The notes beneath the pieces are model-generated. The model had not been told where the DNA came from. It made no database searches and saw nothing but the letters and a program-made list of their open reading frames with translations. From assembly GCF_030815955.1 (NCBI RefSeq), contig NZ_JAUSXK010000001.1, forward strand, positions 2,294,001 through 2,358,000: a DNA stretch of 64,000 nt, in the 5' to 3' direction. How positions within the stretch are numbered: the stretch's first letter is position 1; each line of letters opens with the position of its first letter. Positions 1-64,000 of the stretch are shown here, piece after piece. The translations under genes were made by a program, and so were the position numbers. Source of the DNA: Microbacterium murale (GTDB lineage: Bacteria > Actinomycetota > Actinomycetes > Actinomycetales > Microbacteriaceae).

Positions 1-1
1 C

Positions 2-2101
2 AGGCTGATGATCGTCGTGGATGAGTTCGCCGAGCTGAAGACCGAGTTGCCGGACTTCATCAACGGACTGGTCCGCATCGCGCGCGTCGGGCGCTCCCTC
101 GGAGTCAACCTGGTGCTCGCGACGCAGCGGCCGTCCGGCGTCATCACGCCGGAGATGCAGTCGAACATCAACCTGCGCATCGCGCTGCGTGTGACCGACC
201 GCGCGGACTCGACCGACGTCATCGGCACACCGGACGCCGCTCTGATCTCCGCAGCCACCCCCGGCCGCGGGTACATGCGTGCCGGGCTCGATGCCGCTCC
301 CGTCGTGTTCCAGACGGCGCGCGTGGCAGGGCTGCGGATCGGGCACCAGCGTACGACGCGGGTGCTGCCTCCTGCCGCGAAGTTCGAATGGCAGACCGTT
401 GGCCTGCCGCCCCGGTTCCCCGCAGTGGAGAAGGCGGTGCACCGTCCGGATCAGGACGACACCGACCTGCGCGGGCTCGTGCAGCTGGCGACACGGGCTG
501 CAGCCGAGCTCGGCGTGGAGCGCAGCCCGTCACCGTGGCTGCTGCCGTTGCCGGAGCTGCTTCCCCTCGATCGGTTCGACGAGGATTCCGCGCCGGAGGG
601 CGCGGTGGTGCTCGGACTCGTCGATGTGCCTTCGCGTCAGACGCAGCGTCCGCTGCTGTGGCACACGCACACCGATTCGCACCTGCTGTTCTTCGGCGGC
701 AGCCGGTCCGGGCGCACGACCGCCGTGCGCACACTGCTCGCGCAGGCGGTGCAGCGCTTCACGCCGGCCGATCTGCACGTGTACGCGGTCGACTACGGCA
801 CCGGTGCACTGCTGCCCTTCGTGGCTGCTCCGCACACCGGCGCGGTCATCACGCCACAGGATTCCGGACGCCTTCCGCGCCTGCTCGCGCGGATGAGCGA
901 GGAGCTCTCTCGTCGGCAGTCGGTGATCGCCGCGGCAGGCGTCGGCAGCATCGGAGAGCAGAGGGCACAGGCCGACGCGCGTGACGCCCTCTCGTACGCG
1001 CTGTTCGTGATCGACGGATGGGAGCGGTTGTCCGCATCGTTGAGCGCGGATGACATGGTGACGGTTCGCGATCATGTGCTGCGGTTGCTGCGTGAAGGCC
1101 CGTCGTCCGGTATTCGCGTGATCATCACCGCCGATCGATCGGTTCCCAGCGACAAGGTGGCCAGCTTCATCGACACCCGGTACGCGCTGCCGATGCGCGA
1201 CGTCAACGACTACCGTGGCGCGGGGATCATGATCCGGGAGGTGCCGGCGTCGATTCCGCCCGGACGCGTGATGTTCGGCTCATCAGGAACCGAGGCGCAG
1301 CTCGCGGTGCTCTCCACCGACGTCACCGGCGAAGGGCAGACCGCGGCGGTGCGGGCGATCGTGGAGTATGTGTCGGCGCACTACGCGCAGTTCCCGCAGT
1401 TGGCCGAGTTGCCGCAGGCGTTCCGGGTCGATCCGCTGCCGCAGCGGATCGGACTCAGCGAGACGGCGCAGCTTCCGCTTCACGAGGGCGCTTCCGCGGA
1501 GTTCCCGGTGGTCGCCGTCGGAGGCGATCGCCTGTCGCGGATCACAGTCGCCTGGCCGGAGGTCGGCGGCTTCGTCGTCACCGGTGATCGCCGCAGCGGC
1601 AAGACCCACGCCCTTGCGGTCATCGCGCATCAGCTCGCGTGGCACGGCACCCGCATCGTCGTGGCCGTCGCACGCGACGGCTCGGTGCTCTCTGACGTCG
1701 CCCGCAGCCACGGGATGCCGGTGCTGACCCCGCAATCCGCCGATGAAGAACTGAGCGCGGCGCTCGCCGAAGGCGATGCACCGATCACGATCGTCGTCGA
1801 TGACAGCGAGGGCATCCGTGATTCGAAGCTCGACCGAGCTCTCGGCGCGGCGCGCGCGCATGCGCGTTTCGTGGTGGGAGTCGGATCGGAGTCGGCCGGG
1901 TCGTCGATCACGGTCGCACTCACAGAAGCGAAGAAGGGCAGAGCGGGACTCCTCCTCTCGCCCACATCGACCATCATCGGCACACAGGTGTTCGGCGTGC
2001 AGCTCGCTCGCACGCATATCGGCCGTGGTGCGCCAGGATCCGGCATGTTCTTCTCGGACGGCACCTATCTGCCTGTGCAGGTCCCGGACCTCACGGCGTG
2101 A
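2..2101 (+). CDS. eccC: Type VII secretion motor ATPase EccC, C-terminal part (5' end outside window)
   Basis: This is the FtsK/SpoIIIE-type motor that powers ESX (type VII) export of WXG100 proteins at the inner membrane. The frame is open from base 2, so the N-terminal membrane part and most of the first ATPase domain lie upstream. Counting from the ATG at 8, the first residues carry a Walker B strand (MIVVDEFAEL). Two further P-loop domains follow, with GGSRSGRTT near residue 230 and GDRRSGKT near residue 526, and acidic Walker B strands near 335 and 597. The three-ATPase layout is that of EccC. In known EccC proteins the last domains bind the C-terminal signal of WXG100 substrates. The FHA, WXG100 and toxin genes that follow on the same strand fit an ESX locus. 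Confidence 0.93.
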   Translation, partial: RLMIVVDEFAELKTELPDFINGLVRIARVGRSLGVNLVLATQRPSGVITPEMQSNINLRIALRVTDRADSTDVIGTPDAALISAATPGRGYMRAGLDAAPVVFQTARVAGLRIGHQRTTRVLPPAAKFEWQTVGLPPRFPAVEKAVHRPDQDDTDLRGLVQLATRAAAELGVERSPSPWLLPLPELLPLDRFDEDSAPEGAVVLGLVDVPSRQTQRPLLWHTHTDSHLLFFGGSRSGRTTAVRTLLAQAVQRFTPADLHVYAVDYGTGALLPFVAAPHTGAVITPQDSGRLPRLLARMSEELSRRQSVIAAAGVGSIGEQRAQADARDALSYALFVIDGWERLSASLSADDMVTVRDHVLRLLREGPSSGIRVIITADRSVPSDKVASFIDTRYALPMRDVNDYRGAGIMIREVPASIPPGRVMFGSSGTEAQLAVLSTDVTGEGQTAAVRAIVEYVSAHYAQFPQLAELPQAFRVDPLPQRIGLSETAQLPLHEGASAEFPVVAVGGDRLSRITVAWPEVGGFVVTGDRRSGKTHALAVIAHQLAWHGTRIVVAVARDGSVLSDVARSHGMPVLTPQSADEELSAALAEGDAPITIVVDDSEGIRDSKLDRALGAARAHARFVVGVGSESAGSSITVALTEAKKGRAGLLLSPTSTIIGTQVFGVQLARTHIGRGAPGSGMFFSDGTYLPVQVPDLTA

Positions 2102-2123
2102 AACCGGGTGGCGTGGTGAGGGT

Positions 2124-2160
2124 TAGACTGACGCGGTGTTCTCGCGCCCTTTTCGGGCGC
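2124..2160 (+). promoter_or_regulatory. Probable -10 box and leader hairpin before the FHA gene
   Basis: TAGACT at 2124-2129 resembles a sigma70 -10 box and would start a leader of about 50 bases before the FHA gene. The leader contains an inverted repeat, GCGCCC at 2144-2149 and GGGCGC at 2155-2160 with a five-base loop. No T-run follows, so it reads as a leader hairpin rather than a terminator. Confidence 0.35.
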
Positions 2161-2186
2161 TCGGCCGATGAAGGGGGGAATCTTCG

Positions 2187-2852
2187 ATGAGCACTCAATG
2201 CCGTTTCTGCGGTGAAGCAGTCAGGCCGGACAGCATGTTCTGCCCGTCCTGCGGTCAGCTCACCGACGCCGTCGCCGGCGTGGCCCCGCCGTTCCCCGGT
2301 TCGGATTCCGCACCACGGCGACGCGATTCGACCTCTGTCGCGGCGCCCGCCCCCGTGCTCGACCCCGTGCCGCTGCCCGCGCCCCGCAAGCCCGCGCGCA
2401 AGTCCGAGTCGGCCGAGTCGTCAACTCCCGCGAAGCAGCCTTCCGCCGTGAGATCCTCGGAGACTCCGAAGAAGGCGACGGGCGACAAGTCGCGAACCGC
2501 CGCTGCCGCGACGCCGACGACCACCGCCGCGGCCCCGACCGCGGTCACGCTGCCGGACGGGCAGCGTCTCCCGTTGGAAAGCGTGCTCGTTCTCGGCAGA
2601 TCGCCCGAGCAGGGTGCTGCTCAGCACAAGGGCGTCGCGGTGCGCCTTCCTGACCCTGAGCGGGCGATGTCGCGGGTGCATCTCGTGATCTCGCCGGTAC
2701 CCGACGGCGCCACAGCGACCGACCCTGGTTCCGCGAACGGCACGTTCCTCGAACGCGCCGGAACCCAGTACGTCCTGGTCGCGGGAACGCCGACGAGCCT
2801 TCTGCCCGGCGACCGTCTTCTGCTGGGCGATGCGACGCTGATCGTCTCCTGA
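2187..2852 (+). CDS. Zinc-ribbon and FHA domain protein of the ESX locus
   Basis: This 221-residue protein joins an N-terminal zinc ribbon (Cys5, Cys8, Cys19, Cys22) to a long Ala/Pro/Ser/Thr-rich linker and a C-terminal forkhead-associated domain. The FHA signature is visible: GRS at 137-139, SRVH at 162-165 and SANGT at 182-186. FHA domains bind phosphothreonine, so it probably couples Ser/Thr kinase signalling to the secretion apparatus. FHA proteins are common members of actinobacterial ESX loci. The ATG is preceded by AAGGGGGG eight bases upstream. The partner and the phosphorylated ligand cannot be read from the sequence. Confidence 0.85.
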   Translation: MSTQCRFCGEAVRPDSMFCPSCGQLTDAVAGVAPPFPGSDSAPRRRDSTSVAAPAPVLDPVPLPAPRKPARKSESAESSTPAKQPSAVRSSETPKKATGDKSRTAAAATPTTTAAAPTAVTLPDGQRLPLESVLVLGRSPEQGAAQHKGVAVRLPDPERAMSRVHLVISPVPDGATATDPGSANGTFLERAGTQYVLVAGTPTSLLPGDRLLLGDATLIVS

Positions 2853-2980
2853 GCGCTTGCTTCAAGACTCGCGTGCTCAACGATGGGCAATTCTCCCCAT
2901 CGTTGTGCCCTCCCGCCGTGTGTTAGGAATGGTTACGCAGATCCAACCAGCGGCACAGCCGCATGACCAGGGGGTACGAC

Positions 2981-3274
2981 ATGGCCGAGATCAAGGTCAC
3001 CTCAGAATCACTCGCAGGCGTCGCGAGCCAGCTCGCAAACGGCGCGTCCTCGATCGAGTCGCAGCTCGGCAACCTGAAGGCCCTCGTGCAGGGACTGATC
3101 GCCGGAGACTGGGGCGGGTCCGCATCAGAGACCTTCAACGATCTCTATGAGCAGTGGGACGCAGCAGGCCTGCAGCTGAAAGAGTCGCTCAACGGCATCA
3201 GCGACCAGCTCAACAAGGCCTCGCTGGCATACGAGGAGTCGGAGTCGAACATCGGCAACAGCTTCCGCCAGTAG
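2981..3274 (+). CDS. WXG100 family type VII secretion substrate (EsxA-like)
   Basis: A 97-residue helical protein with the WXG motif (Trp44-Gly-Gly46) at the turn between two predicted helices, the normal size and layout for the family. A C-terminal YEESE segment fits the YxxxD/E export signal. An ATG six codons upstream (2963) is in frame, but AGGGGG at 2969-2974 lies six bases before 2981, so 2981 is chosen. WXG100 proteins leave the cell as dimers through the EccC channel. It is the first of three WXG-type genes placed directly before the large toxin. Confidence 0.92.
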   Translation: MAEIKVTSESLAGVASQLANGASSIESQLGNLKALVQGLIAGDWGGSASETFNDLYEQWDAAGLQLKESLNGISDQLNKASLAYEESESNIGNSFRQ

Positions 3275-3329
3275 TCCAATCGGTCAGACCGCAGGGTCTG
3301 CCATCGTCACATGTTGAGGGGGGTGCCTC

Positions 3330-3788
3330 ATGGCGCATTTCGTGGTGAGCACGCCGTCGCTCGGCTTCTCCGCGGCATCCATGATGAATGCCGCGGGGAT
3401 GCTTGACGCACAGATCCAGCAGGCGCAGAGCGTCGTGAATGCGGTCGCGGGCGGCACGTGGACCGGCGATGCCGCTGACGCGTTCGTCGAGGAATGGAAC
3501 TCATTCATCACGAGCGCGGGCCTGACGCGGATGGCGTTGCTGAGCATCGCGACGCGCCTGCACGGCGCCCAGGCCACGTATGAGACGACCGAGAGTCAGA
3601 TCGTCACCGCCACGCGGTCCGCGCGAGTGTCGATCAACCAGCCGGGCAAGGATGGCGAGCTCGGCACCAAGGACGATGAGAAGCTCAGCGTGACCCTCGC
3701 CGAGAGCGTCGGCGATTCGCGTGAGGATCTCACCGAACTCGTCGCAGAGATCAAGACCTTCACCGACGGCGGGAGCGCTGACGTATGA
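3330..3788 (+). CDS. WXG100-like protein with extended C-terminus
   Basis: A 152-residue protein with a WXG turn (Trp44-Thr-Gly46) and a Tyr-Glu-Thr-Thr-Glu export-like segment near residue 90, followed by about 50 extra residues not found in plain WXG100 proteins. The extension is hydrophilic and includes a Gly/Asp/Lys-rich loop. A strong ribosome site (GAGGGGGG) precedes the start. Its stop overlaps the next start by four bases (ATGA), so the two are translationally coupled. It is probably an export partner or chaperone for the downstream toxin. Such small WXG partners are common beside LXG/WXG toxins. Confidence 0.82.
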   Translation: MAHFVVSTPSLGFSAASMMNAAGMLDAQIQQAQSVVNAVAGGTWTGDAADAFVEEWNSFITSAGLTRMALLSIATRLHGAQATYETTESQIVTATRSARVSINQPGKDGELGTKDDEKLSVTLAESVGDSREDLTELVAEIKTFTDGGSADV

Positions 3789-4078
3789 CCGGGCAGCACA
3801 CGTACGAGACGAGCGATATTCGCGGTCTCGAATCTGCGCTCAAGCAGCTGCAGGGTTATTGCAGCGACCTTCAGGCGCACGCTATGGCCGCCACCGCTGC
3901 GGTGGACTCGCAGTGGCAGGGCGTCGCGAACGCGGAGTTCGTCAATGCCGTTCAGATCTGGCAGGTCGGGGCGAGCGTGCTCACCTCGCATGCGGAGTTC
4001 CTCGCGACCTGGGCAGGGGTTGCCGCAACCGAGTACGAGACGGCACAGACCTCGATGACCACGAACTGGGCTGGTTGA
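3785..4078 (+). CDS. WXG100-like small protein, probable toxin partner
   Basis: A 97-residue helical protein with a central Trp44-Gln-Gly46 turn, matching WXG100 length and the position of the motif in its two upstream neighbours. The C-terminal tail has YETAQ where the export motif would lie, without the usual acidic residue. It starts inside the stop of the preceding gene and ends three bases before the toxin ATG. This spacing predicts co-translation, and possibly a complex with the N-terminal WXG-like part of the toxin. The three WXG-type genes are not close copies of each other. Confidence 0.82.
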   Translation: MTGQHTYETSDIRGLESALKQLQGYCSDLQAHAMAATAAVDSQWQGVANAEFVNAVQIWQVGASVLTSHAEFLATWAGVAATEYETAQTSMTTNWAG

Positions 4079-4081
4079 GTC

Positions 4082-7000
4082 ATGGTGAACATCGATCCCG
4101 AGAAGTTCCGCACTGCGGCCGACAACTTCGACGCCATCTCCACGCAGGCGGACACCTACGGATCTTCTGCGCGTTCCTCCCTGAACGGGTACGACGGCAT
4201 GGCCGGTACCGACCCAGGTGGTGAGCAGTTCGCCGAGGCGTACGACGAGATGGCGAAGGCGGCCCTTCAGGGATTCGCCGACACGCAGGCATCGGCGCGT
4301 GACCTTGATCGCGGCCTCATGGCGGCGGCGGCCACGCACGCCCAGGCCAACGCGAACGCCGGGTACATCGTCTACGACGCGGCCGGAACCTACGTGCTGC
4401 GCGACAAGATCGAGAGCACGACCGTCTCCTCCCCGCCGTCCGCCTTCGGTGGCCGCCCGGACACCATGGTCGATGGCCTGGACTCGGCTGCGGTCTGGAT
4501 CTGGGATCAGATCATGAACCTCGTCGGCACGCTCTTCCCTGACGGCGATCCGGACAAGCTCCGTGAGGCGGGTGGCACCTGGGCCAGCATCCTCGGGGAT
4601 CTCGAGGCGCTGAAGACCTCGATCTCGACTGCTGATGCCCCGTTGAGCGGGATGGAGAGCGGCGAGCTCACGTCGATCTCCTCCAAGGTCGACGACTTCT
4701 CGGATGGCCTCGGGAAGTTCGTCAGCAGCAGCGACGGCATCGGTCAGATCGACAACATCTGTCGCGACTACGCGGACACCATCGAGGAGACGCATCGCGA
4801 GTCGCGTCAGATGATGGTGCAGCTCGTCATCGAGGTCGTGGCGAGCATCGCCGTCGGCGGCCTGCTGTCCGTGGTCACCTTCGGCGCCTCCGCTGTCGTC
4901 GCCGGCTCCGGCATCGCGATCCGCATCGCGAACATCGGTGCGAGAATCGCCGGACTCGTTCAGAAGTGCGTCGCTGCCGCGATGAGACTCTCGAGCAAGC
5001 TGCGTGCGATCGTGGCTGCGCTGCGCGCAGCCGGCACCAATTTCCCGAAGCTGAGCCGCGTCGTGATCGAGGTCGTGTCGGGAACGACGGGGGCGATGGC
5101 AGCGGAGACCGTCGACCCGAACCCCAATTTCCTCGCGGCATTCGCGGGTGGTTTCGCCGGAGGCAGCGTCACCGCTGCCGTGGTGGCACCGTTCGGCAAC
5201 GCCGGCCGGCGAGTCATCGTCCAGGCCCTCGGCAACGGCACCGGCGGTGTCGCGGGCACAGCCACCGATATGGGTGTTCGAGGCGAAGAGATCACACCGG
5301 GCGCCCTCGCGCTGAGTGCGGGTCTCGGCGTCGTCATGTCGGCACGCCTGCCCAGTCGCACTTCGCCGACCGCGGGAAACCCGGACGGCGGACGCATCGA
5401 GACTCCCGACGCCAATGTCCCGGCCGGCGTCGGCGGCGACCCGGGCTCGACCAGCATCGACGGCAACGGGACGAGGACCGATTACGACGGCCCGGTCGGC
5501 GCCGGCAACGAGATCGGCTCCGGCGGCGGTGACGGCGGCGGCGCGCCGACCGATCACGGAGATGCCCCGCTGGACACCGACATCAACGTGACGCCGGATG
5601 CCGGCAACGGATCGCCTGCGGGCGACAGCGCAGCTTCTGGTGACGGCACGCCTGCGGGCGAAAGCTCGCCTGAGCCGACGCCTGAGCCGACTCCGGAGCC
5701 CACTCCTGAGCCGACTCCCGAGCCGACTCCGGAGCCGACTCCGGAGCCGACCCCTGAGCCGACTCCTGAGCCCACTCCCGAGCCGACGCCGGACAGCGAC
5801 GCCGACTCGACGACCGGTGGAAGCTCCGAGGGCGCGGGCCCCGGTTCGCGTGGTGTCCCGAACAGCGGCGGCGAAGCCGACGGCGGACGTACCCCGCGCG
5901 AGGACGGCGAAGCCGAGGGCGAAGCCCCCGAGGACGCCGCCCCCGATGCCGATGCAGATGCAGACGGCGACGGCAAGCCGGACGACGCGGACGGTGACGA
6001 CGCCGGCGACTCTCCGGAGGACGACGCAGCCGTCCCGCCGACGTCACCGACGGACGGCGATCGACTTTCACCGTCCGACTGGAACCCCGCGAACTCCTCG
6101 AACCCGCATGTGGCCGGGCTCTTCGACGCCAATGGCGACATGCGCACGTTCGATGAATGGAACGCAGCGAACGGCGATCCGGACGCACCGGCGAACCACA
6201 ACAAGGGCACGTACGGCGAACTCCAGGCGCAGGCCTTCATGGAGAGCAACGGCTGGACGCGCATCGACAACGGTGCGGACGGGTCCCACCCGGTCACGGC
6301 GCAGGGAATCGACGGCATCTACCGCCGGACCGGACCGGACGGCCAGACCGAGGTCGCGGTCATCGAGGCGAAGTACAACACGGCACGACTCGGGAACACA
6401 CTCGACGGCCGGCAGATGGGCCACGATTGGCTCACTGGAGCCAACACGGGGACGAACCGCATCGACGCCGCGATGGATGGCACGTCGCAATCCGACATCG
6501 ATGCCGTCAACGACGCGCTGGATTCAGGTGACATCCGCAGCGGCCTCGCACAGGTGGCGCCGGACGGCACCATCAGGGTCAGCGAGCTTGGTGTCGACGG
6601 GCGTGCCTCCGCGAACGGCGGAGATTTCACGGGATCCCCCGCGACCGGTGAAGCATCTGAGGCGCCGTCGACGACCCAGGCGTCCGGCTCTTCCTCGGCC
6701 TCTGATGTCGCTCCTGCTCCAGAGAGCGCAGGAGACCTCACTCCCGAGCGCGCTGGTGAAGGCAACGGCGATCCAGCTCCTGAGGATGACGGCGGCGCAA
6801 CCGGTGGTGGCGGCGATGTCCCGCCCAATGGCGGTGATGTCCCACCCAACGGCGGCGATGCTGCCGGCGACCCTCCTTCAGGCGGTACAGCGGCACTCAG
6901 CGACGGCACGTCGCACACCGTGCAGGCGTCGCCCGAGCAGATCGCAGCGAACACCACCCCGTGGGATCAGGACGAGTTCGGCGGGCAGCCGCTCGACAAC

Positions 7001-7744
7001 TTCCTTGCTGACCGCGGGTGGACTCGACGAGAACTCGATGACGCACTCGACACGCACGTGCGCAATCTCACGCCCGATCAGGTCGACATGCTCACCCAGG
7101 TGCGCGATTCCATCGCTGTGGATGCGGACACCTGGATGCAGAAGGTCGTCGACGACACGACTGCGCTCAACTACCTGTACAACGACCGCTCCGGGTACAA
7201 CAGCCCAGATCACATCTACGGCTTCACGGCTCGCGCCGGCGACGTTGTGGACATGCGAACACCGCGTGACGTCTTCGAACGACTTGCCCTGAATTATGAG
7301 GGGACGACCTTCTCCGCGGGCGACCGCGATGTCACCGTCGTCAGGTACCAGACCGACGATTTCGGCAGCCATGAGATTCCGCGCAACTCCAGCCTGTTCG
7401 GCGACTCCGGGCACAGATCTCAGAGCACTTGGGACGACGGTTCGTGGCAGATCACACCTGGTCGGGGTGACAATGCCCAGCCGATCGCAGATCGTGGACC
7501 GGCAGATCCGAATGTTCCGGGAGCGGTGATCCTGCCGCATGAGAATCCGCTCGTGGGCGCTGGTTGGACGCTCGGCTCGGATGGCGCACCCGAACTGCAC
7601 ACCGGCACGGCATCGGGAATGCGCGAGGGCGCAGAGATGTGGTCGATCCGTCAAGACGGAAGTCAGCACCTGACTGCCGTGTTGAAGCAGACCGGCGTCG
7701 ATGCGGACGGCAACCCGATTCTCGAGTGGGTGGAGACGGCATGA
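4082..7744 (+). CDS. ESX-secreted polymorphic toxin with PoNe-like nuclease domain and a second C-terminal domain
   Basis: A 1220-residue modular protein. Residues 1-110 are helical and WXG-like and probably direct ESX export. Residues about 240-410 contain long hydrophobic Gly/Ala-rich segments that could enter membranes. A Gly/Asp-rich region follows, with ten PEPT repeats (530-569) and an acidic stretch. Residues about 665-835 form a nuclease-like module: GlyGlu at 712-713, GIDG with Asp744, EAK at 762-764 and a Gln778-Met-Gly-His segment. This is the PD-(D/E)XK pattern of PoNe DNase effectors. A second Gly/Pro linker leads to an unidentified domain (about 945-1220) rich in conserved-looking aromatic and charged residues. 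The downstream PoNi-type gene supports the nuclease call. No typical ribosome site is seen, so translation is probably coupled to the gene before. Confidence 0.82.
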   Translation: MVNIDPEKFRTAADNFDAISTQADTYGSSARSSLNGYDGMAGTDPGGEQFAEAYDEMAKAALQGFADTQASARDLDRGLMAAAATHAQANANAGYIVYDAAGTYVLRDKIESTTVSSPPSAFGGRPDTMVDGLDSAAVWIWDQIMNLVGTLFPDGDPDKLREAGGTWASILGDLEALKTSISTADAPLSGMESGELTSISSKVDDFSDGLGKFVSSSDGIGQIDNICRDYADTIEETHRESRQMMVQLVIEVVASIAVGGLLSVVTFGASAVVAGSGIAIRIANIGARIAGLVQKCVAAAMRLSSKLRAIVAALRAAGTNFPKLSRVVIEVVSGTTGAMAAETVDPNPNFLAAFAGGFAGGSVTAAVVAPFGNAGRRVIVQALGNGTGGVAGTATDMGVRGEEITPGALALSAGLGVVMSARLPSRTSPTAGNPDGGRIETPDANVPAGVGGDPGSTSIDGNGTRTDYDGPVGAGNEIGSGGGDGGGAPTDHGDAPLDTDINVTPDAGNGSPAGDSAASGDGTPAGESSPEPTPEPTPEPTPEPTPEPTPEPTPEPTPEPTPEPTPEPTPDSDADSTTGGSSEGAGPGSRGVPNSGGEADGGRTPREDGEAEGEAPEDAAPDADADADGDGKPDDADGDDAGDSPEDDAAVPPTSPTDGDRLSPSDWNPANSSNPHVAGLFDANGDMRTFDEWNAANGDPDAPANHNKGTYGELQAQAFMESNGWTRIDNGADGSHPVTAQGIDGIYRRTGPDGQTEVAVIEAKYNTARLGNTLDGRQMGHDWLTGANTGTNRIDAAMDGTSQSDIDAVNDALDSGDIRSGLAQVAPDGTIRVSELGVDGRASANGGDFTGSPATGEASEAPSTTQASGSSSASDVAPAPESAGDLTPERAGEGNGDPAPEDDGGATGGGGDVPPNGGDVPPNGGDAAGDPPSGGTAALSDGTSHTVQASPEQIAANTTPWDQDEFGGQPLDNFLADRGWTRRELDDALDTHVRNLTPDQVDMLTQVRDSIAVDADTWMQKVVDDTTALNYLYNDRSGYNSPDHIYGFTARAGDVVDMRTPRDVFERLALNYEGTTFSAGDRDVTVVRYQTDDFGSHEIPRNSSLFGDSGHRSQSTWDDGSWQITPGRGDNAQPIADRGPADPNVPGAVILPHENPLVGAGWTLGSDGAPELHTGTASGMREGAEMWSIRQDGSQHLTAVLKQTGVDADGNPILEWVETA
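5669..5788 (+). repeat. Ten tandem 12-bp units encoding PEPT repeats
   Basis: Ten in-frame 12-base units of the form CCN-GAG-CCN-ACN encode Pro-Glu-Pro-Thr ten times within the toxin. Only third codon positions vary between units, so the amino acids look selected rather than freshly duplicated. The block is probably an extended, stiff spacer between the export/membrane half and the toxin half. Confidence 0.95.
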
Positions 7745-8181
7745 GTCCCCTGAGTTCGGGAAAGTACGGACTCGTCGATGATGTGCTCTATCGTGTCGTC
7801 GGCAACTCGGCGTCGAACAGTCGGAACTGGGTGCTGATGGCGGTTGATTCGAGCGCTGAGCCCTCTCGGCGGGAGATTCCGGGCGGGACACCCGGGTTCA
7901 AGCACGTCTCGCCGTCCGCGACGTATCAGGGTGAGCGCGTGCACGATCTTGTCTTCCGCGATGACGGGACGGTCCTGTTCCGGCTGTGGACGGACTCGGC
8001 GTCGACGGCGGGTCTGCGGTGGCCGGACGGAGTCGTGGTGCAGAGACAGACCGGTCAGCATCCCGGCGACAATTTCGTGGCGGGAGTCGCTTCGATCTCG
8101 GAGTTCACCGACTTCGATGATGGTCTCCCCGAGGTGTGGCGTCGGTTCCTGCCGGCAGGTGCCGCCGGTGAGGCGCGGTAG
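7741..8181 (+). CDS. Hypothetical protein, candidate immunity protein for the toxin C-terminal domain
   Basis: This 146-residue protein starts inside the toxin stop codon (ATGA overlap), the usual place for a cognate immunity gene. It has no signal peptide or membrane segment, so it should be cytosolic. It is beta-rich in appearance, with a distinctive C-terminal half (RQTGQHPGDNF, then FDDGLPEVWRRF). I do not recognise a named family. An in-frame ORF extends upstream inside the toxin, but the overlapping ATG at 7741 is the natural start. The immunity role is inferred from position only. It would match the unidentified C-terminal toxin domain, because the nuclease domain has its own PoNi-type gene further down. 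Confidence 0.65.
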   Translation: MSPLSSGKYGLVDDVLYRVVGNSASNSRNWVLMAVDSSAEPSRREIPGGTPGFKHVSPSATYQGERVHDLVFRDDGTVLFRLWTDSASTAGLRWPDGVVVQRQTGQHPGDNFVAGVASISEFTDFDDGLPEVWRRFLPAGAAGEAR

Positions 8182-8205
8182 CGTGGTGACGTCGAAGGAG
8201 GCGTT

Positions 8206-9048
8206 GTGACGATCTGGCAGAAGCTGCTCATGCCGGCGATGACGGACGCGATGCTGAAGGGCGGGCTCGCCGAGGTCGGTGGGCCAGTCGTGCGCGCGGC
8301 CGATGTGGCCGGGGTGCGCCCGGCCGAGTTGGTCCGCGCATACGGGCTCGGCGGTGAGGGGCTGGTGTTCCCCGAAGCGCCGGAATACGTGGATGTGCTG
8401 CTGTTCGAACAGCGTCCGCTGATGCGTTTCGAGACACCCTCCGACATCGGCGAACGGCCATGGCCGACATATGAGGCGGGGTTCCTGCGCGGTCCCGTGC
8501 GCGCTCCGGTCTGGCTTCTTGCGCGCACTCGCGTGCCGAGCGGATCGACCATTCAGCGTCTGCACGCCGACGGGCGCACCGAACAGCTTGCCGCGTTCGG
8601 ATCCCCTGCGAAGGGGTGGACGGGCGCAACCGGTTACTATCCACCGCTGCACATCATCGGTCCGCGTGCGAAATGGCGAGGCCACGATCTTCCTGCCGAC
8701 TTCCTACCGAACGACCAGCCGGGAGTGGAGCTCGTGTGGATCGGTGACGATGGTGTGCCGGAGGGGTTCGAGCAGATCCGCCCGATGATCCATCGCCGTC
8801 TGGCACCGTTCGGCGAGTGCGACGAGATCTTCGAGGTCGTCGTTACCGCGAGCCATCGGGGGGTGCCGGTGCGAGTCCTGCAACAGGCCGGAGACGAGGC
8901 TCTTCTTCTGCTGGAGAACCCCTCGTGGAGTCAGGTTGAAAAACTGCAGCCAGGGCCCGTCGAGCCCGGGTATTTCGAGTTGACGGCCCCCAGTGTCGAA
9001 CTCGAGAGTGTTCGGTCGGTAGCGAATGTCTGGGCGCCTGAGCCGTGA
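8206..9048 (+). CDS. Hypothetical protein in the toxin-immunity gene series
   Basis: A 280-residue soluble protein with a GTG start and a perfect AAGGAG five bases before it. It has no signal peptide, no membrane segment and no catalytic motif that I can recognise. Tryptophan and proline are frequent, as in many small beta-rich immunity folds. It follows the previous gene by 24 bases on the same strand and so probably shares its mRNA. A second immunity or accessory role is suggested only by position. Family membership is unknown. Confidence 0.6.
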   Translation: MTIWQKLLMPAMTDAMLKGGLAEVGGPVVRAADVAGVRPAELVRAYGLGGEGLVFPEAPEYVDVLLFEQRPLMRFETPSDIGERPWPTYEAGFLRGPVRAPVWLLARTRVPSGSTIQRLHADGRTEQLAAFGSPAKGWTGATGYYPPLHIIGPRAKWRGHDLPADFLPNDQPGVELVWIGDDGVPEGFEQIRPMIHRRLAPFGECDEIFEVVVTASHRGVPVRVLQQAGDEALLLLENPSWSQVEKLQPGPVEPGYFELTAPSVELESVRSVANVWAPEP

Positions 9049-9131
9049 GCCTCGACGTGGCGGCGCGCGTGATTGACAGCGGTCGCACTCGCTGAGCGAC
9101 GATCCGACCGGGAGACGAGAAGGAGATTACG

Positions 9132-9893
9132 GTGCTGCGCGACACCCGTGCCGACCAGGCGTACTTCGACAACGTGGTGGAGTATCTGACCACCCGATGC
9201 GAGAGCAACGATCGACGATTCGAGCGCCCCGTGGAGAAGTGGGCAGACCCGAAGATGATCGGGCAGGTCGCTGGCGACGTGATGAAGCAACGCTGGGATC
9301 GATTCAGCGCGCTCTATTCGCAGGGTGCGTCCGTCGAGGTGCTACGGGCCGAGTTCGACGCCGTTCTCAGCGATGCGGAAAGAGCTCTGCGTCTCGAGTT
9401 GGAGTTCCTTCCCATCGAACAGCGAGTTGTGCGCTTCGCGTTCGGCAACAGCAAGGACTTCTATCGCGAGTGGTTGTCGCTGGTGTCATTGGCGTTGGCG
9501 TTCCGTGTCGACGATGCGACTTTTGATCGTGTCGTCGCGGCTGTGGAATTCGGCTGGGGAGATCGGCTGATCGATCGACTCATCGCCAGCAGGCGTCCGT
9601 TGCACCCGGTGGGTGAGACGCTGTCGTTTCCCAAGATCGTCGGAGCGCTGAATGAGGCGTTCGACGCCGCTGATCCGTCGCAGACGATCGAGAAGTATCT
9701 CAAGAACTGGTACACCGCGTGGAAGGGCATCTGGGGATGGGGCGGACATGAGTCCCTCGGTAAGAACCTGTATTCCGGTTACTGGGCCTTCGAGGCAACC
9801 GGTGTGGTTGTCGCTCTCGGCATCGATGGCACACTCTTCCGCAGCAACGAGTTCTACCCCGGCGATCTGCTGACCAGCGGCGCATCAGCCTGA
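9132..9893 (+). CDS. PoNi/DUF1911-type immunity protein for the PoNe-like nuclease
   Basis: A 253-residue, mainly helical cytosolic protein. Its C-terminal part (YSGYWAFEATGVV, then GIDGTLFR and FYPGDLL) has the signature I associate with DUF1911, the C-terminal domain of PoNi proteins that neutralise PoNe DNase effectors. The N-terminal half would correspond to DUF1910. The GTG start has AAGGAG six bases upstream. The match between this gene and a PD-(D/E)XK domain in the toxin 1.4 kb upstream is the strongest functional link in the locus. Family placement is from remembered motifs, not a search. Confidence 0.78.
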   Translation: MLRDTRADQAYFDNVVEYLTTRCESNDRRFERPVEKWADPKMIGQVAGDVMKQRWDRFSALYSQGASVEVLRAEFDAVLSDAERALRLELEFLPIEQRVVRFAFGNSKDFYREWLSLVSLALAFRVDDATFDRVVAAVEFGWGDRLIDRLIASRRPLHPVGETLSFPKIVGALNEAFDAADPSQTIEKYLKNWYTAWKGIWGWGGHESLGKNLYSGYWAFEATGVVVALGIDGTLFRSNEFYPGDLLTSGASA

Positions 9894-9909
9894 ACCGAAG
9901 GAGCAACTC

Positions 9910-10842
9910 ATGACCGGTGAGATAGAGATCCCCGCGAGCCTCGACGAGGCACGCGCTGTGCTTACCGACCGGCCCGTCGGAGTGGTGCCGTTCCAGATCC
10001 GGGCGCAGCTGCTGGCTGTGCAAGGCGTGGAGCAGGCAGTCGATGCGGCCGTGCCTGTCGTCGAGGACTACTACGTCGGCGCGATTCTCGATCTGCCTAA
10101 TGCGGACGTGCCCGTCACCACCACGATGCTGGAGGAATGGCGCGTGACCATGGACGATGTCGTCCGGGCCGGCGCCGCAGCCCGCGCGCAGGCCGAGTCG
10201 CCCATCGAGCAGTTCGGCGCAGCACTTGTCATCCGCTCAGTGGCCTTCGCCGCTGCCGCGCTGCGCGATCCAGCCGCAGTATCGGCTCTACGACCTGATG
10301 CCGTGCCGGTGATCGTGATCCCCGACGTCGGGCACACGCTTGTCGGGTTCGCCGATGATCACGCCTCGCTGGCGTCCGTAGCGGCGGCGGCCGACCGCGT
10401 GCTGGCGAACACAGACCGCAGCGTTTCGATCACGCCCCTCGTTCGAGGTGCGTCGGGATGGGAGCGATTCGAATGGCCTGAGAGCGTCGCCGCGGAGGTG
10501 GGGCGGATGGGTCGCCGTTGGGATCAGGTGCAGTACAGCGCTGCCCGTGACGTCCTCAATCGTACGTACGCTGCTGCCGGCGTAGACGTGTTCGTCGCCA
10601 CGCTTGAGCTCGCCCAGCAGGGAGATGACGGACCCTTCACCACTTACGCGACGGTGACGAAGGACGTGCACACCGTCATCCCGCGCGCGGACTTCATCGT
10701 GCTCAACGGAGGTGACGGTCGGATGCAGCGGGTGCCCTTCGAGCGGCTCCTGGAGTTGCCCGGTGTGCTCACACCCTCGGCGGGCACGGTTCCGGATCAC
10801 TTCGAGGTTTCGAGGTTCCCTGAGGAGCTTCTGGCAGGCTGA
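9910..10842 (+). CDS. Hypothetical protein, weakly DUF1444-like
   Basis: A 310-residue soluble protein with a good ribosome site (GAAGGAG). Residues 45-90 contain a segment reminiscent of DUF1444 (VVEDYYVGAILDLPN, then an EEW motif and an Ala-rich helix), but the resemblance is partial and I would not assign the family on it. The rest shows alternating strands and helices with no catalytic motif I can name. It lies 16 bases after the PoNi-type gene on the same strand and is probably co-transcribed. It could be another immunity protein or an unrelated passenger. Confidence 0.6.
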   Translation: MTGEIEIPASLDEARAVLTDRPVGVVPFQIRAQLLAVQGVEQAVDAAVPVVEDYYVGAILDLPNADVPVTTTMLEEWRVTMDDVVRAGAAARAQAESPIEQFGAALVIRSVAFAAAALRDPAAVSALRPDAVPVIVIPDVGHTLVGFADDHASLASVAAAADRVLANTDRSVSITPLVRGASGWERFEWPESVAAEVGRMGRRWDQVQYSAARDVLNRTYAAAGVDVFVATLELAQQGDDGPFTTYATVTKDVHTVIPRADFIVLNGGDGRMQRVPFERLLELPGVLTPSAGTVPDHFEVSRFPEELLAG

Positions 10843-10872
10843 AAGCGTGGACCTGAAGACAGAAGGAGACGC

Positions 10873-11361
10873 ATGAGCGACGATTGGACCCGTCTGTGCG
10901 CGTTGCTCGACGATGATGCAGAGCTCGCAGCCTCGGTGCGTACGGCGGTCGAGAACCCGGCCGAATACTATGCGGCCCACGCGGACGACCTCCGCGATCG
11001 CGGCATCGAATCGGCCGCCGATATTGACCCCTGGCTGGTCATCATCGACGGCCTCGACGAAGCCGGGGCGCTCGCCTACCTCGACTGGAAGGACGGAGGT
11101 GCACAGCTCGCCGACGCTCTTGCCGGCCTGCCGCGCATCTTCGCGACCGGGATCGACCTCGACGCGATCGGCGACATCGAGGCAGAACTGCCGACCGCGG
11201 TGGCGGTCGCGAACGGCATGCTCGACGAGCACGGGCTCACGCTCGTCTACCTCGAGGAAGACTCCGATGCCTACCCGCTGGTCGCCGTCGAGGCCGATGA
11301 TGCGGAGCAGATCGTCGCGCTCGCGAGTTCGCTCGGGCACGTCGCCCGCACGCACCCCTGA
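10873..11361 (+). CDS. DUF6630-like acidic protein
   Basis: A 162-residue strongly acidic cytosolic protein. The stretch around residues 60-80 (a DEAGALAYLDWKDGG segment) resembles DUF6630, whose members are small proteins of unknown function often found in toxin-immunity neighbourhoods. An AGAAGGAGA ribosome site precedes the ATG. It is the last plus-strand gene of the ESX-linked series and ends ten bases before the convergent resolvase-like gene. Confidence 0.6.
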   Translation: MSDDWTRLCALLDDDAELAASVRTAVENPAEYYAAHADDLRDRGIESAADIDPWLVIIDGLDEAGALAYLDWKDGGAQLADALAGLPRIFATGIDLDAIGDIEAELPTAVAVANGMLDEHGLTLVYLEEDSDAYPLVAVEADDAEQIVALASSLGHVARTHP

Positions 11362-11371
11362 CGAGAATCGG

Positions 11372-11842
11372 TCAGCGCACCGCGTCGGCGAGGTGCCGGG
11401 AGTCGTGGCTCAGGACCTTGACCATGATGCCGCGCTGCCGCAGGTCGGTGATCGTGCGGGTCTCCTCGTCGCGATCCCGACCAAGCGCACGCGCGTTCGC
11501 GACGACCAGGACATCACCCTTGTGCAATGAAGAGATGAACCGCGCCAGGCGATCGCTCCAGCTCTCAAGGATCTCGGGAGCCGGATGGCGGAATCCCTCG
11601 ATCGGAACACCGAAGCGAGTGAGCTCATCACGTTGTTCGACCACAGTAGGCATGCCGTCGCGTGAGATCACCAGTCCGACCAGGCGAGAGCCCTGCGGGC
11701 GGGCATGCCACCACTCGTGATCGTGCTGCAGCTCGGTGAAGCACTTCTCGCACTCGGTGGCCGCATGCGGCAGGTGCAACGGACTCGTCATCGGCTCGCC
11801 GACTAGATGGTCCCCTGTCGTCAGATCAGTCGAATCGCTCAT
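11372..11842 (-). CDS. Stand-alone resolvase-like (serine recombinase N-terminal) domain protein
   Basis: A 156-residue protein. Its second half resembles the catalytic domain of small serine recombinases: a VISRDG strand, a QRDEL helix, and RALGRDRDEETRTITDLRQRGI, the counterpart of the LGR...L..L..RG signature. The usual YxRVS start is altered. The serine may be kept (Ile-Ser), but the arginine two residues before it is Val. No helix-turn-helix follows, and the N-terminal half carries a CxxC pair. It is therefore probably not an active invertase. The start at 11842 is fixed by GGAGGT six bases upstream; the ORF extends further only as shadow sequence of mdh. Confidence 0.6.
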   Translation of the reverse strand: MSDSTDLTTGDHLVGEPMTSPLHLPHAATECEKCFTELQHDHEWWHARPQGSRLVGLVISRDGMPTVVEQRDELTRFGVPIEGFRHPAPEILESWSDRLARFISSLHKGDVLVVANARALGRDRDEETRTITDLRQRGIMVKVLSHDSRHLADAVR

Positions 11843-11910
11843 CGGCGCACCTCCAGCATCCATTCTGCCTTGCGCCTCGGACAAGCGGGTACCCGACCTG
11901 GAAGATCGGG

Positions 11911-12900
11911 CTATAGGACCCCGAGCGACCGCACGGCTTCTCGCTCCTCGACGAGCTCGGCGACAGAGGCATCCACCCGCGCGCGAGCCCACTCGTCCAG
12001 CTCGAGTCCTTCGACGATCTGCCATTCGCCGTCGACTGCCCGTACGGGGAAGGACGATACGAGGCCTTCCGGCACTCCGTATTCGCCGTGCGAGACGACG
12101 CCGGCGCTGGTCCAGTCATCCGTCCCGCGAACCCAGTCGCGAGTGTGCTCGATCGTCGCGTTTGCCGCAGAAGCCACCGACGAAGACCCGCGCACCTCGA
12201 TGATCTCGGCGCCGCGCTTCGCAACACGGGGGATGAAGGTCTTATCGAGCCAGTCCCGCACATCACCGACGCGCTCAGCCAGAGCCTCGACGACGGGCCG
12301 GCCGTCGACGGTGGCATGCGACACGTCGGGGAACTGGGTCGCCGAGTGATTGCCCCAGATCGGCACGCGACGGATGCTCGACACCGGGGCGTCCAGGGCG
12401 AGCGCGAGCTGCGCACGGGCGCGGTTCTCGTCGAGTCTGGTGAGCGCGGTGAAGCGCTCGGTCGGAAGACCTTCGGCTGCGGCAGCGGCGATCAGCGCGT
12501 TCGTGTTCGCTGGATTGCCGACCACGGTGACGCGCACGTCAGCCGCGGCGTGCTCGGCGATCGCCTTGCCCTGCGGGCCGAAGATCCCGGCGTTGGCCGC
12601 CAGCAGATCCGCGCGCTCCATGCCGGGGCCACGCGGCCGCGCGCCGACCAGCAGCGCGAGATTCGCCCCGGCGAACCCGATGGCAGGGTCATCCGTCACC
12701 TCGACGTGCTCGAGCAGGTCGAACGCACCGTCCTGCAACTCCAGCGCCGCACCCTCCGCCGCTCCGAGGCCTTGCGGGATCTCCAGCAGCCGCAGTCGTA
12801 CCTTCTCATCCGGACCCAGCAGGTCTCCGGCCGCGATGCGGAACAGCAGTGCGTATCCGATCTGTCCGCCCGCACCTGTGATCGTGATCGTCGTCGCCAT
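11911..12900 (-). CDS. mdh: Malate dehydrogenase
   Basis: A 329-residue NAD-dependent malate dehydrogenase, interconverting malate and oxaloacetate in the TCA cycle. The N-terminal GAGGQIG nucleotide loop, the mobile-loop arginines ([14 protein letters not shown]), the GNPANTNA strand and the IWGNHS segment with the catalytic His are all present, and the length is normal. The mRNA is probably leaderless: TAGGCT on the minus strand (12907-12912) ends six bases before the ATG. It is divergent from the metallopeptidase gene. Confidence 0.95.
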
Positions 12901-12957
12901 GACACGAGCCTACGGCGCAACCCGCACACAGTGCAGTGCGCGGAGTAATCTCATCCC

Positions 12958-13827
12958 ATGACCTTCAACCCTGACTCTGACATCTCCGGGCACCGCACGC
13001 GCCGCCCAGGACGCACAGCGGCGATCGCCGGTGGCGGCGTCGGACTCCTCGGCATCATCGCGCTGCTGGCAGGCCCCTTGCTGGGCATCGACCTGTCGGG
13101 GCTCGTCGGCGGAGGAACCCAGGGCGGCAGTGCACCGGAATCCGGCGGCACGGTGCTCGCCTGCGAGACGGGCGAGGACGCGAACACGCAGGACGACTGC
13201 CGGATGGCCGGAGCGCAGGTGCTGCTGGACGACTACTGGGCTCAGCACGTCGAGGGATACACGCCTCCTCAGCTGTACGTCTTCGAGGGGCAGACCTCCA
13301 CGCAGTGCGGCACGGCATCCAACTCGGTCGGACCGTTCTACTGCCCACCGGAGCAGGGCGTGTACATCGACCCGGACTTCTTCCAGATCATGCGGCAGCA
13401 GTTCGACGCCTCCGCCGGAGAGCTGGCGCAGCTGTACATCGTCGGCCACGAGTGGGGCCACCACATTCAGAACATCACGGGGACGATGACGCAGTACCCG
13501 AACAACGGCACCGGTCCCGACAGCAACAGCGTGCGCACCGAGCTGCAGGCCGACTGCTATGCCGGTGCGTGGCTGGCCGACGCTGCCACGCTCGAGGACG
13601 AGAACGGGGTCGAGTACTTGCAGACGCCCACCGAGGCGCAGCTGAAGGATGCTCTGAACGCGGCATTCGCGGTGGGTGACGACCACATTCAGGAGCAGTC
13701 GGGCTTCAGCAACCCGGAATCGTGGACGCACGGCTCGAGCGATCAGCGGCAGTACTGGTTCGCGAGCGGGTACGAGAACGGCCTCGGCAGCTGCGACACG
13801 TTCGCCGTCGACGGCAGCCAGCTCTGA
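12958..13827 (+). CDS. Neutral zinc metallopeptidase (YpfJ/putative zinc metallopeptidase family)
   Basis: A 289-residue membrane-anchored metallopeptidase. A single hydrophobic segment (about residues 22-45) follows a basic N-terminus, so the catalytic part should lie outside the cell. HEWGHH near residue 163 is the HExxH zinc motif, and the downstream ELQADCYAGAW supplies the third ligand typical of this family. The mRNA is probably leaderless: TAATCT at 12946-12951, six bases before the ATG. Substrate unknown. Confidence 0.9.
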   Translation: MTFNPDSDISGHRTRRPGRTAAIAGGGVGLLGIIALLAGPLLGIDLSGLVGGGTQGGSAPESGGTVLACETGEDANTQDDCRMAGAQVLLDDYWAQHVEGYTPPQLYVFEGQTSTQCGTASNSVGPFYCPPEQGVYIDPDFFQIMRQQFDASAGELAQLYIVGHEWGHHIQNITGTMTQYPNNGTGPDSNSVRTELQADCYAGAWLADAATLEDENGVEYLQTPTEAQLKDALNAAFAVGDDHIQEQSGFSNPESWTHGSSDQRQYWFASGYENGLGSCDTFAVDGSQL

Positions 13828-13918
13828 GGCCCGCCTGCACGGGACCTCTGACACTGCGCGGTACGGTGGAATGACCGCCAGAAGGCGGACGACTCACTGA
13901 CCGGGGGGCCAGAAGCCG

Positions 13919-14884
13919 ATGAAGTTGGACGCACTGTATCCGCCGATCGAACCGTACGACAGCGGGATGCTGATCGTGGGCGACGGCCAGCGCATCGCGT
14001 GGGAGGTGAGCGGCAACCCCGAGGGCAAACCGGTCGTCTTCCTGCACGGCGGGCCCGGCAGCGGCGTCTCGGCATGGCAACGGCAGTTCTTCGATCCGGA
14101 GAAGTACCGCATCGTGCTGTTCGATCAGCGCGGTTGCGGCAAGAGCACCCCGCACGTCAGCGACCCCGACGCAGATCTGCGTTTCAACACCACGCCCCAT
14201 CTGATCGCCGACATCGAGCTGCTGCGCAGGAATCTCGGCATCGCGAAATGGCTGGTCTTCGGCGGTTCGTGGGGGAGTGCACTCGCGCTCGCCTACGCGC
14301 AGGCGCATCCGGATTCCGTGAGCGAGCTGATCCTGCGCGGGATCTTCACGCTGCGACGCCTCGAGCTGGAATGGTTCTGCGACGGCGGAGCCGCGGTGCT
14401 CTTCCCCGATCGGTGGGAGGAGTTCATCGCTCCGATACCCGTGCTGGAGCGGAGCCGGATGACAGAGGCGTACCACCGGCGCCTGAGCGACCCTGATCCC
14501 GCTGTGCACGTGCCCGCAGCGATCGCGTGGGCGAAATGGGAGGCGTCGATCATCACGCTGCGACCGGACCCGGACGTGGTGGCGGCCATGACCGAGCCTG
14601 CCGCCGCCGTCGCGCTCGCACGGATCGAGAATCACTTCTTCCTGCACCGCGGTTGGTTGAGCGAGGGGCAGTTGATCGCCGGCGTCGACCGGATCCGCCA
14701 CATTCCTGCAGTCATCGTGCAGGGTCGCTACGACGCGGGCACACCGATGATGACGGCGTGGGACCTGCACCGCGCATGGCCGGAAGCGGAGTTCGTGGTC
14801 ATCGACGACGCCGGGCACGCGGCAACCGAACCAGGCATCCAGCAGGCGCTGCGCGACGCAGCCGACCTTTTCGCCGACGACTGA
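13919..14884 (+). CDS. pip: Prolyl aminopeptidase (proline iminopeptidase)
   Basis: A 321-residue alpha/beta-hydrolase that removes N-terminal proline from peptides in the cytosol. The oxyanion-hole segment HGGPGSG, the family-typical DQRGCGKSTPH and the nucleophile elbow GGSWGS are all present, and a GHAATEP segment supplies the C-terminal histidine. Length is normal for the S33 family. It converges on the aldehyde dehydrogenase gene, with about 50 bases between the two stops and no clear terminator there. Confidence 0.93.
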   Translation: MKLDALYPPIEPYDSGMLIVGDGQRIAWEVSGNPEGKPVVFLHGGPGSGVSAWQRQFFDPEKYRIVLFDQRGCGKSTPHVSDPDADLRFNTTPHLIADIELLRRNLGIAKWLVFGGSWGSALALAYAQAHPDSVSELILRGIFTLRRLELEWFCDGGAAVLFPDRWEEFIAPIPVLERSRMTEAYHRRLSDPDPAVHVPAAIAWAKWEASIITLRPDPDVVAAMTEPAAAVALARIENHFFLHRGWLSEGQLIAGVDRIRHIPAVIVQGRYDAGTPMMTAWDLHRAWPEAEFVVIDDAGHAATEPGIQQALRDAADLFADD

Positions 14885-14936
14885 CTGTCCACGAGGTCGT
14901 TGAGCCGGCCGACGGCGAGCGAGACGGTCCCGCCCG

Positions 14937-16682
14937 TTAGGCGCGGAGTGCCCGCAGCAGCGTCTTCACAAGACCGAGCGCTCCGCCGTCTGCCCGGAAG
15001 CGCGTGAGGCCCTCGCTCACGACCGCGCCGGTGGCCGCAGTCACGAACCACGGCGGCTTCGGCAGGATCGTGAAGCGTCCACCGCCGTTCGCGCCGGGCA
15101 GCGACCGAGGGAACGGCCGGAACGGGCCGCGCAGGACGGATCGCTCGACGCGGTCGAGCAGTAGCGCATTGTGCACGACGCCGATCCCGCTGCCGACATC
15201 CGCGAGTGTGTTCCCAGGGAATGCACCCCAGGTCAGCGTCGGCGTGATGAATCCGACCGCCGTCCAGGCGTTGATCGCGATCGAGCCGTAGCGCAGTTTC
15301 GCGATCGCCTTTTCGAACCCGGTGCCCAGCGCCTTCTGCGTGGCGGGATCGATCAGCAGGTTCGCGCCGAGCGTGCCCTGCAGCTCGTGGTTCGCATGCG
15401 CCACGGCCGCGTCCAGGAAATCCTGCCCCGTTCCGCCGACCTCGACCACGCCGAGCACTGGTGCGAAGTACTCGGTGTTCTGCAATGCCGTCGCATCCTC
15501 GCCCTCGCTGATCTCGACGAGGAGCCGGTCTCCGAGCACGAGGGCGTTCGGATAGTCGTCACCGGCGCGCTGCATGCGATCCTCCGACCCGGGATACCAG
15601 GTCGGCCGCTCAGGAGCATTGGCATAGGCACGACGCAGCGCGGCGCGGAACGCATCGGCCTGCGCCCATTCCGATGACATGATCACGACTTGACCGGCGA
15701 TGCAGTTGTGACCGCAGTTCTGCAGCCGCATCGTCGCGATGTGCTCTGCCTGGAAGGTGAGGTCTGCGTCGGTCCATTCACCCGGCACGACGATGATCGG
15801 CGAGACGCCGCCGAGCTCTGCGGTGATCGGCTTCTTCAGCTGCGGACGGTTCTCTCGCCGCCGCCTCTTCCCCGCAGCCCCTGTGCCCCACGTGATCGCA
15901 TCGAACGTCGCCGCCGACCCAGTGATGTGCACGTGCGCGAGCTCCGGGTGCGCGGTGAGGTACGTGCCGACGTCACCGCCCCCGCTGACGATGCGGAGGA
16001 ATCCCGGTTCGATCAGAGGTGCGAATGCGTGCTCGAAGACCGACACGAGCGCATCCTGCGTCGGATTCACCTTCAGCAGTGCCGTGCGGTTGTGAGCGAG
16101 CAGCTCGTAGAGCACGTCGAGCACCGGGATCGACGTGACGTTTCCCGCACCGAGCACGAGTCCAACCCCGCCGGACTCTCCCGGCGTGCGCTGAGCAAGC
16201 CCCGCACCCGCGCGCGCAGCCCGCGGTGTGACGCCCGGCTCGAGCCAGACCTCGCCCGTGAAGCCGGACAGCAGCACCTTGTCGATGCCCGTCAGCGGGA
16301 AGGCGTGCACGCGGGTTCGTCCACCGGGCGCACGGTCGATGCGGATGTCCTCCAGCGGATTGCGACCCTCGGCGAGCCTCGACAGCGTCTCGATGTACGC
16401 GTCGAGCGCGCCGAGGGTGCTGTACGGACCCGAAAGCCACTCCTCGCCGCGCAGCGGATGACCGCCGTTCAGGCCCTTCGACACCGCCGCCGTATGCGCC
16501 CATTCCTCGGCCGATGCGGCGACGCCGGTGCGGACCGCGCGCAGCAGTGTCGCCCGCTGCCCGACGCTGAGTGCCGACCAGGTGCGTGCTCCTTCGCCGA
16601 GGTCTTCGATCGCGGCATTCAGCCGCTCGCGGTCGGCCTCGTCGAGTCCGGTAGCGGGGGTCACGGCGGTTGCTGACGTCAT
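14937..16682 (-). CDS. Aldehyde dehydrogenase family protein
   Basis: A 581-residue NAD(P)-dependent aldehyde dehydrogenase relative, longer than the usual 480-500 residues. It keeps LGAGNVTS in the cofactor region, a HITGSAATFDAI strand, the TAELGGVSPIIV motif with the general-base glutamate, and LQNCGHNCIAGQ around the candidate catalytic cysteine, where canonical enzymes have GQ-x-C. The substrate is unknown. The first ATG (16688) directly abuts the AAGGAG, so the second ATG, six bases from it, is taken as the start. Confidence 0.85.
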   Translation of the reverse strand: MTSATAVTPATGLDEADRERLNAAIEDLGEGARTWSALSVGQRATLLRAVRTGVAASAEEWAHTAAVSKGLNGGHPLRGEEWLSGPYSTLGALDAYIETLSRLAEGRNPLEDIRIDRAPGGRTRVHAFPLTGIDKVLLSGFTGEVWLEPGVTPRAARAGAGLAQRTPGESGGVGLVLGAGNVTSIPVLDVLYELLAHNRTALLKVNPTQDALVSVFEHAFAPLIEPGFLRIVSGGGDVGTYLTAHPELAHVHITGSAATFDAITWGTGAAGKRRRRENRPQLKKPITAELGGVSPIIVVPGEWTDADLTFQAEHIATMRLQNCGHNCIAGQVVIMSSEWAQADAFRAALRRAYANAPERPTWYPGSEDRMQRAGDDYPNALVLGDRLLVEISEGEDATALQNTEYFAPVLGVVEVGGTGQDFLDAAVAHANHELQGTLGANLLIDPATQKALGTGFEKAIAKLRYGSIAINAWTAVGFITPTLTWGAFPGNTLADVGSGIGVVHNALLLDRVERSVLRGPFRPFPRSLPGANGGGRFTILPKPPWFVTAATGAVVSEGLTRFRADGGALGLVKTLLRALRA

Positions 16683-16712
16683 CGGCATCTCCTTCGCGCG
16701 GGGATTCTCAGC

Positions 16713-18098
16713 TTATGCGGGCTGGATCGGAGCCGCCTCGATATCGTGCCGGCGCAGCCGATACCGGGACAGCGGGACGAGGCTGAGGGCCATCAGAACG
16801 GCGGGGAGGATGCTGAAGCTGAGCACGATTCCTGCGACTGCGGCATCCGGCTGGACGACGCTCGCGCCGGCCACGCTGGAGATGTACCCGGTAGAGGCGA
16901 GCATGAGCGACACCGCAGTCGCACCGAGAGCGAAGCCGATCGTTTCACCAGCCGTCCAGATGCCGGTGAACGTTCCGGCCTGGCCAGGGCCTGTCGCGCG
17001 CTCGTCGTGCGAGATGACGTCGGGCAGCATCGACATGGGCAGCGACTGGAGGCCGGCGTAGGCGACACCTGCGACAGCGACGGAGGCGTAGATCCACGAT
17101 CCTGGCGCCCACACCGCGAAGGTGATGGTCGCGGATGCGATGAGGAACAGAATGCTGGCGGCGAGGAAGGACCTCTCTTTGCCGATGCGATTCGCGATCA
17201 CCGTCCACGCAGGAGTGGCGATGAGGGCGGGGCCGACGAGGGCGATGAAGAGCACTTCGACCGCGGACTCGTCGCGCAGCACCCAGGTCGCGACGTACTG
17301 TGCGCCGGCCAGCATTGTGCCGGTGGCGAGAGCCTGCAGCAGGAAAGTGCCGAGCAGCGCACGGAACGGGAGGCTCCTCTGCAGCGCGCGGAAGCCCGAG
17401 AGGTATTGCGTGCGCAGGCTCACCGGCACGGGGGGTGTTGCCGAGGGGGCGGCTGCCGCGGCGGCCGCAGTGCGACTGGCGATCAGCATCCCGATCCCGA
17501 TGGCGACACCCGCGACGATCCCCATCAGCAGGTAGCCGGTGACGGGATCGCCGGTCGCGCGGCGGAGCATCGGGCCGCCTGCGCCGAACAGCAGGATCGC
17601 GGCCGTGAGCACGACCACCCGCCAGCCCAGCAGACGGGTGCGCTCGTCGTAGCTGCGGGTGAGCTCGGCAGGCAGCGCGACATACGGTACCTGGAACAGG
17701 CTGAAGGATGTCGCGGTGCCGAGGAAGGCGAGCAGCACGCAGATCGCGCTCGCGACCGGTCCCCACGACGGCGGCACGGCGAATGTGAGAGCGAAGAAGA
17801 TCGGCAACGTGAGGGCGCCTACGACCATGAAGCCGCGACGAGAGCCGGTGCGGGCGAGCTGCCGGTCGGATGCCGCGCCGATCAGGGGGTCGATCACGAC
17901 ATCCCAGACCTTCGCCGACGTGACGATGAGGCCGGCGGCGAGAGCCGCGACTCCGAGGTTGTCGGTGAGGAAGTACGTCAGGACGAGCCCGGGCAGGGTG
18001 GCGTAGCCGCCGGTGCCGAGGGATCCGATCGCGTAGTTGACGATCGTGCGCGCGGAAAGGCGGACGGATGCTCGTTCGGGTCGAGCGTCGTTGCTCAT
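16713..18098 (-). CDS. MFS transporter, glycoside-pentoside-hexuronide (sugar:cation symporter) type
   Basis: A 461-residue membrane protein with about twelve hydrophobic segments. The GPH-family signature is visible after helix 2 (KVWDVVIDPLIGAASD), with a matching charged loop in the second half (MLPDVISHDERATG). This family imports sugars or glycosides with H+ or Na+, but nothing nearby identifies the substrate. The mRNA looks leaderless, with TACACT on the minus strand at 18105-18110 six bases before the ATG. Confidence 0.88.
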   Translation of the reverse strand: MSNDARPERASVRLSARTIVNYAIGSLGTGGYATLPGLVLTYFLTDNLGVAALAAGLIVTSAKVWDVVIDPLIGAASDRQLARTGSRRGFMVVGALTLPIFFALTFAVPPSWGPVASAICVLLAFLGTATSFSLFQVPYVALPAELTRSYDERTRLLGWRVVVLTAAILLFGAGGPMLRRATGDPVTGYLLMGIVAGVAIGIGMLIASRTAAAAAAAPSATPPVPVSLRTQYLSGFRALQRSLPFRALLGTFLLQALATGTMLAGAQYVATWVLRDESAVEVLFIALVGPALIATPAWTVIANRIGKERSFLAASILFLIASATITFAVWAPGSWIYASVAVAGVAYAGLQSLPMSMLPDVISHDERATGPGQAGTFTGIWTAGETIGFALGATAVSLMLASTGYISSVAGASVVQPDAAVAGIVLSFSILPAVLMALSLVPLSRYRLRRHDIEAAPIQPA

Positions 18099-18126
18099 CG
18101 CGCCAGTGTAGCGGCGCGGAGCGGGC

Positions 18127-18390
18127 TCAGATCAGGGCGAGTTCGCGGAGCTTCGCCTCGACGTCCTCATTGCGGGGTTCGACGTGGTGCGAAGCGTCCG
18201 GATAGACGACGACAGGAATGTTCGTGCGCCCGGAGATCTCCTTGGCGACGTCAGCCGCCGCGGGCTCCGCGACGAGGTCGACGTAGGTGTACTCGACACC
18301 GAGCTCATCGAGCTGCTTCTTGGTGCGAATGCAGTCGCGGCACCAGTCGGCGCCGAAGAGGGTGATGGAGTCAGAGGCAGGAGAAGTCAT
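18127..18390 (-). CDS. Glutaredoxin-like protein, probable mycoredoxin
   Basis: An 87-residue single-domain redoxin. The active-site motif is Cys-Arg-Asp-Cys after an ADW segment, and the cis-proline lies in TNIPVVV. Small redoxins of this kind in actinobacteria use mycothiol (mycoredoxins). Classical mycoredoxin-1 has a different CxxC pair, so the exact subgroup is open. A TTG one codon upstream is also in frame, but the ATG is preferred. It is probably a cytosolic disulfide or mycothiol-mixed-disulfide reductase. Confidence 0.85.
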   Translation of the reverse strand: MTSPASDSITLFGADWCRDCIRTKKQLDELGVEYTYVDLVAEPAAADVAKEISGRTNIPVVVYPDASHHVEPRNEDVEAKLRELALI

Positions 18391-18438
18391 CAATCCAGGA
18401 TACGACCGCGTGGATGAGGCGGCATCGATCTTGCCAAG

Positions 18439-18460
18439 TAAGGGCAGCCTTACCTATACT
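18439..18460 (+). promoter_or_regulatory. DtxR/IdeR-type iron box overlapping a leaderless promoter
   Basis: The 19 bases at 18439-18457 match the DtxR/IdeR consensus (TTAGGTTAGCCTAACCTAA) at 14 positions, including both AGG and ACCT half-site cores. They overlap a -10 box, TATACT at 18455-18460, placed six bases before the GTG of the SIP-like gene. Binding of an iron-loaded repressor here would block transcription, so the gene should be expressed when iron is low. Confidence 0.68.
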
Positions 18461-18466
18461 CGAAGC

Positions 18467-18871
18467 GTGACCACCGCATGCGAACACCTCCACGAGCCCG
18501 ACTGGGAGCACATGGACGGGCCGGTGCTGATCGCCGGCGACGTGCATGATCTTTCGGCGATCGCCGAGGTGTGCCGACGGCTGCCCTGGAACGCGATGGG
18601 TACCGTGATCCTCGAAGCCGCGGCGCGGGTGCAGATCCGCCATGTCGATGTCCCGGAGGGCGTGTCGGTGCGATGGCTCATGAGGGGGGACGGCACCCAG
18701 GCGCGCGCCCGGGGCGAGCGCCTGGGTATCTCCGTCCATGCGTGGTGCGTGGAATGGGCCTGCGCCGAGCCGGAGACGGATTGGACCGTATGGCTCGGAC
18801 CGCACACGCCACCGCGGGTCGCTCAGATGGCGCGAAGCCTGCTCGGAGTCAGCGCGCCTCCGCAGGCGTGA
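18467..18871 (+). CDS. Siderophore-interacting-protein (SIP) C-terminal-domain-like protein
   Basis: A 134-residue protein. The segment GPVLIAGDVHDLSAIAEVC followed by LPWNAMGTVILEAA resembles the C-terminal NAD(P)-binding domain of SIP ferric-siderophore reductases (where GDETALPAI is typical). The N-terminal FAD-binding domain is absent, so it is a short stand-alone version. The GTG at 18467 is chosen over upstream in-frame codons because the -10 box TATACT and an iron box sit just before it, which suggests a leaderless, iron-repressed mRNA. Function in iron release or sensing is inferred. Confidence 0.72.
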   Translation: MTTACEHLHEPDWEHMDGPVLIAGDVHDLSAIAEVCRRLPWNAMGTVILEAAARVQIRHVDVPEGVSVRWLMRGDGTQARARGERLGISVHAWCVEWACAEPETDWTVWLGPHTPPRVAQMARSLLGVSAPPQA

Positions 18872-18978
18872 ATCGGCCCTGGGTCGAGCACCTGACTGTT
18901 CCCGGTCGATGCGCACCTTCATAGCGGACCGTGAAACGATGGACCTCTACCTATCGGCGCTATGGGAGGGGGACGCAC

Positions 18979-20160
18979 GTGGGCACCGCTGTCACGATCA
19001 TCGTCCCCACGTTCAACGAGCGCGACAACGTCGCCGAACTCATCTCGCGGGTCGCCGCCGCTGTGGACGGGCACGATGCCGAGATCCTCTTCGTCGATGA
19101 CAGCACGGACGCCACGGCTGCTGAGATCACGCGGGTCGCAGTCGACGCGCCGCTGCCGGTGAGAGTGATCCACCGGGCGCAGAACACGGGAGGCCTCAGC
19201 GGCGCGGTCGCGCTCGGGTTGGCTGAGGCTGCAGGTGACACCTGCATCGTCATGGATGGCGACCTGCAGCATCCGCCCGAACTGATCCCCCAACTGTTGA
19301 GTCGTTTCGAGCAGGGGGATGTCGACATCGTCGCCGCATCCCGCTATGTCGGCGGCGGCGACTCTCGTGGACTCGGCACAGCAGTGCGATTCGGCATCTC
19401 ACGGGCAGCGACCTGGCTCACCAAGGCGATGTTCCCGCGGCGACTGGCCCGCAGTACAGACCCGATGACCGGTTTCTTCCTCGTCGACCGACGCAGCCTG
19501 GACGTGCCGGGGCTGCGCCCGCAGGGGTTCAAGATCCTGCTCGAGATCCTGGCGCGCTCCGACGTGCGGATCGCCGAGGTGCCGATGGAGTTCTCCGAGC
19601 GCCGCAACGGCACGTCGAAGGCCACGATGCGCCAGGGTGCGACGTTCGTCGCTCACCTCGCCCGTCTGCGCTTCGGCAAGATGTCGCTGTTCGCGGTGAT
19701 CGGCGGCATCGGCGCGGTCGTGAATCTCGCCATCATGTGGGCTCTCACCACGATGGGAATGCCGTACATCTGGGCAGCGATCGTCGGCGCCGAGGTCACC
19801 ATCGTCGGCAACTTCTTCCTGCAGGAACGGTTCGTCTTCGGCGACATGCGCTTTGATGCTCGTGGCGTCGGCTCTCGGTTCGCCGCATCCTTCACGTTCA
19901 ACAACGTCGAGGCGGCCCTGCGGATCCCGGTCATGGCGCTGATGGTCGAGACCTGGCACATCTCGAGTGTGCTGGCGACCGGGCTCTCCCTGATCGTCGC
20001 CTTCTTCGCCAGGTTCCTCTTCCACTCGTTGTTCGTCTATGCGCCGCGGCGCGGGCGGTCACGAGTCGCGGGTGCCGCTTCCGAGCCGCGACCGCGCACT
20101 GCCCCTCAGCGCATCATCTCTGCGATCGACGCGGAGGCCATGCGTCCTGGCGAGCTCTGA
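18979..20160 (+). CDS. Family 2 glycosyltransferase fused to a GtrA-like membrane domain
   Basis: A 393-residue membrane protein. Residues 1-230 are a GT-A fold of the dolichyl/polyprenyl-phosphate mannose synthase type: a VPTFNERDN start, DDSTD, and the metal-binding DGDLQHPPE. The C-terminal part has about four hydrophobic helices of the GtrA type. Such fusions transfer a sugar from a nucleotide donor to polyprenyl phosphate and help present it for glycan or lipoglycan modification. The GTG at 18979 follows GGGAGGGGGA by about seven bases. Confidence 0.9.
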   Translation: MGTAVTIIVPTFNERDNVAELISRVAAAVDGHDAEILFVDDSTDATAAEITRVAVDAPLPVRVIHRAQNTGGLSGAVALGLAEAAGDTCIVMDGDLQHPPELIPQLLSRFEQGDVDIVAASRYVGGGDSRGLGTAVRFGISRAATWLTKAMFPRRLARSTDPMTGFFLVDRRSLDVPGLRPQGFKILLEILARSDVRIAEVPMEFSERRNGTSKATMRQGATFVAHLARLRFGKMSLFAVIGGIGAVVNLAIMWALTTMGMPYIWAAIVGAEVTIVGNFFLQERFVFGDMRFDARGVGSRFAASFTFNNVEAALRIPVMALMVETWHISSVLATGLSLIVAFFARFLFHSLFVYAPRRGRSRVAGAASEPRPRTAPQRIISAIDAEAMRPGEL

Positions 20161-20182
20161 CCGGCCGGGCTACGATGTCCCG

Positions 20183-21355
20183 GTGAATGCAGAGACAGTG
20201 ACCTCCCGGTATCGACTGACCCGGATGCTGCCGAGAGACCCGCATCAGCCTCACCGCGCCGCCAGCATGCTGGAGCTCTTCTTCGACCTCGTGTTCGTGG
20301 TCGCGGTCAGCATCGCCTCCGCTGAGTTGCACCATGCGCTTGCCGAAGGCGACATCCTGCACGGAATCACCAGCTATGCGATGGTCTTCTTCGCCATCTG
20401 GTGGGCGTGGATGAACTTCACCTGGTTCGCCACCTCATATGACACCGACGACTGGCTCTACCGCGTGTTGACGATCGTGCAGATGGGTGGGGTGCTGGTG
20501 CTGGCCGCCGGCGTGCCCAACGCGTTCTCACAGGGTGACTTCACGATCGCGGTGATCGGCTACGTCATCATGCGCATCGCGATGATCGCCCAGTGGCTGC
20601 GTGCGTCCCGTCACTCCGGCCCGATCCGCAGCGCCACACGACGCTACGCACTCGGGATCGCGTTCGCTCAGGTTCTCTGGGTCGGCTTCCTCTTCCTGCC
20701 CGCGGAGGTTCGCGTTCCCGCCTTCGTGCTCTTCGCGCTCGTCGAGATCTCGATCCCCGTGTTCGCCGAATACCGGCAGCAGACGCCGTGGCATCCGCAT
20801 CACATCACCGAGCGCTACGGGCTGTTCACGCTGATCGTGCTCGGCGAGAGCCTGCTCGCCTCGGCCAACGCCATCATCGAAGCACTGCATGAGGCCGAAT
20901 CGCTCGGTCCGCTCATCTCGATCGCCGTGCTGACTCTCGTCGTGACCGCTTCGCTGTGGTGGATCTACTTCTGGCCCCCGCACCACCGCGCGATCGCCTC
21001 GTTCGCGAGTTCGCTGCGATACGGGTACACGCACTACTTCGTGTTCGCTGCCGCTGCCGCATTCTCCGCCGGCATCGAAGTGGAGATCGACGTTCTCACC
21101 AGCCACAGCGAACTCGGCGCGACGGCAGCCGCGCTGGCGGTCACGGTGCCGATCGCCGTGTTCCTCCTCGGGATCTGGTGGATCGCGATCCGGGACAACG
21201 CCGATCGAGTCGTGAACACGGTGCTTCCGATAGGTGCGCTCGTCGTACTGCTGGACCCGCTCCTGCCCATTCCGATCGCCTTGACCGCCGGCATCATGAT
21301 CATCATCGTCGTGGTCCTGGTGCTCCGTCCGCCGGTCGTGAAACAGGATTCGTAG
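20183..21355 (+). CDS. Low temperature requirement protein A (LtrA) family membrane protein
   Basis: A 390-residue protein with about ten hydrophobic helices. Near the N-terminus it has MLELFFDLVFVVAV, and further on the ERYGLFTLIVLGES motif, both hallmarks of the LtrA family. The biochemical role is unknown; the name comes from a Listeria cold-growth mutant. The mRNA is probably leaderless, with TACGAT at 20171-20176 ending six bases before the GTG. The gene starts 22 bases after the glycosyltransferase stop. Confidence 0.9.
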   Translation: MNAETVTSRYRLTRMLPRDPHQPHRAASMLELFFDLVFVVAVSIASAELHHALAEGDILHGITSYAMVFFAIWWAWMNFTWFATSYDTDDWLYRVLTIVQMGGVLVLAAGVPNAFSQGDFTIAVIGYVIMRIAMIAQWLRASRHSGPIRSATRRYALGIAFAQVLWVGFLFLPAEVRVPAFVLFALVEISIPVFAEYRQQTPWHPHHITERYGLFTLIVLGESLLASANAIIEALHEAESLGPLISIAVLTLVVTASLWWIYFWPPHHRAIASFASSLRYGYTHYFVFAAAAAFSAGIEVEIDVLTSHSELGATAAALAVTVPIAVFLLGIWWIAIRDNADRVVNTVLPIGALVVLLDPLLPIPIALTAGIMIIIVVVLVLRPPVVKQDS

Positions 21356-21421
21356 GCATTCGCGACGCATCCCAGGCATCCGCCCGCGAGCAGACCCGCT
21401 ACGAAAACGGTCTGCGCCTGC

Positions 21422-21577
21422 TAGACTGAACACGCAACGTGAAGGATTCGCCGCGATTTCGGCGCATCACGTCGCCACTGATCAGGGTCGTAAAGGACCG
21501 CTCGCACCGACGCGCGCGGCATCCGCTCTTGATCTCAAGAACCATGAGGCGCGCCTGAGGTGCGCCCGCACAAAGCA
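21422..21577 (+). promoter_or_regulatory. -10 box and long structured leader before the 91-residue ORF
   Basis: TAGACT at 21422-21427 would start an mRNA near 21434, giving a 5' leader of about 145 bases. The leader holds small inverted repeats: CGCCG/CGGCG near 21450-21465, CTTGA/TCAAG near 21532-21543, and GGCGC/GCGCC near 21549-21566. Genes nearby mostly have no leader or a short one, so a regulatory RNA element is possible. No known riboswitch class was recognised. Confidence 0.35.
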
Positions 21578-21853
21578 ATGAGCATCACCATGAGTATCAC
21601 CACACATTCACAAGCACCACTGAGCTGGAAGCAGGCAGACGACAACGTTCACGTCGCGACTCGAGACGGCGAATTCGCCGGCTTCGTCGAGTTCGCCGGC
21701 ACGGCGCACGTCGTGCACGACAGCCACGGTAACGAACTGGGCGCTTTCGCGACCCTCTCCGACGCACGCCGCGCCCTCGACGGCTCTCCCCGTCGTGCCA
21801 CCCGCTCGATCCGGCAGACGCTGCGCCGCCACCTGAGCCGCGCGCGCTCGTGA
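21578..21853 (+). CDS. Small conserved-looking protein of unknown function
   Basis: A 91-residue soluble protein with a folded-looking central part (WKQADDNVHVATRDGEFAGF, then GNELGAFATLSDARRAL) and a basic C-terminal tail. I do not recognise a family. Starts at 21578 and 21590 are both in frame, and neither has a clear ribosome site. It sits between ltrA-like and desaturase genes and has its own probable promoter and long leader. Confidence 0.6.
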   Translation: MSITMSITTHSQAPLSWKQADDNVHVATRDGEFAGFVEFAGTAHVVHDSHGNELGAFATLSDARRALDGSPRRATRSIRQTLRRHLSRARS

Positions 21854-21986
21854 AGTCCGATCGAGCCGCGAAACCTGAGAAACGTATGCCCACCCGCGTA
21901 TGCGGGTCGCGTTAGCCTGAAGAGAAGCGATCGGCAACTGCCCTTGGCTTCCATAGCTCAAGGGCTCCGATCGACAGGAGAGCAAC

Positions 21987-23102
21987 ATCTCCACATCTAC
22001 GGTCGTCGAAACGACCAGCACCCTCGGACCGGTACGTCAGACATACGCGGGCAACGCTGATTTCCCGCCCATGGCACGCGCCTTCAAGAACGTGTCACAG
22101 GTCGTTCGCGAGATGGGCCTGTTGCAGCGCACCAAGTGGTTCTACCTGCTCAACGCAGTGGGCATCGCAGTCGCCCTCGGCGGTGCGGTGACCGGATTCA
22201 TCCTGCTGGGCGACAGCTGGTTCCAGCTGCTCATCGCCGGCGCGCTCGGCATCATCTTCACGCAGATCGCCTTCGTCGCCCATGAGGCGGCGCACCGGCA
22301 GGTCCTCACCTCCGGGCCGGCGAACTTCCGGCTTGCGCGCGTCCTGGTCGGTCTCGTCGGGATGAGCTATTCCTGGTGGGACAACAAGCACACCAAGCAT
22401 CACGGCAACCCGAACCAGGTGGGCAAGGACCCCGACATCGAAGTCGACACGGTCTCGTTCCTCGAAGAGGATGCCGCCAAGTCGCGAGGCCTGATCCGTC
22501 TGATCACCCGCAAGCAAGGGTGGCTGTTCTTCCCGCTGCTGACGCTCGAAGGCCTCAACCTGCACTACCTCGGCCTGAAGTACCTGCTCACGAAGAAGGA
22601 CGTCAAGGGGCGCTGGATCGAACTGGGCCTCATCACCGCGCGTCTCGCCGCCGTTCTGGTACCGGTCTTCCTGATGCTCCCGCTCGGAATGGCGTTCGCC
22701 TTCATGGGCGTGCAGCTCGCCGTCTTCGGTGTCTACATGGGTGCCGCATTCGCACCGAACCACAAGGGCATGCCGATCATCGAGCCGGGCGCCAGACTGG
22801 ACTTCTTCACCAAGCAGGTCCGCACCTCCCGGAACATCTCCGGCGGCTGGTGGGTGACCATATTCATGGGCGGCCTCAACTACCAGGTCGAGCACCACCT
22901 CTTCCCGAACATGCCGCGCCCGCACCTGGCGAAGGCCAGGGAGATCGTGCGCGACTACTGCCTCGCCAACGATGTGCCGTACACCGAGACCAGCCTTCTC
23001 AAGTCGTACGCGATCGTCATCCAGTACTTGAACCGCGTGGGACTCTCCGCGGGTGCCGATCCGTTCGACTGCCCTGCCGTGGCACAGTTCGGGCGGGCGT
23101 AG
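21987..23102 (+). CDS. Membrane fatty acid desaturase, probable ATC start
   Basis: An acyl-lipid/acyl-CoA desaturase of the membrane di-iron type, inserting double bonds into fatty acids to adjust membrane fluidity. Counting from the proposed start, the three histidine boxes are HEAAH (99-103), HTKHH (135-139) and QVEHH (300-304), with four to five hydrophobic helices around them. The first ATG is at 22071, but no ribosome site precedes it. AGGAG at 21976-21980 lies six bases before an in-frame ATC at 21987 that opens a 28-codon extension. Either ATC is the start codon, or an ATG has been altered by mutation or sequencing error. Confidence 0.85.
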   Translation: MSTSTVVETTSTLGPVRQTYAGNADFPPMARAFKNVSQVVREMGLLQRTKWFYLLNAVGIAVALGGAVTGFILLGDSWFQLLIAGALGIIFTQIAFVAHEAAHRQVLTSGPANFRLARVLVGLVGMSYSWWDNKHTKHHGNPNQVGKDPDIEVDTVSFLEEDAAKSRGLIRLITRKQGWLFFPLLTLEGLNLHYLGLKYLLTKKDVKGRWIELGLITARLAAVLVPVFLMLPLGMAFAFMGVQLAVFGVYMGAAFAPNHKGMPIIEPGARLDFFTKQVRTSRNISGGWWVTIFMGGLNYQVEHHLFPNMPRPHLAKAREIVRDYCLANDVPYTETSLLKSYAIVIQYLNRVGLSAGADPFDCPAVAQFGRA

Positions 23103-23114
23103 GCTCCCTCGGAA

Positions 23115-24062
23115 TCAGCGGACGCCTTCGCTGGAGAGGGCCGCGTCGAGTCGCGGTGTCGGGATGCCGAGCCGGCGAGTCTCAAGCAATGCGTCACGGA
23201 TAACGGCGCGAGGTTCGGGCGCGTCCGGATCGGTGTGCGCCGCCAGGCTGACCTGAGCGATTGCGAAGCGGGTGGATGCCCATGCCAGCGCAGCGCTCGT
23301 CTGTGCAGGCAGGCGAAAGGGGAGTATGGCACGGCGGTGCCGACGGAGGTCGACGCCCCGCGCTTGGATCACGGGCAGCAGTTCTCGGGTGATCAGGAAC
23401 GCGTCGCGGAGGGCCCGTCTGTCGCCGATCATGTTGGCCAGACCGCCGTGACGATGGCCTTGAGCATGCATTCCGACGTCGGCGATGAAGTGCAGCCACA
23501 ACCAGCCTCGCATGTCCTTCTCCTCTCGGATGGTGAACCCCGCCTGTAGGAACGCGCCTCGCACGGCGAGTTGCCGTGCGCTGGGTGCGGTGTCGGACCT
23601 GCCCACGATCAAGGTGCGCATAAGGGCGCCTCGCAGGACGCCATCGTCGTCGAACCCGCCGCCGGCCTGCGGGAACCCGAATACGACCTGGGTCGCCGGA
23701 ATCGGCTCGACGGCAGCGAGTGGCTCATCCCACACGTTGCCCAGCACCAGCACCGTCGCGTCACCTATTCGGGGAGCGAGGAATTCCGCAGCAGCTTCAA
23801 GGTGGTGATGTCCGACGCTGAGCACGACGAGCTCGAACCCGTCGGCTGATCCGACGGACTCTCGCAGCCGGGTGGGGACTGCGAGACGGGAGCGCATGCC
23901 GAGCGGTGAGCGGCGTGCGTCGATGAGATCCACCACGACCTCGTCGCCGAACTGCTCGGCGCGGCCCTTGCGGACGTGGAACTCCACGTCGTGTCCGGCT
24001 TCTTGCAGCGCATGACCATAGATCGTCGAGATCACTCCCCGGCCGAACATCAGAACTCGCAT
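23115..24062 (-). CDS. Ketopantoate reductase-like (ApbA/PanE family) protein
   Basis: A 315-residue NAD(P)-dependent reductase relative. The N-terminal Rossmann loop (GRGVIST) differs from the usual GxGxxG, which weakens a strict ketopantoate reductase assignment. The central FGFPQAGG segment and the helical C-terminal domain fit the family. It is divergent from a TetR regulator across 89 bases that hold two palindromic sites, so it is the likely target of that regulator. Family members in such a context reduce varied 2-oxo compounds; the substrate is unknown. Confidence 0.78.
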   Translation of the reverse strand: MRVLMFGRGVISTIYGHALQEAGHDVEFHVRKGRAEQFGDEVVVDLIDARRSPLGMRSRLAVPTRLRESVGSADGFELVVLSVGHHHLEAAAEFLAPRIGDATVLVLGNVWDEPLAAVEPIPATQVVFGFPQAGGGFDDDGVLRGALMRTLIVGRSDTAPSARQLAVRGAFLQAGFTIREEKDMRGWLWLHFIADVGMHAQGHRHGGLANMIGDRRALRDAFLITRELLPVIQARGVDLRRHRRAILPFRLPAQTSAALAWASTRFAIAQVSLAAHTDPDAPEPRAVIRDALLETRRLGIPTPRLDAALSSEGVR

Positions 24063-24092
24063 CGTCGTCTCTCTTCAGGTCACCTAGTAAAT

Positions 24093-24132
24093 GGAGATAA
24101 TCTCCGAATGCTACGATATGGAAACCATCTCC
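24093..24132. promoter_or_regulatory. Two palindromic operator candidates between the reductase and TetR genes
   Basis: GGAGAT-A-ATCTCC at 24093-24105 is a perfect inverted repeat. A second, imperfect copy (GGAAAC-C-ATCTCC) lies at 24120-24132, 27 bases downstream. They sit in the divergent promoter region of the reductase-like and TetR genes, the standard place for TetR operators, and probably mediate autoregulation and control of the reductase gene. Confidence 0.6.
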
Positions 24133-24151
24133 GGATGTCAAAGGGGGACGT

Positions 24152-24700
24152 ATGGCCGAAGTGCGGGCGATGCGGGCGGACGCTCGCCGCAACAGGGACG
24201 CGATCGTGGCGGCCGCGCGGGCGGCGTTCGATCGTGGCGATCAGCTGCGCTTCGACGACTTTGCGGGCCGAGCGGGCGTCGGCGTGGGAACTCTCTATCG
24301 GCACTTCCCCACTCGAGAAGCGTTGGCGGCGGCGGTGTATCAGGACGAGGTGCTCGCCCTCTGCGAGTGCGCCCGTGAATCGACCGGGCCGGCGGGGGAG
24401 GCTCTCGAAGCGTTCCTACGAGGTTTCGTGGACTATGTCGTGGTGCATGCGGCACTGGCGCGGACGCTCGCAGCTCTGGTGGGTCCTCATGCCCAAGAAC
24501 TCGGTGGAAGCGAGTTGGAGCGCACGGTCGCCGAACTGATGGATCGCGCTGTTGCCGACGGTGCCATCCGCGAAGACGTCTCATCGGGTGCAGTCATGGT
24601 GGTATTGCACGGCATCGGATCCGCGGTTGATCGTCCGCTCTGGGCGTCAGATTCGAGGGCGGCGATCGAACTGCTGATCGACGGGATCACGTCGCGCTGA
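24152..24700 (+). CDS. TetR family transcriptional regulator
   Basis: A 182-residue DNA-binding repressor. The N-terminal helix-turn-helix (FDDFAGRAGVGVGTLYRHFPTREAL, about residues 35-60) is typical of TetR. The C-terminal helical part would bind an unknown ligand. It has a strong AAGGGGG ribosome site. It is divergent from the reductase-like gene with two palindromes between them, so it probably represses both until its ligand appears. Confidence 0.92.
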   Translation: MAEVRAMRADARRNRDAIVAAARAAFDRGDQLRFDDFAGRAGVGVGTLYRHFPTREALAAAVYQDEVLALCECARESTGPAGEALEAFLRGFVDYVVVHAALARTLAALVGPHAQELGGSELERTVAELMDRAVADGAIREDVSSGAVMVVLHGIGSAVDRPLWASDSRAAIELLIDGITSR

Positions 24701-24758
24701 CCGACCGTGGCAGGTGTGCACCCTTTCGGTGGGGCGAGCCGTTCGCTACGTTGTGGGC

Positions 24759-24995
24759 ATGGACAACGACTATTCAGGAATGGCCGCGGGCCTCGGAATC
24801 GGTGCGATCATCTTCGGGCTGGTGATCTACCTCGGAACCATCGCGCTGATGCTGTGGATCGGCTACCTTCTCATGCGCACGGCCGTGAAGAACGGCATCC
24901 TGCGCGCAGACGCGGAACGTGCGGGGCTGCGCCCCGGCGGGCCTTACGCAGGGCCGCCGAGCACGCAGCAGCATGGCATGCCACCGAGGCAGTGA
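24759..24995 (+). CDS. Small single-pass membrane protein
   Basis: A 78-residue protein with one long hydrophobic helix (about residues 8-38) and a Pro/Gly-rich hydrophilic tail. No family is recognised. The start at 24759 is supported by TACGTT at 24747-24752, six bases before the ATG, which predicts a leaderless mRNA. It stands alone between the TetR and amidase genes. Confidence 0.6.
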   Translation: MDNDYSGMAAGLGIGAIIFGLVIYLGTIALMLWIGYLLMRTAVKNGILRADAERAGLRPGGPYAGPPSTQQHGMPPRQ

Positions 24996-25146
24996 GCCGG
25001 GATGCGCCGGAGCGCTCCGTGAGCATGACGTCGGCGGAGGCGACTTGCCCCACATGATCTGCTCCGCCTCGTCGGAGCGTGACGTTGTGCGCGTCTGCCT
25101 GGGTGTTCTCGGCGACGACGATCGGGTGCGCCCGTAGGCTCGAGCC

Positions 25147-26595
25147 ATGACTGAGCTGCACGACCTGACGGCGAACGAGCAGTTGGTGGCGCTTCGTGCG
25201 CGCGAGGTCAGCCCTGTCGAGCTCACCCGGCACTATCTCGACCGCATCATGCGCCTGGACGATGGCCTCGGTGCCTTCGTCGAGGTGACAGCGGATGCTG
25301 CGCTCGCCCGCGCAGCGGCACTCGGCGACGAAGCGCCGGAGGGCGCGCTGTGGGGCTTGCCGTTCGCCGACAAGGACCTTGTTCCCCGCGCGGGTGTGCC
25401 GACGCGATTCGGCTCCCGGCTGCATCAGGACTTCGTGCCGGATGCGACCGCGGATCAGGCCGCGGTGCTCGACGAGGCCGGGGGCATCAGCCTCGGAAAG
25501 ACGAACACTCCGGAGTTCGGCCTCACCGGCTACACCGAGACGCAGATCGCTCCGCCCGCGCGTGACCCGTGGACCCCGATCAACGGCGCCGGCGGATCGA
25601 GCGGCGGTGCCGCGACTGCGGTGGCTGCGGGGCTGCTTCCCCTGGCGCCGGCATCCGATGGCGGTGGGTCTATTCGGATTCCTGCTGCGACCGTCGGCGT
25701 CGTCGGCATCAAACCGTCGCGGGGGAGGGTGCCGTTCGCATCGGGTCTCGACAGCCCCGGTGGCCTGCCGGTGGCGGGGCCCATCGCGCGTACCGTGGCG
25801 GATGCCGCGTTGCTGCTCGATGTGCAGGTGGCCGGGCGACGGTACTCGTACGCGACGGCCGCGCCGGGTGCGGGGTTGTTCCTCAACGCAGCGACGGCGG
25901 ATACGGCATCCGCTCGCATCGGCGTGACGACCGTCTCGCCGTGGGATGACAGCGAGGACATCCGGCTCGATCCCGAGGCATCGCGCGCGGTCGACGTCGC
26001 GACGGCGCTGCTCGCGGATGCCGGGCATGGCGTCGACCGGTTCGATTGGCGTCCGCGCGGCTATGCGGAGCTGTTCACGACCATCTGGCGCACGAGCGCC
26101 GCACGGATGAATCTCTCGGATGCAGAGCTCGAGCTCGTGGAACCGATCACCGCATGGCTCGTGCGCGAGGGCCGGGAGCTGACAGGGGCGCAGGTGCTCG
26201 AAGCGCTCGCCGCGGCGACGGTGTTCGAGCGCGAGACCATCACAGCGTTCGCCCTGTTCGATGCCGTGCTGACACCGGCGCTCGCGCTGCCACCACAGCC
26301 GGTCGGATGGTTCCACCCGACGGATGCGAGCGCGAACTTCTCGCAGCAGGTGCGCTACGCGCCCTACTCGAGCTTCGTGAATGTGGCAGGGTTGCCGGCG
26401 ATCGTCGTGCCGGTGACGCTGAGCGCGTCAGGGCATCCGGTGAGCGTGCAGTTGATCGGTCGACCGGGCGGAGAGGCGCGGATAATCACGCTCGCCGCGG
26501 AGTTGGGAGCGCAGGGTCGGCGCGTTGCCGCGACCGGCTGCCTGGCGCGAGTAGCGTTCGGCGTTCAGTCGGCGGTACCCGCGCGGGTAGTGTGA
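25147..26595 (+). CDS. Amidase (amidase signature family)
   Basis: A 482-residue amidase that hydrolyses a carboxamide to acid and ammonia through a Ser-cisSer-Lys triad. The catalytic lysine lies in FADKDL, and the Gly/Ser-rich loop GGSSGGAA plus GGGSIRIPA supply the two serines. Length is typical. GatC/GatB are not adjacent, so this is a free-standing catabolic amidase rather than the tRNA amidotransferase subunit. TAGGCT at 25135-25140, six bases before the ATG, suggests a leaderless mRNA. Confidence 0.92.
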   Translation: MTELHDLTANEQLVALRAREVSPVELTRHYLDRIMRLDDGLGAFVEVTADAALARAAALGDEAPEGALWGLPFADKDLVPRAGVPTRFGSRLHQDFVPDATADQAAVLDEAGGISLGKTNTPEFGLTGYTETQIAPPARDPWTPINGAGGSSGGAATAVAAGLLPLAPASDGGGSIRIPAATVGVVGIKPSRGRVPFASGLDSPGGLPVAGPIARTVADAALLLDVQVAGRRYSYATAAPGAGLFLNAATADTASARIGVTTVSPWDDSEDIRLDPEASRAVDVATALLADAGHGVDRFDWRPRGYAELFTTIWRTSAARMNLSDAELELVEPITAWLVREGRELTGAQVLEALAAATVFERETITAFALFDAVLTPALALPPQPVGWFHPTDASANFSQQVRYAPYSSFVNVAGLPAIVVPVTLSASGHPVSVQLIGRPGGEARIITLAAELGAQGRRVAATGCLARVAFGVQSAVPARVV

Positions 26596-26617
26596 GGCAT
26601 GACGGAGGGACGCCGCA

Positions 26618-27325
26618 GTGATCACTCGGTTCGAAGAACTTGACTGGCAGCCCACACCGATCGGCGACCTCATGCTGAGGCGCCGTACCGAGCCGGCGGT
26701 CGGCCAGGAGATCTACGAGGTGAAGCTCGGCGACGAGTACCTCATGTCGAGCCTGTTCACAGTGGCCGAGGAAGAGCTCGCTCACCTGGGGCTCGCCGCT
26801 GTCGAGGGCGATGAACTCTCGGTCCTGGTCGGCGGGCTCGGCCTCGGGTACACGGCCGTCGCCGCACTGCGCGACGAGCGTGTGCGTGCGCTCACTGTGA
26901 TCGACCGGCTCGGTGCCGTGATCGGCTGGCACGAGCGGATGCTGCTGCCGGTGTCGACCGAGCTCGTGAGCGATGCGCGCACGACCTTGGTGGAGGATGA
27001 CTTCTTCGCCGTGATGCGGGCCGCGCCTGCGAAGGGCCAGAGCGGGTACTCCGCCATCCTGCTCGATGTGGATCACTCCCCGCGGCACCAGCTCGACCCG
27101 ACGCACGCCGACCTGTACGACGCGGCCGGGCTGCGCGCGCTCGACCGCCATCTCGCGCTGCGCGGGGTCTTCGCTCTCTGGTCGGATGATCCGCCTGATG
27201 ACGACTTCATGGTCGAGATGAACGCCGTGTTCGACGAATCGGCAGCGCACGTCGTCGACTTCGACAACCCGGTCACCGGTGGTGTGTCGTCCAACACGAT
27301 CTACGTCGGGCGCAGCCGCGGCTGA
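26618..27325 (+). CDS. Spermidine-synthase-like methyltransferase-fold protein
   Basis: A 235-residue Rossmann-fold protein resembling spermidine synthases. A Gly-rich loop VLVGGLGLGYTAVAAL is followed by VIDRLGAVIGWH and a LLDVDHSP segment. The N-terminal tetramerisation region and the aminopropyl-transfer signature are not obvious, so real polyamine synthesis is doubtful. The GTG start follows GGAGGG by eight bases. It converges on the esterase gene at a strong terminator. Confidence 0.78.
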   Translation: MITRFEELDWQPTPIGDLMLRRRTEPAVGQEIYEVKLGDEYLMSSLFTVAEEELAHLGLAAVEGDELSVLVGGLGLGYTAVAALRDERVRALTVIDRLGAVIGWHERMLLPVSTELVSDARTTLVEDDFFAVMRAAPAKGQSGYSAILLDVDHSPRHQLDPTHADLYDAAGLRALDRHLALRGVFALWSDDPPDDDFMVEMNAVFDESAAHVVDFDNPVTGGVSSNTIYVGRSRG

Positions 27326-27350
27326 CCGACTCCGTCGCACACGCGAACGA

Positions 27351-27385
27351 CGCCGCTGCTCCTTCGTGTCGAAGAAGCAGCGGCG
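27351..27385. terminator. Bidirectional hairpin terminator between convergent genes
   Basis: A long inverted repeat: CGCCGCTGCT plus CTTCG, a three-base loop, CGAAG plus AGCAGCGGCG, with a single opposed C/A mismatch. It lies between the spermidine-synthase-like gene and the convergent esterase gene, as expected for a shared terminator. T-tracts are weak on both sides. Confidence 0.7.
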
Positions 27386-27417
27386 CCGCCCGATTCGAAT
27401 CAGTCAGACGACGTCAT

Positions 27418-29607
27418 TCACTCCTGGAACAGGCGCGGTGCGAAGTCGATGAGATTCTTCTGCCAGACGTCCCACCCGTGCGGGCCAGGCGTCACGCCGT
27501 CGAACTCGTACTCGAGGCCGATCGAGTCCATCGTCGCAAGAGATGTCATCATCCCCTGGTAGACGAAGTCGGTGATGTCGCCGATGTAGAAACGGATCAT
27601 GTCGGTGTTGGCGTTGATCGCTTCGACGTCCACTCCGTCTCCGCTGCCGAATCCGGCGGAGAACACACCGATCGAGGCGAACTGATCCGGTTGCGACTTC
27701 ATCACCGACAGCGTGCGCGCGCCACCGGCCGACAGGCCCGCGAGTGCACGCTCGTGCGGATCGCTGCTGACGTTGTAGTTCTGCTCCGTCGTCGGGACGA
27801 CGTTCTCGAGCAGTTCTTTCGGATAGTCATTGACGTTGCCGTTCGGCATCACCACGACCATCGGCTCGATGGAACCGTCGAGCGCCAGGTTGTCGAGGAT
27901 CTGACGCGCGCGTCCGACCTCCACCCAGTCCGTCCAGCTCTGCCCGCCACCGTGGTTCAGCACGAACAACGGGTACGGTTCGGCGCGGTCGGCATCGTAG
28001 CCCGGAGGCGTCCACACGTAGGCGCTGCGCTCCTGACCGGCCACGGTGCTCTGGTAGGTCATGACGTCCAAACCGCCGCCCTGGCCCTCCGGCACGTCGG
28101 TCAGCAGACGGGACTCCTCGCCCTCCACGAGGAAGGTGCTCCACATCGGCTCTGAGGTGACCGAGGTCGGGTTCGACGCGTCCTTGACCGGCTGCCGATC
28201 GACGATGAGGCGGTAGTGGTAGAACCACGGATCCAACGGACCGATGGTCGTCTGCCAGCGGTCGCCGACCTTGTTCATCTCCACGCGCAGCCAGCTGCCG
28301 CCCGGGGCGATGTTCGCCCACACCGAGACGTACTCGGCATCCGCGAAGTCGGTCGTCGTCTCGAACGTGACGAATCCGTCATCGCTGATCCACGGCGTCG
28401 GTGTGGTGCCGGATGCCGGCGTCTCGAAGCGCTCGGTGAGTGCGGTGTGCCCCTCGCTCATCGCCGGATCGGATGCTTCGCCCGTGAAAAGTCGCGGTGC
28501 GAAGTCGATCAGGTTCTCCTGCCAGGCGTTCCAGTTGTGACCGGCGTCGGGGTTGACGCCGTCGAACTGGTACTCGAGGCCGAGCTCGTCGAACTTCTGG
28601 AACGAGTCGTAGACGTCGTTGTGCGCGGCATCCGTGGCGTTGCCTACGTAGACGCGGAACAGGTCGGTCTTGTCGTTCATCTTCTGGACGGGCATGTCGT
28701 CGAGTTCGCCGAAGCGGCCGGCGCCGAAGGTGCCGATCGCCGTGAACTCACCAGGGAGCTCGCTGAAGACCTCGAACGTCTGACCGCCGCCCATCGACAG
28801 CCCGGCCAGTGCCCGCTTGTTCCTCGACGGCGACACGTTGTAGGCGCCCTCCACTGCGGGAACGATGTTGTCCATCAGCTCCGCGGAGAAGTCCGACACG
28901 TTGCCGTTGCCCATCACGACGAGCATGTCCTCCAACTGGCCGGACAACCACAGGTTGTCGAGGATCTGCTCTGCGCGACCGACCTCGACCCAGTCGCGGT
29001 AGCTCTGGCCGCCGCCGTGCTGCAGGTACAGCACCGGGAGCTTCTTGCCCTTGGGCGTGTAAGTCGGAGGCACCCAGACGAGCGCTTCGCGTTCCTCGTT
29101 CTCGACCGAACTGGTGTACGTCAGCGTCTCGATCGTGCCCGCATCCTCAGGGGCGTCCGCGAGGAGCGCGGCCGACTCGCCGGGGATGAAGAATGTGCTC
29201 CATTCCGGCTCTGATGCCACGCTGGTGGGGTTGCTGGCGTCCTTGAGTACCTTGCTGTCGTCGCCGGTGACCTGGTAGTAGTACAGGCCGGGCTCGAAGG
29301 GGCCGTATGTGGCGGTCCAGTTGGCGCCGCTGCGCTGCAGACCGATCTGGGCCCAGTTGTGGGACGGGCCGAAGTTGCCTTCGACGACGACCTGCGACAC
29401 CGGTCCGACAGCCTCTTCGACCGCCGCGCCCGGCACGCTGATCCTCAGGTAGCCGTCGTCCTGCACGGTCACCCAGGGGGTGGCGGCAGTCGCAGGGGCG
29501 GCGAATGCCAGCCCCGCGGCGGCAACGAGAGCGGCGGTCAGCAGTGCCGCCGTTCGTCTCGTTCTTCCGAGCCGGCTCGAACGCCGACTCTCGGATGTGA
29601 TCTCCAT
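27418..29607 (-). CDS. Secreted esterase with two tandem esterase-D-type modules
   Basis: A 729-residue exported enzyme. The basic N-terminus and hydrophobic stretch ending at Ala-Thr-Ala-Ala form a signal peptide (about residues 1-42). Two homologous halves follow, each with an immunoglobulin-like N-domain (YYYQVTGD and FYHYRLIVD regions, each followed by KDASNPTSV) and a feruloyl-esterase/esterase-D alpha/beta-hydrolase domain. The first half has GLSMGGG around the nucleophile. The second has GLSAGGA. Both end in IDFAPRLF. The family deacylates plant cell-wall or other esters outside the cell. The duplication inside one chain is unusual. Confidence 0.87.
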   Translation of the reverse strand: MEITSESRRSSRLGRTRRTAALLTAALVAAAGLAFAAPATAATPWVTVQDDGYLRISVPGAAVEEAVGPVSQVVVEGNFGPSHNWAQIGLQRSGANWTATYGPFEPGLYYYQVTGDDSKVLKDASNPTSVASEPEWSTFFIPGESAALLADAPEDAGTIETLTYTSSVENEEREALVWVPPTYTPKGKKLPVLYLQHGGGQSYRDWVEVGRAEQILDNLWLSGQLEDMLVVMGNGNVSDFSAELMDNIVPAVEGAYNVSPSRNKRALAGLSMGGGQTFEVFSELPGEFTAIGTFGAGRFGELDDMPVQKMNDKTDLFRVYVGNATDAAHNDVYDSFQKFDELGLEYQFDGVNPDAGHNWNAWQENLIDFAPRLFTGEASDPAMSEGHTALTERFETPASGTTPTPWISDDGFVTFETTTDFADAEYVSVWANIAPGGSWLRVEMNKVGDRWQTTIGPLDPWFYHYRLIVDRQPVKDASNPTSVTSEPMWSTFLVEGEESRLLTDVPEGQGGGLDVMTYQSTVAGQERSAYVWTPPGYDADRAEPYPLFVLNHGGGQSWTDWVEVGRARQILDNLALDGSIEPMVVVMPNGNVNDYPKELLENVVPTTEQNYNVSSDPHERALAGLSAGGARTLSVMKSQPDQFASIGVFSAGFGSGDGVDVEAINANTDMIRFYIGDITDFVYQGMMTSLATMDSIGLEYEFDGVTPGPHGWDVWQKNLIDFAPRLFQE

Positions 29608-29709
29608 CGATTCCTCATCTCGTGTGACTCGGCCGACTCGGGTGGGGCGCGGGTGGCGTGCCTCGCACCGGGTCGGATGGGGGAGTGCGGATGAACCCGC
29701 TGCAACTGT

Positions 29710-29787
29710 ATTTACAACGTCGTAAATCCGTACGCGGACACTCTTGCAGGACAGAGCAGCTCAGGTCAATGCCAATTTCCAACGTTG
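29710..29787. promoter_or_regulatory. Two related palindromes upstream of the esterase gene
   Basis: ATTTAC-AACGTC-GTAAAT at 29710-29727 is an 18-base near-perfect inverted repeat. CAACGTTG at 29780-29787 is a perfect one inside a longer TTC/GAA-flanked site. Both centre on ACGT and lie about 100 and 170 bases before the esterase start, in the 220-base gap to the exporter gene. This pattern suits a LacI- or TetR-type repressor controlling a secreted catabolic enzyme. Confidence 0.5.
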
Positions 29788-29828
29788 TGAAGAGATGGCG
29801 CGATGAATGTGCAGCGGGCGGAGCCGTC

Positions 29829-31229
29829 TCAGCGCCGGACGCGGGCGCGTGACTTGGCGACGCTGGCGAGGGTCTCGCGCAGCGGGGTGCCGAGATAGAG
29901 CCCGAGCGATGCGCCGGCGGCCAGGCCGATACCGATGGAGCCTGCGAGCACGAGCGGACTGATGCTGACCAGCATCCCCTCGGCAGTGCCGTCGGAGTCG
30001 GCCAGCCCGAGCAGGCCGCGGAAGACCGCCGAACCCGGGACGAGGGGGACGATCGCCGCAGTCGTGACGGCGACGGACGGGACATGGAAGTTCCTGGCGA
30101 TCAGGATGCCGATGAAACTCGCCATGAGCGCACCGACGCCGCTCGCCGCAGCCTCGTGAATATCGAGGAGGATCGCGACGTTGTAGCCGACGATCGCGAT
30201 GACGCTCAGTCCGGCACTCACGAGGATGATCCGCAGGCCCGCGCCGTTGAACAGGGCGACGGCGACGGCGATGATCACGGAACCTGCGATCTGATGGAGG
30301 AGTGATCCGAACGGCAGGATGTCATCCGGAAGCGCCATGCTGAATCCCGCCAGTCGGGCGAGCTCGAGCCCGATCAGAATGCCGAGGACGACGCCGACCG
30401 TCTGCATCGTGAGGTCGAGGATGCGGCCGCCCGCGGTGAGCGCGAATCCGTCGATCGCATCCTGCGCCGCTCCGACGACGGTGAGTCCGGAGAGCATCAG
30501 CACGATGCCTGAGGCGACGATGATCGACGGCTGCACATGATCGAACGGCGCGATGCCTGCGGCGCCGAGTGCGGAAGTCGCAGTCGCAATGACCGTGATG
30601 ACGAAGGCGCCGGCGATCTGGCTGAAGAACGACGGCACCTGCAGGCGTGCGAGGCCGGCCTGTGTGAACGCCGCGCACAGGGCCGCGATGAAAGTCAGCA
30701 GGATGATGATGGGCGAAGCGCTGAACAGGATGGCGACGCCCACGGTGAGCAGCGCTCGGGCGATGATCACGACGAGGGGACGGTACAGGAACGGCGTGCG
30801 ACGGATGATCCGGAAGGCCATTCGCGCGGCATCGAGGTCGAGTCCGTCAGCGATGTCGACGAGCAGCGCCTGCAGGCGCTGAAGCTTGGCGTGATCGGGG
30901 GACGCCGCACGCACGACGCGCATCAGGGTGGTCGGCCAGTCCTCCTCGCCGCGATGGTACGAGACGCTGATCGCATTGAAGGTGACTTCGACCTGCACCC
31001 CGGTCAATCCGTATACGCGAGCCACGCGAGTGATCGCGAACGTGACGTCGTGCGCTGAGGCGCCGACCGCGAACATCGATTCGCCGATCCGCAGCGCGAG
31101 GTCGAGGATCTTGACGACTATCGTCTCGCCCAGCACGGGGTGCATCTCGGTGAGCGCCACCTTCGACGGATCGGTGCTGATGGCGCGGCGGACGGAAGTC
31201 AACAACCTCCAGTGGCGTTCGGGGGACAT
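29829..31229 (-). CDS. Threonine/serine exporter family membrane protein (ThrE-like)
   Basis: A 466-residue membrane protein with a soluble N-terminal domain (DUF1212-like, with GESMFAVGASAHDV and VTFNAISVSYHRGEED) followed by about ten transmembrane helices (DUF3815-like second half). This is the layout of Corynebacterium ThrE, which exports L-threonine and L-serine by proton motive force. The ATG at 31229 has CACAAT six bases upstream (leaderless type). A GTG at 31265 that overlaps the stop of the preceding gene is an equally possible start and would add 12 residues. Confidence 0.85.
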   Translation of the reverse strand: MSPERHWRLLTSVRRAISTDPSKVALTEMHPVLGETIVVKILDLALRIGESMFAVGASAHDVTFAITRVARVYGLTGVQVEVTFNAISVSYHRGEEDWPTTLMRVVRAASPDHAKLQRLQALLVDIADGLDLDAARMAFRIIRRTPFLYRPLVVIIARALLTVGVAILFSASPIIILLTFIAALCAAFTQAGLARLQVPSFFSQIAGAFVITVIATATSALGAAGIAPFDHVQPSIIVASGIVLMLSGLTVVGAAQDAIDGFALTAGGRILDLTMQTVGVVLGILIGLELARLAGFSMALPDDILPFGSLLHQIAGSVIIAVAVALFNGAGLRIILVSAGLSVIAIVGYNVAILLDIHEAAASGVGALMASFIGILIARNFHVPSVAVTTAAIVPLVPGSAVFRGLLGLADSDGTAEGMLVSISPLVLAGSIGIGLAAGASLGLYLGTPLRETLASVAKSRARVRR

Positions 31230-31261
31230 ACCTCCATTGTGTCGAGGAGGCGACCGGGGCG

Positions 31262-31594
31262 TCACCCCCGCGGGGGTGTGCCGCGGTGAAGGCGAAGTCG
31301 GCCAGGAGCGAACGGCAGCACCGGTGCCCGGTACTCGAGCGCTGACGAGTCATCGGGGTGGAGTGTGAAGTCGGCTTCACCGAAGCGCCAGAGCCTGTTG
31401 AAGAGGAACACGCCGAGCGTCACCGTCTCGTCAGACGGCACCTGCCAGGTGCCGAGGCCCCACTGCGTGGGCTGACCGCGCCCCGCGATGACGAGCGTGG
31501 GTCTGACTCCGGCGTACAGCGCGAACCAGGGCTTGTGCATGGTCAGTTCGATGCGACGGGTTCCGCCGATGCTCACCGGATTGTCGGCGCTCAC
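31262..31594 (-). CDS. Small hypothetical protein
   Basis: A 110-residue soluble, beta-rich-looking protein of unknown family, with no signal peptide or membrane segment. Its GTG start overlaps the stop of the nuclease gene by four bases (GTGA), and its stop overlaps a possible start of the ThrE-like gene in the same way. The three genes therefore form a coupled minus-strand unit. Function cannot be read from the sequence; a structural or immunity partner of the nuclease is only a positional guess. Confidence 0.6.
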   Translation of the reverse strand: MSADNPVSIGGTRRIELTMHKPWFALYAGVRPTLVIAGRGQPTQWGLGTWQVPSDETVTLGVFLFNRLWRFGEADFTLHPDDSSALEYRAPVLPFAPGRLRLHRGTPPRG

Positions 31595-32376
31595 AGGATC
31601 ACGTCATCCGCGGTGGCCAGAGTCCGCCAGCCTGCCGGGCGCACGGCCTGTGCTGCCAGCACATCGGCATCCGGCAATGCGCCGAAGTCGATGCCGGTCA
31701 TGTCGGCGATGTCCGCGATGGGTGCTTGGAAGGTGCGGAACGCCCCCAGCGGCGGTGCGACGAGAAGACCCTCGGAGGTGTCGACCAATTCGGACTGGTC
31801 GAGGACGAAGCCGGTGGCGGCGAGTCCGCTCGGGCTCTGCCATGCGGCGACTTTCCAGAAGCGGAGGGGGATCCGGATGCCGCGGTAGGGCGGATCGTCG
31901 TCAGCGAGCGTCGGCGCGGTGAAGACCGACACGCGTTGGTCGGTCGTCTCGGCGTAGTCGAGCACGTGGTCCTCGAGGCCGAGCCAGAGCTCTTTGGACT
32001 GATTGAAGCCCGCTGCCTGCGGCGCTGCGTTCGGGTAGAAGAAAGTTGCTTCCGTCGCATCCCGCGCTTCGTCGGCCGAGCCCCAGCCGGGGTCGCGGCG
32101 GCGCACGAGGTGACCGCGATCGAGGTCGTTTCGCGCATACACATCCGGACCGGTCTGCTCGTCCGCGGGGAGCCGCGGATCGAGGCGCCAATCGCCGGTG
32201 CGCGGCACATCGACAAGACGCGCACCGTCGATGTTCACGCCCGTGACTGCGGCAAGACGGCGCTGCGGCTCGACCAGAACGGAGAACCGCGGATAGGTGA
32301 GCTCCCGAACTTCGAGCGCGGGCTTGGGCATCGGAAGCGGCGTGGCCAGGAACCCGGCGTCGTACCCGTCAGTCAT
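31591..32376 (-). CDS. DNA/RNA non-specific endonuclease (DRGH family)
   Basis: A 261-residue protein with the signature of the NUC1/Serratia-type nucleases, NDLDRGHLVRR, in which the histidine activates water and a metal ion cuts DNA and RNA. A TEATFFYPNAAPQAAGFNQ segment supplies the Asn-containing second motif. No signal peptide is visible at the chosen start, so it may act inside the cell or leave by another route. An upstream ATG (32385) is possible. The longer open frame beyond it is not credible coding sequence. Confidence 0.85.
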   Translation of the reverse strand: MTDGYDAGFLATPLPMPKPALEVRELTYPRFSVLVEPQRRLAAVTGVNIDGARLVDVPRTGDWRLDPRLPADEQTGPDVYARNDLDRGHLVRRRDPGWGSADEARDATEATFFYPNAAPQAAGFNQSKELWLGLEDHVLDYAETTDQRVSVFTAPTLADDDPPYRGIRIPLRFWKVAAWQSPSGLAATGFVLDQSELVDTSEGLLVAPPLGAFRTFQAPIADIADMTGIDFGALPDADVLAAQAVRPAGWRTLATADDVIL

Positions 32377-32450
32377 GTGTTCCATCGTGCCGGATGCGGC
32401 GGGGTCGCGGATACCAGGATGCAGGTGTTCGAGCCGTGACCTGCTCCGCG

Positions 32451-33257
32451 TCACGCGAGCGGCGCGGGATGAAGTCGCGTGATCTCTCGCGTGGCGAGGT
32501 CGATCATGACGGCGGTGTCCTCGGGGATGCGGGTCCATCCTTCCGCGTCGAGGCCGCTGGAGATGACATGGATCGCGTCGTCCGTGATGCGGTAGTCCAT
32601 CGCGTAGTACTCGGTCGCGTGGCTCGCGGGCATCGCATCGTCCGACTCGAAGAGCTTGCGCAAGGACTGGACCGGCGAATCGACGCGGCTGTTGACGTGA
32701 ATCGCGAACAGTTTCGTCGGCGTGAGAAGGAGCGCGTTGAGGCTCGAGTTCGGGAACTCGCGCACCAGGATCTCGAGCGCACGCGTGACGCCTTGTGCTT
32801 CGTCGCCCTCAGCGTCGTCGGTGCATTGCATGATGAGACGGAAATAGCGCTCGCTGTCGGTGTCGCCGATCAGCTTCGCTCGAGACGCCGCGCTGAGTTG
32901 CTCTTCGAGGTGGGCGATCGGCGCGATGTGGCCGTTGTGGGCGAAGGCGTACCCGCCATCGGTGAACGGATGAGTGTTCGCGAGTGACACCGGCAGACCG
33001 CCTGTCGCCCATCGCAGGTGCACGAGCCCGCAGCATCCCAGCGCCTGCTCTGCGAGTGCCGCGTACTGCGGATCGACGGATGCGTTCTGTGCCGAGGAGA
33101 CCGCTTCGGTCGGTTCATCGACCGAGCGATGCCATGCCATGCCCCACCCGTCGCCGTGCACCTCGGTGAGCGCGGTGAAGGTGTCGAAATCCTCGCGACC
33201 GAGAACATCGACGACGGAGGTCGGGTGGGTGGTGACGTAGCCGAGCAATCTGCACAC
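32451..33257 (-). CDS. Class II glutamine amidotransferase (YafJ-like)
   Basis: A 268-residue Ntn-type glutamine amidotransferase. After the GTG start the second residue is Cys, the N-terminal nucleophile, within MCRLLGY. GDGWGMAW, LVHLRWATGG and HPFTDGGYAFAHNG form the glutamine pocket. No synthase domain is attached, as in YafJ/DUG3-type proteins, which in yeast degrade glutathione or gamma-glutamyl compounds. The divergent neighbour is a GCS2-family ligase, so the pair may deal with gamma-glutamyl metabolites. Confidence 0.88.
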   Translation of the reverse strand: MCRLLGYVTTHPTSVVDVLGREDFDTFTALTEVHGDGWGMAWHRSVDEPTEAVSSAQNASVDPQYAALAEQALGCCGLVHLRWATGGLPVSLANTHPFTDGGYAFAHNGHIAPIAHLEEQLSAASRAKLIGDTDSERYFRLIMQCTDDAEGDEAQGVTRALEILVREFPNSSLNALLLTPTKLFAIHVNSRVDSPVQSLRKLFESDDAMPASHATEYYAMDYRITDDAIHVISSGLDAEGWTRIPEDTAVMIDLATREITRLHPAPLA

Positions 33258-33319
33258 GATGCGATTCTCCTCTCGTCGTCGAGCTTTCTCCTTTCGGGCT
33301 CTGCAGGCAAACTGGGCGC

Positions 33320-34480
33320 ATGCGTACTGTCGGTGTTGAAGAAGAACTGCTGCTGGTCGATGCCGAGAGCGGGCGACCGCGATCGGTTGCCGCGCGCACC
33401 CTGCAGTACGCCGGAGAGGCCGCGAAGCCTGCGGAGCCGATCAACGGCAGCGCCGGCGCGGCTGAGCGGACAGCCGCCTCCGGCGATGCGCCTGGGGGCT
33501 CCCTTGAACATGAGCTTCAGCAGCAGCAGATCGAGACGGACACGATTCCGCACACCGACATGATCGCGCTCGGCGACGGCGTGCGTGCGTGGCGGGACCG
33601 TGCGATCACTGCCGCACGCCGTGCCGGTGCTCGCGTGATCGCCTCGGGGACGTCGCCGCTGCCGGTCGGAGCCGCGATCGTCGGCAAGCCGCGATACCTG
33701 AAGATGGTCGAGCACTTCGGCCTGACGACCACAGAGCAGCTCACAGGAGCGTGCCACGTTCACGTCTCCATCGAGTCGGACGAAGAAGGCGTCGGAGTGC
33801 TCGACCGCATCCGCGGCTGGTTGTCCGTGTTGCTCGCGCTGAGCGCGAACTCTCCCTTCTGGCAGGGGGAGGACACGAAGTACGCGAGTTTCCGCTCTCA
33901 GGCCATGGTGCGCTGGCCTACCGCCGGTCCGACCGAGGCATTCGGGACTGCCGAGAGGTATCACGAGCTCGTCTCCTCGATGATCGCCTCCGGCGCCATT
34001 CTCGATGAGGGCATGGTCTACTTCGACGCCCGGTTGTCGCACCACTATCCGACCGTCGAGATCCGTGTCGCGGATGTCTGCCCGGATGCTGCGGACACCG
34101 TGCTGGTCGCGGCTCTGTGCCGCGGCCTGGTCGACACGGCGGCCGCTGCGTGGAGCGCGGGGGAGGAGCCGCTGCCGCTCTCTGTCTCGATGCTGCGGCT
34201 CATGAGCTGGCAGGCCGGACGGTTCGGCATCGAGGGCGACCTGATCGATCCGCGAACGCTCAAGCCGCGTGCGGCACGCGAGGTCGTGGCCGATCTCGTC
34301 GATCATGTTCGTGTGGCGTTGCGCGAGAACGGCGACGAGGCACTAGTCGACGCTCAGATCGAGCAGATCTTCACCCGAGGCAACGGGGCGATGCGCCAGC
34401 GCGCCATGCTCGAGAAGACCGGCCAGCTGAGCGACGTCGTCGCCGACCTCGCCACGGCCACCGCGGGCCTCGACGGCTGA
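33320..34480 (+). CDS. Glutamate-cysteine ligase type 2 family protein (YbdK-like carboxylate-amine ligase)
   Basis: A 386-residue member of the GCS2 family, which joins the gamma-carboxyl of glutamate to an amine with ATP. The N-terminal TVGVEEELLLVD and the central ACHVHVSIES and DARLSHHYPTVEIRVADVC motifs are diagnostic. Actinobacteria use mycothiol instead of glutathione, so the true product is probably another gamma-glutamyl or carboxylate-amine compound. It is divergent from the class II glutamine amidotransferase gene. Confidence 0.9.
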   Translation: MRTVGVEEELLLVDAESGRPRSVAARTLQYAGEAAKPAEPINGSAGAAERTAASGDAPGGSLEHELQQQQIETDTIPHTDMIALGDGVRAWRDRAITAARRAGARVIASGTSPLPVGAAIVGKPRYLKMVEHFGLTTTEQLTGACHVHVSIESDEEGVGVLDRIRGWLSVLLALSANSPFWQGEDTKYASFRSQAMVRWPTAGPTEAFGTAERYHELVSSMIASGAILDEGMVYFDARLSHHYPTVEIRVADVCPDAADTVLVAALCRGLVDTAAAAWSAGEEPLPLSVSMLRLMSWQAGRFGIEGDLIDPRTLKPRAAREVVADLVDHVRVALRENGDEALVDAQIEQIFTRGNGAMRQRAMLEKTGQLSDVVADLATATAGLDG

Positions 34481-34547
34481 AGGCTAGCGAGCGCGTCGCA
34501 GTATTGGCCGATCTCGAGGGAGTGAGCGACTGACTAGGCTTCGACGG

Positions 34548-35621
34548 ATGGACCTCTTGCGGCTGGCGGGCGCACCAGGCGTCGGCAAATCCACGACCGC
34601 GTGGGCGATCGCCCAGCGGCTGGCGGACGAGGGCGTTCCGTGCGGATACGTCGACACCGACCAGTTGGGCATGTGTTATCCGGCACCAGACGATGACTCG
34701 GACCGATGGGCGCTCAAGGAGCGCGCACTCGCCGGGGTGGCTGAAGAGTTCTGGCGTGCTGGAGTGCAGCGACTGGTCGTCTCGGGCGTTGCGTTTCCCG
34801 ATGACCCCCCGCCGCAGATCGACGGGATCTCAGTGCGGTCGGTGTGGTTGGACGCCTCCGAGCAGACTCGGCGTGAACGGCTCGGGCAGCGGGGGAGCAG
34901 CGAGGATCAACTGCAGCAGTACCTTGCCGCCGGGACGGCGGAGGCGGCGCGGGTGGAGTCGTCCTGGGAGCGGATCAGCACCGACGGGTGGTCACTGGAC
35001 GAGACCGTCGACGCGGTGCTCTCGAGATGGCATCCGGTCGTCGTCCAGGAGAGCAGAGCTCCTCGCCCGTTCATATCGGAGGCAGCGGCCGTGGATCGCG
35101 TGCTGTGGGTCACCGGCCCGCGTTTGGCAGGAGCGTCGCGCATCGGCTGGGAGATCGCGAGTGAGGAGTGGGGCGCGGGACGCCGCCTCGGGTTCGCAGA
35201 CCTCGCGCAGCTGTCCTTCGCGTGGAACATCAACGGGGCTGTCGGGATGGCGAACATCGCGCGCGTGCACGGTGTCTTCCGTGATGTCGGCGCCGATGTG
35301 CTCGTGGTGGTCGCTCCTCTCGAGGTCAGCCCATTCGCCGTGCGGGCGGCGCTGCCGAATGCGGAGGTGTCGTTCGTGCGGCTCGTGGCCACCGGCGCTG
35401 ACGTCCGCGCGCATGCGAGGAGCCGTGCGAGAGGCGATGGCCCGGCGCTCGCCGGTGATGACCTCATCGATGCGTCGGATGCTGACATCGAGGACGTCGT
35501 CCGGACCAGCCTCGCGCAGTCGTCCCTTCCGCTTCGAGAGCATGAGCAGGCGGTCGATACGCGAGGTCTTTCACTGACGGATGCCGCGGCCGCTGTGCGG
35601 CGCTTCCTTCCTGCCGAGTAG
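34548..35621 (+). CDS. P-loop kinase-like protein
   Basis: A 357-residue soluble protein. The N-terminal 170 residues form a small-molecule-kinase-like P-loop domain (Walker A GAPGVGKST, an adenylate-kinase-like YVDTDQ strand and an RRERL lid). The second half (WVTGPRLAGASRIGWEIA, then VLVVVAPLEVSPFAVRA) looks like a degenerate repeat of the same fold with no functional Walker A. The substrate is unknown. The start is supported by TAGGCT at 34535-34540, seven bases before the ATG. No partner gene is obvious. Confidence 0.75.
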   Translation: MDLLRLAGAPGVGKSTTAWAIAQRLADEGVPCGYVDTDQLGMCYPAPDDDSDRWALKERALAGVAEEFWRAGVQRLVVSGVAFPDDPPPQIDGISVRSVWLDASEQTRRERLGQRGSSEDQLQQYLAAGTAEAARVESSWERISTDGWSLDETVDAVLSRWHPVVVQESRAPRPFISEAAAVDRVLWVTGPRLAGASRIGWEIASEEWGAGRRLGFADLAQLSFAWNINGAVGMANIARVHGVFRDVGADVLVVVAPLEVSPFAVRAALPNAEVSFVRLVATGADVRAHARSRARGDGPALAGDDLIDASDADIEDVVRTSLAQSSLPLREHEQAVDTRGLSLTDAAAAVRRFLPAE

Positions 35622-35628
35622 ATCGCGG

Positions 35629-36174
35629 TCAATGCGCGAGCAAAGCGATCTCACTGTACGGCGTCGAAGAGTTGATGATCTGCGGCGGGTCCGGAAGGTC
35701 TGACCAACCCGCCAGCTGTTTCTCGATTCGCCGCAGTTCATCGAGTCCGCCGGCTTCGGTGAGCAGGTTCAAGATGTTGCGGTCGATGAGACTGGAATCA
35801 GCCCGCCCACCCCGCTCCTCGACCCGACGCCAGCACTCCATGACATCTTCGTGAAGCATCGTGCGCCGCACCTGGCCTCCACCGGCAATCACCGCCGCTT
35901 CGAACTCGGAGGCCTCTTCTGAGGTGAAGAAGAGCTGCGGGAAGATCACGTTCCCGCCTGATGAAATGTGTTCTCTGAGCATCGCCAGCGCCAACGGTTG
36001 CACTTCGGCTCCGGCTTGGAGAAAGTCCGTCGAGGCGGTACCGAGGAGTCCCCGCAGGACGTCGACGTCAAGATTCAGCCAACCTCGTCTGGAAGCCACG
36101 AACTTCCGCGCGTATGTCGACTTCCCAGAGCCGGGCAGGCCATTCATGAAGATGCAGTAGCCAGCCTTAGACAT
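35629..36174 (-). CDS. AAA/zeta-toxin-like small kinase
   Basis: A 181-residue P-loop protein. MNGLPGSGKSTYARKF is the Walker A loop, and NLDVDVLR resembles the substrate-binding strand of gluconate, chloramphenicol or zeta-type kinases. Length fits a single small-molecule kinase domain. The open frame runs on to 37215, but only as antisense of the phosphotransferase gene; the ATG at 36174 with AGGAG nine bases upstream is the real start. No antitoxin-like gene is adjacent, so toxin function is not supported. Confidence 0.8.
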   Translation of the reverse strand: MSKAGYCIFMNGLPGSGKSTYARKFVASRRGWLNLDVDVLRGLLGTASTDFLQAGAEVQPLALAMLREHISSGGNVIFPQLFFTSEEASEFEAAVIAGGGQVRRTMLHEDVMECWRRVEERGGRADSSLIDRNILNLLTEAGGLDELRRIEKQLAGWSDLPDPPQIINSSTPYSEIALLAH

Positions 36175-36267
36175 CTCTGAGTTCTCCTGCGGGCAGCGGT
36201 CGGGGCATGGCTCGACGGTAGCAGCGGCTCGGGCGGTGTTCTCTGGGGTCCTCCTACACTGTGTGGC

Positions 36268-37089
36268 ATGCAGACTCAGACCCATGACCTCAGCTTCACC
36301 GATACGGAGGTTCGTAAGAGGTTTCTGAGTTGGGCGGATGGCGAGGCCGACAGGGAGTGGGGATGCCTCAGCTTGATTTGGGAGCACGCGCCGGGGCTCG
36401 CGCCACGACCGCTGAGGCGAGAGACCTTGAGCGGCCACCCCGTTATCGTCATGGAGCGACTGCCGGGTGATCCGCTCGGCCACGAGCCGCTCACCGCCCA
36501 GCAGACGGAATCCCTGGGACGGGCGTTGCGCCGCCTGTACAGCATCCCCGTCGAACGCATCATTGACGCAGGGATCAGCGAGCGACGCTACGGCCCGTCG
36601 ACGCTTCCTCACGCGCTCACCGGCTGGTTGAGCGAAACGCATGACCTCTCCCGCTGCCAGGACCCTGCGCTGGTGGCTGACGGTGTCGAGGCTGCGCGTG
36701 AGTGGCTGACTCGACCCGATGCTCTCCCCGCTCCGCGACTCGTCGGACTCGGGATCGCGGACCTGAACCCCGCGAACATCGTGTGGGACGGACAGAGCTG
36801 TCGTCTGGTTGATTTCGAAGACGGCGGACTCACCGACCCGGCGTACGATCTGGCCGATCACCTCGAGCACATCGCCGGTCGCATCACAGGCGTGTTCGAT
36901 CCAGATGCTCTTTCCGCAGCCGTTGATCTGTCCGAGGAGGAGCGAGATCGGATGCGCGCCTACCGACCGCTCTGGGCGGCGTTCTGGTTGGTGATGCTGT
37001 TGCCGGAGAACGGCGGCTTCCGTCGTAATCCACCAGGCACGACAGAAGTCCAGGCCAGCCATGTGAAAGGGCTCATCGCCGCCATGTGA
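36268..37089 (+). CDS. Aminoglycoside phosphotransferase (APH) family protein
   Basis: A 273-residue protein-kinase-fold phosphotransferase. The catalytic loop reads GIADLNPANIVWD (the counterpart of HGDLxxxNIL, with Ile-Ala replacing His-Gly) and the metal site is LVDFEDGG. The N-terminal region lacks a clear nucleotide-binding lysine motif. Family members phosphorylate antibiotics, choline, homoserine or sugars; the substrate is unknown here. TACACT at 36255-36260, seven bases before the ATG, indicates a leaderless mRNA. Confidence 0.82.
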   Translation: MQTQTHDLSFTDTEVRKRFLSWADGEADREWGCLSLIWEHAPGLAPRPLRRETLSGHPVIVMERLPGDPLGHEPLTAQQTESLGRALRRLYSIPVERIIDAGISERRYGPSTLPHALTGWLSETHDLSRCQDPALVADGVEAAREWLTRPDALPAPRLVGLGIADLNPANIVWDGQSCRLVDFEDGGLTDPAYDLADHLEHIAGRITGVFDPDALSAAVDLSEEERDRMRAYRPLWAAFWLVMLLPENGGFRRNPPGTTEVQASHVKGLIAAM

Positions 37090-37123
37090 GCACTCGGCCC
37101 GGTTTGCGACATGAGATCTACGA

Positions 37124-37927
37124 TCAGCGTTTCCCGAACGTCGCCTGCTGACCGTCGTGGATCGATGTGACCCACTCCCAGCCCGGTTGCGCGTCGGGTC
37201 CGATCCGTGGGTCATCCGACGGGTCCCCGTCGTGCAGGGCGCGCACGTACTCGCGGTCCAGGTCTATTCGCCGGCGCATCTCGGCCTGGTCTCCCGGCGA
37301 GCCGTGGCCGGGGATAACGACGTCGACATCATCGATCACGCTCTCCAGTTGCTGCAGTCCGACGAGGTACTCCTCGAGCGGATCGTTCGCGCCGTCCGGC
37401 TCGTCGAACATCGGCACAAGGACATCAGAGAGCATGTCGCCCGCCATCAGCGCTCCCCGTTCCGTGACCAGCAGCGCTGCGTGGCCCGGCGCATGAGCGG
37501 GATGCTCGATGACCCGAGTCTCTGGACCGTCCCACGGCAGCCGTGTCGCACCATCCGGCAAGCCAGTGAGAAGGCCGAAGAGACCGACCGGAACGTCGTC
37601 GACGATCTCGGGCGGAAGGCCTTCGATGAACGCTGACTTCCAGTCCGGCGGCGACCGCAGCTCCACCAGACGCGCGGCACAGCGTGCAGTGCCGTAGCGC
37701 GGCGCGGCGCCGAGCAGGGGATGCCAGAGCGCGTGATCCCAGTCGGGGTGCGTCGCGAACCCGGCGACGACAGGCAAGTCACGCTCGTGGAGATCGACGG
37801 TAAGTCGGTGCAGGGCCTGCGAGTTGTCGCGGGCGTGATGCGCAGGAGGGGGAGTGGCCCGCTCAGCCCTCGACCCCGAACGCCTCCGCAACCTCAGTCG
37901 TTCCAGGCAAAGCAAAACCCCCACCAT
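37124..37927 (-). pseudogene. MBL-fold metallo-hydrolase, 5'-truncated
   Basis: The reading frame encodes most of a metallo-beta-lactamase-fold hydrolase: THPDWDH (the HxxxDH-type zinc motif), a HAPGHAALL strand, GDMLSDVLVP and a C-terminal IPGHGSPG. The normal first 40-50 residues (two beta strands before the HxHxDH region) are missing. Upstream the frame runs straight into the tRNA terminator hairpin, where the only ATG (37927) lies inside the stem-loop. No credible start with a ribosome site is visible. It is either a 5'-truncated remnant or uses an unidentified start. Confidence 0.6.
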
Positions 37928-37949
37928 GTTAGAAGCTAGGTGGGGGTTT
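37915..37949 (-). terminator. Rho-independent terminator of the tRNA operon
   Basis: An 11-base-pair perfect stem (AAACCCCCACC with GGTGGGGGTTT) and a 13-base loop. On the minus strand it is followed by further T residues. It lies 27 bases past the tRNA-Phe 3' end and should end the Glu-Asp-Phe transcript. Confidence 0.88.
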
Positions 37950-37975
37950 CTGAGGTGACTGTAATGATCACCCTG

Positions 37976-38048
37976 TGGCTCCGACGGGCGTCGATCCCGT
38001 GACCTCACGATTTTCAGTCGTGCGCTCTACCAACTGAGCTACAGAGCC
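37976..38048 (-). tRNA. tRNA-Phe (GAA)
   Basis: A 73-base cloverleaf on the minus strand. The acceptor stem GGCTCTG pairs with CGGAGCC, the D-arm contains AGCTCAGTTGGTAGAGC, and the anticodon loop CTGAAAA gives anticodon GAA. In the T-arm the usual GTTCGA reads GATCGA. CCA is not encoded. It is the last gene of the three-tRNA unit. Confidence 0.95.
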
Positions 38049-38120
38049 ATGCGGCACATCGTAAATCCGCCGCAACCTAGACGAAAGGCCCTCTTCGAAA
38101 AAAGGGCCCGTCGCTTAGAG

Positions 38121-38194
38121 CGACCCTGACGGGACTTGAACCCGCGACCTCCGCCGTGACAGGGCGGCACGCTAACCAACTGCGCTACAGGGCC
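38121..38194 (-). tRNA. tRNA-Asp (GTC)
   Basis: A 74-base cloverleaf on the minus strand. The acceptor stem GGCCCTG pairs with CAGGGTC, the anticodon loop CTGTCAC gives GTC, and the T-arm carries GGTTCAAGTCC. CCA is not encoded. It is the middle gene of the Glu-Asp-Phe cluster, an arrangement common in actinobacteria. Confidence 0.96.
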
Positions 38195-38222
38195 ATGCTT
38201 TTAAATTGTATATCGGTCGAAG

Positions 38223-38295
38223 TGACCCCAACGGGATTCGAACCCGTGCTACCGCCGTGAAAGGGCGGCGTCCTAGGCCGCTAAACGATGGGGCC
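38223..38295 (-). tRNA. tRNA-Glu (TTC)
   Basis: A 73-base cloverleaf on the minus strand. The acceptor stem GGCCCCA pairs with TGGGGTC, the anticodon loop CTTTCAC gives TTC, and the T-arm carries GGTTCGAATCC. CCA is not encoded. It is the first gene of the tRNA unit and is divergent from the M23 peptidase gene. Confidence 0.96.
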
Positions 38296-38504
38296 GAAGG
38301 GCGTCCCGGGGGACTTCCTTGCCGACGCTCAAGCATAAAGGATGATTTGACCAAAACGCGAATCGAGGGCGCGCCGTACTTCCGCCCGGGCGTTTCGGGA
38401 GGACGATGGGTTGCGCCTGCCATGCCACAGCTTCTGAGATTCGCTGTTGCAGATGTTAAAGATGTTGTTACTGTGGCATGAGTGAAACCTGTGGAAGGGG
38501 CCGT

Positions 38505-39908
38505 GTGAACGACGAGCAGTCCGCGATGGATGCTGCGCGCGAAGCGGGAGACTCCTGCGGATGCGCGCCGAGCATCACTGAGCGGCGTACCTTCTGGCAG
38601 AAGAGCACCCTCACCCGTCGCAGCGCACTCGGCCTCGGCGCCCTCAGCGTCGTCGCGCTGAGCGCCTTCGGCATCGGATCCGGCGTCAACGCGGCGTACG
38701 CCGCCTCGTACCCGAGCTGGGACGACGTCCAGCAGGCCAAGAACAATGAGGCAGCGAAGGCCGCAGAAGTCACGCGCATCCAGAACCTCATCAACGCCCT
38801 GACTCAGAAGGTCGCAGACACGAAGGCTGCGGCGGAGGTCGCCGGCAACGAGTACTACGCCGCGCAGCAGGCATTCTTCGACGCAGTCACGAAGGCCAAC
38901 GAGCTTCAGGCGCAGGCCGATGCGCAGGCGAAGATCGCCGACGAGTCCGCCACGAAGGCGGGGCAGGTCGCTGCGCAGCTGTACCGCAACGGCGGCGACG
39001 ACACCGCTCTCGAACTCTTCTTCGCCGGCTCCGCGGCCAACGCAGACCAGCTGCTCTCCAAGCTCGGCACGATGGACAAGCTCCTCGAGTACAACCAGTC
39101 GGTGTACGACGACGCTGTCGCAGCGCGCAACTCTGCACAGTCGATCAGCGACCAGGCTCAGGTCGCGCGCACCGAACGGGATCGTCTGCAGAAGGTCGCC
39201 GAAGAGAAGATGGTCGCGGCGCAGGCGGCTGCCGAAGCTGCACAGGCCGCGCTCGATGAGCAGACCAAGTACCTCACCACGCTCGAGGCGCAGCTCGCTG
39301 CCCTTCAGGACACGACCGCGAAGACCGTTGCCGACTACCAGGAAGGCGTTCGCGTCGCCGAGGAAGCGCGCAAGGCCGCCGAGAAGAAGGCCGCTGAAGA
39401 GGCGGCCGCTGCGGCGGCCGCGGCAGCCGCCAATAACGGCGGCGGCGGTGGCGGCGGAGGCGGTGGCGGCGGAGGCGGCGGTGGAGGAACCGGCGGCTGG
39501 GTTCGCCCGCACGGCGGATGGCGCAGCTCCGGCTACGGTCCCCGCTCATCGCAATGCGGTCCGCAAGGCTGCTCATCCAGCTGGCACTACGGTGTCGACC
39601 TCGCGAACGGCTGCGGCACCCCGATCTTCGCGGCGAACGCCGGAACCGTCGACTACGCCGGCTGGAACGGCGGCTACGGCAACTACGTCCGCATCCAGCA
39701 CGGTGACGGCGTCGGGACGGGCTACGGCCACATCGTCGACGGCGGCATCGTGGTGCGCAGCGGCCAGTGGGTCGAGTCCGGTCAGGTCATCGCCTACGAG
39801 GGCAACACCGGCGGATCGTTCGGATGCCACCTCCACTTCGAGGTCTACATCTGGGGCGAGTACACCAACCCCATCGACTTCATGGGTGCGCGAGGCGTCT
39901 CGGTCTGA
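38505..39908 (+). CDS. Secreted M23 (LytM-type) peptidoglycan endopeptidase with coiled coil
   Basis: A murein hydrolase or regulator acting in the cell wall. The N-terminus has a twin-arginine-like signal (TRRSALGLGALSVVALSAFG, cleavage after AAYA). About 220 residues of Ala/Glu/Lys-rich coiled coil follow, then a run of 17 glycines, and a LytM domain with zinc ligands in HYGVDLANG and HLHFEV. The Gly run is a flexible linker. GTG 38505 has GGAAGG six bases upstream. ATG 38478 in the same frame would add nine residues and is a possible alternative. Such proteins help to split daughter cells. Confidence 0.88.
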   Translation: MNDEQSAMDAAREAGDSCGCAPSITERRTFWQKSTLTRRSALGLGALSVVALSAFGIGSGVNAAYAASYPSWDDVQQAKNNEAAKAAEVTRIQNLINALTQKVADTKAAAEVAGNEYYAAQQAFFDAVTKANELQAQADAQAKIADESATKAGQVAAQLYRNGGDDTALELFFAGSAANADQLLSKLGTMDKLLEYNQSVYDDAVAARNSAQSISDQAQVARTERDRLQKVAEEKMVAAQAAAEAAQAALDEQTKYLTTLEAQLAALQDTTAKTVADYQEGVRVAEEARKAAEKKAAEEAAAAAAAAAANNGGGGGGGGGGGGGGGGGTGGWVRPHGGWRSSGYGPRSSQCGPQGCSSSWHYGVDLANGCGTPIFAANAGTVDYAGWNGGYGNYVRIQHGDGVGTGYGHIVDGGIVVRSGQWVESGQVIAYEGNTGGSFGCHLHFEVYIWGEYTNPIDFMGARGVSV

Positions 39909-39938
39909 GATCCCGCACGCACGATCCCAAGAACACGA

Positions 39939-39977
39939 AGAAGCCCCCGGCCGCCGCAAGGCGCACCGGGGGCTTCT
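39939..39977. terminator. Bidirectional terminator between the M23 and ppa genes
   Basis: A 12-base-pair perfect stem (AGAAGCCCCCGG with CCGGGGGCTTCT) and a 15-base loop between two convergent genes. The A-rich left flank and the TTCT end allow use in both directions. Confidence 0.85.
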
Positions 39978-39991
39978 GATGTCAGCGAGGG

Positions 39992-40483
39992 TCAGTGGTC
40001 CTGGTCGCCCGCGCGAACGATCGCCTCATCGAGGATGCGCTGCGCCTCGGCGGCGTCACCCCACGCGTCGACCTTGACCCACTTGTTGGGCTCGAGGTCC
40101 TTGTAGTGCTCGAAGAAGTGCTCGATCTCCTTCTTCGTGTATTCGGCGAGATCGCCGATGTCCTGGATGTGCGCCCAGCGCGGATCCTTCGACAGCACGG
40201 CGACGAGCTTGTCGTCTCCGCCGGCCTCATCGCTCATCTTGAGCACGGCGACAGGACGGACCTCGACGACGACGCCGGGGAACAGCGCCTGGTCGAGCAG
40301 CACGAGCACGTCGAGCGGGTCGCCGTCCTCGCCAAGAGTGTTGTCGAAGTAGCCGTAGTCGGCCGGGTAGCCGAAGGTCGTGTAGAGAACACGGTCGAGG
40401 TGCACTCGTCCGGTCTCGTGGTCGACCTCGTACTTCACGCGGCTGCCGCGCGGGATCTCGATGACGGCGTCGTGTGCGCCCAT
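39992..40483 (-). CDS. ppa: Inorganic pyrophosphatase
   Basis: A 163-residue family I soluble pyrophosphatase, hydrolysing PPi to two phosphates and pulling biosynthetic reactions forward. The signature FGYPADYGY...EDGDPLDVLVL is intact, with metal-binding aspartates and the conserved VRPVAVLKMSDEAGGDDKL segment. Length matches actinobacterial Ppa. A GAGGAG ribosome site precedes the ATG. Confidence 0.97.
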   Translation of the reverse strand: MGAHDAVIEIPRGSRVKYEVDHETGRVHLDRVLYTTFGYPADYGYFDNTLGEDGDPLDVLVLLDQALFPGVVVEVRPVAVLKMSDEAGGDDKLVAVLSKDPRWAHIQDIGDLAEYTKKEIEHFFEHYKDLEPNKWVKVDAWGDAAEAQRILDEAIVRAGDQDH

Positions 40484-40526
40484 GCGTGTGCTCCTCAGAA
40501 AAGACGGTTGGATGCCGGAAACCAGC

Positions 40527-41137
40527 CTACCTGCGCAGCCGATCGAGCAGTTTCTCCAGTGGGGTCGAGAACACGAGCAGCAGAAGAGCGAAGTAGCCGA
40601 TCGGATGCACCCATGCCGCGATGGGCAGTGCCACGCAGAACAGGATGATCGCGGCGATGTCCCCGATTGCTCCGTGACGGAGTTTCTCGGCGCTGAGATC
40701 GGTGAGCGTCGGATGCCGCATCAGATACAGCTTGCCCGCGAGCGTCGCCGCCTGCGTCAGGATCAGCGTGCCGATGTAGAGCAGCGCCTGAAGCGGGTCC
40801 GTGTCCATCTGGCCGAGCATCGCCGTCGGCACCGGCAGCCACACGATCGTCAGCATCCACGCGACGTTGACGCACAGCAGCGGATTCGAAATGCGGAGGA
40901 CTCCCTCGTACATTCGATGATGCTCCATCCAGAACACGGCGATCAGGACGAAGCTGAGGACGAAGCTGACGATCTGACCGCCGTGCTCGACCAGGAATGC
41001 CCGGTGCTCGTCTCATCGATCGCCGCCTCGGACACCGACTCCAGCAACGGCAGGATCAGCAGCGTCATCGCGATCGCCACGACGGCATCGACGAAGGCCT
41101 TCAGGCGCTCGGGAGCGAATGTGGTCTGCTCAGTCAC
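40527..41137 (-). pseudogene. TMEM175/DUF1211-type potassium channel family gene with a frameshift
   Basis: Two minus-strand frames together encode one DUF1211/TMEM175 protein. The first part (from the ATG at 41137) has the family start FAPERLKAFVDAVVAIAMTLLILPLL. The second part begins with AFLVEHGGQIVSF in another frame and runs through FWMEHHRMYEG to the stop. The frames meet at about 41000-41003, where one base missing in ACCGGGCATTCC would restore a single frame of about 200 residues with six helices. Without correction the protein ends early. The cause is a real mutation or a sequencing or assembly error in a G/C run. Confidence 0.8.
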
Positions 41138-41204
41138 AGGCTCAGACTAGAGCTGTACGGGATGCGCCGGGTAGGCGCGCTTCTCGGTGCCGTAGCGTTG
41201 TCGT

Positions 41205-42227
41205 GTGCCTTCACTGTCGCCTGCCATCGCCGAGATCCGTCTTGCTGTGCGCACCGCCCTCGTCGACCTGCCCGACGGCACGACCCTCGTGGTCGCGCTC
41301 TCCGGAGGTGCGGACTCGCTGGCTCTCGCCGCTGCGACGGCGTTCGAAGCGCGCGCGCGGGGGATGCAGGTGGTGAGCGCGACGATCGATCACGGACTTC
41401 AGGAAGGATCGGCGGCCGCGGCGGCCGCGGCTGCCGCGAAGGCACAGGCCCTCGGCATCCGTGCGTCAGTCGAGCGAGTGCAGGTGGCGGGTTCGTCGAG
41501 CGGGTCAGGGACCGGAATCGGCGGCGCTGGAGGGCCCGAGGCCGCGGCGCGCGACGCCCGCTATGCGGCGCTCGGCCGCATCGCTGCGGAAGAACGCGCC
41601 GTCGCGGTCCTCCTCGGCCACACACTCGACGACCAGGCCGAGACCGTGCTGCTGGGACTGGCCCGTGGCTCCGGCGCGGCAAGCCTGCAGGGGATGGCCC
41701 CCAGTCGCGCCGACGAAGACGGCGTGATCTGGCTTCGTCCGATGCTCGGGGTGCGGCGTGAAACGACCCGTGCGTTCTGCGCAGCATCCGATCTCGTGCC
41801 GTGGGACGACCCCCACAATCTCGATGACCGATTCGCGCGGGTTCGCGTGCGCGAGCGCGTGCTCCCGGTGCTGGAGGCCGAACTCGGCCCCGGCATCGCG
41901 GCGGCGCTTGCGCGCACGGCAGCGCAGCTTCGGGAAGACACCGAAGCGTTCGACGAGATGATCCACGAGACGATCGAAGACATCGTCGAGCATGCCGAGG
42001 CCGGCATCTCCGTCAGCGTCGCGGCTCTCGCCGCGAACCCGGCGGCGCTGCGGAACCGCATCATCCGTCTCGTCGCGCACAGCGAGTTCGGCGCGAGCCT
42101 CACCCGAACTCAGACGGTGGAGGTCGCGCGTCTCGTCACGGAATGGTCAGGCCAAGGGCCGATCGATCTGCCCGGCTGCTCGGCGACGAGGCAGGGCGGG
42201 CAGATCGTTTTCACGGCGCGCACCTGA
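41205..42227 (+). CDS. tilS: tRNA(Ile)-lysidine synthetase
   Basis: A 340-residue PP-loop enzyme that attaches lysine to C34 of tRNA-Ile(CAU), changing its decoding from AUG to AUA. The ATP-binding motif SGGADS (residues 33-38), the DHGLQ segment, GHTLDDQAET and the RPML...R motif are all present. The length is that of the short actinobacterial form. TAGCGT at 41193-41198, six bases before the GTG, indicates a leaderless mRNA. tilS-hpt-ftsH is a common bacterial order; here a minus-strand DUF937 gene is inserted between tilS and hpt. Confidence 0.95.
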   Translation: MPSLSPAIAEIRLAVRTALVDLPDGTTLVVALSGGADSLALAAATAFEARARGMQVVSATIDHGLQEGSAAAAAAAAAKAQALGIRASVERVQVAGSSSGSGTGIGGAGGPEAAARDARYAALGRIAAEERAVAVLLGHTLDDQAETVLLGLARGSGAASLQGMAPSRADEDGVIWLRPMLGVRRETTRAFCAASDLVPWDDPHNLDDRFARVRVRERVLPVLEAELGPGIAAALARTAAQLREDTEAFDEMIHETIEDIVEHAEAGISVSVAALAANPAALRNRIIRLVAHSEFGASLTRTQTVEVARLVTEWSGQGPIDLPGCSATRQGGQIVFTART

Positions 42228-42240
42228 TGGTGCGCGCCGT
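42213..42240. terminator. Hairpin spanning the tilS stop codon
   Basis: A 12-base-pair perfect stem, ACGGCGCGCACC with GGTGCGCGCCGT, with a four-base TGAT loop that contains the tilS stop. It separates convergent tilS and the DUF937 gene. No T-run follows on either strand, so it may act as a stabilising or weak termination structure. Confidence 0.5.
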
Positions 42241-42247
42241 GTGCCGG

Positions 42248-42844
42248 TTACTTCTTCCCGCCGAAGATGTTGCCGATGATGCCGCCGAGGTCGATCCCGC
42301 CGCCTGAGCCGCCGGATGACGAGCCGCCGCCGAGGATTCCGCCGAGCAGATCGCCGATCCCGCCGCTTGAGCCGCTCTTGTCGCCGCCGCCGATCAGTCC
42401 GCCGATGAGGTCGCCGATCCCGCCGCCCGACTCCGCGCCATCAGCACTCGTCGAGGTGTCCTTGTTCTTGTTGGCGATCAGGCCCATGATGATCGGCGCG
42501 AGGATCGGGAGGAGTTTGCCGAAGTCGATCCCGGCGGTCTTCTCGGAGGCGTTCAGCTTCGACGTGACCTCCTGCTTCTGGTCGCCGAGCACGTGCGTGA
42601 CGATCTTGTCGCCATCGGCCTGATCGACCTCATCCACAGTGGAGACGCCGGCCTTGCCCTCATGCTTCTTCAGCGCATTCTGGATCGCCGCAGAGCCTTC
42701 TTCGCTCGCAGCGTTCTTCGCCAGTCCGCCGAGCAGCACTGCGCCGCCCTGCTCGACCGCAGCCTTCGCGACGTCGGGCGTGACGTTGAGCTTCGCTGCG
42801 ATGTCATCGATCGGCACCTGCTTGAGGATGTCGTCAAGAGCCAT
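42248..42844 (-). CDS. DUF937 domain protein
   Basis: A 198-residue protein. The N-terminal part (DDILKQVPIDDIAAKLNVTPDVAKAAVEQGGAVLLGGLAKNA) matches DUF937, a helical domain related to YidB. The rest is a Gly/Ser-rich tail with repeated IGDLIGG/LLGGILGG units that could be disordered or self-associating. There is no signal peptide. The ATG at 42844 has AAGGAAGG upstream. Biological role unknown. Confidence 0.85.
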   Translation of the reverse strand: MALDDILKQVPIDDIAAKLNVTPDVAKAAVEQGGAVLLGGLAKNAASEEGSAAIQNALKKHEGKAGVSTVDEVDQADGDKIVTHVLGDQKQEVTSKLNASEKTAGIDFGKLLPILAPIIMGLIANKNKDTSTSADGAESGGGIGDLIGGLIGGGDKSGSSGGIGDLLGGILGGGSSSGGSGGGIDLGGIIGNIFGGKK

Positions 42845-42930
42845 GGGATTCCTTCCTTCGGCGTGCGTCCGCGCGCCCTCACCGCTCACAGTAGTGCGCA
42901 CGCACAGGAACGTGTCACTAAAATCGATGC

Positions 42931-43482
42931 ATGCGCGCGGCTGAGATCCAGGACGACCTTTCCGACATCCTCGTCACAGAGGAGGAGATCAAGGCCAAGC
43001 TCGCTGAGCTCGCCGTCCAAGTGGCGAAGGACTATGAAGGAAAGGACCTTCTTCTCGTCGGTGTCCTGAAAGGCGCAGTCATGGTGATGGCTGATTTCGC
43101 GCGCGAGCTGCCGTTCCACGCTCCGATGGACTGGATGGCCGTCTCCAGCTACGGCTCGAGCACGAAGTCGAGCGGCGTCGTGCAGATCCGCAAGGACCTC
43201 GACACCGACCTGCACGGCAAGCACGTGCTGATCGTCGAGGACATCATCGACTCGGGCCTGACGCTGAGCTGGCTGCTGGAGAACTTCGAGTCCCGCGGCC
43301 CCGAGTCGATCGAGGTGCTGGCGCTGCTGCGCAAGCCGGATGCCGCGAAGGTCGAGATCGACTGCAAGTACGTCGGCTTCGACATCCCGACCGAATTCGT
43401 CGTCGGCTACGGCCTCGACTTCGACGAGCGCTACCGCAATCTGCGCGATGTCGCAGTGCTTGCACCGCACGTCTACTCCTGA
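42931..43482 (+). CDS. hpt: Hypoxanthine (guanine) phosphoribosyltransferase
   Basis: A 183-residue purine salvage enzyme, transferring phosphoribose from PRPP to hypoxanthine or guanine. The PRPP loop VEDIIDSGLTL lies near residue 100, the flexible loop SSYGSSTKSSG near residue 70, and a KYVGFDIPTEFVVGYGLD tail binds the base. TAAAAT at 42919-42924, six bases before the ATG, predicts a leaderless mRNA. It precedes ftsH, a conserved order in actinobacteria. Confidence 0.96.
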   Translation: MRAAEIQDDLSDILVTEEEIKAKLAELAVQVAKDYEGKDLLLVGVLKGAVMVMADFARELPFHAPMDWMAVSSYGSSTKSSGVVQIRKDLDTDLHGKHVLIVEDIIDSGLTLSWLLENFESRGPESIEVLALLRKPDAAKVEIDCKYVGFDIPTEFVVGYGLDFDERYRNLRDVAVLAPHVYS

Positions 43483-43546
43483 CCTGCGTACGCCGTGGGC
43501 GAATCCCAGCGGACCATAAACTACGGCGCGATACGCTGAACGGATC

Positions 43547-45562
43547 ATGGACGTGAAGAAGATCACCCGGAATCCACTGGTTTATGTGGTGCTGATCGGT
43601 GTTTTGCTGTTCGGCGGGTTCCTGCTGATCTCGAACCTCGGCGCCCCCAAGACGATCACCACTCAACAGGGGCTCGACCTGCTGGCCGGCGAGACCGTCA
43701 CCGAGGTGACGAACACCGACGGTGATCAGCGCGTCGACATGACCCTGTCGAAGGCGTTTGAGGACTCCAAGTCAGTGCAGTTCTACTACGTGGACGCACG
43801 CGCCGACGAGGTCGTCAAGGCCATCACGACGGCAGACCCGAAGGACGGCTTCAACGACGTCGTTCCTCGTGCCACCTGGTTCGACGGATTCCTCTCCCTG
43901 CTGCTCCCGCTCGTGCTGCTCGGTCTCCTGTTCTGGTGGCTGCTCTCGTCGATGCAGGGCGGCGGCGGCAAGGTCATGCAGTTCGGCAAGTCCAAGGCCA
44001 AGCTCGTCAACAAGGAATCTCCGACGGTCACGTTCGCTGACGTCGCCGGTGCGGATGAGGCGATCGAGGAACTCGAAGAGATCAAGGAATTCCTGCAGGA
44101 TCCCGCCAAGTTCCAGGCGATCGGCGCCCGCATCCCCAAGGGCGTGCTGCTGTACGGCCCTCCAGGAACAGGCAAGACCCTTCTCGCTCGCGCGGTTGCG
44201 GGCGAAGCGGGCGCCCCGTTCTACTCGATCTCCGGCTCGGACTTCGTCGAGATGTTCGTCGGCGTCGGTGCCTCTCGTGTGCGCGACCTGTTCAATCAGG
44301 CCAAGGAGAACGCCCCTGCCATCATCTTCATCGATGAGATCGATGCAGTCGGCCGCCACCGTGGCGCCGGCATGGGCGGCGGAAACGACGAGCGCGAGCA
44401 GACGCTGAACCAGATGCTCGTCGAGATGGACGGCTTCGACCCGAACGCGAACGTCATCGTGATCGCGGCGACCAACCGTGCCGACATCCTCGACCCCGCA
44501 CTTCTGCGCCCCGGCCGGTTCGACCGGCAGATCGGCATCGACGCCCCTGACCTCAAGGGCCGCCTGCACATCCTGCAGGTGCACGCCAAGGGCAAGCCGC
44601 TCGCGAAGAGCGTCGACCTCGAGGTCGTCGCTCGGAAGACGCCCGGCTTCACGGGCGCCGACCTCGCGAACGTGCTGAACGAGGCTGCTCTGCTCACCGC
44701 GCGCTCGAACGCGCAGCTGGTCGACAACCGTGCCCTCGATGAGGCCATCGACCGCGTCATCGCCGGTCCGCAGCGTCGCACGCGTGTCATGAAGGACCGC
44801 GAGAAGCTCATCACGGCCTATCACGAGGGCGGCCACGCCCTCGCCGCCGCGGCCATGAACTACACCGATCCGGTGACCAAGATCACGATCCTGCCCCGCG
44901 GCAAGGCGCTCGGCTACACGATGGTGATGCCGCTGGATGACAAGTACTCCGTCACGCGGAACGAGCTTCAGGATCAGCTGACGTACGCCATGGGCGGCCG
45001 TGTCGCCGAGGAGCTCGTCTTCCACGACCCCACCACCGGCGCCTCGAACGACATCGAGAAGGCGACGAGCATCGCCCGCAAGATGGTCATCGAATACGGC
45101 ATGACGACCGACCTCGGCCCGGTCAAGCTCGGCACGGAGGGCGGCGAGCCGTTCGCGGGCCGCGACATGGGCCGCGGCCGTGAGTACTCCGAGTCGATCG
45201 CCGAGCGCGTCGACACAGAGGTGCGTGCGCTCATCGAGCAGGCGCACGACGAGGCGTACCAGGTGATCAGCGACAACCGCGACATCCTCGACCGTCTCGC
45301 TCTCGCGCTGCTCGAGCAGGAGACGCTCGATCACAACCAGATCGCCGAGATCTTCACCGAGATCCGCAAGCTCCCCGAGCGGCCGCTGTGGCTTTCGAGC
45401 AACGAGCGTCCGGTGTCGGATCGTCCGCCGATCGAAGTGCCCACGCGCGTGATCCCGGTGGATGCAGCGGCCTCGGTCGACGGGTCTGCAGATGCCACGG
45501 CGCTACGCGGCGCGGCCGGCGGGGCACCCGCATCCGGGCAGGCCCGGCCGGCGACGGCCTGA
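43547..45562 (+). CDS. ftsH: ATP-dependent zinc metalloprotease FtsH
   Basis: A 671-residue membrane-bound AAA protease that degrades misfolded membrane proteins and some regulators. Transmembrane helices lie near residues 12-30 and 110-130. The AAA domain has Walker A GPPGTGKT, Walker B IIFIDEID, and the second region of homology ([20 protein letters not shown]). The zinc motif is HEGGH, and DLGPVK with further acidic residues follows it. The Pro/Ala-rich C-terminal tail is normal for actinobacteria. folE follows after two bases, so the folate genes are probably co-transcribed with ftsH. Confidence 0.97.
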
Positions 45563-45564
45563 TC

Positions 45565-46164
45565 GTGGCCGTCGACGGAGCGAGGGTCGAGCGGCTGACC
45601 CGCGAGCTCCTCGAGGCGATCGGCGAAGACCCCGAGCGCCCTGGACTCAGGCAGACTCCGGCCCGAATGGCCGAACTGTACGCCGAGTTCTTCGCCGGCG
45701 TCGGTGAGGATGCCGCGGCACCTCTTGCCCGCACCATCAGCGTCGCCCGGGGGCCCGCGCCCGAGACCCTGCCGTCCGGCGCGGTGCTTCTGCGCGACAT
45801 CCGCTTCCGCTCCGTCTGCGAGCATCATCTTCTGCCGTTCGCCGGTCACGCGCATATCGCGTACCTTCCGGGTGAGCAGGTCGTCGGACTCGGTGCGCTG
45901 GTGCGCGTGGTCGAGATACTCGCCGCCCGCCCGCAGGTGCAGGAACGCCTCGGCGAGCAGATCGCCGACACCATCGCAGAGCACCTCGACACGCGTGGCG
46001 TGCTCGTCGTGCTCGATGCGGCCCACGGCTGCGTCACGATGCGCGGTGGACGTCAGAGCGAAGCATCCACGCTGACGATCGCTGCTCGCGGCGAGTACAG
46101 TGAGCCGGTGGCGCGACAGGAGATCATCGCGCTGATCGGTGCCGGCGGCGAGGGTCGACGATGA
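45565..46164 (+). CDS. folE: GTP cyclohydrolase I
   Basis: A 199-residue enzyme converting GTP to 7,8-dihydroneopterin triphosphate, the first step of folate synthesis. The zinc-site motif SVCEHHLLPF, the GLGALVRVVEILAARPQVQERL helix and the C-terminal HGCVTMRG cysteine are present. The GTG start is two bases after the ftsH stop. The open frame further upstream is only a shadow of ftsH. Its stop overlaps the folP start by four bases. Confidence 0.96.
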   Translation: MAVDGARVERLTRELLEAIGEDPERPGLRQTPARMAELYAEFFAGVGEDAAAPLARTISVARGPAPETLPSGAVLLRDIRFRSVCEHHLLPFAGHAHIAYLPGEQVVGLGALVRVVEILAARPQVQERLGEQIADTIAEHLDTRGVLVVLDAAHGCVTMRGGRQSEASTLTIAARGEYSEPVARQEIIALIGAGGEGRR

Positions 46165-46985
46165 CCGGAATCTGGGGCATCGTCAACGTCACACCGGACT
46201 CGTTCAGCGACGGTGGCCGCTATATGGATCCTGAGCACGCCATCGCGCACGGGCTCACGCTGCGCGATGCCGGCGCCGCCGTGCTCGACGTCGGCGGCGA
46301 GTCCACCCGGCCCGGAGCCGAGCGCGTCGATGCGGCAGTGGAGCAGCAGCGAGTGATCCCGGTGATTCAGGGGTTCGCCGCTCACGGCATCACGGTGAGC
46401 ATCGACACGCTCAATGCATCGACGGCGTCGGCCGCCGTGCGCGCCGGCGCGCGCATCGTGAACGACGTGTCCGGTGGCCTGGCAGACCCCGAGATGTTCA
46501 GCGCCGTCGCCGAATCCTCGGCCGACTTCGCCATCGGTCACTGGCGAGGTCCGTCAGACGACATGTACGCGCGTGCCGAGTACCGCCGGGCATCGCGCGA
46601 GGTGGCCGGTGAGTTGCGCGACCGCGTCGGCGAGGCGGCGTCAGCAGGTATCGCGCCGGCCCGGCTGATAGTCGACCCGGGGATCGGCTTCGCCAAGGCC
46701 GGGGTACAGAACTGGGATGTGCTGCGCGGCCTCGGCGACATCACCGCTCTCGGTCACCGCGTGCTGATCGGCACGTCACGCAAGCGCTTCCTGGTCGAAT
46801 CTCTTCGACAGCACGCGACCTCCTCGACGGGCGGCGCGACCGATGAGATCGATGAGTCGCGGCGCGACCTCGCCACTGCCGTGACCAGTGCGCTCGCGGT
46901 CCGGCACGGTGTCTGGGCGGTGCGCGTGCACAACGTCGCCGCGACCCGCGACGCCCTCGCGATCGCACACGCCTGGGAGGGATGA
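46161..46985 (+). CDS. folP: Dihydropteroate synthase
   Basis: A 274-residue TIM-barrel enzyme joining para-aminobenzoate to dihydropterin pyrophosphate, and the sulfonamide target. Diagnostic motifs: GIVNVTPDSFSDGG at the N-terminus, VGGESTRPGA, and DPGIGFAKAGVQN with the pterin-binding segment. It overlaps folE upstream and folB downstream by four bases each, so the operon is translationally coupled. Confidence 0.97.
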   Translation: MTGIWGIVNVTPDSFSDGGRYMDPEHAIAHGLTLRDAGAAVLDVGGESTRPGAERVDAAVEQQRVIPVIQGFAAHGITVSIDTLNASTASAAVRAGARIVNDVSGGLADPEMFSAVAESSADFAIGHWRGPSDDMYARAEYRRASREVAGELRDRVGEAASAGIAPARLIVDPGIGFAKAGVQNWDVLRGLGDITALGHRVLIGTSRKRFLVESLRQHATSSTGGATDEIDESRRDLATAVTSALAVRHGVWAVRVHNVAATRDALAIAHAWEG

Positions 46986-47368
46986 CCATGCCGATCCTGG
47001 ACCAGATCCGGCTCACCGGACTCACCGTGTTCGGACGCCACGGCGTCTTCGAACACGAGCGCGAGAACGGTCAGGAGTTCGTGATCGACCTGCGTCTGCG
47101 CCTCGAGCTGGCGGCTGCGGCGGCATCCGACGACGTGGTCGACACCGTTCACTACGGCGAGCTGGCCGAGAAAGTCGCCGCCGTCGTGGCCGGAGAGCCT
47201 GTCAATCTCATTGAGACCCTCGCCGAACGGATCGCCGATGTCGTGCTCGCTGATACTCGGGTGAGGCAGGCCGACATCACCGTCCACAAGCCGCATGCAC
47301 CCATACCGCTGACGTTCTCCGACGTGTCGGTCACGATCAGCCGCCCCAGGAAGGACGCGCCGCAATGA
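46982..47368 (+). CDS. folB: Dihydroneopterin aldolase
   Basis: A 128-residue enzyme that cleaves dihydroneopterin to hydroxymethyl-dihydropterin and glycolaldehyde. The signature LTVFGRHGVFEHERENGQEFVIDL, the DTVHYGEL motif and the LIETLAERIAD helix are present. A second ATG two codons on (46988) could also start it. It overlaps folP and folK by ATGA junctions. Confidence 0.96.
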   Translation: MTMPILDQIRLTGLTVFGRHGVFEHERENGQEFVIDLRLRLELAAAAASDDVVDTVHYGELAEKVAAVVAGEPVNLIETLAERIADVVLADTRVRQADITVHKPHAPIPLTFSDVSVTISRPRKDAPQ

Positions 47369-47916
47369 TCCGCAAACCACCGCCGACGCGGCCAGACCCG
47401 CGCCCCGGCCGCGATGCTGCGACGGCGGTCGTCGCCCTCGGCGCGAATCTCGGCGACCGGCGCGAGACGATCCAGCGCGCCGTGGAACGCATCGCGCGAC
47501 TCCCGCTCGTGGACGATGTGCGGTTGTCCGAGCTGTACGAGACCGTCGCGTTGCGCCTGGACGGCCCGGATCCTGATGCCCCCGGCTATGTCAATGCCGT
47601 CGCAATCGTCTCCACCCGCCTGGCACCAGAGGTGCTGCTGGGCATGCTGCATGCGATCGAGGAGGAGCACGGCCGCGAGCGTCGCGAACGCTGGGGAGAC
47701 CGCACGCTCGACCTCGATCTGATCACCTATGGCGATGTCGTCTCCGATGACCCTCACCTGCTGCTGCCGCATCCGCGTGCTGCGGAGAGGCTGTTCGTGC
47801 TCGATCCATGGCTCAGTATCGACCCCCAGGGTGAGATCCCAGGGCGCGGCCGGATCGCCGACCTCGCGGCCGCTCTCCGATCTGAACCGACGGATGACGG
47901 CGCGGAGCGCGGATGA
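47365..47916 (+). CDS. folK: 2-amino-4-hydroxy-6-hydroxymethyldihydropteridine pyrophosphokinase
   Basis: A 183-residue kinase that transfers pyrophosphate from ATP to the pterin formed by FolB, making the FolP substrate. VVALGANLGDRRETIQRA, the RWGDRTLDLDLITYGD metal and ATP site, and PHPRAAERLFVLDPW are all present. The stop overlaps the DUF3180 gene start by four bases. Confidence 0.96.
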   Translation: MIRKPPPTRPDPRPGRDAATAVVALGANLGDRRETIQRAVERIARLPLVDDVRLSELYETVALRLDGPDPDAPGYVNAVAIVSTRLAPEVLLGMLHAIEEEHGRERRERWGDRTLDLDLITYGDVVSDDPHLLLPHPRAAERLFVLDPWLSIDPQGEIPGRGRIADLAAALRSEPTDDGAERG

Positions 47917-48401
47917 AGCGCACCACGGCTCCGATCCTCATCCTCCTCGCCCTGGTCGGCGGTGGAGCGGGCTATCTCATCGATCATCTGCTGACAGTGT
48001 CCGGGCGGTCGACATTCGCTCCATCGGGATTCCTGCCGGTGCTGCTCCTGCTCCTCGCAGTCGCTGTTCTCGCCATCGCATGGCCCGTTCGGCGCAGCGT
48101 GCGCGGCAAGTCCCGGGGGCGCATCGACCCGTTCCGTGCACTGCGCGCCGCGACGCTCGCCAGGGCCTCGAGCCTGCTCGGCGCCATCATGACCGGATTC
48201 GGGGGAGGGCTCCTGACCTTCCTCCTGTCGCGTCCCGTTGATCCCCAGGTAGGGTCGATTGTGGCGATGGTCGCTCTCATGGCGAGCTCGCTCGTTCTCG
48301 TGATCGCGGCTCTCGTCGCCGAACAGTTCTGCACCCTGCCGAAGGATCCTGATGACCGACAGCCAGACGACCCCTCCGCCGGAGCCGACGCCGGGCGCTG
48401 A
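47913..48401 (+). CDS. DUF3180 family membrane protein
   Basis: A 162-residue membrane protein with four predicted helices and a hydrophilic Asp/Pro-rich tail. Helix-loop content (an LRAATLARASSLLGAI segment before helix 3) and position directly after folK match DUF3180, an actinobacterial family of unknown function. Its 3' end overlaps the start of the next gene by about 50 bases. Confidence 0.85.
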   Translation: MKRTTAPILILLALVGGGAGYLIDHLLTVSGRSTFAPSGFLPVLLLLLAVAVLAIAWPVRRSVRGKSRGRIDPFRALRAATLARASSLLGAIMTGFGGGLLTFLLSRPVDPQVGSIVAMVALMASSLVLVIAALVAEQFCTLPKDPDDRQPDDPSAGADAGR

Positions 48402-49155
48402 GCCGACGCCTCCGCACCAGGTGCCGAACATTCCGCCAGCTCCGCCGGCACCCCCGGTGCCCGCGTCCGCGCCGCAGAACCCTGGGCCCGCCGCGTATCC
48501 TGCGACCGCAGCCCCGCAGGCGAATCCGCCTGTGACGCCTGCCGCTGCACCTGCCGCTGCACCTGCGGCGTTCCCTGCTGCGCCGATGGCACCCGCCGCC
48601 CCGCCGGCCTCTCCCCTCATCACGCCCCCGGTGCTCGACGAGGGCACCTACGAGAAGCTGAGAGAGCCTCGAGGCGCAGGTCGCATCGACCTCGACGGGA
48701 AATGGCATCAGATCTCGCCGCGCTACGTGGTGTCGCAGTTCCTGCAGAACGGCATCTTCCTCGCGGTCGTCGTCGCCGTGGCGCTCATCGTCGGCCTCGT
48801 TTTCCACCAGAACTGGGTCTGGATTCCGGCAGGATTCCTCACGCTCATCACCGTCATCACGCTGGTGATCCTCCCGCGTCAGGCGAAGGCGATCGGTTTC
48901 ATGCTGCGCGCCGACGACATCGTGTTCCGCAAGGGCATCCTCTGGCAGCGCATCATCGCCGTGCCGTACGGACGCATGCAGCTCGTCGACATCACGCACG
49001 GGCCGCTGGATCGCGCCTTCGGGGTCTCCCAGCTCAAGATGGTCACCGCTGCCGCGACGACCGGCGTGCAGATCCCAGGGCTCACCCAGGCGGCCGCTGA
49101 AGCACTGCGCGACACTCTCATCGAGGTCGCCGAGACCCGGCGGACCGGCCTGTGA
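48352..49155 (+). CDS. Membrane PH-domain (bPH2, YdbS-like) protein
   Basis: A 267-residue protein. The first 95 residues are a Pro/Ala-rich, probably disordered cytosolic tail. Two transmembrane helices follow (about residues 137-185), then a bacterial PH domain (LRADDIVFRKGILWQRIIAVPYGRMQLVDITHGPLDRAFG). The family is paired with YdbT-type multi-PH proteins, as here. The start lies inside the DUF3180 gene, with GAAGGA upstream. Role unknown; links to envelope or lipid organisation are inferred. Confidence 0.85.
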   Translation: MTDSQTTPPPEPTPGAEPTPPHQVPNIPPAPPAPPVPASAPQNPGPAAYPATAAPQANPPVTPAAAPAAAPAAFPAAPMAPAAPPASPLITPPVLDEGTYEKLREPRGAGRIDLDGKWHQISPRYVVSQFLQNGIFLAVVVAVALIVGLVFHQNWVWIPAGFLTLITVITLVILPRQAKAIGFMLRADDIVFRKGILWQRIIAVPYGRMQLVDITHGPLDRAFGVSQLKMVTAAATTGVQIPGLTQAAAEALRDTLIEVAETRRTGL

Positions 49156-50864
49156 GCACGCCTCAGAATCCGGATCCCTACGCGGCGCAGCCGCCACTGC
49201 CTCCCGTGCCGACTGCACCTGCGGGCAGTGAATCGCTCGCTGACGGAGAATGGCACCGACTGCACCCGCTGACCCCGCTGTTCAAGGGCGGACTGGTGCT
49301 CATCATCGTCGCCGGCGTCGTGCTGAACAACTTCCGCGACCGGATCATCTACTGGGCCATCGGTCTGTTCGCGCCGGAAGAAGCCCATGTCGGCGACTAC
49401 TCCGGCGGCGATCCAGTGGACTGGGTGCTGGAGAACAACCTCATCCTCATCGCGCTTCTCGTCGTTCTGGGTGCGCTGATCGTGCTGATCGTGGGGTTCT
49501 GGCTGGTCTGGCGGTTCCAGGAGTTCCGCATCTCCGACGAGCATGTCGAAGTGCGCAAGGGCATCGTCTTCCGCTCTCAGCGGCGGGCACCGCTGGATCG
49601 TGTGCAGGGCGTCAACCTCACAAGGCCATTCCCGGCGCGGTTGATCGGGATGGCCAAGCTCGAGGTGGTCGGCGCGGGCACCGATGCGAATGTGCCGCTT
49701 GAGTATCTCTCGACGACCAAAGCCGAGACCGTGCGATCGGACATCCTCCGTCTCGCGTCCGGCGCCAGGGCGGCACGAGAGGCCAGACAGCGTGGCGGTT
49801 CGCCTCAGAGCGCGGCCCCCGCCGCCGGCGCGACATCGATCCGTTCCCAACTCATCGGATCGATGAACGGCGGAGTGAACGATCTGATCGGCGGCGTCGA
49901 CCTCAGCGACGTCGCACCGGAGAGCGTCGTCAAGATCCCGACCGGACGACTCGTCGGATCCCAGGTGCTCGCCGGCGTGCTGTGGCTCGCTTTCTTCATC
50001 CTCATCTTCGGCGTGACGCTCGCCTTCGTCATCCCCGCCATCCTCGCCGACGACGATCCCGACGCGTGGATCGGAGTCGTCGGCATCACACTCGGGTTGG
50101 GGGTTCCGTTCGTCATCGCCGCGTTCGCCATCGTCTGGGCGCAGATCTCCCGGTCGCTGAGGTACTCCATCGCGCCGACGCCGGACGGCGTGCGCATCAC
50201 GTTCGGTCTGTTCACCACTGTCACCGAGACGATCCCCCCAGGACGCATCTTCGCCGTCGAGGTGACGCAGTCGATCCTGTGGCGACCGTTCGGCTGGTGG
50301 ACCATCAAGATCAACCGCATGAGCGGCAAGAGCGTGTCGCAGCAGCAGTCCAGCACCGCACAGCAGTTCAACATCGTGCTCCCGGTGGGCACGCGCGCAG
50401 ACGTCGAGCGCGTTCTCGCGCTGGTCCTTCCCGACATGCCTGAGGAGGATCGCCCTCTCGTCTGGGAGCACGGGATCTTCGGTCCGCAGGCTGGTGACCC
50501 GTATCACGTGCTGCAGAAGCGCGGGTGGTGGCGTCGGCCGTTCTCGTGGAAGCGGCACGGCTTCGCCGTCACCGACTTCGCCGTCATCATGCGCCGCGGC
50601 AACTTCTGGCGCAAGCTCGCGGTGTTCCCGCTGGCCCGTCTGCAGGGCGTCTCGGCGGCGCAGGGGCCGATCGATCGGGCGCAGCGCGTCGCCATACTCA
50701 AGGCGCACAGTGTCACCGGGCCCGTTCTCGGCGACGTCGTCGGCATCGAAAGTGTCGATCTGACGGCGGCAGTGGATGACATCTCACGCCGCGCAGCGGC
50801 TGCCGCAGGCCGCGATCAGACTCATCGCTGGGCTCAGGATGCTGTGCACGAGAGGTCTGCATGA
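49152..50864 (+). CDS. Multi-PH-domain membrane protein (YdbT-like)
   Basis: A 570-residue membrane protein with two pairs of transmembrane helices (about 45-115 and 265-330) and three bacterial PH segments. The first holds RISDEHVEVRKGIVFRSQRR and the second YSIAPTPDGVRITFGLF. The third starts at FAVTDFAVIMRRGNFWRK. This is the YdbT partner architecture to the preceding YdbS-like protein. The GTG start overlaps the previous stop by four bases, and its own stop overlaps the DUF2520 gene. Confidence 0.86.
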   Translation: MSTPQNPDPYAAQPPLPPVPTAPAGSESLADGEWHRLHPLTPLFKGGLVLIIVAGVVLNNFRDRIIYWAIGLFAPEEAHVGDYSGGDPVDWVLENNLILIALLVVLGALIVLIVGFWLVWRFQEFRISDEHVEVRKGIVFRSQRRAPLDRVQGVNLTRPFPARLIGMAKLEVVGAGTDANVPLEYLSTTKAETVRSDILRLASGARAAREARQRGGSPQSAAPAAGATSIRSQLIGSMNGGVNDLIGGVDLSDVAPESVVKIPTGRLVGSQVLAGVLWLAFFILIFGVTLAFVIPAILADDDPDAWIGVVGITLGLGVPFVIAAFAIVWAQISRSLRYSIAPTPDGVRITFGLFTTVTETIPPGRIFAVEVTQSILWRPFGWWTIKINRMSGKSVSQQQSSTAQQFNIVLPVGTRADVERVLALVLPDMPEEDRPLVWEHGIFGPQAGDPYHVLQKRGWWRRPFSWKRHGFAVTDFAVIMRRGNFWRKLAVFPLARLQGVSAAQGPIDRAQRVAILKAHSVTGPVLGDVVGIESVDLTAAVDDISRRAAAAAGRDQTHRWAQDAVHERSA

Positions 50865-51550
50865 ACCGTGACGGACGACTCGGCGTCGGCATCATCGGCG
50901 CCGGACGGGTCGGACCGGTGGTAGGCGCTGCGCTCGCAGGTGCAGGACACGCCATCACCGGCATCACGAGCGGCTCGGACGATGACCGTGTCGCCGGTGT
51001 GCTGCCCCAGGTGCCTGTGCTCGACGCCGCCGAGGTGCTCCGTCGCAGCGAGCTGGTGATCCTGGCGGTGCCGCACGATGAGCTTCCGGGGCTGGTCAGC
51101 GGCCTGTCGGAGCTGGGCGCCTGGCAATCGGGTCAACTCGTGCTGCACACGGATCCTGCCTACGGCATCGGTGTGCTGGAGCCGGCGCAACGTGCGGGTG
51201 CTATCCCGCTGGCGGTGCATCCGGCGATCTCGTTCACCGGCACGTCGATCGATCTGCGGCAGCTTCAGGCTGGTTTCGCCGCAGTCACAGCACCCGCAGC
51301 GGTGCTGCCCATCGCGCAGGCCCTCGCGGTCGAGCTGGGCTGCGAGCCGATCGTCATCGGCGAAGACGACCGCGCGGCCTACGCGGAGGCGATCGCCACG
51401 GCATCCGAATTCTCCCGGGCGATCATCGGGCAATCGACCTCGTTGCTGCGCGGCATCGGCGTGGAGAACCCGGGCGGGTACCTCTCCGCGCTCGTGCAGT
51501 CGACCGTCGAGCGCGCTCTGCGCGAAGCATCCGATCCGCCCGTCATCTGA
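50861..51550 (+). CDS. Rossmann-like/DUF2520 domain oxidoreductase-fold protein
   Basis: A 229-residue protein with an N-terminal NAD(P)-binding fold (VGIIGAGRVGPVVGAALAGAGH) and a DUF2520 C-terminal domain (HPAISFTGT...). In many actinobacteria a gene of this kind stands between the folate genes and panC. Here no panC follows; a terminator does. Its reaction is unknown. Confidence 0.85.
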   Translation: MNRDGRLGVGIIGAGRVGPVVGAALAGAGHAITGITSGSDDDRVAGVLPQVPVLDAAEVLRRSELVILAVPHDELPGLVSGLSELGAWQSGQLVLHTDPAYGIGVLEPAQRAGAIPLAVHPAISFTGTSIDLRQLQAGFAAVTAPAAVLPIAQALAVELGCEPIVIGEDDRAAYAEAIATASEFSRAIIGQSTSLLRGIGVENPGGYLSALVQSTVERALREASDPPVI

Positions 51551-51623
51551 CAGACCCAGCCGTTCGACACCGCGCACGTTGGGAGAACAGAGACGAGTCG
51601 GTGTGTCTTCGGCGCGTCGGAGG

Positions 51624-51660
51624 CGGACCGTCCGGCGACACGCCAGGCGGTCCGGGTTTT
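51624..51660 (+). terminator. Rho-independent terminator of the ftsH-fol operon
   Basis: CGGACCG at 51624-51630 pairs with CGGTCCG at 51648-51654, with a smaller GGC/GCC pairing inside the loop, and GG plus TTTT follows. It lies about 75 bases after the DUF2520 stop and should end the long plus-strand operon before the convergent DUF2207 gene. Confidence 0.78.
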
Positions 51661-51704
51661 CCGGGGTCAGGCGTGTCCAGAGCCGAACGCGCCCGAGCCG
51701 TGCG

Positions 51705-53519
51705 TCAGCGACCGCCCGAGAAGCCCCCGCCTCCGCCTCCGCCGGAGAACCCGCCGCCGGAGGATCCGCCGAAGCTCGACGAGCTGCCCGTGCTCGGCGC
51801 CGAGTAGGTCGATGAAGAGTGCGTCGCGGCGGTCAACGCGCTCATGCGGATGACGATGCCGGCGGCGGAGCCGTCGATCCACCCAGGCGACTGCTGCTCA
51901 CGCGCATAGGTGACCTCGAGTACTTCTCCCCACTCGTTCTCCTGGCCGAACAGGATCGCGTAGGGCAGCAGCCGCTCGTACACGTGGATGACGTCGACAG
52001 ATCCGTCACTGCGACGCTCGGCCCCGGAGTACGACTGCAGCATTCGCAGCCGGTCGGCCTCAGCGACCCGGATGAACTCGCGCACGCCCTCCAGGTATTC
52101 GAGCTGAAGCGCGCCCTCCGGAGTGAGCACGGTGTGCTTCTTGAACGCCACGACGCTCGAGATGATCACCAGGATGGCGCACAGCAGTGTCGCGAGGAAG
52201 ACGGGACCGGCGGATGCTCTTCCGGAGATGAGCCCCCAGAACAGCAGGCCGATCATCACGGCGAGGGCGAGGAGCGACACGATCTGGATGATCTGCGCCG
52301 CTCTGCTGCGAGCCCGTACGGTCAGGCCTCGTTCCTCAGCAGCCTTCGGGCCGGCTTTGAGGAGCCCCACCATGCGCTTCGCGAACGCCGCGCTGTTCTT
52401 CGGCATCTTCATGACGATGTCGGTCTCGGTGTTGTTGAACAGCGCTTTGAGTGCCTTCTCATCCAATGGATCGGGGATCGGGCCGTCGAGCCGGCGCAGG
52501 CGGGGGCGTCGCGTCTTCTTCGTGGCTTCCTCGGGCAGGTCTTCGAGACGCAGGAGCCCGCGCACGGCGAGATGCACGATCTGGGCGGTGAGTGAGTTCT
52601 TCGTCTTCGGGACTATGGCGCTTGCGAGGAGGGGCGGCATCGAGTCAGGGACGTCGTACTGCGCCACCACGATGCCTGTGCCGCGGCGGCGGGAACGGAT
52701 CATGGCGCTGGTCGCGAACCAGCCGCCGATCGAGAGCAGCACGGCGCCGCCGCCGACCGCGTAGGGCAGCACATCGGTGGCGGGGTTGGGTCGGCGTGCA
52801 GAGGGCTGAGTGACCGTGCCCGGCTCCAGCGCGATCGCCACCGTGACCCCCTCGCCAGCTGCCAGGTCTTTCGCCGAGACAGTGAAGGCGTCCGCGTCCT
52901 GGCGGAGATCACAGGTGTCGGTCGAGCCTTGGGGGCCCTGGTAACAGGAGGAGTCGCCGGTGAGGTGCGCAGCGAGTGCGCCATCGAAGATGATCTCGGC
53001 CTGGAACTCGCCGATGTCCTGGGTGCTGTCCAAAGGCAACAGGTCCCAGTAGAACTCGTCGACCTCGGTGCCCTCGGCCGCGATGATGACATCGCGCATC
53101 TCGTACTCGATGACGTAGGTCGTCGAGCCGTGCACGTACGCGTCATCGCCGGTGAGCACGTACACGAGTCCGTCGTCCTCCTCGATCTCGTACGGGACGT
53201 CGTCGCCGTTCTCGTCGCGGACGGAGATGATCGTGGTGCCGAGCCCGGCGCCTTGATAGCTGTCGGGGTAGCCGGCGACGATGCCTCGGTTCTGGTCGAA
53301 CTCGGGGAACTCGGCGACCCTGGTCTCCTCGACATGCAGGGTGGCGCGTCCATCCGAGTCGATGCCGACTTCGTACTTCGCGTCCCAGGACGAGAAGGCG
53401 AAGTCATCGACGTCGGTCCGCGGTTCGGCGGCGGATGCCGCGGTGCCGGATGCGGTGAACATCAGGGCGACGGCGGCCACGGGCAGAGCGAGGTATCGGG
53501 GAAGCGATCTCCGGAACAT
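51705..53519 (-). CDS. DUF2207 domain membrane protein
   Basis: A 604-residue exported membrane protein. A signal peptide (about residues 1-30, ending at ASA) leads to an extracellular DUF2207 domain. A transmembrane helix follows near residue 245, then a cytosolic part, two more helices (about 415-460), and a second cytosolic domain. It ends in a Gly/Ser tail of FSGGGGGGGFSGG type, a known DUF2207 hallmark. Function unknown. TACGCT on the minus strand (53526-53531) lies six bases before the ATG at 53519, so the mRNA is probably leaderless; the open frame continues upstream only by chance. Confidence 0.88.
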   Translation of the reverse strand: MFRRSLPRYLALPVAAVALMFTASGTAASAAEPRTDVDDFAFSSWDAKYEVGIDSDGRATLHVEETRVAEFPEFDQNRGIVAGYPDSYQGAGLGTTIISVRDENGDDVPYEIEEDDGLVYVLTGDDAYVHGSTTYVIEYEMRDVIIAAEGTEVDEFYWDLLPLDSTQDIGEFQAEIIFDGALAAHLTGDSSCYQGPQGSTDTCDLRQDADAFTVSAKDLAAGEGVTVAIALEPGTVTQPSARRPNPATDVLPYAVGGGAVLLSIGGWFATSAMIRSRRRGTGIVVAQYDVPDSMPPLLASAIVPKTKNSLTAQIVHLAVRGLLRLEDLPEEATKKTRRPRLRRLDGPIPDPLDEKALKALFNNTETDIVMKMPKNSAAFAKRMVGLLKAGPKAAEERGLTVRARSRAAQIIQIVSLLALAVMIGLLFWGLISGRASAGPVFLATLLCAILVIISSVVAFKKHTVLTPEGALQLEYLEGVREFIRVAEADRLRMLQSYSGAERRSDGSVDVIHVYERLLPYAILFGQENEWGEVLEVTYAREQQSPGWIDGSAAGIVIRMSALTAATHSSSTYSAPSTGSSSSFGGSSGGGFSGGGGGGGFSGGR

Positions 53520-53608
53520 GCTTCGAGCGTATCGAGGGACCTGAGATCTGCCCGAGGAGTGCGAGCGCCGACGCATTCCCATACTGCGAACAAATTCATG
53601 AAAGGCAC

Positions 53609-53639
53609 TTGACGTTGACCCAAGGTCAGGGTTCACACT
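53609..53639 (+). promoter_or_regulatory. MerR-type promoter with 19-bp spacer and central dyad
   Basis: TTGACG (53609-53614) and CACACT (53634-53639) are separated by 19 bases, longer than the usual 17. The spacer carries the dyad TGACC-CAA-GGTCA (53616-53628). This arrangement is typical of promoters activated by MerR proteins, which untwist the long spacer. The serine hydrolase gene and a merR-family gene follow on the same strand. Confidence 0.7.
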
Positions 53640-53692
53640 CGCGTCAGCGACACGAGAACGGTCGCAGAAAACAAGGCAAGGAGCCGAATATC

Positions 53693-54856
53693 ATGACCGA
53701 AGTCACCACCTCAAACGTCCAGTCCACTGTTTTGGCGGCGGGAGGCGACTCACCGGAGTCGGATCGTCCTGAGCTTCAGCACATCCTCCAGGACATCGTT
53801 GATTCGGGTATCACCGGCATCACTCTGCGTGTTCGCGATGAACGCGGAACGTGGGCCGGTTCCGCCGGCGTCGGCCGGATCGGAGATCCGGAACTCCCCG
53901 CGATCAACGGTCACGCCCGCATCGGCAGCAACACGAAGACGTTCACCGCCGTCGTGATGCTTCGTCTTGTCGCCGACGGCCTGATCGAGCTGGATGCTCC
54001 CGCGAAGCAGTACCTGCCCGAGTTCGACATCGACCCGCGCGTCACAGTCCGGATGCTGTTGCAGCACACCAGCGGAATCTTCAACTTCACCGGCGAGGTC
54101 TACCCGGACGGCACGATCGTTATGGGGATCCCGGCCACGCCCTCCGGCAAGGAATGGGTGGACAAGAGATTCGTGACCTACGCTCCGGAAGTACTGGTGC
54201 GATTCGCGCTGTCCAAGCCGGCGCGGTTCGAGCCTGGCACCGATTGGAGCTACGCCAACACCAACTACGTGATCGCCCGGCTCATCATCGAGAAGGTGAC
54301 GGGGAGCACGGTCGCCGCCGAAATGCGTCGCGTGATCTTCGACCCCCTCGGCCTTGAGGGCACGACGCAGCCGAGCAACGAGATCGACCTCGCCGAGCCG
54401 CACGGGCACGCCTACTACCGGTACGAGGAGGATGGCGAGGAGGTGACCGTCGACATCAGCGAGCACAACCCGTCCTGGATATCCAGCGGAGGCGACATGA
54501 TCTCCACTTCAGAGGACCTCGAGACGTTCCTGTCATCACTCATCGCAGGAAGGCTGCTCCCGGCGGAGCTGCTGGCGGAGATGCTCGCAGCACGGCCGAC
54601 GCCGCTTCCTGGTATGGACTACGGCCTCGGCGTGTTCGTGCAGGATCTGGGCGAACACGGCACCGTGATCACGCACAACGGCGGCATGGCCGGATACGCG
54701 GCGCTGATGTACTGCACGCCCGACGGCCGTACGGCCATGACGGGCACGTTGAACTACATCGACGACGCCACGATGTCATTGGCCGTCGCTTTCCAGCAGG
54801 GCGCGCAGAGGCTCGTCGACGCCGTGTTCCGTGCCGGGACGCCGATCGCCGGGTGA
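53693..54856 (+). CDS. Serine hydrolase, beta-lactamase (class C)/D-aminopeptidase family
   Basis: A 387-residue penicillin-binding-fold hydrolase. The catalytic SxxK is Ser79-Asn-Thr-Lys82, the YxN motif is in WSYANTNY, and HNG (in VITHNGGMAGYAA) takes the place of KTG. The family includes DD-carboxypeptidases, class C beta-lactamases, esterases and D-aminopeptidases; no signal peptide is seen, so a cytosolic role is likely. AAGGAG nine bases before 53693 sets the start. It follows a MerR-type promoter and is followed by a merR-family gene, suggesting ligand-induced expression. Confidence 0.88.
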   Translation: MTEVTTSNVQSTVLAAGGDSPESDRPELQHILQDIVDSGITGITLRVRDERGTWAGSAGVGRIGDPELPAINGHARIGSNTKTFTAVVMLRLVADGLIELDAPAKQYLPEFDIDPRVTVRMLLQHTSGIFNFTGEVYPDGTIVMGIPATPSGKEWVDKRFVTYAPEVLVRFALSKPARFEPGTDWSYANTNYVIARLIIEKVTGSTVAAEMRRVIFDPLGLEGTTQPSNEIDLAEPHGHAYYRYEEDGEEVTVDISEHNPSWISSGGDMISTSEDLETFLSSLIAGRLLPAELLAEMLAARPTPLPGMDYGLGVFVQDLGEHGTVITHNGGMAGYAALMYCTPDGRTAMTGTLNYIDDATMSLAVAFQQGAQRLVDAVFRAGTPIAG

Positions 54857-54923
54857 GTGCAGTACTGCGAGTCGGTCGTGGCCGCTATTGTGGCCGAGTG
54901 CTTTCGAGAGGCAAGGCGAAAAG

Positions 54924-55709
54924 ATGAGCAGCGGAGTCACGATCGGGCAGGCGGCCGCGTTCGCCGGCGTCACGGTGAAGACGGTGCGGCACTATCACAA
55001 GCTCGGTCTGGTGGCTGAGCCCACGAGGGACGCCTCTGGATATCGGAGGTACGGCACGGCGGAGATGCTGCGGCTTGTGCAGGCGCGTACCTTCGCCGGT
55101 GCCGGAGTTCCTCTGGCTGAGATCGTCGCATTGCTCGACGCCGACGACGCGGAGTTCGCATCCGCGCTCGTCGGCGTCGAGCGCAAGCTCTCGGCGCAGA
55201 TCGACGAGCTGATCTCGCGACGGCACATGCTTCGAAGACTGACCGACGGCGATCGTACGCTTCTGCCTGACCGGGCTGTCGCGCTGCTGGAAAGAATGTC
55301 GCGACTCGGCTTCAGCGACGAGGAAGTGGTCTCCACCCGAGAAGGGCTGGTGCTGGCGAGCGCGCTGGTGCCGGAGAGATTCGAGGAGCATCTCGCCCTC
55401 GTCGAGAATGCTCTGGGCGACGAGCAGTTCGTCGCGCTGAGCCGGCGAGCCGCGGAAGCCGTCAACTGGGCTTCGGACGATCCCCGCATCGAGTCGCTCG
55501 TAGATGAAGTCGTGGCGCACTACCTCGCGAATCCGGAGCATCTGCGGATAGTGACTGGCATGCAGGCCCGTTCCGATGCCACGGCTCGATACGGTCTGGT
55601 ACGCGACGTCGGGGCGGATCAGGGCACGGTCGGTGAGTGGCTGACAGGGCTCGTCGAGGCGGGGCTCCGCGCCGCCGGTGCCCGAATCCCCCGACAGGAA
55701 CCCCGCTGA
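54924..55709 (+). CDS. MerR family transcriptional regulator
   Basis: A 261-residue activator/repressor. The N-terminal winged helix (TIGQAAAFAGVTVKTVRHYHKLGLV, then GYRRYGTAEMLRL) and the coiled dimer helix are typical of MerR. The large C-terminal helical domain probably senses an organic ligand, as in TipA-like members. It lies 67 bases after the serine hydrolase gene and probably shares the 19-bp-spacer promoter, giving autoregulation. Confidence 0.9.
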   Translation: MSSGVTIGQAAAFAGVTVKTVRHYHKLGLVAEPTRDASGYRRYGTAEMLRLVQARTFAGAGVPLAEIVALLDADDAEFASALVGVERKLSAQIDELISRRHMLRRLTDGDRTLLPDRAVALLERMSRLGFSDEEVVSTREGLVLASALVPERFEEHLALVENALGDEQFVALSRRAAEAVNWASDDPRIESLVDEVVAHYLANPEHLRIVTGMQARSDATARYGLVRDVGADQGTVGEWLTGLVEAGLRAAGARIPRQEPR

Positions 55710-55781
55710 CGTCGAAGCGCCTCGGTGAGTCCCAGATGGGCGCGACTGCATCTCGGCGTGTGACGTGACGGCGGCTCAGGC

Positions 55782-57311
55782 TCAGGGGAGTTCGACGGCG
55801 TAGTGCGCGGTGACGTCGGAGACTTCGCCGCGGGGGATGTCTCCATCGCCGACGCGTATCGAGAACGACTGCACGAGCGGATCCGGCAGCCCCATCAGGT
55901 GCACATCGCAGATCAGCGCGCCGCGTTCGCAGGGGATCCTCCAGCGCAGCGAAGCGGCATCCCTCGCGGTGACGATGCGCTGCGAGACGGGCCCAGCGTG
56001 CCGGAGCGGATCGCCTACCTCGTCGAACGCGGCACGAAGCCGGGTGTCGCGCACTGGCACCGGAACGTCGCGAAGCACGTTGCGGGCGAGCAGATCGGTT
56101 GCATCTGAGAGCGGGCGCCCCGTGCGTACGAGATCATCCAGGACTGACGCCGCGGCGAGCGTATCCGACCATGGCCGGACGATCGCAGCCGGCGCGCCGA
56201 TGGTGGTCAGCGTGTCCCGAAGCGCCTGAGCCGCGACGGGCCCGGCGTCGAACGCGTCGGAGTTGCCGAACACGACGGCGCCGAGCCCGCTGGCGGGATG
56301 CCACCGCATGTGCGAGGAGAAGCCGGGAAGTCCGCCGGCGTGTTGGAGGATGCGGCCGAACCTCCGGTCGTGCTCGACGACGACCCCATAGCCGTAGCCG
56401 GCGCCGTCGACGTCGTGACGGTCGAAGCGTGCCCCGGAGATCGGAATCATGGATCTCGCCCCTTGCAGCTCCCGGCGGGAGGCTGCGCAGAGCACATCCT
56501 CGGCGACGGGATCGGCATCGAACGCCGTGCTGAGGAAGTGCATCCATCGTGCGATGTCGTCGAGTGTCGAGAACAGGCTGCCGATGCAGGCGAGTGCTCC
56601 CGACCCCACGAACGGCTCTTCGACGAAGGTCATCCCGTCGTCGAAGGTGCGAAAGCCCAGGGCGAGATCGGTACCGCGCGGATACAGCGATGCCGCTGCT
56701 CTGGTATCCGACAGACCGAGCGGATCGATGATGCGCTCCTGCATCACGACCTCGACGGGCAGCCCCGTGACCGACTCTATGGCCCGACCGATCATCGAGA
56801 TGCCGAGGTTCGAATAGTGGTATTCGCTGTCAGGAAGCGCAGCGAGCCGAAGACCGGAATCGACGAGTTCGCCGATCAACTCGCGCGGTTCGCCGAGCAT
56901 CTCATCGACCCACGCATTGTCCTCCGTGAGGCCTGCCCTGTTCGACAGCAGTGAGGACAGCGTCATCGACACGGGGCGGCCCTGGAAGGTCGCTGCGGCG
57001 AGACCGGGCACGTACTCCGCTGCCGGAGCGTGCAGATCGAGCAGTCCGTCATCGCGGAGCGCGAGAGCGGTGGCGGCGAGGAAGCTCTTCGTCATCGAGG
57101 CGATGCGGAACACCGTACCCCGCGCGGTCGGGGACCCGTCTCGTCGTGGCGTCCCCTGCACGTCGACGGCGAGGATCTCGCCATGGTGAGTGATGGCGGC
57201 TGCGGTTGCGGGGGCGAGGTGCCGCGTCGCTGCGAGCGCATTCCGTAGCCCGTCCGCTGCCACGGCGCGGTCGAGCACAGCCCTCGTCGATGGCACGGGT
57301 GTGCTGCTCAC
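55782..57311 (-). CDS. Serine hydrolase of beta-lactamase/D-aminopeptidase type, last gene of the NSAR operon
   Basis: A 509-residue penicillin-binding-fold enzyme with Ser72-Met-Thr-Lys75 (SxxK), YxN in YHYSNLG and an HAGG motif near residue 330. An extra C-terminal domain of about 140 residues follows, as in D-aminopeptidase and ClbP-like relatives. No signal peptide is visible. The GTG start overlaps the stop of the M19 fusion gene by four bases. Its place with racemase and dipeptidase genes suggests it cleaves D-amino-acid-containing peptides or amides; this is inferred from context. Confidence 0.85.
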   Translation of the reverse strand: MSSTPVPSTRAVLDRAVAADGLRNALAATRHLAPATAAAITHHGEILAVDVQGTPRRDGSPTARGTVFRIASMTKSFLAATALALRDDGLLDLHAPAAEYVPGLAAATFQGRPVSMTLSSLLSNRAGLTEDNAWVDEMLGEPRELIGELVDSGLRLAALPDSEYHYSNLGISMIGRAIESVTGLPVEVVMQERIIDPLGLSDTRAAASLYPRGTDLALGFRTFDDGMTFVEEPFVGSGALACIGSLFSTLDDIARWMHFLSTAFDADPVAEDVLCAASRRELQGARSMIPISGARFDRHDVDGAGYGYGVVVEHDRRFGRILQHAGGLPGFSSHMRWHPASGLGAVVFGNSDAFDAGPVAAQALRDTLTTIGAPAAIVRPWSDTLAAASVLDDLVRTGRPLSDATDLLARNVLRDVPVPVRDTRLRAAFDEVGDPLRHAGPVSQRIVTARDAASLRWRIPCERGALICDVHLMGLPDPLVQSFSIRVGDGDIPRGEVSDVTAHYAVELP

Positions 57312-59053
57312 GCCCGGATCCCCGCAGCCTCACGCACCTCTTGTGCGAAGCCGCGCACCAGCGCCAAGCATGCTGCGGTGTTCTCGTCGTCGTCGTGAAG
57401 GGCCTCTGCGACGAGGTCTGCGACCGGACGGTCGCCCGGTGCAGGATCGGTCGGTTCGCTCCACCACTGAAGGTCATCGGCCGAGACTTCGGGATGGAAC
57501 TGCACTCCGCGGACATGCGCTCCGAGGCGGAACGCCTGGATGGCGACCCCCTCACTCGACGCGAGCAGCACGGCGTCGGCCGGCAGCACCGTGATCTGGT
57601 CCTGGTGGTTCTCGATCATCGGTGCGGCACCGCCGAGCCCCGACATCACCGCATCCTGCTGTCCGGCCGGCGTCGTCCTGATCACGGTGGAACCACGCTC
57701 CTTGACCCCGTACGACTCGCGCACCTCGCCCCCCGCGATCTGAGCGAGCAGCTGTCCGCCGAGGCAGATGCCGAGGGTCGGCAGATCCCGTTCGATCGCT
57801 TCGGATGCGAGCCGTCGTTCGGTCGGGAGCCAGGGGCCCTTCTCGACGTCATCCGGCATCATTCCACCCCCGAGCATCACCAGACCGTCGTAGCCGTCCA
57901 GACTCTCCGGAAGACCATGCGCGCCGTAGCGCACGTCGGCACGGACTCCTGCGGCATCAAGCCAGCGCAGCAGTCGACGAGGTCCTGACCCGTCTGCATT
58001 CACGACGATGAGCACGCGCGGACGACCCTCACGCCCGGACAGGAACGCGAGGTGGTCGGCATCGGAGGCCTCCAGCACCCGCAGCGCGTTGCGGAACGCC
58101 AACGCCTGCAGTTCGTCTTCCGTCCACCCCCTTCGGCGCAATTCGTCGAGCAGCCGCTGATACCCCGAGACGTCCTCGAGGCCGGTGGGCATCGCATCCG
58201 TGCCGTCGTAGTCTGCACCGATGCCTACGGCGTGCACGCCCGCGACGGCTCGGACGTGTTCGATGTGATCGGCGACATCGGCGATCGTCACCTCGGGCGG
58301 TGCGCCGACCTCGCCTGCGACGTGCCAATCGTGGCGCGATTGGCTGAGGAAGGTCGGGACGAACGCGACCATGACGATCCCGCCGCCCGCTCCGATCGCG
58401 GCGATCACGTCGTCCGGGACATTGCGTGGATGATCGCAGAGTGCTGCGGCACCCGAGTGACTCACCATCACCGGCCGGACGCTCGTGGCGATCGCGTCCC
58501 GCATCGTCGTCGGCGCGACGTGCGCGAGATCGACGAGCATCCCGATCCGGTTCATCTCCCTGACGACGTCGCGACCGAAGTCGCTGAGGCCGTCGTGGCG
58601 CGGTTCGTCCGTGGCGGCGTCGGCCCAATCGGTGGTGTGATTCCAGGTGAGCGTCATGTAGCGCGCACCGAGCCGTGCATACTGCCTCAGCACACCGAGG
58701 GAGCCGTCGATCTGCGCGCCCCCTTCGACTCCGATCAGAGACGCTATGCGCCCCTGCCGGATGGTGGTGCGGGCCTCCTGCGCGGTGCGGGTGAAGGCGA
58801 AGACCTCCGGATAGTCCTGCACGAGCCGATGCACGAAATCGATCTGCTCGAGGGTTGCAGTCACCTGCGCCGCGCCCTCGAGTGCGGAATCCACCCACAC
58901 CGACCAGAACTGACCGCCGACGCCTCCTGCGTGGAGCCGCGGGATGTCCGTGTGCGCCTCTGCAACGAGTTCATGCAACTGTTGCGTGGACAGTGCGTGG
59001 CGCTTTCGACGCGCCCAGGCCAGGTCGTTGTGGCCGTCGATCACCGGAATCAT
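57308..59053 (-). CDS. M19 membrane-dipeptidase-type enzyme fused to a class I glutamine amidotransferase
   Basis: A 581-residue two-domain protein. Residues 1-340 form a renal-dipeptidase-like amidohydrolase with metal ligands in DGHNDLAW (His8, Asp10), Glu110 in IGVEGG, and histidines in VDLAHVAP and MVSHSG. This family cleaves dipeptides, including those with a C-terminal D-residue. Residues 345-540 form a class I amidotransferase/GMP-synthase-like domain with Cys430 (GICLGGQ), His520 and Glu522 (FHPE). There is no signal peptide, so both act in the cytosol. I know of no standard family with this fusion. Operon neighbours suggest dipeptide and gamma-glutamyl hydrolysis. Confidence 0.88.
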   Translation of the reverse strand: MIPVIDGHNDLAWARRKRHALSTQQLHELVAEAHTDIPRLHAGGVGGQFWSVWVDSALEGAAQVTATLEQIDFVHRLVQDYPEVFAFTRTAQEARTTIRQGRIASLIGVEGGAQIDGSLGVLRQYARLGARYMTLTWNHTTDWADAATDEPRHDGLSDFGRDVVREMNRIGMLVDLAHVAPTTMRDAIATSVRPVMVSHSGAAALCDHPRNVPDDVIAAIGAGGGIVMVAFVPTFLSQSRHDWHVAGEVGAPPEVTIADVADHIEHVRAVAGVHAVGIGADYDGTDAMPTGLEDVSGYQRLLDELRRRGWTEDELQALAFRNALRVLEASDADHLAFLSGREGRPRVLIVVNADGSGPRRLLRWLDAAGVRADVRYGAHGLPESLDGYDGLVMLGGGMMPDDVEKGPWLPTERRLASEAIERDLPTLGICLGGQLLAQIAGGEVRESYGVKERGSTVIRTTPAGQQDAVMSGLGGAAPMIENHQDQITVLPADAVLLASSEGVAIQAFRLGAHVRGVQFHPEVSADDLQWWSEPTDPAPGDRPVADLVAEALHDDDENTAACLALVRGFAQEVREAAGIRA

Positions 59054-59056
59054 TGG

Positions 59057-59926
59057 TCAGCCCTTTCGTGCGTTCAGGAAAGCGGAGATGCGCTCGGTGG
59101 TCGCGTGGTCGACGTGCTGAGCGACGCCGTCGAGCGATCGCACCGGCGCGGCGCCACGAGTGCTCGAGCACAGCCAGAGGGCATCAGCATCCGAAAGATC
59201 GGAGACGGTGAGGGCGCGCACTGCGACCCTGTCGCCGCCTTCTCGCAACGCCTCGAACGCGTCGGCCTGGGTGGTGCCGGGCAGGATGCCGAACTCCACC
59301 GGAGGCGTGACGTACTCGCCGTCGATTCTCGCGATGACCGTCGAGTTCGGCCCCTCCAGGATGTATCCGTCACTGGACACGAAGATCACGTCGCTTGCTC
59401 CGCGGCGTCCCGCCTCGCGAAGCGCAGCCATGTTCACCGCATACGACAGGGTCTTCGCACCCTGCAGCAGCCACGGTGCCGTCGTCGCGACATCCGAGCG
59501 ATACCCGCGGTCGAGCAGTACGACGTCGAGCTCTGGCGGAACCCCTGTGCGGTGACGTGTGGGGGCGAATCCGAGTGCCCATCCCGTCGGCTCTCCGGTC
59601 GCCTCGTCGCCGCGGGAAAGGATGTACTTGACCGCCCCGCGCGACACATCCATCTCAGCGGCGACTCTCTCGACGACTGTCCGCCACAGCACGCGATCCG
59701 GCGACGGAAGCTCGAGCAGGCTCGCGGATCGTTCGAAGCGGTCCAGATGGGCTTCCATCGCCTGGGGGACGCCGTCGACGAGGACAACTGTCTCGAAGAC
59801 CCCGTCGCCGCGCGTGGCCGCGAGATCGGTGCCCGTCAGGAGGGGAGCCGCCGGGTCCAGGCGCTCCAGCGCGGAGGCAGGATCACCGGCACGGAGATCG
59901 ACGCGGTACAGAACGAGCGGTTTCAT
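59057..59926 (-). CDS. Class IV aminotransferase (D-amino-acid transaminase/aminodeoxychorismate lyase family)
   Basis: A 289-residue fold type IV PLP enzyme. RGDGVFET near residue 40, the PLP-binding Lys158 (AKTLSYAVN) and the EGPNST cofactor loop are present. The family contains D-amino-acid transaminase, branched-chain aminotransferase and aminodeoxychorismate lyase. Sequence alone does not choose, and this copy is not near pab genes. Its operon with NSAR and dipeptidase genes favours D-amino-acid transamination. A GAGGAGG ribosome site lies close to the ATG. Confidence 0.82.
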   Translation of the reverse strand: MKPLVLYRVDLRAGDPASALERLDPAAPLLTGTDLAATRGDGVFETVVLVDGVPQAMEAHLDRFERSASLLELPSPDRVLWRTVVERVAAEMDVSRGAVKYILSRGDEATGEPTGWALGFAPTRHRTGVPPELDVVLLDRGYRSDVATTAPWLLQGAKTLSYAVNMAALREAGRRGASDVIFVSSDGYILEGPNSTVIARIDGEYVTPPVEFGILPGTTQADAFEALREGGDRVAVRALTVSDLSDADALWLCSSTRGAAPVRSLDGVAQHVDHATTERISAFLNARKG

Positions 59927-59943
59927 TGTCCTCCTCGGGGATC

Positions 59944-61059
59944 TCAGACGGTGAGTTCAGCGGTGCGAACGGCGTTCTGCCGCACCCAGTCGATGTCGAC
60001 CTCGTACCCGATGCCTGGCCCATCGGGCACCTGCACGACGCCGTTCTCCGCGACCACCGGCGGCACGATCACATCCCGCTCGTAGTACTTGTCGGAACCG
60101 GACACGTCCGATGGCAGCGTGAAGTTCGGAAGCGATGAGATCGCGACGTTCGCGGCCCGCCCGACGCCGAACTCGTGCATGCCGCCGCACCACACCGGGA
60201 TACCCGCGTCTCTTGCGAGGTCGTGTGCGCGGCGCGCAGCGAGGAGTCCGCCCATGCGGGACACCTTGATGTTCAGCACGCGACCGGCATCCAGCTCGAT
60301 CATCGTTCGCAGGTCTGCCAGTTCGACGACGGACTCGTCGAGACAGACGGGGGTCTGAATCCGTCGTTGCAGTCGCGCGTGGGCAGGGAAGTCTCGCGGC
60401 GCGTACGGCTGCTCGATCATGGTGAGCGATTGCTCGTCCAGCTGGCGGAAGACTTCAGCAGCCTCCTCCGAGTCCGGATACGCGCCGTTCGCGTCGACGT
60501 GCAGATCCAGATGGGGATGATGGTTCCGCACGACCCGGACGGGCTCGACGTCCCACCCCGGCGCGATCTTCAACTTGATCCGTGGATAGCCGGCGCCCAC
60601 CTGCGTCTCCACCTGCGTCAGCAGAGCGTCGAGGCTGGGCTCGATGCCGAGCGAGACGCCTGCCACCACCTCCGTGCGCGTGCCGCCGAGATCAGCAGCC
60701 AGCGAGAGGCCCTGAGAGCGGGCATGGATGTCCCACGCGGCGGCCGAGAAGCCCGCCTTCGTGAACTCGTGCCCGCGGATTCCGGACCACGTGCTCTCCA
60801 GCTCGGCGGGGTCTTCCCATGTGGCGCCGAGCACCGCAGGAACGAGGTACCGATTGGCGATCAGCCACGCCGTGTCCGTCGTCTCCGACGTGTAGAACGG
60901 GTCGGACGGCGAGGCGATCTCCCCCCACCCGGACCGTCCGTCGGCATCGGTGACCTGAACCAGGATGTGCTGCAGGCTGCTCTTGCGGTGCGAACTCGTC
61001 TCGAAGCTGTGCACGAGCGGCAGCGAGACCTCGAAGAGCGCGACGCGTGCGATTCTCAC
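59944..61059 (-). CDS. N-succinylamino acid racemase / o-succinylbenzoate synthase family enzyme
   Basis: A 371-residue enolase-superfamily enzyme. The acid-base lysines are Lys162-Leu-Lys164 and Lys265 (NIKVSRMGG); the metal ligands are Asp189 (VDANGAY), Glu216 (MIEQP) and Asp241 (LDESV). This spacing matches Amycolatopsis-type NSAR/OSBS enzymes. No other menaquinone genes are nearby, whereas GNAT and M20 genes are, so racemisation of N-succinyl-D-amino acids is the likely role. The GTG at 61059 with AAGGAG eight bases upstream overlaps the SIS gene stop; the longer frame upstream is shadow sequence. Confidence 0.9.
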   Translation of the reverse strand: MRIARVALFEVSLPLVHSFETSSHRKSSLQHILVQVTDADGRSGWGEIASPSDPFYTSETTDTAWLIANRYLVPAVLGATWEDPAELESTWSGIRGHEFTKAGFSAAAWDIHARSQGLSLAADLGGTRTEVVAGVSLGIEPSLDALLTQVETQVGAGYPRIKLKIAPGWDVEPVRVVRNHHPHLDLHVDANGAYPDSEEAAEVFRQLDEQSLTMIEQPYAPRDFPAHARLQRRIQTPVCLDESVVELADLRTMIELDAGRVLNIKVSRMGGLLAARRAHDLARDAGIPVWCGGMHEFGVGRAANVAISSLPNFTLPSDVSGSDKYYERDVIVPPVVAENGVVQVPDGPGIGYEVDIDWVRQNAVRTAELTV

Positions 61060-61736
61060 CTGTGGTTCTCCTTGCCGTGATCGGGATGGTGCAGACCCAG
61101 ATCCGCCGCCAGCTCGTCGCGTGCGGAAAGGCGACGCCGGGCTCCCTTCGCGCTCGCCGTGGTGAGGGTGCTCAGCAGGTGGCACACTGCGGCCACAGCG
61201 GTGGGTGAGTCCGCGTACGACGCGGAGTGGGTGTGCACTTTGATCACGACGGATGCCACCTCGGTCAGAGGTGCATCGTCGCTGTCGGTGATGAGGATGA
61301 GTTCGCCACCGGCCCGACGGAACCGCTCGCCGAAGCGGATCGATTCTTCTCGATAGCGCCGCATGGTGAAGAGCACGAGCAGATCGGAGGCGCGCACGTC
61401 GGTCAGCACTGCGAGGGGGGAGAGGGCGCGGTCGTCGACGAGGAAGACATTGGACAGGGTTGCGGACAGGTCGGCGGCGAGCAGGTCGGCATACGCCACG
61501 GTCTTGCCCCGCCCGGTGATGTAACGCCGTCTGGCACCCAGAATCAGCGTCGCCGCGTGCGACACGGTGCCGGTCCGAGTGAGTTCGTCGAAGGTGCGCG
61601 CCAGAGACCGCGTCTCGGTCTCGATCACATTCGCCTGCAACGCCTCGGCAGACTGGCTCGTGCGGAAGCGCTCGCCGAATCGCGCCCCAGGTGAATCCAG
61701 TGCGCGGTCATCCTCATCGTCATCGCCGCGTGTCAT
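61056..61736 (-). CDS. SIS-domain protein, RpiR-like without the N-terminal HTH
   Basis: A 226-residue protein whose core (about residues 55-190) is a SIS phosphosugar-binding fold as in RpiR/MurR regulators: an ATLILGARRRYITGRGKT strand-loop, SDLLVLFTMRRYREESI and ELILITDSDDAPL. The usual N-terminal 75-residue HTH_6 DNA-binding domain is missing; the N-terminus is only a short acidic tail and one helix. It may sense an aminosugar or muropeptide-type ligand and work with another DNA-binding partner, or be an isomerase-like enzyme. It overlaps both neighbours by four bases. Confidence 0.82.
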   Translation of the reverse strand: MTRGDDDEDDRALDSPGARFGERFRTSQSAEALQANVIETETRSLARTFDELTRTGTVSHAATLILGARRRYITGRGKTVAYADLLAADLSATLSNVFLVDDRALSPLAVLTDVRASDLLVLFTMRRYREESIRFGERFRRAGGELILITDSDDAPLTEVASVVIKVHTHSASYADSPTAVAAVCHLLSTLTTASAKGARRRLSARDELAADLGLHHPDHGKENHR

Positions 61737-62503
61737 CGCACATCCTCCCCTGCAAGATAGACCGCCGTTTCATCATCGATTCTCGTGCAGTTCACCAGGA
61801 CGAGACCCGCCTCGAATATCTCCTGCATCCCTTCTCGGATGTGCGCCCGCAGCGTGCTTCCCGTGGCAGCGGGCCCATCCGTGACGGCTGGGAGCGGGAG
61901 CCGTGCGATGCGACGATCGTTCTCTGTTGCCGAGAACACGCGCCCCCATTCTGCGGCGTCGAACGCGGGGGATGGCAGGCTCCGGATGCCAGCGAACGGA
62001 TCGCCGTCGCGATCGAGTGCCCAATCCACGACGATGCGGTCGGTTCCGGGCCGGTCGTAGTAGTCGACGGCGTAGCCGGTGCCCTCTGCCTGGAGTGTGG
62101 CGAAGTTGAAATGAGCGTTGCGCGCCAGCAGCGGATCGAAGGTCCACCGCATCCGCTGCTGCCCCCAGCCGAGCGCGACCTGCCGCTGGCCCGCCTTGAG
62201 CAGGCGGCCGACGCCGCGACCCTGGTACTCGGGATCCACGACCGCGGCCTGCGAATAGTGGAACTCTGCGGCGCTGCGGTCACGGCCGGCGAAACCGTAG
62301 GCGAAACCGACCAACCGGCCCTCGTCGCGCACGCCGATCGCGGAGCCACCGTTACGGGCAAGGGCGCTGACCAGGTTGGGGTTCAGTGAGAACTCGTCAT
62401 GCTCGTAGCGAAAGACGCGCGTGTACAGAGCAGCCGCTTCCCGAATGGCGGCGTCGCCGACGAGGGGCTCTGCGTGCAGCGGGACGATGGGCTGGTTTGG
62501 CAT
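61733..62503 (-). CDS. GNAT acyltransferase of COG3375 type, probable D-amino-acid N-succinyltransferase
   Basis: A 256-residue acyl-CoA-dependent N-acyltransferase. The acetyl-CoA loop is PEYQGRGVGRLLKAGQR, after AAVVDP. The region WTFDPLLARNAHFNFATL and the later TDRIVVDWALD are typical of COG3375, the GNAT family found beside NSAR genes. In Geobacillus such an enzyme succinylates D-amino acids as the first step of a D-to-L conversion. The ATG at 62503 directly follows a GATACGTATC palindrome on the operon's upstream side, so this is the first gene and probably the regulated one. Confidence 0.85.
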   Translation of the reverse strand: MPNQPIVPLHAEPLVGDAAIREAAALYTRVFRYEHDEFSLNPNLVSALARNGGSAIGVRDEGRLVGFAYGFAGRDRSAAEFHYSQAAVVDPEYQGRGVGRLLKAGQRQVALGWGQQRMRWTFDPLLARNAHFNFATLQAEGTGYAVDYYDRPGTDRIVVDWALDRDGDPFAGIRSLPSPAFDAAEWGRVFSATENDRRIARLPLPAVTDGPAATGSTLRAHIREGMQEIFEAGLVLVNCTRIDDETAVYLAGEDVR

Positions 62504-62513
62504 GATACGTATC
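62504..62513. promoter_or_regulatory. GATACGTATC palindrome between divergent GNAT and M20 genes
   Basis: A perfect ten-base palindrome, extended imperfectly by CAT and CTATG on its flanks, lies directly before the GNAT start and 100 bases before the M20 gene. The same half-site recurs in the hairpin after the M20 gene. It is the best operator candidate for the D-amino-acid cluster. Confidence 0.55.
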
Positions 62514-62612
62514 CTATGGTGGCGGTTGTCGAACGCCAACGGTTGATTTTGCAAGTATCCGTCGCCATAGGTGTGGACCGATATGTCTCGTATGATGACG
62601 CGCGGAGGAGAT

Positions 62613-63725
62613 ATGAACGATACGGAGCAGGCGAAGGCCCTCGTCGAACGGCTCGCGCAGTTGACACTCATCGAGTCGCCGTCGCTCGACGTCGCTGCCA
62701 GCGATAAGGTCGTCGACCTGCTGGCGCACTGGTGGCGCGCAGCCGGTGCGCAGGTGCGAACGGTCCCCACATCTGCCGGGATGAACCTCGTCGCGGACAT
62801 CGCCGGAGACGGCGATCCGATCCTCTTGGTGGGGCATTCGGACACGGTCTGGCCCGTCGGCACTCTGCGCAGCGACGTCCCTTGGGTCGACGACGGCGAG
62901 GTCGTTCGGGGTCCTGGCGTGTACGACATGAAAAGTGGCCTGCTGGTGATGCTCGCCGCAGCCGAGCGCTTGCGCGGACGATCGCACCGGGCGTTTCGAG
63001 TGGTCGTCGTCTGCGACGAGGAGATCGGCTCTCCCACGACTTCCGGGTTGCTGCGCGAGTGCGCCGCCGGCGTGCGTGCGGCGATCGGATTCGAGTCGCC
63101 GCATCCGGATGGCGCGCTGAAAGTCGGCCGACGTGGCAGCACTCGAGTGCGTCTCGCCGTCACCGGCCGCGCATCGCACGCTGCGCTGGACCCCGAAGGT
63201 GGCGTCTCGGCGATCGACGAGCTCGTCGATCAACTGCGGATGCTGCGCACCGTCGTCGCTGATCCGAACCTGGTTTCCGAGGTGCTGTGCAATGTGGGCA
63301 CGATTCGAGGCGGCGGCAGAGCGAACGTCGTGCCCGCGGATGCGGAGGCCGAGATCGGCCTGCGATTCGTCGACCCCGCTACCGAAGCTCAGGTGCTTTC
63401 CGCCATTCGATCGCTCCAGCCCATTCGGAACGGAGCGCGACTGCAGGTCGATCTGCTTAGCCATCGCCCGGCGTGGCGGGCATCCGACGCCGACGAGGAG
63501 CTGCTCTATGCCCTCTCGGCTGCGGCGACCGGAATCGGCCAGCACATCGAAGGGCGCCCCGCTGCCGGGGCGGGAGACACGAATCTGCTGGGATCTCTGG
63601 GGGTGCCGACCGTCGACGGGTTCGGCCCGAGGGGCGGCGGTGCGCATGCGGTCGACGAGCACATCCTGACCTCCTCGCTTCTGGAACGTGTCGCGTTGCT
63701 GGAGGCTTTCCTCTCAGGAAAGTAG
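62613..63725 (+). CDS. M20 family metallopeptidase, probable N-succinyl-L-amino acid desuccinylase
   Basis: A 370-residue di-zinc aminoacylase/carboxypeptidase of the CPG2/ArgE/DapE superfamily. Zinc ligands and catalytic residues are visible: His75-Ser-Asp77, Asp105 (YDMKSG), Glu136-Glu137 (CDEEIGS), and a late His in GGGAHAVDEH. The GRASHAALDP segment lies in the dimerisation domain. No signal peptide. It is divergent from the GNAT-NSAR operon, and in the known NSAR pathway an M20 enzyme removes succinate from the L-product. GGAGGAG ends two bases before the ATG; ATGs at 62592 and 62595 are less likely. Confidence 0.87.
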   Translation: MNDTEQAKALVERLAQLTLIESPSLDVAASDKVVDLLAHWWRAAGAQVRTVPTSAGMNLVADIAGDGDPILLVGHSDTVWPVGTLRSDVPWVDDGEVVRGPGVYDMKSGLLVMLAAAERLRGRSHRAFRVVVVCDEEIGSPTTSGLLRECAAGVRAAIGFESPHPDGALKVGRRGSTRVRLAVTGRASHAALDPEGGVSAIDELVDQLRMLRTVVADPNLVSEVLCNVGTIRGGGRANVVPADAEAEIGLRFVDPATEAQVLSAIRSLQPIRNGARLQVDLLSHRPAWRASDADEELLYALSAAATGIGQHIEGRPAAGAGDTNLLGSLGVPTVDGFGPRGGGAHAVDEHILTSSLLERVALLEAFLSGK

Positions 63726-63728
63726 ACC

Positions 63729-63751
63729 CGGGATACGATTCGTATCCCGGA
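63729..63751. promoter_or_regulatory. Palindrome with GATACG/CGTATC arms after the M20 gene
   Basis: Two perfect ten-base arms (CCGGGATACG and CGTATCCCGG) flank a three-base ATT loop, four bases after the M20 stop. As RNA it would be a stable hairpin, but the run that follows (AAGATGTTAAG) is not a T-tract. Because the inner arms match the operator candidate at 62504, it may be a second binding site, a terminator, or both. Confidence 0.55.
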
Positions 63752-63945
63752 AGATGTTAAGCAATGCCGCATGGGCCGACCGACGCGGAATGTGTATACA
63801 TCTACCGCCACGCGTGCATGATACGCCCGAATTTACGGCCTTTTCTGTGGTGGCGTGAATTTCGTCTTCATGCCGAAACGCTGAATTTGCGTGTTTCTGA
63901 CATGTTGCAATCGTGTGGAGTTCGCGAACATCCGACACGAATGTG

Positions 63946-63974
63946 TTGACCTCAGCGCAGTCTTGCGGTTCTAT
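63946..63974 (+). promoter_or_regulatory. Sigma70-like promoter pointing out of the window
   Basis: TTGACC at 63946-63951 and TTCTAT at 63969-63974 are separated by exactly 17 bases. The -35 matches five of six consensus bases; the -10 keeps the key A and final T. It probably drives the next plus-strand gene beyond base 64000. Confidence 0.45.
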
Positions 63975-64000
63975 TGCTCCATCCCAGGGTTCACGCTATC

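Follow-up and report, generated by a model that had tools for sequence, protein, structure and literature searches.

A conserved actinobacterial gene cluster around an NSAR-family enolase and its probable role in the salvage of D-amino-acid-containing peptides

What is the function of a bacterial locus in which an acyltransferase, a racemase-like enolase, and a metallohydrolase lie next to peptidase genes? The question is raised by Microbacterium murale (RefSeq assembly GCF_030815955.1, contig NZ_JAUSXK010000001.1), from which we analyzed a window of 64,000 nucleotides, the whole stretch of DNA under study. An earlier note had read positions 55782..63725 as a complete salvage cluster for D-amino acids and D-peptides. 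Six minus-strand genes and one divergent M20 gene are found there, all seven reading frames are open and placed as claimed, and the minus-strand genes are indeed joined by overlaps and short gaps (−4, −4, 17, 3, and −4 bases in transcription order). From the 5′ end, they encode a GNAT acyltransferase (61733..62503; 256 aa; PF00583), a SIS-domain protein (61056..61736; 226 aa; PF01380), an NSAR/OSBS-family enolase (59944..61059; 371 aa; MR_MLE), a class IV PLP aminotransferase (59057..59926; 289 aa; Aminotran_4, PF01063), an M19 dipeptidase fused to a class I GATase-like domain (57308..59053; PF01244 and PF00117), and an S12 beta-lactamase-fold serine hydrolase with no evident signal peptide (55782..57311; 509 aa; PF00144). 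The M20 metallohydrolase (PF01546 and PF07687) lies on the plus strand at 62613..63725, a start at 62613 (ATG after GGAGGAG) being more likely than one at 62571. Profile searches found all of the families named in the note, which had left unnamed the GATase part of the M19 protein and the SIS gene. The set is not complete at 63725: beyond the window end, the unit continues with genes for an oligopeptide ABC importer, for an S66 peptidase, whose frame is broken in this genome, and for more hydrolases. On the left flank, an S12 hydrolase and a MerR gene (53609-55709) were rejected as members, since none of 80 related loci showed a convincing counterpart next to the cluster.

The conservation of the locus was analyzed in 80 loci retained for the closest NSAR relatives, out of 283 found. 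A GNAT gene preceded NSAR on the same strand at a distance of ≤ 2 kb in 79 of these loci, SIS was present in 69 (between GNAT and NSAR in 68), and M20 was present in 67 (divergent and ≤ 1 kb from GNAT in 65). The gene-order survey showed that the order of a divergent M20 followed by GNAT-SIS-NSAR was kept in most close relatives, across several actinobacterial families, and the claim that GNAT, NSAR, and M20 stand together was borne out by both the families and the locus counts. The grouping of GNAT, SIS, NSAR, and M20 exceeds chance, although the related genomes are not independent and the p-values are therefore too optimistic. Among 398 genomes of the family, the NSAR clade occurred in 19 and the GATase domain in 19; 14 had both, and by the listed coordinates the two were ≤ 4 kb apart in 13 of these 14.

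No NCBIfam model matched the GNAT, whose relatives conserve motifs resembling SQ..Q.G.G and RW..DP..RNAHFN; none was above its cut-off for the SIS protein, and none for the M20 protein among 25 listed of 36. The SIS protein resembled 3sho of the RpiR family (E 6.9e-5), and a role as a DNA-binding regulator was rejected because neither an HTH family nor an earlier in-frame start was found. The M20 protein matched carboxypeptidase G2 (E 4.6e-23), whose glutamate-binding residues we take to be Arg324 and Lys208; an Arg within an RPA[FW] motif aligns with the former, and the latter is not clearly aligned.

The enolase scored 283 bits against TIGR01928 (cut-off 200.65) and matched the N-acylamino acid racemase 2ggg with an E-value of 5.8e-86. 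We assumed that its KxK motif, metal ligands, and second catalytic Lys are positioned as in the NSAR/OSBS family, and the catalytic residues (KLK, D, E, D, K) were present in at least 97% of 89 homologues. Arg268, three residues past the second Lys and presumably the R266-like residue that is an NSAR determinant, occurred in 86 of 86 distinct cluster-clade sequences and in 20 of 22 generic NSARs. Ser23, His24, Lys26, and His295 were likewise found in all 86 distinct relatives and Phe297 in 85, whereas at the same five positions the 22 generic NSARs have, in order, F (19), G (18), E (9) or Q (7), L (15), and T (18). The lid and pocket of characterised NSARs (TSFG and GGMLE[ST]; TSFGVQ and GGMLES in 2ggg) are absent from the cluster enolase, which has TSSHxK and GGMHEF. 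These residue patterns, altered in both lid and pocket, suggest a distinct subfamily of the NSAR family, newly recognized here. The differences from a characterised racemase count against the salvage reading.

The M19-GATase frame encodes 581 aa, with PF01244 at residues 2-328 (366 bits) and PF00117 at residues 360-525. M19 enzymes characteristically free the C-terminal D-residue from L-Xaa-D-Xaa dipeptides, and the DGHND, EGG, HV, and HS residues, which we take to be the metal-binding His/Asp/Glu positions, are conserved among 32 homologues. In the GATase domain, C90, H180, and E182 (domain numbering) were intact and invariant in 21 sequences, and the structure model had a pLDDT of 93.5. Among the 33 loci with both M19 and GATase, 12 had them in one open frame and 21 had them separate or frame-broken. 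The SxxK and YxN motifs of the S12 hydrolase were invariant in 21 sequences. Among the best 50 of 1022 fold matches to its model, the closest were a PBP homologue, ClbP, and LACTB, and no D-aminopeptidase was named; at 33 bits against an NCBIfam D-aminopeptidase cut-off of 443, the former label "D-aminopeptidase-like" is weak. The S12 and GATase1 families also include esterases and ammonia-transfer domains, which weakens a salvage reading. N-terminal hydrophobicity was 0.3–1.5 in the hydrolases and 2.7 in the importer binding protein. The importer genes (SBP/DppB/DppC) were found in 29 of the 80 loci, in addition to the present genome. The S66 product is muramoyltetrapeptide carboxypeptidase-like, below the cut-off, and the region also holds several beta-lactamase-fold hydrolases and a C45/AAT-family hydrolase.

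For the aminotransferase, which is presumably kin to Rv0812, the closest solved relative was CpuTA1 (5k3w; 242 bits). CpuTA1 is reported to be D-specific and active with D-Ala, and both CpuTA1 and Rv0812 are reported to be active as D-amino-acid transaminases. The RGDGxFE loop and the PLP lysine are conserved, and the score against the D-AAT model TIGR01121 was 55 bits (cut-off 277). A PabC-like paralogue (48%) elsewhere in the genome excludes the cluster aminotransferase as the sole PabC; for both proteins, the scores fall close to the same ADC-lyase thresholds. Around the core in relatives, the aminotransferase, a D-amino-acid-dehydrogenase-like flavoprotein, or a D-aminoacylase-like amidohydrolase is gained or lost. 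Of the 33 M19+GATase loci, 12 lack the aminotransferase, and 5 of these 12 have the flavoprotein; it occurs in 0 of the 21 loci that carry the aminotransferase. Counting against salvage, neither was present in 7 of the 33 loci, and the flavoprotein scored 168 bits against a cut-off of 383, with glycine oxidases as its nearest solved relatives. The amidohydrolase, so labeled by resemblance from an amidohydrolase subfamily match below the cut-off, occurred in 12 of the 80 loci.

A 13-base palindromic motif, ATACGA-N-TCGTAT, recurs ahead of the enzyme genes and the importer. Candidate operators with two mismatches lie at the GNAT start (62505..62517), where the site may overlap a leaderless promoter, and upstream of M20 (62581..62593). 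A perfect copy, ATACGA-T-TCGTAT, the sole exact match in the genome, lies at 63733..63745, in the interval that separates M20 from the importer operon beyond the window end. With ≤ 2 mismatches, the motif was found in 41 of 65 M20-GNAT gaps, compared with 0.9% of shuffles, and was missing from the other 24. In 13 further family loci, some on contigs that duplicate earlier loci, a site within two mismatches was present in five (L142 and L146-L149) and absent from eight, including L140 and L141, which carry the peptide module only, and L144 and L145, which carry the core and were scanned over the whole locus. The 24 gaps and the two core loci without a site speak against the salvage reading. A one-mismatch copy at C1:3204507 was set aside; it lies inside an ABC-type-ATPase-like ORF, and no link to the cluster was seen. 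The enzymes and importer are apparently co-regulated through this common palindrome.

Directly observed were the gene content, the conservation of catalytic residues and of gene order, the motif, and the swapping of modules; every substrate, every reaction direction, and the regulation itself we infer as follows. The locus is probably a regulon for the cytoplasmic salvage of D-amino-acid-containing peptides. The oligopeptide ABC importer would take up peptides, which cytoplasmic S12 and class A-type serine hydrolases, M19, the fused GATase1, and, where intact, S66 would cleave. GNAT would acylate the released D-amino acid, the NSAR-like enolase would racemise the N-acyl amino acid, and M20 would strip the acyl group off the L-form, so that the flow would be pulled one way. 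The aminotransferase may offer D-amino acids another way out by transferring their amino groups to 2-oxoglutarate, and the operator-like palindrome may co-regulate the enzymes and importer. This reading is based on the conserved core order, the importer genes, the proximity of NSAR and GATase, the replacement of the aminotransferase by the flavoprotein, the kinship with D-specific CpuTA1, the D-aminoacylase-like neighbor, the enrichment of the motif in M20-GNAT gaps, and hydrolase N-termini that are less hydrophobic than that of the binding protein. The D-amino-acid theme of the earlier note is supported. Its proposed route from peptide to L-amino acid, in which muropeptides may be a source, is plausible and has gained an importer and a common motif, with its substrates predicted.

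The alternative that survives best, although we consider it unlikely, is an ordinary Geobacillus-type NSAR pathway for hydrophobic or aromatic D-amino acids, with the peptide genes as independent chance neighbors. GNAT-NSAR pairs are common in actinobacteria: among 22 generic actinobacterial NSAR loci fetched, whose enolases are 38–47% identical to that of the cluster, a GNAT relative lay within ~3 kb in 18 and an M20 relative occurred in six, five clear and one weak. The suggestion that the system is foreign to described actinobacterial biology is therefore not upheld; what is already common is GNAT with NSAR, and what is new is the enolase subfamily and the peptide module. M19 is also absent from 47 of the 80 core loci, and in L138, L140, and L141 the importer and GATase occur where the core is missing. 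L140 and L141 also have SIS, M19, and a flavoprotein assigned to the D-amino-acid dehydrogenase subfamily, without NSAR, GNAT, or M20, a pattern that speaks for salvage. Two of the five genomes with GATase and without NSAR (L137 and L139) lack M19, SIS, and this importer, which counts against salvage. Against chance neighbors stand the proximity of core and GATase in 13 of 14 family genomes, the M19-GATase fusion, the 4-base overlaps, the common motif, and an enolase pocket unlike that of 2ggg and generic NSARs.

Somewhat less probable still is a funnel for D-glutamate that draws on the stem peptides of the cell wall, with all parts under one operator. Here the aminotransferase or the D-amino-acid-dehydrogenase-like protein would handle D-Ala and others, with amino groups passing via 2-oxoglutarate to D-Glu; M19 and the fused GATase1 would free D-Glu from L-Ala-D-Glu and from amidated or gamma-linked D-Glu; and D-Glu-tuned GNAT, enolase, and M20 (charged SHxK lid, carboxypeptidase-G2-like M20) would make L-Glu irreversibly. 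The processing of gamma-glutamyl or glutathione-like conjugates is improbable. GATase1 would remove gamma-Glu, like plant gamma-glutamyl peptidase 1, which is a sequence match and stands at ranks 5-10 of the closest folds to its model; M19 would split the remaining dipeptide, and GNAT and M20 would add an acyl group to the freed amino acid and remove it again. This leaves unexplained the racemase, the D-specific aminotransferase kin, the flavoprotein swap, and the D-aminoacylase-like neighbor. That the locus breaks down or detoxifies natural products with D-amino acids in them, such as beta-lactams or peptide antibiotics, seems slightly more improbable: several beta-lactamase-fold hydrolases, the C45/AAT-family hydrolase, and M19 do share one region, but no beta-lactamase-fold protein reaches any beta-lactamase cut-off listed, and the core occurs across many genera. 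The name of TIGR01928 and the match above its cut-off would make the enolase the o-succinylbenzoate synthase that serves men genes elsewhere in menaquinone synthesis, the outcome on which the earlier note would have fallen. This can be dismissed because the genome has a separate, dedicated menC (470.6 bits against a cut-off of 288), flanked by menB and a menE-like gene, and no other men gene was found among the cluster genes scanned.

The NSAR enolase family is used as a biocatalyst (PMC7431475), and the cluster would give a physiological setting to a family that NCBI's model names after menaquinone synthesis. In a literature search that covered few subscription papers and included PMC8105722, PMC5131300, and PMC8142540, no title or abstract opening was found that describes the cluster. 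If the salvage reading is true, a single unit under apparently common control ties D-amino-acid racemisation to the import and hydrolysis of peptides, and it shows how Microbacterium, Leucobacter, Kribbella, and similar actinobacteria reuse the D-amino acids of peptides and cell walls. Its new pieces would be the M19-GATase1 fusion, an NSAR subfamily whose pocket has changed, and the palindromic operator candidate.

Several known systems resemble parts of the cluster. PDB 3id7, which we take to be Sco3058 of Streptomyces coelicolor, is a 400-residue chain matched by the M19 part only (E 2.7e-102), and the GATase1 domain is a feature of the cluster protein. CpuTA1 and Rv0812 share the class IV fold, and the difference is that a cluster-bound paralogue is found here, with a second paralogue elsewhere in the genome. 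DgcA, by its model name (NF042940, N-acetyl-D-Glu racemase), likewise converts D- to L-forms by an enolase-superfamily N-acyl amino acid racemase, but the cluster enolase reached just 88 bits where the model's cut-off is 400. The generic actinobacterial NSAR/OSBS loci share GNAT and sometimes M20; they differ in the peptide module (an M19 relative in 1 of 22) and in the SIS gene, of which no relative was found in any of the 22. An N-succinylamino acid racemase pathway with GNAT, NSAR, and M20 was reportedly described in Geobacillus kaustophilus by Sakai and colleagues in 2006. Its GNAT is cited in PMC8762209 as acting on aromatic D-amino acids. The cluster resembles that pathway in its grouped GNAT, NSAR-family enolase with catalytic residues kept, and M20, and differs in having an enolase subfamily with a TSSHxK lid and GGMHEF, an extra SIS gene, the dipeptidase-GATase fusion, the aminotransferase, the S12 hydrolase, the importer, and the common motif.

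All seven genes of the cluster (window 55782-63725) have open reading frames and lie where the earlier note had placed them, in a genome of 4.11 Mb on one contig (window at C1:2294001-2358000). The six minus-strand genes are transcribed in the order GNAT, SIS, NSAR-like enolase, class IV aminotransferase, M19-GATase1, and S12 hydrolase, with intergenic gaps of −4, −4, 17, 3, and −4 bases, and the M20 gene runs in the opposite direction. The second domain of the M19 protein is a class I glutamine amidotransferase (GATase; PF00117, residues 360-525), the Cys, His, and Glu of which were invariant in 21 sequences. The closest folds to its predicted structure (pLDDT 93.5) were the stand-alone GATases TM1158, DnfC, SMU.1228c, and 3m3p, followed by plant gamma-glutamyl peptidase 1. 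The S12 model (pLDDT 88.8) had an archaeal PBP homologue as its nearest match, then ClbP (an N-acyl-D-asparagine analogue is present in one matched entry) and LACTB; R61 DD-peptidase, D-peptidases, and esterases ranked lower, and the name "D-aminopeptidase" is not established. At window 53609-55709 on the plus strand, a second S12 serine hydrolase gene overlaps a MerR regulator gene and faces the cluster; tblastn found no convincing counterpart of this pair beside the cluster in 80 loci of relatives.

Downstream of M20, beyond the window, are genes for a family 5 binding protein (SBP), two permeases, and a double ATPase, followed by an S66 LD-carboxypeptidase gene (L100:14537-15512, i.e., C1:2363537-2364512, L100 being the stretch of this genome that extends past the right end of the window). 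The two parts of the S66 gene are in different reading frames here, which may reflect a sequencing error or a pseudogene; in another fetched locus, L020, the gene is open. Past it lie two class A-type serine hydrolases, on either side of a C45/AAT-family autoproteolytic hydrolase (L100:16342-17394), and then a putative lysS gene. The C45/AAT-family gene was detected by tblastn in one of 80 loci, many of which stop short of its place. Because the N-termini of the hydrolases scored 0.3-1.5 in a simple hydropathy scan vs. 2.7 for the binding protein, peptide hydrolysis is probably cytoplasmic and follows import.

The best 80 of 283 loci encoding an enolase relative were taken from one-per-species genomes, and their genes were counted by tblastn; the loci extend at most 10 kb outward, so the outer genes are undercounted. 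The M20-GNAT-SIS-NSAR core was conserved: GNAT was on the same strand within 2 kb upstream of NSAR in 79 loci, SIS lay between them in 68, and M20 was divergent within 1 kb in 65. The genes themselves were present as follows: GNAT, 79; SIS, 69; M20, 67; M19, 33; GATase, 33; S12, 31; aminotransferase, 31; SBP, DppB, and DppC, 29 each; S66, 25; first class A-type hydrolase, 17; C39-like peptidase, 13; and D-aminoacylase-like, 12. The exceptions included eight of nine Nesterenkonia loci, which had GNAT-NSAR alone, and both named Leifsonia loci, which lacked SIS. M19 and GATase shared a single open frame in 12 of 33 loci and were separate or frame-broken in 21; in a protein search, 55 of the best 120 of 7,999 matches had both domains, the named sources of those listed being Microbacterium, Leifsonia, Galactobacter, and Canibacter. 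Gordonia amarae, a member of another order, carries a Microbacteriaceae-type set at 55-75% identity, with the importer, S66, and one of the class A-type hydrolases among its genes, which suggests transfer. One locus (L034, apparently on the same contig as L144) has two tandem aminotransferase genes behind the enolase. In another (L050), the aminotransferase, M19, GATase, S12, S66, and ATPase each matched in two or more frameshift-like pieces, probably owing to a low-quality assembly.

A 13-base palindrome, ATACGA-N-TCGTAT, is a candidate operator for co-regulation of the cluster. At ≤ 2 mismatches, the window contains three sites, all intergenic within the cluster (expectation 0.73; three sites reached in 1 of 100 shuffles), and the perfect copy, in front of the importer, has no exact counterpart elsewhere in the genome. 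The motif occurred in 41 of 65 M20-GNAT gaps of relatives at ≤ 2 mismatches, vs. 0.9% of shuffled gaps and none of 65 for the reversed pattern, and in 10 of 28 SBP-M20 stretches (reversed pattern, 1 of 28); its density was 1.46 sites per kb within these regions vs. 0.015 outside. The remaining 24 of 65 M20-GNAT gaps had no motif within two mismatches, and it was absent from 8 of 13 further Microbacteriaceae loci. Genome-wide, 36 two-mismatch sites vs. 19 for the reversed control indicate that most of these may be chance. The GNAT site lies directly against the start codon (ATG) and may in part represent a leaderless promoter. Domain and homology searches found no HTH in the SIS protein.

The cluster-clade enolase and the GATase each occurred in 19 of 398 Microbacteriaceae genomes, 14 of them shared (hypergeometric 5.6e-18, uncorrected for the relatedness of the genomes), and by listed coordinates the two lay within 4 kb in 13 of these 14. 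Five genomes had the GATase without this enolase. Of their loci, L138 has the GATase, S12 hydrolase, and importer, and L137 and L139 lack both M19 and SIS, L137 adjoining a distant importer. A further locus, L142, in a genome with the core on a different contig, has the GATase (interrupted by an internal stop), the importer, and two class A-type hydrolases. In the other two of the five, L140 and L141, SIS-M19-GATase and the importer adjoin a flavoprotein of the D-amino-acid dehydrogenase subfamily (168 and 166 bits, under the 383 cut-off of the model; among solved structures, the first is nearest to glycine oxidases), and NSAR, GNAT, and M20 were not found within the fetched stretches. The flavoprotein also occurs in L038, L055, L059, L062, and L073, all without the aminotransferase. 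Since it was present in 5 of 12 M19 + GATase loci without the aminotransferase vs. none of 21 with it (p 0.003, the loci being related), the two appear to provide alternative exit routes for D-amino acids; seven M19 + GATase loci had neither. The closest solved relative of the cluster aminotransferase is CpuTA1 (242 bits), which is reported to be active with D-alanine and 2-oxoglutarate and inactive with L-alanine (PMC5131300). The D-amino-acid transaminase model gave the cluster protein 55 bits, far under its 277 cut-off; elsewhere, the genome encodes a PabC-like paralogue (48%) of this protein, along with a branched-chain aminotransferase. In eight loci (L069, L074, L075, L078, L081, L093, L094, and L097), the place of the peptide module after the core is taken by a membrane-transporter-like protein, of which the L094 copy had no NCBIfam match, and a D-aminoacylase-like amidohydrolase.

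The NCBIfam equivalog TIGR01928 would name the enolase (window 59944-61059) o-succinylbenzoate synthase, likely a misnaming; the genome has a separate menC, and we rejected this role. The D-amino-acid reading proposed earlier is retained, every enzymatic step of the route being predicted from sequence. Some motif results and the GATase-only loci do not fit, which slightly reduces our confidence, and we regard D-amino-acid peptide salvage as a whole as fairly likely.

At a threshold of 1e-60, the enolase matched in 151 of 393 genomes of the class. The listed identities formed two groups, 17 at ≥ 62% (including this genome) and others at ≤ 48%, with one at 55%. In the tree, the cluster clade, with 26 rows and a support of 97/98, was apart from the generic actinobacterial sequences; immediately outside this clade, still on its side of the tree, were the 55% sequence and three generic rows with long branches. 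Of the 22 generic loci, 18 had a relative of GNAT no more than about 3 kb away, 6 an M20 relative (one weak), 1 an M19 relative, and none a relative of the cluster SIS. In one generic locus (L117:8651-12640), NSAR is accompanied by GNAT, M20, and a distant (30%) relative of M19; NSAR and a dipeptidase may have become associated there independently. Given the 18 loci with a nearby GNAT, the GNAT-NSAR pair, already known, is ordinary among actinobacteria. The cluster is not shown to be a categorically new system. The cluster-clade enolases retain the catalytic residues as well as the Arg that follows the second Lys. Ser23, His24, Lys26, and His295 (86 of 86 distinct sequences) and Phe297 (85 of 86) replace the mostly Phe, Gly, Glu or Gln, Leu, and Thr of generic enolases at the equivalent lid and pocket positions, and differ from TSFGVQ and GGMLES in the solved N-acylamino acid racemase 2ggg. 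The enolases of this clade have probably changed in specificity and may favour a charged substrate. The cluster represents the known route in a new form, conserved and probably co-regulated, to which peptide import and hydrolysis would be added.
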